A stretch of DNA of 16,508 nt from Lachnospiraceae bacterium (GTDB lineage: Bacteria; Bacillota_A; Clostridia; Lachnospirales; Lachnospiraceae): contig QXWX01000126.1 in the NCBI GenBank assembly GCA_009911175.1, positions 1 through 16,508 on the forward strand, in the 5' to 3' direction. Under the pieces are notes generated by a model. It saw only the letters and a program-made list of their open reading frames with translations, made no database searches and was not told where the DNA came from. Numbering within the stretch: the stretch's first letter is position 1; every line of letters starts with the position of its first letter. The position numbers and the translations under genes are program-made. Shown here piece by piece: positions 1 through 16,508 of the stretch.

Positions 1-10
1 AAAACCAATG

Positions 11-47
11 AAAAACGGCTTGGTTCCGCTGTTTTCAGAACCAAGCC
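11..47 (-). terminator. Rho-independent terminator of the minus-strand RNA
   Basis: A perfect 10-bp stem (GGCTTGGTTC at 17-26, GAACCAAGCC at 38-47) with an 11-nt loop. Read on the minus strand it is followed by one G and five T (11-15). This orientation ends transcription coming from the structured RNA at 50-260. Confidence 0.75.
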
Positions 48-49
48 TT

Positions 50-260
50 GGTGATGGAAACAATGGGGCTCGAACCCTACGAAAGCCATTGAAAATATTG
101 CTCTCTTTTTCCTTCCCTATAAGGAAGCATCCGGCAAGCGGATTGGGAAGGATTCTTTTGAAAAATCGTAGGCAAATCGTCGCCGTAGTTTTTTTCAAAC
201 CATTTGCCCGAAAACGTCTATACAATCCAGCTATTGGAAATGGTTTAAAGCACGGGACAT
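50..260 (-). ncRNA. Structured non-coding RNA candidate, possibly raiA RNA
   Basis: No convincing protein is encoded here, but the minus strand is rich in complementary segments. AAACCATTT (197-205) pairs with AAATGGTTT (238-246), while CCCG (207-210) can pair with CGGG (253-256); these two helices cross, so they form a pseudoknot. TCCTTCCC (110-117) pairs with GGGAAGGA (145-152) around an inner stem at 129-133/139-143. CAATGG (61-66) pairs with CCATTG (86-91) and encloses a T-loop-like GGTTCGAG. A terminator follows directly. The size near 210 nt, the pseudoknot and the T-loop-like element resemble the raiA RNA family of Firmicutes, but I name that family from memory of its general features, not from an alignment. 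The T-arm-like GGGTTCGAGCCC and a CCA further on recall a tRNA 3' end, but a T stem and acceptor stem cannot be built in register. Confidence 0.5.
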
Positions 261-280
261 AGGAGTAAAATTATATGCCA

Positions 281-541
281 TTAGTCCGCATCCAATTTAT
301 CAAACACAGCATTCACGTTATCAAAAACAGGCTGTTCACCGGAAGCAATCTTAACTTTCACTTCTTGAATTTCTTCTTTCAAATCATCCAAATACTTTTC
401 TGGATAAATGCTAACAGGCATAATACATATAGAACCATCCTTCTCAAAGATGTCCAGCTTATCGCCTTCCGACAGACCCATCTTTACAATAATTTCTTTT
501 GGAATTGTAACCTGTGCTCCCTGGCGTAGTTCAACCAGCAT
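281..541 (-). CDS. AbrB/MazE (SpoVT-AbrB fold) DNA-binding protein
   Basis: An 86-residue protein whose first 43 residues fit the swapped-hairpin AbrB/MazE fold: VELRQGAQVTIPKEI, then a GLSEGDKL turn and a strand ending in IMPV. Proteins of this fold are transition-state regulators or antitoxins that bind operator DNA as dimers. The C-terminal half (residues 47-86) is charged and probably helical, as in antitoxins that use this part to hold a toxin. The ATG at 541 follows GGGG with suitable spacing. No PIN, MazF or RelE toxin gene lies beside it: downstream is the RNA locus at 50-260 and upstream is the end of the integrase. It could be an orphan antitoxin or a regulator, and could belong either to the element or to the chromosome flanking it. 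Confidence 0.85.
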   Translation of the reverse strand: MLVELRQGAQVTIPKEIIVKMGLSEGDKLDIFEKDGSICIMPVSIYPEKYLDDLKEEIQEVKVKIASGEQPVFDNVNAVFDKLDAD

Positions 542-698
542 AATTTTTCATCCCCTTTACTTTCCTGGATTTGAAAATGGGATTTCTGTCTTTCTTACTT
601 GTATTGTACCCATTTCCACCGGGTTCTGCAAGAGGCCCACAAAAATTATATTATTTTTGCCTGCATCTTGCTCAATTAATTATTCCCAAAAATTGCCA

Positions 699-1877
699 TC
701 ACTGCGCCTGTGCAAATGCATCGTCAAGTTTCTGCATATCATCACGCATCTTTTCAAACTGTGAATGTTGATAACGCTTAGAACTCTGCACTGTGCTGTG
801 TCCGCCTGTTCCGATCATAGAAAGCTCACTGAACCCTTCCACATTGGAACACAATGTAAAGTAGGTATGACGTAAGTCGTGCAAGCGATAATTCGGCAAT
901 TCCGGACAGTCATTTTCAATGAAGCGTTTGAAATTCTTATACAATGTCATCGGTGTTAACGGAGAATATGGCGCATGATTCATCAAAAATACGCTGTTGC
1001 CGCCTTTAAAGCCGGGCTTACTCTGCAGCTTCATATGCTCTTTTCTTGCCCGTTCCAAAATCTGGTAAACCGTCCCTCCAACTGCTAATGGAATCGTGCG
1101 CTTCCCGGATTTGGTCTTTGTTTCCTTCTCGATTAACTGGTCATTCACCTGCACAATGGATCTCTGTACTTTAATATATGCTCCATCCTTGTCCAAAACA
1201 ATGTCCTCCCAGCGAAGTCCTGCAAGTTCGGACCTTCTCAATCCTCCTGCAAGACAGCAAATCGCAACTAAAAGTTCCATTGCCCTGTTCTGTGTCTGGC
1301 AGGCCCGTTCCAGCATCACCTTCACCTGGCCGATTGTATAAGCATTCCCTTCCACCTCCGATGGTTTCGGCAGGCGGACAAATGCACAGGCCGTACTTTC
1401 CTGCCTTTTGATGTAGTTATCACTCATTGCCTGTTTCAAAACTGCGGATATAAAATATAGGAAGTTTCGGATTGTCTTTGGGGATTTTCCCATCTTTACA
1501 TACCGATTGACCATATCCTGCAGCACTTCTACCGTAATTTCTGTTAACGTATAATGACCAAGGGAATCCCGAACTCCATCTTTGGTCTTATACATCTGGA
1601 TGTACACCTGTTTGGTAGTTGGAGACAAGTAAAGCGTATATTTCGGAAAATATATATCCTCCACATAGTCCCTGAACAGCATTGTTTTCTTCTGCATAAA
1701 ATCTCCAAACTCTGCATTCAGATTCATTTCACAGCAAATCTTTTTGGCTGTGTCCTTGGTCGTGCCTGCCGGAAGGGAATGGTATGTCCGCTTACGCCTG
1801 CCATCCCTGGTTATATCCCGTACAATGCGGTATCGTGTCCCAGATTTTCTTTTTACTGTCTCTATGTAGAATGACAT
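699..1877 (-). CDS. int: Tyrosine recombinase (integrase) of an integrated element
   Basis: A 392-residue phage/ICE-type tyrosine integrase that would cut and rejoin att sites to insert or excise the element. Residues 1-60 look like the short arm-type DNA-binding domain and about 65-165 the core-binding SAM-like domain. The catalytic domain starts near 180. Visible active-site residues are the box I Arg in GLRRSELAGL (about R214), a likely Lys in the TKSGKRTIPL strand, the HDLRHT motif (H333, R336), the His of GGHSTVQSS (H360) and the nucleophile Tyr in KRYQHS (Y369). Length is normal and the gene is intact. The excisionase-like gene at 1896-2114 ends 18 bp upstream, so the two are probably co-transcribed. 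The att core should lie near one end of this gene; 542-698 is the non-coding stretch downstream, but I found no repeat of it in the window. Confidence 0.95.
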   Translation of the reverse strand: MSFYIETVKRKSGTRYRIVRDITRDGRRKRTYHSLPAGTTKDTAKKICCEMNLNAEFGDFMQKKTMLFRDYVEDIYFPKYTLYLSPTTKQVYIQMYKTKDGVRDSLGHYTLTEITVEVLQDMVNRYVKMGKSPKTIRNFLYFISAVLKQAMSDNYIKRQESTACAFVRLPKPSEVEGNAYTIGQVKVMLERACQTQNRAMELLVAICCLAGGLRRSELAGLRWEDIVLDKDGAYIKVQRSIVQVNDQLIEKETKTKSGKRTIPLAVGGTVYQILERARKEHMKLQSKPGFKGGNSVFLMNHAPYSPLTPMTLYKNFKRFIENDCPELPNYRLHDLRHTYFTLCSNVEGFSELSMIGTGGHSTVQSSKRYQHSQFEKMRDDMQKLDDAFAQAQ

Positions 1878-1895
1878 TTTCTGTTCACCTCCTCT

Positions 1896-2114
1896 CTAAT
1901 AGTCCCGTATGGGAAATTCTTGATTTTCGGATTCATTTAGTAGCAGAGCCTCCACTTCATGCCGGATATAATAATAGGTATGTCCGATTTTTTTGTAGTG
2001 CAAATTTGTGTTGAGGAAAGCCCGAAGTTTTCGGGAATCCATATGAATGTATTCCTCCTGGATCTCTTTTACCGTAATACACATACGTTTGCTTTTTTCT
2101 GTAATTGTAACCAT
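1896..2114 (-). CDS. xis: Excisionase-like small DNA-binding protein
   Basis: A 72-residue protein with an N-terminal helical stretch (VKEIQEEYIHMDSRKLRAFL, residues 16-35) followed by KKIGHTYYYIRHEVEALL, the recognition helix and wing pattern seen in excisionases and MerR-like small helix-turn-helix proteins. Such proteins bend att DNA, favour excision and often repress the integrase promoter. The ATG at 2114 is preceded by GGAGGT at good spacing. It is immediately upstream of the integrase on the same strand, the usual xis-int order. A perfect palindrome TACAGCTGTA at 2164-2173 lies about 50 bp upstream of the start and could be an operator. Function is inferred from fold pattern and position. 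Confidence 0.8.
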   Translation of the reverse strand: MVTITEKSKRMCITVKEIQEEYIHMDSRKLRAFLNTNLHYKKIGHTYYYIRHEVEALLLNESENQEFPIRDY

Positions 2115-2187
2115 AATTTTTCTACCTCCAAAATTATAATATTTATTTATTGCACTGAGTTATTACAGCTGTACACTACAATGCTTC

Positions 2188-2249
2188 GGCAATAGTGACT
2201 GTATTCTTCTAAAAACATACGGTAGAATAAAAAACACATCACTATTGCC
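2188..2249. repeat. 11-bp perfect inverted repeat with nested arms
   Basis: GGCAATAGTGA (2188-2198) and TCACTATTGCC (2239-2249) are exact reverse complements separated by 40 nt. The interval contains a second complementary pair (TATTCT and AGAATA), so the whole unit can fold into one long hairpin. It lies between the excisionase gene and the small ORF at 2267-2430. There is no T-run directly after either arm, so it is not a classical terminator. It may be a binding site for integrase or excisionase, an RNA structure in the xis-int leader, or a small mobile repeat. Confidence 0.65.
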
Positions 2250-2266
2250 ATGAGTCTATGTTCCGC

Positions 2267-2430
2267 TTAATCCAACAGCCCCTTATCACGGCAGTCAGAT
2301 AAACATTCCGAAATAAATTCTTCTATCTGTTCATCCGTATAGTCCCCATGAACCTCAACAATGCACAGTCTCTCAGTTCCTAAAATATTCATAAGTTCTT
2401 TTAATGCTGTTTTTTCTTCCGTGTTCATCG
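2267..2430 (-). CDS. Small ORF split by an A6G slippery site (frameshifted or programmed)
   Basis: The ATG at 2430 has a good ribosome binding site (AAAGGA, 7 nt away). The frame reads MNTEEKTALKK, then N, L and a TGA stop. The codons TTA AAA AAG form the phase XXA AAA AAG, the heptamer A AAA AAG used for -1 frameshifting in dnaX. A -1 slip there opens the frame ELMNILGTERLCIVEVHGDY and on to CRDKGLLD, ending at a TAA at 2267-2269, to give about 54 residues. The downstream frame is acidic and looks like a real helical protein. The site could be programmed frameshifting, transcriptional slippage, a natural frameshift mutation or a homopolymer sequencing error. An ATG at 2390 could start the second frame alone, but has little ribosome binding site. 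Function unknown. Confidence 0.55.
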
Positions 2431-2449
2431 TTTTTCCTTTCTTCTGTTT

Positions 2450-2682
2450 TTAGTGGCGCAAGGGACGTCAGTGACAGTATGTCATTAATTTAATTAGCTC
2501 TCTCTATATTTTTTTCATGCTTACCTAATGAATTTTTTTACGTCCCTTGTGCCACTACTGCCACTAAAGTTACAATGAAAATTTTAATTCGAGTTCAAAT
2601 ACATCCCTCCTCCTCTCTATTTTTCATACCATCTAAATGAATTTTTTACGTCCCTTGTGCCACTACCGCCACTAAAAGTTAC
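2450..2682. other. Candidate replication origin of the element
   Basis: An AT-rich stretch (about 2480-2540) is flanked by GTGGCGCAAGGGACGT, ending at 2468, and its near-perfect inverse ACGTCCCTTGTGCCAC from 2540. A third copy in the same orientation as the second starts at 2648. The unit TGCCACTA or CGCCACTA recurs within each arm (GTGCCACTACTGCCACTA and GTGCCACTACCGCCACTA). The array sits directly downstream of the replication protein gene. In staphylococcal pathogenicity islands the origin has this architecture: iterons flanking an AT-rich melting region beside the helicase gene. The repeats are seen directly; origin function is inference. Confidence 0.5.
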
Positions 2683-2725
2683 ATCACGAGTTTAATGGAG
2701 GTTCAAATACATCCCCTTTCCATAT
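2527..2725. repeat. Imperfect tandem duplication covering the 3' end of the replication gene
   Basis: Copy A starts near 2527 and copy B near 2636, with a period of about 108 bp. Shared blocks include AATGAATTTTTT, ACGTCCCTTGTGCCACTAC, GCCACTAAA followed by GTTACA, and GTTCAAATACATCCC. Copy B runs through the stop codon (2684-2686) into the last codons of the primase-helicase gene, so copy A carries a decayed relic of that gene's C-terminal coding end. The decay is strongest at the former coding part, while the ACGTCCCTTGTGCCACTA block is well kept, which suggests selection on that block as a cis-site. Confidence 0.75.
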
Positions 2726-5215
2726 TTTTATATATCTCTTACCGTTGCTCTTACCACGTTCTATATGTATATCGAACATATCCAGCACCGATGATGAATT
2801 AAAAATTTTTTTGCTCAAAGCATTTTCTGCTTTCACAAGAAACTTGATGTCTACTCCCATTTTCTCAGCCTGGGCATTTAACTCCACACGCAATTCCATC
2901 ATTTTTCCATAGAAGGAATGCGTTCTGTTAATAAACTCAATAAGAACACTTAAAACAGTATCTTCTTCCACCATTACTTCAAGAATATCCTCTTGATTTT
3001 TTTCATAAATTTTCAGGAATCGGTCACCGCCATATTTTAATGCTTCCGCAATAGCATAACCGAATTTGGCAAAATCAGCCATCCTTGGCAACTCCTTCAA
3101 TTCCAAGTTCTCATAGATTTCCAGTGCTTTCGCCAGGACTTTCATTGCTCTATAAAGTAAATAGGGTAAATCCCTTTTAAAGGCTGTTAAAATATCATCC
3201 ATAGTTCGCCTTTCACTGCTTTTAATACGCTTTGTGGATAGGCATATACATCTGTCCAAAAAATCTGGTCGGTTTGAAATTGTTGTAATGCCAGTAAAGC
3301 TCAATTGCGGGTTCAGGTGAATATCTACAACTTCATTATCTGAATACAATTTTCTCTTGCCATACGATCCCATCGTTATAGACATGCAAAAGAAATTTGC
3401 CATATTTTTTGTTATCCCGCCTTCTACATTATCAAAACAGACCATATATTCCCCAAACAATACAGATGCCAAATCATTTATAGAAGAAGGAAGTGCTTTT
3501 ATATCTGCACTTGATGGATCGATAAACATCTTGTCCAATCTCATATTGGTTGTTTTCGCCGACCCCCGATCACCTTTATAGTATAAAATCGGTGCCGGAA
3601 TATCACTGATAAATCGAGTAAGGAGAACGACATTGTGAAGTATCATGTCCTCTTCTTTTTCGAACTTCCAGAACTTTTTTGCCAGCTTGCGAAATGAAGG
3701 CTTTTTCTCCCCTTTGCGCACTTCCATATCCATGGGCATCACCTGCTCCATCATGTTATGCCGTTTGATAAACGGAATGGGACATTCTTCCAATATGGAA
3801 AATCCATTCTTATCAATGTGAAGTACCGTTTGTTCTTCATCCGCAAGATAATAGTACACGTGCCCGTTACTATACTTACATCTTACGGCTGGTTCTATCT
3901 TAGCACCTTCAAAGACCGCTTTTGCTTCTATGGTAGCAATAATTTGTTTCATGGCTTCTGTGCCAATTGCCTTTTCATAGCTTTTTAAAAACATTCTTCG
4001 TAGGGATTGCATATATCGGCTATCACGCACGGACATAAATTCTGTAAAACCATTTCCTAATGGAACAGAAGCATACGCATTCTCCCTTGTATCATGGAAG
4101 AAACAATGCCCCGCTTCCATAATATCTGTAAGAACAATTTGTGAGGTTGGCATGCCCTGATCTTTTTTGGATGCCTCTCTTCTATATGATTGGCTATATG
4201 CCTTCATATCTGGAAATTTTTTTAACAGACTTGCCCAGTTCTCATTTTGGCATGAATCATGATGGCATCCAGCGCAAATTTTCCCATTCGCATACTGGAT
4301 GATATATGCCCCTTTGTCTCTGCTATGTTCCTTGTTCCATGGGCACTCTGCCAAAACAAAACACGTGCCAGAATCTAATGGTTTCTCATGACTGATTTCA
4401 ATCCCATGAGAAGCACAAAACTGTCGCACATCCATCTTCATCCCTTTATACTGAGATACTTTCTTATCATCAAAAGGTTCTGCGGCAGTCGATGGAGTTT
4501 TAACTGGCGCACATAAAGAGATAATGCTCTCTATTTGCTCGGTATCTACATATTTTAATTCATCAAGTGCAGAAAGAATCTTCGACTGTCTGTGAGGTCT
4601 GTCCTCCGTCGAATCACCTTTGCATGCCGTCGTACCATACAGTTTCGTAATACGTGCAGCGTTATACGTTGTAGTATCAATCTTTACATTATCAGTGGAA
4701 AACTTCTTATCCATCTGCTCCAGAAACGTCTTGATAAGTTGTCTGCTTTCCTGTGTATTTTCCATATTAATAAGGTAGAGCAGATGAATACCATTCCCAG
4801 ACATGCACTTCACTGGCTGTGGAAATCCCTGTTCTGTCAGAAAGGATTCTACTTCCCCGGCCAAGGATTCCGCATGTGCCAACTCTTCATCTGTCGAAGA
4901 TATTCCGGCTGGACGTTCGGGATCCAGGTCAATTAAGATCCAATCTCTTCTTGCAATCTCTTTATCGGTAGTGGTATTCTGCGCCCACTCCTTTAGCCTG
5001 TTGACACTTCTACTAGCAACATCCTGTACAATAGGGTTCAATGTAAAAAATATATTGTACTTTCCATCATATCGTTTAACGGATTTATACAAATCATCTA
5101 CATTGTTAAAGTATCCGGAGATTGTACCTGCCTTTGTTTTGAGAATACGAACCTCGATATATGCACCCTCCGGATTAAAAATATCAAATAACCTATTAAA
5201 ATCTTCTTTTCTCAT
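2684..5215 (-). CDS. PrimPol (AEP) primase fused to SF3-type helicase, element replication protein
   Basis: 843 residues from the ATG at 5215, chosen because AGAAGGAAGG lies just upstream. An ATG at 5290 would add 25 atypical residues, though it also has a G-rich upstream tract. The N-terminal third resembles an archaeo-eukaryotic primase: DWILIDLDPE (about 91-100) carries the metal-binding D-x-D, and SGNGIHLLYL (about 139-148) supplies the catalytic-core His. Next is a Cys/His cluster (C291, H297, C314, C317, H318, C322) that may bind zinc. The C-terminal part is an AAA+/SF3-like helicase: Walker A GDRGSAKTT (548-556), Walker B MVCFDN (591-596), and sensor/arginine region TTISNRPDFLDRC (about 644-656). 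It would prime and unwind DNA at the element's own origin, for which the repeats at 2450-2682 are the candidate. Together with int and xis it defines an autonomously replicating integrative element or phage satellite. Confidence 0.9.
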   Translation of the reverse strand: MRKEDFNRLFDIFNPEGAYIEVRILKTKAGTISGYFNNVDDLYKSVKRYDGKYNIFFTLNPIVQDVASRSVNRLKEWAQNTTTDKEIARRDWILIDLDPERPAGISSTDEELAHAESLAGEVESFLTEQGFPQPVKCMSGNGIHLLYLINMENTQESRQLIKTFLEQMDKKFSTDNVKIDTTTYNAARITKLYGTTACKGDSTEDRPHRQSKILSALDELKYVDTEQIESIISLCAPVKTPSTAAEPFDDKKVSQYKGMKMDVRQFCASHGIEISHEKPLDSGTCFVLAECPWNKEHSRDKGAYIIQYANGKICAGCHHDSCQNENWASLLKKFPDMKAYSQSYRREASKKDQGMPTSQIVLTDIMEAGHCFFHDTRENAYASVPLGNGFTEFMSVRDSRYMQSLRRMFLKSYEKAIGTEAMKQIIATIEAKAVFEGAKIEPAVRCKYSNGHVYYYLADEEQTVLHIDKNGFSILEECPIPFIKRHNMMEQVMPMDMEVRKGEKKPSFRKLAKKFWKFEKEEDMILHNVVLLTRFISDIPAPILYYKGDRGSAKTTNMRLDKMFIDPSSADIKALPSSINDLASVLFGEYMVCFDNVEGGITKNMANFFCMSITMGSYGKRKLYSDNEVVDIHLNPQLSFTGITTISNRPDFLDRCICLSTKRIKSSERRTMDDILTAFKRDLPYLLYRAMKVLAKALEIYENLELKELPRMADFAKFGYAIAEALKYGGDRFLKIYEKNQEDILEVMVEEDTVLSVLIEFINRTHSFYGKMMELRVELNAQAEKMGVDIKFLVKAENALSKKIFNSSSVLDMFDIHIERGKSNGKRYIKIWKGDVFEPPLNS

Positions 5216-5377
5216 ATTTACCTTCCTTCTGCTACAAAGCAGTGAGATGTAAGTGTCCATGTATTCCGAGGATGAAACGTTGCTCCACATTCTTTCCCCC
5301 CCAACGTGAGGTTCTGAACAGAAGCAACGTTGATCCCACAGGACACCGTTATCTTGTTACAGACTTCTATTCCATAT

Positions 5378-5494
5378 TCAGTTGTCAAGGTACACACGAA
5401 CGCCTACAGCATCATTGCACAAAATTGATATAGTTACAGTCTCCGGAGACGTCATCAGTACTTTTCTTGATGACACCTCATATTCTAATCCCAT
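5378..5494 (-). CDS. Small ORF, possible 3' remnant of a longer gene
   Basis: A 38-residue frame from ATG 5494 to TGA 5378-5380 ending VGVRVYLDN. It has a protein-like composition with alternating strand-like segments, but the only purine tract (GGGG) is too close to the ATG for a normal ribosome binding site. The open frame continues upstream of the ATG for about ten sense codons (VTLVICGD before the Met) up to the terminator at 5525-5555. It may therefore be the truncated end of a gene whose front was lost when the cargo at 5588-7715 arrived. The interval 5216-5377 holds only the leader of the replication gene; I see no clear promoter there. It could also be a chance ORF. Confidence 0.3.
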   Translation of the reverse strand: MGLEYEVSSRKVLMTSPETVTISILCNDAVGVRVYLDN

Positions 5495-5524
5495 ATCCCC
5501 GCAAATAACTAGAGTGACATAAAA

Positions 5525-5555
5525 TGAAAAAGGCAAGAGAAAATTTTCTCTTGCC
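5525..5555 (-). terminator. Terminator after the 341-residue gene
   Basis: A perfect 12-bp inverted repeat occupies 5532-5555 (arms GGCAAGAGAAAA and TTTTCTCTTGCC). On the minus strand it is followed by five T (5527-5531) and then more T-rich sequence. It lies 33 bp after the stop of the gene at 5588-6613 and separates the cargo from the replication gene. Confidence 0.85.
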
Positions 5556-5587
5556 TAGCACATCATTTCATGATATAATAAATAATT

Positions 5588-6613
5588 TTATATCTCTTCT
5601 ATCAGAATATATGGATCAAAATCAAAGTTCTTACATTCATCAATCCAGTTTTCTTTGAAAACATCAAATTCGTTTTCAATATATTTATGAAAGGTATCAA
5701 GCGCATCTCTCTTTAAAACATCTTTATTGTAGTGACTTTCAGTCCTAATATTAAAGAGTTTATGCTCTTTTTCCTTCCTATCTATCTCTGAATTTAGATT
5801 ATCCAGAAAATTTTTCATATTTTCAGCAAATACCTCATACATATTCTCTACAAACCTTGTTCTCATTTCTTCCAAAGCAGTATGCATTCTCAGTCTATCG
5901 ATTATATCAATAAGCTCAGAGGCATATGGCTCTATCTGTACAATCATTTCAAAAATATTTTGCCTTTTTTCAAAAATTTTTATATCTGTAATCCTATACC
6001 ATTTATGTAGTTTTTCGCTGTTAAAATCTTCCATAGACGGATCGTATATTATACACTTTCTTTCCCCATCAATCACTTCATATTTATAAAAAAAATCTTC
6101 AATACCAAAATACTCATAATCAATAGAGTAAAAAATCTTATCAAGCTCTGTAATCACTATATTTTTTTCATCATAATCAAGTTCTTCTTCGAATGTTGCG
6201 TCTTCTTTTTTTATACATTTTTTTATTTTGTTTATAATTTCTTTTTTCTTGTCCTCAGCCTCTTTATCCATTTTCTTATAGTACTCGCTACGTGGATTTT
6301 CTAAAAACGAAATAAAACATGCACACAAAATTCCATCAGGTATAGATACAGTATTATGTATGTCAATATTAAATAATTTTTCATAACAATCAATATATCT
6401 TTTCCACGTTTTACTTCTTGTTATTATATGATTCTCATAGTCTCCCTTTTTTGTATGTTGTATATATTCATTCAAGTCGTCAGCTATCTTATAAATATCT
6501 ATTCTCCTCAAAGATTTACGATTTTCAAATTTAAAATTACATTTATCTGTTAAATCATAATTCATTTTTAACCAATCATATCTTTCTTTATTTGTCAAAA
6601 AACATTTTTTCAT
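5588..6613 (-). CDS. Unrecognised 341-residue cargo protein
   Basis: I do not recognise this protein. It is intact, begins at an ATG with GGAGG 7 nt upstream, and has very AT-rich codons. It has no signal peptide and no clear membrane segment. It is rich in Lys, Glu, Asp, Tyr and Phe and looks mostly helical. A highly charged Lys/Glu stretch (about residues 110-145) and a second one near EEMRTRFVENMYEVFAENMK suggest coiled-coil parts. No nuclease, kinase, NTPase or protease motif is evident. It has its own terminator and a large palindrome just upstream of its ribosome binding site (6629-6659), so it is probably an individually regulated cargo gene. A role in phage defence is possible from its position only. 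Confidence 0.8.
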   Translation of the reverse strand: MKKCFLTNKERYDWLKMNYDLTDKCNFKFENRKSLRRIDIYKIADDLNEYIQHTKKGDYENHIITRSKTWKRYIDCYEKLFNIDIHNTVSIPDGILCACFISFLENPRSEYYKKMDKEAEDKKKEIINKIKKCIKKEDATFEEELDYDEKNIVITELDKIFYSIDYEYFGIEDFFYKYEVIDGERKCIIYDPSMEDFNSEKLHKWYRITDIKIFEKRQNIFEMIVQIEPYASELIDIIDRLRMHTALEEMRTRFVENMYEVFAENMKNFLDNLNSEIDRKEKEHKLFNIRTESHYNKDVLKRDALDTFHKYIENEFDVFKENWIDECKNFDFDPYILIEEI

Positions 6614-6628
6614 ATTTCATCCTCCAGC

Positions 6629-6659
6629 TTATGTTATAATATACTATATTGTAACATAA
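6629..6659. promoter_or_regulatory. 31-bp near-perfect palindrome, candidate operator
   Basis: Two 15-bp arms (6629-6643 and 6645-6659) surround a single C at 6644 and match except for one T/G position; the outer 8 bp are TTATGTTA and TAACATAA. It lies between the stop of the 37-residue ORF and the ribosome binding site (GGAGG) of the 341-residue gene. On the minus strand it contains several -10-like hexamers (TATAGT, TATTAT). It could be a repressor site overlapping the promoter of that gene. There is no T-run, so a terminator is unlikely. Confidence 0.6.
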
Positions 6660-6690
6660 ACCAGAGGAGTATTCTACCAAAACAACTTAA

Positions 6691-6804
6691 CTATATTTTC
6701 AATTTCCTTTTTCTACTCTGTTTTCCAGTCCTGCATATCTCATATAATGATATTATAATCGCAATCCCCTCAAGAAAATATTCAATACATTTCTCACTAT
6801 TCAT
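6691..6804 (-). CDS. 37-residue hydrophobic-core small protein
   Basis: The ATG at 6804 follows GGAGGG, and the frame overlaps the end of the 32-residue ORF by 8 nt. Residues 7-21 (IEYFLEGIAIIISLY) form an amphipathic or weak membrane helix, followed by a basic tail GKQSRKRKLKI. The hydrophobic-then-basic pattern is seen in small membrane-active peptides, including some toxins, but no family is recognised. It is probably translated by coupling to the preceding ORF. Confidence 0.55.
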   Translation of the reverse strand: MNSEKCIEYFLEGIAIIISLYEICRTGKQSRKRKLKI

Positions 6805-6895
6805 ATCCCAGCACCCTCCGTGATTCTACTTCTTCCAACACAATAATACATGTCAACCCAAACGCAACGCCTACAAAGAAAAATGCAAATTCCAT
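6797..6895 (-). CDS. 32-residue single-pass membrane microprotein
   Basis: The ATG at 6895 has a very strong ribosome binding site (GGAGGAGGTG). Residues 2-20 (EFAFFFVGVAFGLTCIIVL) form one membrane helix, followed by an acidic/basic cytosolic tail EEVESRRVLGYE. It starts 6 bp after the stop of the 123-residue gene, which fits an operon 7323, 6902, 6797, 6691. Small membrane proteins of this size can be toxins, regulators of larger membrane proteins or phage-type inhibitors. No homologue is known to me. Confidence 0.6.
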   Translation of the reverse strand: MEFAFFFVGVAFGLTCIIVLEEVESRRVLGYE

Positions 6896-6901
6896 TATTT
6901 T

Positions 6902-7273
6902 TCACCTCCTCCTTTTTTTAGTATAATATACAATATTAAGGCAGTAATCGTTCGTAACCAGGTACAAATCTGAATGCCATTGTATGAATCCATTTTCATA
7001 GATAATATCCTTATACTCTGCATCTCCCAAATCAAGATGATATCTTCCCAATACCTCCAGATACAATAACTCTAATTTTTCTCCATGCTCTGGTAAGATT
7101 AAAAACACATATCCGCCATCATCTTTATCTACATCACGATCCATTCCATAGTATTTATCCAGCATATCAACTGCTTTATGTATCTCAGCTACCACCTTTT
7201 CAGGCATTCTATATTTCTTCTGTAATTCAGAAATTTTGACACATTGACTCCTCGTCCATATGCGTTCAGTCAT
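6902..7273 (-). CDS. Unrecognised 123-residue protein, paralogue of the gene at 7323-7715
   Basis: The ATG at 7273 follows AAAGGAG. The protein is soluble, with a helical N-terminus (KKYRMPEKVVAEIHKAVDML, about 19-38) and a C-terminal half rich in strands (YVFLILPEH, DLYLVTNDYCLNIVYYTKK). These blocks match GKYKIPGKVIYEVERIL, YIALIIRP and ILVLNGKYTIFVVYSMRKK in the neighbouring protein, in the same order, so the two are diverged duplicates. No catalytic motif is seen. It lies in a minus-strand operon with two microprotein ORFs downstream. Confidence 0.75.
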   Translation of the reverse strand: MTERIWTRSQCVKISELQKKYRMPEKVVAEIHKAVDMLDKYYGMDRDVDKDDGGYVFLILPEHGEKLELLYLEVLGRYHLDLGDAEYKDIIYENGFIQWHSDLYLVTNDYCLNIVYYTKKRRR

Positions 7274-7322
7274 ATCTTACTATCTCCTTTCCCAAGATAA
7301 AACCTTTTCTCTTTTATCCACC

Positions 7323-7715
7323 TTATCCCCAAATTTTTTTCTTCCTATATAAGTCTTTTTTTCTCATAGAATATACTACAAAAATTGTATATTTTCCGTT
7401 TAATACCAGAATATCGAACCATACCCAATTTCGCTTTTTCGAATTTTTCTTTTTCTTAACTGAAATCTTATGAAAATTATTATCCGGAATTTCCACCTCC
7501 GGTTCATAAATTCCTAATTCCATAAGTATGTCTATAGTATCATTTTTTATCGGACGTATTATAAGGGCAATATAGTCATTGCTTGTTTTTCTTTTATATC
7601 TTAAAATGCGCTCTACTTCATAAATGACTTTTCCCGGTATTTTGTACTTCCCCAAAATTAGATTAATCGCTTTTAATAATTCAATCTGGTATTGATTATA
7701 AATCTTTATATGCAT
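7323..7715 (-). CDS. Unrecognised 130-residue protein, paralogue of the gene at 6902-7273
   Basis: I place the start at the ATG at 7715 because GGAG lies 8 nt upstream. A longer frame from 7751 would begin inside a terminator hairpin, so I reject it. The order of elements is helix (YQIELLKAINLILGKYKIPG), strand (YIALIIRP), a very basic loop (SVKKKKNSKKRNW) and terminal strands (GKYTIFVVYSMRKK). Compared with its neighbour at 6902-7273 it is shifted to a basic charge; the other is acidic, as expected for a complementary pair. Function unknown. Confidence 0.75.
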   Translation of the reverse strand: MHIKIYNQYQIELLKAINLILGKYKIPGKVIYEVERILRYKRKTSNDYIALIIRPIKNDTIDILMELGIYEPEVEIPDNNFHKISVKKKKNSKKRNWVWFDILVLNGKYTIFVVYSMRKKDLYRKKKIWG

Positions 7716-7736
7716 ATATGTCTCCTTCCATACAAC

Positions 7737-7780
7737 AAAAAAGGGAACCACTATACAGATTATTACTGATATTGGTTCCC
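7737..7780 (-). terminator. Terminator or attenuator just upstream of the 130-residue gene
   Basis: GGGAACC (7743-7749) pairs with GGTTCCC (7774-7780). On the minus strand the stem is followed by six T (7737-7742). It is the second of two terminators after the SHOCT-protein operon and ends 22 bp before the ATG at 7715. It therefore either backs up the first terminator or acts as an attenuator in the leader of the 7323-7715 gene. Confidence 0.7.
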
Positions 7781-7802
7781 ACTTCTTTTCTGTTTGATTT
7801 GC

Positions 7803-7848
7803 AAAAAGAGCATGCAGAAATCTATATTCCGCATGCTCTATATTTTTT
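7803..7848. terminator. Bidirectional rho-independent terminator
   Basis: GAGCATGC (7808-7815) and GCATGCTC (7831-7838) form an 8-bp stem. There are A5 on the left side (7803-7807) and a T-run on the right side, so the hairpin can stop transcription from either strand. On the minus strand it closes the 10136-to-7894 operon. Confidence 0.8.
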
Positions 7849-7893
7849 AATACTTATAAGCCTTTACAACTTACTATAATGCAATTCTTACTT

Positions 7894-8610
7894 TTAGATT
7901 TTTTCTAATAGAGCTTTCTTTTTTTCTTGAAATTCCTCTTCTGTCAAAATACCTGATTCTTTTAATGATGCAAGTTTTTCGATTTGCTTTAACGCATCCG
8001 TTCCATCATTATTCTGAGAGTTATTACCATTTTTCTTCTGTTCAAATTTCTGCAATATACCATGTTGACGTAATAGTCCCATCAATTCCCGGCATTTCTT
8101 GGCTTGGTTAAATATAGTTACACCAGTAAGCATTTCAGCTCTAACCGTTAATTCTTGTCCTGTTTCTGCCTTAAAAATAATGCAGATAACATTTTCTTGT
8201 TCTTGATTTGCACTGTCACCACCACCTAAAAATACCTCGGCAGTCGTAATCGTCCTTTTTTCAATATGCAACTCCAAAACCGAATCATATGGAATATCAA
8301 ATCCTGTAAACCAGTCTGCGCTACCAGACTTTGGCAAAAAACTGAACCTGTCTGGCATAATATCGAGTAATATGTATGGACTTTTCTTTTTTCCTAACTG
8401 AAAATCGGGATGTCCCCCTTCATATGTCACTTCATATCTAATCAAGCCACCTTCCTGTGGGAGTTTATTTTGTTTAGACTGCTCAACCTTTTCACTAACT
8501 ATGGTTTTAGTTTGCTCCATTCCTGTTTTTGCAACTTGAGTTGCCTTATCAGCCATTTTCTTTGCTTTACCTAAAGCATCTGTTATGGATTCTTTATCGA
8601 ATAAACCCAT
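7894..8610 (-). CDS. SHOCT-domain protein
   Basis: A 238-residue protein. The last 34 residues (ALKQIEKLASLKESGILTEE and on to KKALLEKI) are a clear SHOCT domain, a short C-terminal helix pair found on many bacterial and phage proteins and thought to mediate oligomerisation. The N-terminus (residues 1-50) is an Ala/Lys-rich amphipathic helix that could sit on a membrane surface. The middle (about 55-180) is strand-rich, contains an LGGG loop and resembles a PH-like or beta-sandwich module, but this is a guess from pattern. It is the last gene of the five-gene operon starting at 10136, with two terminators after it. The ATG at 8610 follows GAAGG. Confidence 0.85.
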   Translation of the reverse strand: MGLFDKESITDALGKAKKMADKATQVAKTGMEQTKTIVSEKVEQSKQNKLPQEGGLIRYEVTYEGGHPDFQLGKKKSPYILLDIMPDRFSFLPKSGSADWFTGFDIPYDSVLELHIEKRTITTAEVFLGGGDSANQEQENVICIIFKAETGQELTVRAEMLTGVTIFNQAKKCRELMGLLRQHGILQKFEQKKNGNNSQNNDGTDALKQIEKLASLKESGILTEEEFQEKKKALLEKI

Positions 8611-8673
8611 TTATTAATCACCTTCTTTTAGTTATTTATTTTCGCATATTTCCATATAAGTTTATCTAACAAG

Positions 8674-8838
8674 CTAACTAATGATTTTTTTAACTATTAC
8701 ATACAAACCCACTATCACTGCAATGCAAATAATCACCCCAAGTCCAACACCAATTACTGCTATTAGAATTGGCAATACAACCTTAATAAACAATATTAGC
8801 AAAATGCCTATACATAAAATCTTTAATACAGTTTTCAT
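8674..8838 (-). CDS. 54-residue two-helix membrane protein
   Basis: An ATG at 8838 with GGAGAAGG upstream opens a 55-codon frame to the TAG at 8674-8676. The product is almost entirely hydrophobic: helix 1 is about residues 4-18 (VLKILCIGILLILFI), then K19 and P23, then a Gly-spaced second helix (about 24-49) and a KKIIS end. This is a small integral membrane protein placed between the SHOCT gene and the 71-residue gene, in the same operon. The opposite strand also has an open frame here, but that one has no ribosome binding site and reads as its mirror. Function unknown; a pore, anchor or inhibitor subunit is possible. Confidence 0.75.
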   Translation of the reverse strand: MKTVLKILCIGILLILFIKVVLPILIAVIGVGLGVIICIAVIVGLYVIVKKIIS

Positions 8839-8874
8839 CCTATTCTTTTTCCTTCTCCTTTTCTAAAAATATTC

Positions 8875-9090
8875 TCACAGACCTAATTTTTTTGTGATTT
8901 TTGCTAATTCACCTTTATCAATATCCGCATCAATACTCATATGAACATGTGCTGTTTCATCTTTGATAGCCGCACTTATTTCATGAATTTGAAAATTCAC
9001 ATCATATCCAGTCTTTTTGAACAATGTGCTTTTTATAATCTTTGCAATAATATCCTTTGTAAATTTAGTATGTATTTTCACTTCATCCAT
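8875..9090 (-). CDS. 71-residue conserved-looking soluble protein
   Basis: The ATG at 9090 is preceded by AGGAGG. The small protein has an alpha-beta pattern: KIHTKFTKDIIAKIIKSTLF helix, then two strands NFQIHEISAAIKD and HVHMSIDADID, then a short terminal helix KGELAKITKKLGL. The alternation of a basic helix with an acidic sheet face looks like a compact structural or binding domain. I cannot name a family. It is part of the five-gene operon, between the 146-residue protein and the 54-residue membrane protein. Confidence 0.75.
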   Translation of the reverse strand: MDEVKIHTKFTKDIIAKIIKSTLFKKTGYDVNFQIHEISAAIKDETAHVHMSIDADIDKGELAKITKKLGL

Positions 9091-9141
9091 GCACCCAACC
9101 TCCTAATAGAATCTTATTTATATAAAATTCTATTCATAAAA

Positions 9142-9582
9142 TTATTCATTCCGCAAATCACTTTCTAGTTCATAGATAATTCTTTCTCCAAGTATAGATG
9201 ATAAATCTAGCAATTTTTTTCGTTCTGTTTCTCGTTCTGATTTTGCTTGTGCTTTGATTATAAGCAAAGCAGAAATAGACCTATCATATAATTCCCGTTT
9301 TAATTTATGTAATCTTTTTCTTGAAGAATAATCAAACAAAAAACAAGGGCCTGTTGTTAACAGATAAGAAGGGATTGTCTTTTTTAATGATTCTGGATTT
9401 TCAACATATGCTGATAAAAAATCATCACATTTCTTCCCTTCCAGCATAGTAGAGAATTTCAAAAATGGGCTATATTTCAAAATCCTGGTTGGATATTTTG
9501 CCACAATTTCTATTTCTAAAACGGCTTCCTTAACGTATTTAATGCATTCTTCATTAGGATAAAAGACTTTATTTATATCCAT
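9142..9582 (-). CDS. 146-residue soluble paralogue of the glycine-zipper protein
   Basis: I take the ATG at 9582, which has GAGGG 5 nt upstream. A GTG at 9594 overlapping the previous stop codon as GTGA is an alternative that adds 4 residues. Near the N-terminus it has PTRILKYSPFLKFS and at the C-terminus YELESDLRNE. These match PTRTIKDSPLIEVFS and CELESDLLM in the protein encoded just upstream, while the hydrophobic centre of that protein is replaced here by a polar segment. A basic helix (SSRKRLHKLKRELYDRSI, about 86-103) precedes a long charged helix. The two look like membrane and soluble versions of one scaffold. Function unknown. Confidence 0.8.
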   Translation of the reverse strand: MDINKVFYPNEECIKYVKEAVLEIEIVAKYPTRILKYSPFLKFSTMLEGKKCDDFLSAYVENPESLKKTIPSYLLTTGPCFLFDYSSRKRLHKLKRELYDRSISALLIIKAQAKSERETERKKLLDLSSILGERIIYELESDLRNE

Positions 9583-9590
9583 AGAATCCC

Positions 9591-10136
9591 TCACATCAGT
9601 AGATCAGATTCCAATTCACAAATAACTTTTTGTAACATTATATCCAGTCCCTTTAAAATATCTTTTCGCTCCGGGGATACTTCATCATTGTCTGTACATT
9701 TTTTCAATTCTGCTTCAACTAATGGACATTTTTCCTTTGCTTCATTATATAAACGCTTTTTTTCTTGACGTAGCTGCTTTTTCTTGATTTGTTTTGCTAC
9801 AGCAAGTCCTACTCCTGCTAGACCGGTAACAGGAGCTGCCAATACCAAAACTCCTGCCGCCATTCCACCACCTACAATGGCTCCTGCTGCCGCAAGTGCT
9901 GATGTGATACCTGCCGCAGACAATCCCACAGTACCTAATCCATATAAAGCTAAAAAAGATACACCTGCACCACTACCTGTGCCTATTGCAGCAGAAAAAA
10001 CTTCTATCAATGGACTATCCTTTATTGTTCTGGTTGGATCGCCTAATGTAATTGATGCTTCATTAATAATATTTACCACTGGTTGCAATGAATCCATATT
10101 TGGGAAATTCATTTTTTCTTTGTTTGTTTTTCTCAC
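9591..10136 (-). CDS. 181-residue glycine-zipper membrane protein
   Basis: It starts at a GTG (10136) with AGGAGG 8 nt upstream, as first gene of the divergent operon. Residues 1-48 are polar and include PTRTIKDSPL. Residues about 50-114 are a Gly/Ala-rich hydrophobic block with many small-xxx-small repeats (GTGSGAGVSF, AAAGAIVGGGMAAG, GLAGVGLAVA), enough for two or three packed membrane helices. Next comes a strongly basic turn (KQIKKKQLRQEKKR) and a charged helical C-terminus ending ELESDLLM. Glycine zippers are known to drive tight helix packing in channels and membrane-damaging effectors. This makes a pore-forming effector or membrane-remodelling protein plausible but unproven. Confidence 0.8.
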   Translation of the reverse strand: MRKTNKEKMNFPNMDSLQPVVNIINEASITLGDPTRTIKDSPLIEVFSAAIGTGSGAGVSFLALYGLGTVGLSAAGITSALAAAGAIVGGGMAAGVLVLAAPVTGLAGVGLAVAKQIKKKQLRQEKKRLYNEAKEKCPLVEAELKKCTDNDEVSPERKDILKGLDIMLQKVICELESDLLM

Positions 10137-10175
10137 TGTTTTATCCTCCTATGTATGGTATTTTTGTACAGTTTT

Positions 10176-10253
10176 TATATACAGTATATATCTACACATC
10201 GATTATACCATTTATATCCACTGTTTACAATAGTAGTAGAAATAAAATATCAT
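10176..10253. promoter_or_regulatory. Overlapping divergent promoters with a palindromic operator candidate
   Basis: On the minus strand TTGTAA (10225-10230), a 17-bp spacer and a consensus TATAAT (10202-10207) would drive the five-gene operon. On the plus strand TTTACA (10224-10229), an 18-bp spacer and TATCAT (10248-10253) would drive the XRE gene. The two -35 boxes overlap, so the promoters must compete. A perfect palindrome TATATACAGTATATA (10176-10190) lies downstream of the minus-strand -10 box and is a good candidate for the XRE protein's operator. Confidence 0.7.
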
Positions 10254-10277
10254 ACTAAAATAGGAGGATTTTAAAAA

Positions 10278-10514
10278 ATGACTGATTCAGAATTTGGAAC
10301 AGTTGAATTGCATCTAAAAGAGATGATGGAAAAACGAAAGATTTCACTCAGTAAGCTCTCTTTTCGTGCTGAAATGCAACGCACACAGTTAAAGCACTAT
10401 TATGATGGTTCTATTCAGCGATTAGATATCGCTGTGCTATCACGTCTCTGCTACGCTCTCAACTGTAGCCTTAACGATTTACTGGAATATATTCCGCCAA
10501 AGGATAAAAATTGA
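10278..10514 (+). CDS. XRE-family repressor of the divergent five-gene operon
   Basis: A 78-residue single-domain Cro/C1-type helix-turn-helix protein. Helices 2-3 are ISLSKLSFRAEMQRTQLKHY (about 22-41), and the domain ends in the usual LSRLCYALNCSLNDLLEYIP. The ATG at 10278 has AGGAGG upstream. It lies 141 bp from the GTG of the operon on the other strand and shares a promoter region with it. By analogy with such pairs it should repress the operon and perhaps itself. Confidence 0.9.
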   Translation: MTDSEFGTVELHLKEMMEKRKISLSKLSFRAEMQRTQLKHYYDGSIQRLDIAVLSRLCYALNCSLNDLLEYIPPKDKN

Positions 10515-10524
10515 TAATAGTGAT

Positions 10525-10574
10525 ATAGGAGAACCTATATATTCCGTTGGTTCTCCTATTTTCTGGTTTTTAAG
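10525..10574 (+). terminator. Terminator between convergent XRE and DUF1643 genes
   Basis: An 11-bp perfect stem (ATAGGAGAACC at 10525-10535, GGTTCTCCTAT at 10549-10559) is followed on the plus strand by TTTTC and TTTTT. It lies just after the XRE stop codon. The T-run is interrupted, so strength is uncertain. Confidence 0.65.
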
Positions 10575-10602
10575 AACGATACTTTTTAATCTGCTTATCA
10601 AA

Positions 10603-11307
10603 TTATTTGCTGTCTTTTTTACTTTTTCCGCCCTTGTTTACAGACAACTTTTCTGAATCTTCTTTCCCCGATTTTGATAATTTTTCTTTACCCTTGGCTT
10701 CTCTAGCGTCTAATTCCGCTTTTAATTCTTTCAATATCTTTTTATATGGATATGTTGCCAATTTCCAGCATGCCTGGCTATATCTTATTCCCATATAAAG
10801 CGGATGCACCCCAAGATTATCCTTTGGAAGCCCATCTGCCGTTAATTGATAGAGCGTTCCCGATGGCTGCTCCTTCTCCCAGAGTTCAAGTATTCTCTGC
10901 TTCGACTTCATGATAACCGGAGAAGTCTGCTGGGTATTCCCCCATGCAATCACCACCTTAGAATCATCAGAAAGATTCGCAAACACTCGTTCCTGTATAA
11001 ATTCCATATTGCCTTCATCGACCTCCAATCCGGCCAATGAAAGCCTGCTCTGTGTCACCTTGGAAAATAAATTAATAATCGTATACCCATTCAGCCCCAG
11101 CTCTTCCAGATGATTCAGCAAATGATTGTTTGTCGAATCTTCAATATAACAGTTTTTTGCTGTCCGTGTTGGGTAGAGCAGTATGAAATATGCATGGCTT
11201 CCCTCAATTCCTCCCACTGTTTTCGTAATACTGAAAGTCTTTGCGCCATCCTCCGATGTTACAATCTTTGTGTTTACAGATGCTTCTGTCTGTACTAAAT
11301 TTGCCAT
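10603..11307 (-). CDS. DUF1643-family protein
   Basis: A 234-residue protein matching the DUF1643 pattern: YFILLYPTRTA in place of the usual NPS-T-A, a conserved Asp in IEDSTNNHLLNHLEELGLNG, then the strand IINLFS, KVVIAWGNT, and GVHPLYM. DUF1643 proteins are uncharacterised and often found near mobile elements and defence islands; they are suspected to act on nucleotides or nucleic acid, which I cannot show here. The C-terminus (about 190-234) is a low-complexity Lys/Ser/Glu tail that may bind nucleic acid. It is the last gene of the 12905-to-10603 operon. The ATG at 11307 follows GAGG. Confidence 0.8.
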   Translation of the reverse strand: MANLVQTEASVNTKIVTSEDGAKTFSITKTVGGIEGSHAYFILLYPTRTAKNCYIEDSTNNHLLNHLEELGLNGYTIINLFSKVTQSRLSLAGLEVDEGNMEFIQERVFANLSDDSKVVIAWGNTQQTSPVIMKSKQRILELWEKEQPSGTLYQLTADGLPKDNLGVHPLYMGIRYSQACWKLATYPYKKILKELKAELDAREAKGKEKLSKSGKEDSEKLSVNKGGKSKKDSK

Positions 11308-11325
11308 AGTTTTTTCCTCACTTTC

Positions 11326-11919
11326 CTAAAGTATCATATATAAATCATTTAACAGGTCAAAATACAATTCGTTTCCCGAAAACGCAGATTCGTCCAGCGT
11401 TTCTACAAGTGTTATGGACAGGTCTTTATCTGCCATATTTTTACGGATATTATTTTCAATGCTCTTGATCCAGCACTTTTTCTCCTCTACGCCCATCCCG
11501 GCATACTCCAGATAAGAATAGAATAGTTCTTCTGCATGTTCGGATAGTCCCTGGCCTATATGGTTCAATATCTTATAGTCCAGCGGTTCACCTGCCCCTA
11601 CAATTCTTAAGTAAATCTCTTCAATCCCGCTTAATCGTAAATACCCCTCTTCATTGCGGTAAAATCTCAGTTCCAGATTCCCGTTACCTGTTGCCACATG
11701 TAAATATTCTTCGTAGATTCTTTCCCAGTCTTTCGGCTGCAGATATATAAATGTGGTCAATTCCTCAACCCATGCCTTCACCGTTCCTTTATAATAGGGA
11801 GGACAGGCATTGATATTCTGCAGATTCAGAAGTTCGTTGCCTTTCTGCCACCATTCTCCTTGAAGCTTGAATCTATCCATAAAACTCACTGATATACCCG
11901 GCTCCGTCTTGCTTCTCAT
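11326..11919 (-). CDS. Unrecognised 197-residue protein in the DUF5688 operon
   Basis: The start is set at the ATG at 11919, with GGAGG upstream; a start at 11937 would add 6 residues but lacks a good site. The protein is acidic and soluble, with a Trp/Tyr-rich middle (KAWVEELTTFIYLQPKDWER), a strand pair ELRFYRNEEGYLRL and a helical C-terminus. I do not recognise a family or active site. It lies between the DUF5688 gene (66 bp upstream) and the DUF1643 gene (18 bp downstream), so the three are probably one transcript. An imperfect hairpin (AAAGCAG and CTGCTTT) lies in the gap before it. Confidence 0.75.
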   Translation of the reverse strand: MRSKTEPGISVSFMDRFKLQGEWWQKGNELLNLQNINACPPYYKGTVKAWVEELTTFIYLQPKDWERIYEEYLHVATGNGNLELRFYRNEEGYLRLSGIEEIYLRIVGAGEPLDYKILNHIGQGLSEHAEELFYSYLEYAGMGVEEKKCWIKSIENNIRKNMADKDLSITLVETLDESAFSGNELYFDLLNDLYMIL

Positions 11920-11984
11920 TTTAGTCACCTCCTCCATTGGAAAAAGAGAAAAGCAGCCAATAACACACTGCCCTTCTCCTGCTT

Positions 11985-12905
11985 TTATTTTGCTATCTCA
12001 ACAGTTCCGCTGTCTTTCCGAAAATAGTATATCGTTTCAGATAAACGCTCCGTCTCTGGTACTTCCGTCTCATTGATCGTTTTTACAACCTTCCTCATTT
12101 CTTTAACATAATAATCGCCATTATCCGGTAGCAAAATCAATTCATGAATTGAACTGGGTAAAATATATAAGTTACTGTCTGCTCCCATGGCAAATGCCTG
12201 CAGTAAATCCGTCCGCAGGATGCCTCTTGCCCCATATACACGTTCTTTATTAGATAAAAGATACAGCGGAAGGTCATTTTTCAATAATTTAGCGTCTATC
12301 TCCATTTCACGCTCCTTAATTTCTGAACGAAGCACCTCATTCAGATTCTGGATATAAAATCTTTCACAATACAGGTTATTCCAAGCGGTCTCCCACAATT
12401 CCTCTTCTGTAATCCTCCAATGGGACATTAGATTTTGTGTAACGACCATACTGCCCATTCCGTGGGATGATACGCCCAATACACTACGTAGCACAATCAC
12501 AAAATCCAAAAATTTACTGTATGTAATATTTTCCTCTTCAATCCATCCCTTATTCCAGCCTTCACACAGCAAAGTCATACATATACTTTTCTTGATTTCT
12601 CCCCAATCTCTGTTGATAAAATCCAGGCTTTTCGGCTCCTGCTCCATATATAGCTTCTTTATCTCCATAAGACATCCCTGGAACATTTCGCCATCACCTT
12701 CTTTTTGATACAGGTTATATAAATCCTGCATATGAATCGCAGGTGTAATCACAGTTGCCGCAGAGGAATCTTTTTCTTGGAACGTAAGAGACTCTATGGG
12801 GGTCTGATTATTCTTAGTATATGTTTCAAACCCTACCTGTATGGTATCTCCCATAATCTTCTGCATTCTGTCTTTCAGCATATTTTTAAATTCTTGATAA
12901 TTCAT
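11985..12905 (-). CDS. DUF5688-family protein
   Basis: A 306-residue protein starting MNYQEFKNMLKDRMQKIMGD and carrying a YTKNNQTPIESLTF strand pair and a TPAIHMQDLYNLYQKEGDGE segment. This is the layout of the DUF5688 family common in Lachnospiraceae. Later blocks include LPLYLLSNKERVYGARGIL and LYILPSSIHELILLPDNGD, which resemble family members and hint at a two-domain fold. The biochemical role is unknown. The ATG at 12905 follows AGGAG. It is the first gene of an operon divergent from the XRE gene at 13095. The family call rests on recall of the typical N-terminal pattern. Confidence 0.75.
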   Translation of the reverse strand: MNYQEFKNMLKDRMQKIMGDTIQVGFETYTKNNQTPIESLTFQEKDSSAATVITPAIHMQDLYNLYQKEGDGEMFQGCLMEIKKLYMEQEPKSLDFINRDWGEIKKSICMTLLCEGWNKGWIEEENITYSKFLDFVIVLRSVLGVSSHGMGSMVVTQNLMSHWRITEEELWETAWNNLYCERFYIQNLNEVLRSEIKEREMEIDAKLLKNDLPLYLLSNKERVYGARGILRTDLLQAFAMGADSNLYILPSSIHELILLPDNGDYYVKEMRKVVKTINETEVPETERLSETIYYFRKDSGTVEIAK

Positions 12906-12981
12906 CTTTTCTCCTATCCCGGCTCAATAAGCCGATTTAAGACACTTTATTTTTTCTGGTTCTTTTTGATTCCTACTGAAC

Positions 12982-13060
12982 ACTATACCACGAAGCCTCG
13001 TTTATTGCACATTATATATTTGCAAATATAATATTTTGCATTGTTTATGCAACTCTATAT
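12982..13060. promoter_or_regulatory. Divergent control region with TTGCA-based operators
   Basis: The interval between the DUF5688 operon and the XRE gene contains a perfect 16-bp palindrome TATATTTGCAAATATA (13015-13030). TTGCA or its complement recurs on either side (near 13006, 13036 and 13048). On the minus strand TATAGT (12982-12987) is a reasonable -10 box. Evenly recurring TTGCA half-sites are what a small XRE dimer would bind. Confidence 0.55.
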
Positions 13061-13094
13061 TTTATCTACAATTAATGTATGGAGGTAGATTTAT

Positions 13095-13346
13095 ATGGAT
13101 ATGGACACGAACAAGAAGTATAAGCATTCAGATCGATATATCCGGCTGGGACTTAATATCGCATATTACCGCAAACTCAGGGGTCTCACCCAGATGGAGC
13201 TTGCAGAGAAGGTAAACGCCAGCCGCACACATATCAGTAATATCGAGGCCCCGAATATGCCTGTATCCGTTTCCCTGGATAAGCTGTTCGATATAGCGGA
13301 TGTTTTGGATGTCTCTGTTGACAGGCTGTTTGATTTTAAAGACTGA
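13095..13346 (+). CDS. XRE-family repressor of the DUF5688 operon
   Basis: An 83-residue Cro/C1-type protein. GLNIAYYRKLRGLTQMELAEKV is followed by the recognition helix NASRTHISNIEA (about 41-52) and the family ending LFDIADVLDVSVDRLFDFK. The ATG at 13095 has GGAGG upstream. It is divergent from the DUF5688 operon and separated from it by the palindrome-rich region, so local repression is likely. Confidence 0.9.
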   Translation: MDMDTNKKYKHSDRYIRLGLNIAYYRKLRGLTQMELAEKVNASRTHISNIEAPNMPVSVSLDKLFDIADVLDVSVDRLFDFKD

Positions 13347-13378
13347 ATCAGGTCTACAGGCATATAGAAATACAGCAT

Positions 13379-13414
13379 GAAAAAAGGGATAATACCATCA
13401 TGGCACTATCCCTT
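13379..13414 (-). terminator. Terminator of the Rpn cassette, copy 1
   Basis: AAGGGATA (13384-13391) pairs with TATCCCTT (13407-13414), and an inner CCAT/ATGG closes the stem. On the minus strand it is followed by a T-run (13379-13385). The flank from about 13361 (CATATAGAAATACAGCAT) closely matches the flank of the terminator at 15473-15508. Confidence 0.85.
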
Positions 13415-13535
13415 CTGCTGTAAGAATCATTATTTTATACCTTTTTATATTACTGCAATTTTTACTGCGCTTAAAATATTACGGGGTTCAATTAAAATAT
13501 TATCTGGCTAATGAACTGAACTACTTTCAAGCTAA

Positions 13536-13718
13536 TCATGCTGAATATTTTTCATTCACATATCCGGTAGCCACTTCCTTAGAGAGTTCAAATCTTTCCA
13601 TGATTCTCTCTATAATAGTTGGATCATCAATATTACATTCACGATAAGTTGCAATCGCTGTTCTAATCGAAGCTCTAAATGCAATATCCTTCGCAAATTC
13701 ATCCATAATTTTACTCAT
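13536..13718 (-). CDS. Stand-alone duplicate of the Rpn C-terminal domain (Rpn_S-like)
   Basis: A 60-residue protein from the ATG at 13718, which has GGGGTG upstream. It is a tandem duplicate of the last 52 residues of the adjacent Rpn protein: both begin MSKI, share TYRECNIDD-TIIERI-ERF and end in a Y/V-rich helix. The ribosome binding region (GGGGTGAAGAAA before ATG) is copied too. In E. coli, Rpn nucleases carry an internally translated C-terminal protein, Rpn_S, that inhibits the full-length nuclease. This gene looks like that small protein made independent. It carries a short insertion (about residues 10-20) compared with the Rpn tail. It could be an antitoxin reserve, or just a decaying duplication. 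Confidence 0.7.
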   Translation of the reverse strand: MSKIMDEFAKDIAFRASIRTAIATYRECNIDDPTIIERIMERFELSKEVATGYVNEKYSA

Positions 13719-13744
13719 TTTCTTCACCCCATTAAAGCGCCAGA

Positions 13745-13903
13745 TTATACTAAACATTTATCTTTTACGTATTCTACAGCCGCTTCATTAGTAACTTGGA
13801 ATCTTTCCTTGATTCTTTCTATTATAGTAGCATCATCAATATTACATTCCCGATAAGTTCTAATTGCAGCCATAATTGCAATTTCTTCTCCTATCTTACT
13901 CAT
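13745..13903 (-). CDS. Internal in-frame start inside rpn, Rpn_S-type small protein
   Basis: Codon 216 of rpn is ATG (13901-13903) and is preceded by GGGGTGAAGAAA, a Shine-Dalgarno-like stretch embedded in the coding sequence (residues EGVKK). Translation from it would give 52 residues beginning MSKIGEEIAIM. The same upstream sequence and MSKI start were copied in front of the stand-alone duplicate at 13536-13718, where it must act as the start. This matches the intragenic antitoxin principle shown for E. coli Rpn proteins. Confidence 0.6.
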   Translation of the reverse strand: MSKIGEEIAIMAAIRTYRECNIDDATIIERIKERFQVTNEAAVEYVKDKCLV

Positions 13904-14548
13904 TTTCTTCACCCCTTCCGAATTATTCTTTAAATACTCAGTTCGTTCTGCCATCAACTCAAAATACATATCCTCTGCATCCGCACAGTTGAAATCATGC
14001 ATCAGCTTTCCGATCTCAGAGTCTCCCCGGTATTCACCGTTCACATACAGAATATGTTCTCCATCCTCAAATGGCTTCCCGGTTACCAGATTGATTCGTT
14101 CGACAGGGTAGAATGGTTCCCCTTTCCCATAGAAATCTTCATCCACAATAAAGATTACATAAGTATCCGGCAATTCCTCGAACTTCTGCCCTGCATTCAG
14201 ATTTTCAATATCCATTACACTGGAATGGTATCTTGCCCTGTGTGGGGATGCCCCTTCCTCTCCCTTCTGAATCTCTATATCATATTTTTTCCCGGTAGAG
14301 TCTGCCCCATAAGCATCCAGGCAAATGGACCGTGCCCCTGCAAGCCTTTTCATATCACGCTGCGTTTCACATTCAGTAATGATTAAGTCCCTCTTCCCAG
14401 TAATAATTCTTAATACCAGTTCCGCCAGTGGAATATTGTCTTTAAACATGCATCGCATAAACTCATCGTCAATAGGCCTCAGTTCCTGCAGCTTCTGCAA
14501 ATTTGCTTCATATTCACGCTCTCTTATCTGCTGTTCTGTCTCATTCAT
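13745..14548 (-). CDS. rpn: Rpn-family PD-(D/E)XK nuclease
   Basis: 267 residues from the ATG at 14548, which follows AGGAG; a TTG one codon earlier is also possible. The N-terminus (LRPIDDEFMRCMFKDNIPLA) is typical of the Rpn/PD-(D/E)XK family transposase-like proteins, as are the metal-site strands ICLDAYGADSTGKKYDIEIQ (D78, D90-x-E92, Q94) and the PHRARYHSSVMD helix. The order of blocks GEPFYPVERIN, LYVNGEY and AEDMYFELMAERTEYLKN also fits. Rpn proteins are Mg-dependent DNA endonucleases first described as promoting recombination and later linked to phage defence and toxicity. A consensus-like promoter (14575-14603) lies close upstream. The C-terminus (from M216) can also be made as a separate small protein. 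Confidence 0.9.
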   Translation of the reverse strand: MNETEQQIREREYEANLQKLQELRPIDDEFMRCMFKDNIPLAELVLRIITGKRDLIITECETQRDMKRLAGARSICLDAYGADSTGKKYDIEIQKGEEGASPHRARYHSSVMDIENLNAGQKFEELPDTYVIFIVDEDFYGKGEPFYPVERINLVTGKPFEDGEHILYVNGEYRGDSEIGKLMHDFNCADAEDMYFELMAERTEYLKNNSEGVKKMSKIGEEIAIMAAIRTYRECNIDDATIIERIKERFQVTNEAAVEYVKDKCLV

Positions 14549-14574
14549 CAACCGCTCTCCTCTCTTTTATAAAT

Positions 14575-14603
14575 ATTATACCCTCAATCACCCTCTAAAA
14601 CAA
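14575..14603 (-). promoter_or_regulatory. Promoter of rpn
   Basis: On the minus strand TTGTTT (14598-14603), a 17-bp spacer and a perfect TATAAT (14575-14580) lie 26 bp before the ATG. The same arrangement is found upstream of the YafQ-type operon (16353-16381), with related sequence continuing for about 110 bp. Confidence 0.75.
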
Positions 14604-14686
14604 TCCCGAATTTCCCTCTTTCCAAAAGCCCGTATCATCCACTTTACTATATCAAACATTTTCAAACCATCTCCGCAGTTCCAAAA

Positions 14687-15304
14687 TCAATTCCAGATAT
14701 CCAGAATAAATTCTCTGTAATGCTTATTATAGTCAATTAAAGCCAGACCATATAACATTACATCATAAAATTCCTCAATATGATTCTCTTTAAAAAATGT
14801 GTCATATTCCTTTCTTTCCATATTTAATGCCAATCCCAATTCATCATCATATATACATAAGAAAACAGATATATTATTCTCCAAATCATCATATAACGTT
14901 AAAAACTGCCAACCCTGAATGATATTATATTTGCATTTTCCAGAGATTAATAGCTTTTTAATTTCATTCTGTATTTCTTCAAATAATGAGATATCTTCAA
15001 CATGGTCTATTTTTATTGGATTATCATTAACGCCATCTAGCAGAGATTCTATTGTATCATCATCGTTCAAATCCTCCATTAAAATTTTTCTATTATTTAT
15101 GTCAAATGCCGTATATCTTTTATTTCTTTTTAGACTATCTAAAGTCTTAAATAGCAACTTTTGGTATAAAGCATTTTCACATAAATCTATCGATTTTAAA
15201 ATTAAAGAATCATTTTCTAAATCCTTCATTTTATCCAGAATTTCTATAACAGCCTCCTTATAGCAATCCCTATTTTCATTCTTCTTACAAATATATCTTT
15301 TCAT
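14687..15304 (-). CDS. Unrecognised 205-residue protein between the Rpn cassettes
   Basis: The ATG at 15304 has only a weak upstream site; a GGATGTG tract lies about 20 nt away. The protein is acidic, soluble and mostly helical in the first 80 residues, with a DDDTIESLLDGVNDN acidic stretch and then a strand region (YNIIQGWQFLTLYDD, ISVFLCIYDDELGLALNM). Its C-terminal half (IEEFYDVMLYGLALIDYNKH) has the look of immunity-type proteins, but no family can be named. The codons are more AT-rich than those of rpn. It ends just inside the Rpn upstream repeat. Confidence 0.7.
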   Translation of the reverse strand: MKRYICKKNENRDCYKEAVIEILDKMKDLENDSLILKSIDLCENALYQKLLFKTLDSLKRNKRYTAFDINNRKILMEDLNDDDTIESLLDGVNDNPIKIDHVEDISLFEEIQNEIKKLLISGKCKYNIIQGWQFLTLYDDLENNISVFLCIYDDELGLALNMERKEYDTFFKENHIEEFYDVMLYGLALIDYNKHYREFILDIWN

Positions 15305-15472
15305 GTCTTTTAAATATTTATTTCACATCCTTTCTTAATATTTTTAAATATAGCAGTCTCATTGCTACATAAAAGTCAGTCTCAATTTGTATAAATTACG
15401 GATAAGTCTCTATTATTTATTTGATTCAAAAAGGCTAATTTAAAAACTTTGATACATATAAGAATACCGCAT

Positions 15473-15508
15473 AAAAAAGGGATAATAAACCGTAATGGCT
15501 ATTATCCC
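15473..15508 (-). terminator. Terminator of the Rpn cassette, copy 2
   Basis: GGGATAATA (15479-15487) and TATTATCCC (15500-15508) form a 9-bp stem followed on the minus strand by six T (15473-15478). The flanking CATATAAGAATACCGCAT from about 15455 is nearly the same as the flank at 13361. The rest of 15305-15531 shows no gene. Confidence 0.85.
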
Positions 15509-15531
15509 TCTGATGCTATAATGACTGATTT

Positions 15532-15765
15532 CTATAGATATTTTTTTGATGTTTCCAGGCTTAAATTGTACTGCTTTTGAATTTGAGATAAAATAGTCTG
15601 TTGCGGAACTCCCAATTCTTTTAATACAGAAACTGTTCCTCTGATACCTTCCTCTCTTCCTTCTTTTCTGCCTTCTTTTCGTCCAAGAAGGATGCCTTCA
15701 TTTCTTATCGTTTTCGCTTCATGCTCCAAAACTTTTCCGCCCATTACCGATTCCACTCCTTTCAT
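15532..15765 (-). CDS. C-terminal tail of an Rpn-type nuclease, stand-alone
   Basis: 77 residues from the ATG at 15765; the ATG at 15744 is preceded by AAAGGAG and may be the better start. The sequence KVLEHEAKTIRNEGILLG, then repeated GRKEG units, then VLKELGVPQQTILSQIQKQY is the classic C-terminus of Rpn/PD-(D/E)XK family transposase-like proteins. The nuclease domain is missing. It follows the toxin gene with a 2-bp gap, so it is read in the toxin-antitoxin operon. It is either a fragment left when the nuclease part was replaced, or a useful small Rpn_S-type protein. It differs in sequence from the tail of the intact rpn at 13745. Confidence 0.7.
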   Translation of the reverse strand: MKGVESVMGGKVLEHEAKTIRNEGILLGRKEGRKEGREEGIRGTVSVLKELGVPQQTILSQIQKQYNLSLETSKKYL

Positions 15766-15767
15766 TT

Positions 15768-16040
15768 CTACATATTAAACAAATCCGAATGTGTACCGGT
15801 TCTGGAAAGCTCCAAATAATCTCCATTATAATGATAAATTAATAACCAATCCGGTGAGATATGACATTCTCTGAATCCTTTGTATTCCCCCCTTAAATCG
15901 TGATCTTTGTTCTTAATATCCAAAGGTTCCGGTTTCATCAATTTCTCAAGAACAAATTCGAAAAGCTGGAAATCATATCCTCTCTTTTGGCATAGCTTTA
16001 TATCTTTCTTTATTTTCCCGGAATATTTCAAGATATACAT
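15768..16040 (-). CDS. yafQ: YafQ-family toxin (RelE superfamily mRNA endonuclease)
   Basis: A 90-residue protein with the full YafQ consensus: HDLRGEYKGFRECHISPDWL, LIYHYNGDYLELSRTGTHSD and a final LF. The catalytic set known for E. coli YafQ (H50, H63, D67, W68, H87, F91) aligns here as H47, H60, D64, W65, H84 and F88 with a constant offset of 3, so the toxin should be active. It would cut mRNA at the ribosome when free of its antitoxin. The ATG at 16040 lies 2 bp after the antitoxin stop, and GGAGGG in the antitoxin's last codons is its ribosome binding site, so translation is coupled. Confidence 0.93.
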   Translation of the reverse strand: MYILKYSGKIKKDIKLCQKRGYDFQLFEFVLEKLMKPEPLDIKNKDHDLRGEYKGFRECHISPDWLLIYHYNGDYLELSRTGTHSDLFNM

Positions 16041-16042
16041 CC

Positions 16043-16264
16043 TTATCCCTCCAGCATAGCGGAAATAAAATCGTGCGCAGTGCCTTCAAAGACTGTACCG
16101 CCTCCATTTTCCAATTCCTGCATAGCCTCTATTGTTTCGTCATTTGGTATCTTTTCAGAAATCTCATTCCCAGCGGTCACTCCTTGCAGATACGCAATTA
16201 CATATTCTATCTTATAATCTGGAACAGCTTCTAATAGCTGCATTGCTCTTTCTCTATTACTCAC
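16043..16264 (-). CDS. Antitoxin of the YafQ-type module
   Basis: A 73-residue protein starting at a GTG (16264) with AGAGGA upstream. The N-terminus MSNRERAMQLLEAVPDYKIE is a short helical dimerisation or DNA-binding region. The centre is IPNDETIEAMQELENGGG, and the C-terminus GTAHDFISAMLEG is the toxin-wrapping tail typical of the Firmicutes partners of YafQ toxins (DinJ/RelB-like in role, though not a typical ribbon-helix-helix sequence). The gene comes first in the operon, as is usual, so the antitoxin is made in excess. Confidence 0.88.
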   Translation of the reverse strand: MSNRERAMQLLEAVPDYKIEYVIAYLQGVTAGNEISEKIPNDETIEAMQELENGGGTVFEGTAHDFISAMLEG

Positions 16265-16352
16265 GGGTTTATTCCTCTCTTTCTTTTTCTTTATTTTGAC
16301 AATATCTACCTATACTTTTTTCGATGTTACTCATTATAGTTCTTTTTCATCC

Positions 16353-16465
16353 ATTATACCCTGAATCACCATCTGGCACAATCCCCAATTCAAGCCATTC
16401 CAACCCCGAAAACCATTCTGTAAGCCTCTTCCAATATTTCCAAACCGTCGCCACAGAACCGCCTC
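16353..16465 (-). promoter_or_regulatory. Promoter region of the toxin-antitoxin operon, homologous to the rpn upstream region
   Basis: TTGTGC (16376-16381), a 17-bp spacer and TATAAT (16353-16358) on the minus strand form a good promoter about 90 bp before the antitoxin GTG. The stretch to about 16465 aligns with 14575-14690: shared blocks are TTATACCCT, AATCACC, ACAATCCC and ATTT(C)CAAACC. In copy 1 the promoter lies 26 bp from rpn; here a longer leader and the toxin-antitoxin genes follow. 16466-16508 shows no gene start. Confidence 0.7.
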
Positions 16466-16508
16466 CCACCTGCCGCCCTTTCCCTCTGCAAGTATTTAGA
16501 TGTACTTC

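Follow-up and report, generated by a model that had tools for sequence, protein, structure and literature searches.

In a 16,508-nt stretch of Lachnospiraceae DNA, hereafter the window, a five-gene operon lies beside a divergent XRE-type regulator gene on a mobile element that also carries genes for an integrase and a primase-like protein. We tentatively read it as a repressor-controlled accessory operon of an integrative element, with a core formed by GZ, a short BnzA-related, putative membrane protein whose group differs from that of the GZ proteins linked to BnzB. On this reading the operon is a Bunzi-derived membrane module, probably antiphage, and the other genes S71, TM54 and SHOCT may be passengers. 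It would be a new variant derived from Bunzi, or else a patchwork of genes from mobile elements.

Layout of the operon

The minus strand carries all five genes in the order GZ, SP, S71, TM54, SHOCT (Table 1). The ends of GZ and SP share 4 nt, the remaining intergenic gaps measure 51, 36 and 63 nt, and Shine-Dalgarno-like stretches are found upstream of GZ, S71, TM54 and SHOCT. The operon is genuine and its five genes exceed chance open reading frames, TM54 being the least well supported of them as a gene. Positions, strand and spacing all agree with the original prediction of a packed five-gene operon next to a divergent XRE gene. The terminators that it also named correspond to hairpins after SHOCT and XRE which fold better than shuffled sequences, but both stretches were picked by eye and neither is among the sites of the pattern scan; the transcript ends of the operon are putative. 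With 26 promoter-like sites against 29.0 expected, the pattern scan found no more of them than chance would give. No tRNA was found in the window, and no Rfam family reached its gathering score. The neighbouring proteins of 142 and 123 aa were considered as clear paralogues and rejected (BLASTP only 0.019).

Table 1. The operon, its regulator and the flanking sequence elements in the window
Feature	Position	Strand	Description
SHOCT	7894-8610	-	Amphipathic-looking N-terminus, beta-rich middle, C-terminal SHOCT domain
TM54	8674-8838	-	54-aa hydrophobic protein, probably membrane-spanning (hydropathy)
S71	8875-9090	-	71-aa soluble protein, phage family phrog_18243
SP	9142-9594 (alternative ATG start 9582)	-	GZ paralogue without hydrophobic region
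GZ	9591-10136	-	181 aa; short BnzA-related protein
Intergenic region	10137-10277	.	Divergent promoter-like boxes: minus 10230-10202, plus 10224-10253 (pattern scan)
Palindrome TATATAC-A-GTATATA	10176-10190		Within the GZ-XRE intergenic region
XRE	10278-10514	+	Divergent XRE-type regulator, 78 aa; HTH_26 3e-16
Hairpin after SHOCT	7807-7839	-	Terminator-like, with U tail; fold -20.7 kcal/mol, z -5.7 vs shuffles
Hairpin after XRE	10525-10559	+	Terminator-like; fold -17 kcal/mol, z -4.1 vs shuffles

GZ and its relation to Bunzi

Hydropathy and an AF2 model give GZ an N-terminal helix, a Gly/Ala-rich hydrophobic region at about residues 45-115 and C-terminal helices; the modelled helices span residues 14-32, 107-148 and 155-180, and residues 50-114, in the membrane part, have a low pLDDT (<50). 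GZ had been described as a glycine-zipper protein. Strict GxxxG spacing occurs five times, however, against a mean of 3.9 in shuffles of the same segment, 34% of which score as high, and we therefore consider "Gly/Ala-rich hydrophobic region" the safer term. Searches returned 1918 homologues among 5530 candidates. The group to which GZ itself belongs is conserved, with full-length homology to 13 members at 57-94% identity. Viral contigs contained no GZ match above 58% identity and no exact match to a motif pattern, and solved structures gave nothing below E 0.18 for GZ or BnzB.

The PADLOC profile of BnzA matches GZ at 1.7e-7, over 74 Gly-rich residues (36-109) and profile positions 294-372 of 544. 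Relatives of GZ score between 3.6e-16 (L039, the best) and 0.034 (P0019) on this profile, and the close relatives P0003 (5.5e-5) and P0019 score worse than GZ itself. A second PADLOC profile, LeoBC, is matched by GZ at 0.0014 and also by several GZ relatives, which hints at an effect of composition. Aligned by hhalign to full BnzA, GZ reached a probability of 50.6% over 27 columns only. At the sequence level, GZ appears to be a short relative of BnzA's central part.

A full-size Bunzi reference is provided by a Lactococcus plasmid (L098; BnzA 1.8e-126, BnzB 5.4e-153). The window resembles it in that GZ has its short, tentative profile match in the central part of BnzA, the type of gene that precedes BnzB in L098 as well as in strong GZ relatives. 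It differs in the size of GZ (181 aa vs 549 aa for BnzA), which falls short of full-length BnzA, and in having the additional genes SP, S71, TM54 and SHOCT together with its own XRE gene. Moreover, an HMM of 28 BnzB sequences found no BnzB at E <=10 in the six frames of the window; the operon is therefore not Bunzi as described, and a decayed BnzB was rejected, as the six frames show no trace of it. According to PMC10952713, a TerB domain belongs to the Bunzi system. Pfam detects none in the operon proteins, an absence of little weight since BnzA and BnzB of L098 also gave no TerB hit at E <=0.1. PADLOC defence families gave no match at E <=1 for SP, S71, TM54 or SHOCT, and among the open-licence papers listed no title concerns the window operon or the Bunzi mechanism.

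Linkage of GZ relatives to BnzB

BnzB lies directly downstream of GZ, or one gene further, in all 42 strong GZ loci found elsewhere, which come to about 29 once near-copies are merged (L020/L034, L024/L025, L027/L028, L031/L038, L001/L054, L018/L052, L005/L022 and L039-L045). These loci were found via GZ and not via BnzB, so the linkage is not built into the sample. Two of the BnzB partners were scanned with PADLOC (4.7e-65 and 4.7e-64) and the remaining ones assigned with our own profile of the 28 BnzB sequences; three loci (L005, L006, L022) end inside BnzB, and in L034 BnzB is split into two open pieces. Outside the 42 stand L047, a weak GZ match (4e-5) without BnzB, L089 with a 29-residue match, and L096-L099, which were fetched through BnzB; L096 and L099 carry BnzB and gave no GZ hit. 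Given this linkage of GZ relatives to BnzB, we reject the view that nothing related to the operon is known.

In the GZ tree, a deep split (100/100) separates the window GZ from all 39 BnzB-linked rows. Its own group comprises 24 rows. Of the 120 GZ proteins listed, the tree includes 36. It omits L023, L035 and L046 and is midpoint-rooted for drawing only; the window GZ was flagged during tree building for its unusual residue composition. In overlapping genome samples GZ hits were obtained at 5/391, 4/398, 0/70, 7/319, 0/8 and 0/75, and among those that could be placed none fell into the window's group. Short GZ-BnzB pairs occur in about 1-2% of genomes in three of the Clostridia-centred samples and also in phages and plasmids, among the latter an IncHI1B plasmid (L097). 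They share the GZ family with the window, and some have an adjoining short GZ paralogue. They differ in that the window GZ lies across the deep split and is without BnzB, and in that SP hits none of their short paralogues.

SP, a paralogue of GZ

That SP is a paralogue of GZ, as originally proposed, is confirmed by both BLASTP (5e-8) and hhalign profile comparison (2.4e-5); it lacks the hydrophobic part. Four of 36 candidates were SP homologues, near-copies counted; plasmid searches with SP and S71 were unproductive. The start of SP was compared with that of the homologue P0123. In the GZ-BnzB loci L003/L023, L027, L028, L036, L054 and L091, a short paralogue follows GZ and precedes BnzB, in the place that SP holds in the window. 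Descent of SP from these paralogues was rejected, as BLAST with SP at E <=1 hits GZ proteins, most of which belong to the window's group, and none of the paralogues; the rejection is weak, since short diverged proteins may escape BLAST.

GZ and SP could also be an addiction-like pair which stabilises the element, GZ being a putative membrane-damaging toxin and SP its co-translated soluble antidote. The 4-nt overlap, the common ends of the two proteins, the loss of the membrane part from SP and the adjoining small XRE regulator are consistent with such a pair. Elsewhere, however, GZ relatives accompany BnzB instead, and a toxin-first order is less usual in type II pairs, and we consider the proposal improbable.

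S71, TM54 and SHOCT

S71 matches the phage family phrog_18243 over its whole length (1.2e-26, positions 1-71 of 72), and in phage loci this family sits in a gene cluster without relatives of GZ, SP or SHOCT. Two of three candidates were S71 homologues, near-copies counted. A single-sequence scan of viral contigs with S71 was unproductive, as were phage searches with S71 and SHOCT, and the family is present in 15 viral loci and in locus L057. In L057 a 55-aa hydrophobic open reading frame, missed by phmmer, adjoins the S71 homologue and is 29% identical to TM54, for which the Kyte-Doolittle maximum is 3.2.

The SHOCT protein carries a true SHOCT domain, as had been stated, at residues 209-235 (PF09851, 2.8e-8; 33.7 bits vs the Pfam cut-off of 27), and matches phrog_2700 at 7.1e-13. 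It has its SHOCT tail in common with DUF4429-SHOCT and other SHOCT proteins, and residues 92-235 are 29% identical to L048, which consists of DUF4429 and SHOCT. On this resemblance the beta-rich middle is possibly DUF4429-like, but a Pfam scan detected no DUF4429 directly. The first 90 residues had no match in the loci compared, and the AF2 model is poor (pLDDT 38). Plasmids yielded three records with tail-only matches.

Co-occurrence of the five families, the check attached to the original prediction, failed at all loci examined: phmmer (E <=1e-3) gave a hit to SP, S71, TM54 or SHOCT in 0/47 GZ/BnzB loci, and a relative of GZ, SP or SHOCT was found in 0/16 S71 loci, eight of which are near-identical. 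The test has little sensitivity for TM54 and for SP, which changes fast; near-copies make up many of the loci, and those compared lie outside the GZ group of the window itself. The five genes are thus neither shown to form a self-contained system nor fully refuted as one.

These counts bear on a different history, in which GZ and SP form one small unit and phage-related S71 and TM54 as well as SHOCT are unrelated passengers on a shared transcript, a frequent arrangement where mobile elements carry accessory genes. S71 in 16 phage-type loci without GZ, SP or SHOCT relatives, the persistence of S71 with a hydrophobic reading frame in L057 without GZ, the lack of hits to S71, TM54 and SHOCT in the GZ/BnzB loci, SHOCT relatives which match mainly by the tail (10/245 genomes) and the gaps of 36-63 nt between genes all argue for accretion. 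Against it, the five genes are co-directional with a hairpin after the last one, the pattern scan reported no minus-strand terminator-like site inside the operon (it also missed the end hairpins), and three of the five products seem to be bound to the membrane or to act as membrane anchors. We regard accretion as a serious possibility, if a doubtful one.

The operon might instead be a membrane-stress or superinfection-exclusion module which alters the envelope without killing the cell. The small hydrophobic protein, the SHOCT protein and the phage-related S71 fit this idea, and according to PMC11237479 SHOCT-like domains are found together with envelope-stress genes. Pfam scans of 20 window proteins found no PspA, LiaF or similar family, however, and GZ indicates Bunzi instead; such a module seems very improbable.

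Discussion

Our preferred reading, an accessory operon built around a short BnzA-related GZ, keeps the anatomy given in the original prediction. Since GZ is placed near BnzA and BnzB of Bunzi, a role in defence that acts on the membrane is plausible, though the key gene does have known relatives. In this model, the XRE protein would keep the operon repressed. On relief, GZ would insert into the membrane via its Gly/Ala-rich region and assemble via its C-terminal helices. SP shares the N- and C-terminal parts of GZ without the membrane part, and we therefore propose that it mixes with GZ and gates the membrane assembly through direct contact. SP and the accessory proteins would stand where short GZ paralogues and BnzB stand elsewhere, and SHOCT, perhaps with S71 and TM54, might attach a sensing or scaffolding part to the membrane if the three are members; SHOCT-like domains have been predicted to act as inner-membrane anchors (PMC11237479). 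The likely outcome would be that an incoming phage or a rival element is hindered at the membrane. A more far-reaching proposal, that the window's GZ group is a separate membrane immune module without BnzB, controlled by SP as a membrane-less copy of the effector and with sensing and scaffolding parts of its own in SHOCT, S71 and TM54, we consider unlikely.

If the membrane part of Bunzi works without BnzB, the effector would be separable from its partner in a system that a 2026 review still counts among those of unknown mechanism (PMC12926258), and a minimal effector with its soluble paralogue would become testable. Independently of how the window is read, the short GZ-BnzB pairs represent a compact form of BnzA without the long BnzA ends.

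Organization of the operon and its element

The window carries an accessory element in which numerous small genes lie alongside an integrase gene and a primase-like gene (see the table below). The original prediction had described five tightly packed genes with a divergent XRE repressor and terminators; the gene set and the regulator are confirmed by coordinates and by an HTH_26 match, the terminators less so, the three hairpin stretches having been picked by eye and none of the three being reported by a terminator pattern scan. In 5' to 3' order the operon encodes GZ (a 181-aa Gly/Ala-rich predicted membrane protein), its paralogue SP, S71 (71 aa), TM54 (54 aa, hydrophobic) and a SHOCT protein. 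The GZ and SP genes share 4 nt, and the remaining gaps are 51, 36 and 63 nt. Promoter-like boxes between GZ and XRE point in both directions, and in the scanned region such boxes are not above chance (26 observed versus 29.0 expected).

Features of the window, with supporting matches
Feature	Position	Strand	Remarks
Tyrosine integrase gene	699-1877		Phage_integrase, 7.9e-13
Small possible excisionase gene	1896-2114		without Pfam match
Direct and inverted repeats	2448-2715		overlap the primase-like gene's end and continue just past it; an 83-nt unit occurs twice at 78%; inverted arms of 28 nt
Large primase-like protein gene	2684-5290		weak primase and DnaB-like matches
Two genes immediately downstream of the operon's hairpin	6902-7751		no confident match in family searches
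Third hairpin	7743-7780		fold z -4.9
Hairpin and U run	3' of SHOCT		fold z -5.7
Five-gene operon	10136 to 7894	minus	
XRE gene	10278-10514	plus	divergent from operon; HTH_26, 3e-16
Hairpin	3' of XRE		fold z -4.1
Partial tandem copy of the end of a PDDEXK_2 transposase-like gene	13535-13876		133 nt, 76%; yields an orphan tail ORF of 73 aa
YafQ-type toxin gene and small upstream gene	15768-16264		toxin 4.4e-31; small gene without match in NCBIfam

The repeats beside the primase-like gene are a possible replication origin, and the small gene upstream of the toxin gene may encode its antitoxin.

GZ and its likeness to BnzA

Predicted structure and hydropathy give GZ helical ends around a hydrophobic Gly/Ala-rich stretch; strict GxxxG spacing is no commoner than in shuffled sequence, which makes Gly/Ala-rich a safer label than glycine zipper. 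Of 5530 candidates, 1918 are homologues at E<=0.001. GZ matches the PADLOC profile of BnzA, which with BnzB forms the antiphage system Bunzi (1.7e-7; residues 36-109 on profile positions 294-372 of 544), and weakly that of LeoBC (0.0014). Across eight relatives, including a fusion (L035) and excluding two short paralogues, BnzA E-values range from 3.6e-16 (L039) to 0.034 (P0019). The GZ profile matches the full-size Bunzi pair of a Lactococcus plasmid (L098; BnzA 1.8e-126, BnzB 5.4e-153) weakly (5e-4; hhalign 50.6% across 27 columns), so that regarding GZ as BnzA-like leans as much on the BnzB linkage of its relatives as on sequence.

This linkage was found by scanning GZ loci from phages, plasmids, viral contigs and genomes with GZ and BnzB profiles. 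BnzB lies directly downstream of GZ, or one gene beyond, in all 42 strong loci (about 29 once near-copies are collapsed); L047, a weak GZ match, is without it. In both of the two loci scanned with PADLOC the partner is identified as BnzB (4.7e-65, 4.7e-64). A short GZ-similar ORF sometimes intervenes (L003/L023, L027, L028, L036, L054, L091), and at L035:6155-7534 an ADP-ribosylglycohydrolase domain (1.5e-34) precedes the GZ part in a single fused protein, with BnzB next, a further Bunzi-like architecture. Among loci retrieved via BnzB rather than GZ, L097 has a gene for a GZ-like membrane protein of 165 aa ahead of BnzB, and in the phage records L096 and L099 other small genes lie upstream, with no GZ-profile match nearby. 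A BnzB relative is present in 491 plasmid records, most of them named as Enterobacterales; L097, L098 and L002 were inspected.

HTH-type regulator genes lie immediately upstream of the pair in L001, L030, L090 and L091 (HTH_3 in L091); in L001 and L030 the regulator has a hydrophobic, Gly/Ala-rich C-terminal end that would fit tethering to the membrane. Seven similar viral contigs (L039-L045) each carry the pair, in some beside an ORF which we take to be Mor-like, as in Mu-type phages; the L039 GZ and BnzB genes match no PHROGs family at E<=0.01.

The window's GZ group and SP

A BnzB profile of 28 sequences, run on all six frames of the window, has no match at E<=10. In a midpoint-rooted maximum-likelihood tree of 76 GZ rows, the window's GZ, flagged for unusual letter make-up, groups with P0001-P0023 (24 rows; split supported 100/100); the other side, of 52 rows, contains every one of the 39 linked to BnzB. 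Viral contigs gave no GZ match above 58% identity and 0 matches to a motif pattern; in the genome samples GZ was BnzB-linked, one fragment match aside. Within the window's group, absence of BnzB is established for one locus only, that of the window.

SP and GZ are paralogues (BLASTP 5e-8; profile comparison 2.4e-5), but SP lacks the hydrophobic part: its hydropathy peaks at 0.60, against 2.19 in GZ. Once the near relatives P0123-P0126 are set aside, SP matches best to GZ proteins from the group of the window (P0014, P0006, P0004, P0002), which suggests that it arose by duplication there rather than from the short paralogues that lie in BnzB operons. Four of 36 candidates are SP homologues, too low a count since the search requires shared 5-mers. 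The likeliest reading is that GZ and SP form the core of the operon as a membrane unit derived from Bunzi, with SP partly filling the place of BnzB.

The distal genes

Almost as likely, S71, TM54 and the SHOCT protein may be passengers. S71 corresponds to phrog_18243 along its full length (1.2e-26), with relatives at 15 viral loci and in one of 391 genomes. The co-occurrence expected of a self-contained cassette fails for S71: the 16 loci, of which eight are near-identical, gave no match to GZ, SP or SHOCT. The viral neighbourhoods hold many small genes and proteins of 230-310 aa with a hydrophobic N-terminal stretch, presumably DUF6353-type. In L057 the ORF next to the S71 relative encodes a 55-aa hydrophobic protein with 29% identity to TM54, which phmmer with TM54 did not detect; this weakly suggests that S71 and TM54 form a pair.

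The tail of the SHOCT protein scores above the Pfam cut-off, its middle resembles L048 (DUF4429 plus SHOCT; 29% identity), and residues 17-236 match phrog_2700 (7.1e-13). Genome matches, in 10 of 245, concern chiefly the tail. The discoverers of SHOCT looked for oligomerisation by experiment and found none (PMC3581485); later authors predict SHOCT-like domains to be membrane-anchoring (PMC11237479).

Relation to Bunzi

Without BnzB and with a short BnzA part, the operon lies outside the definition of Bunzi, but it may work like it; by analogy, the GZ-SP unit would act against phage.
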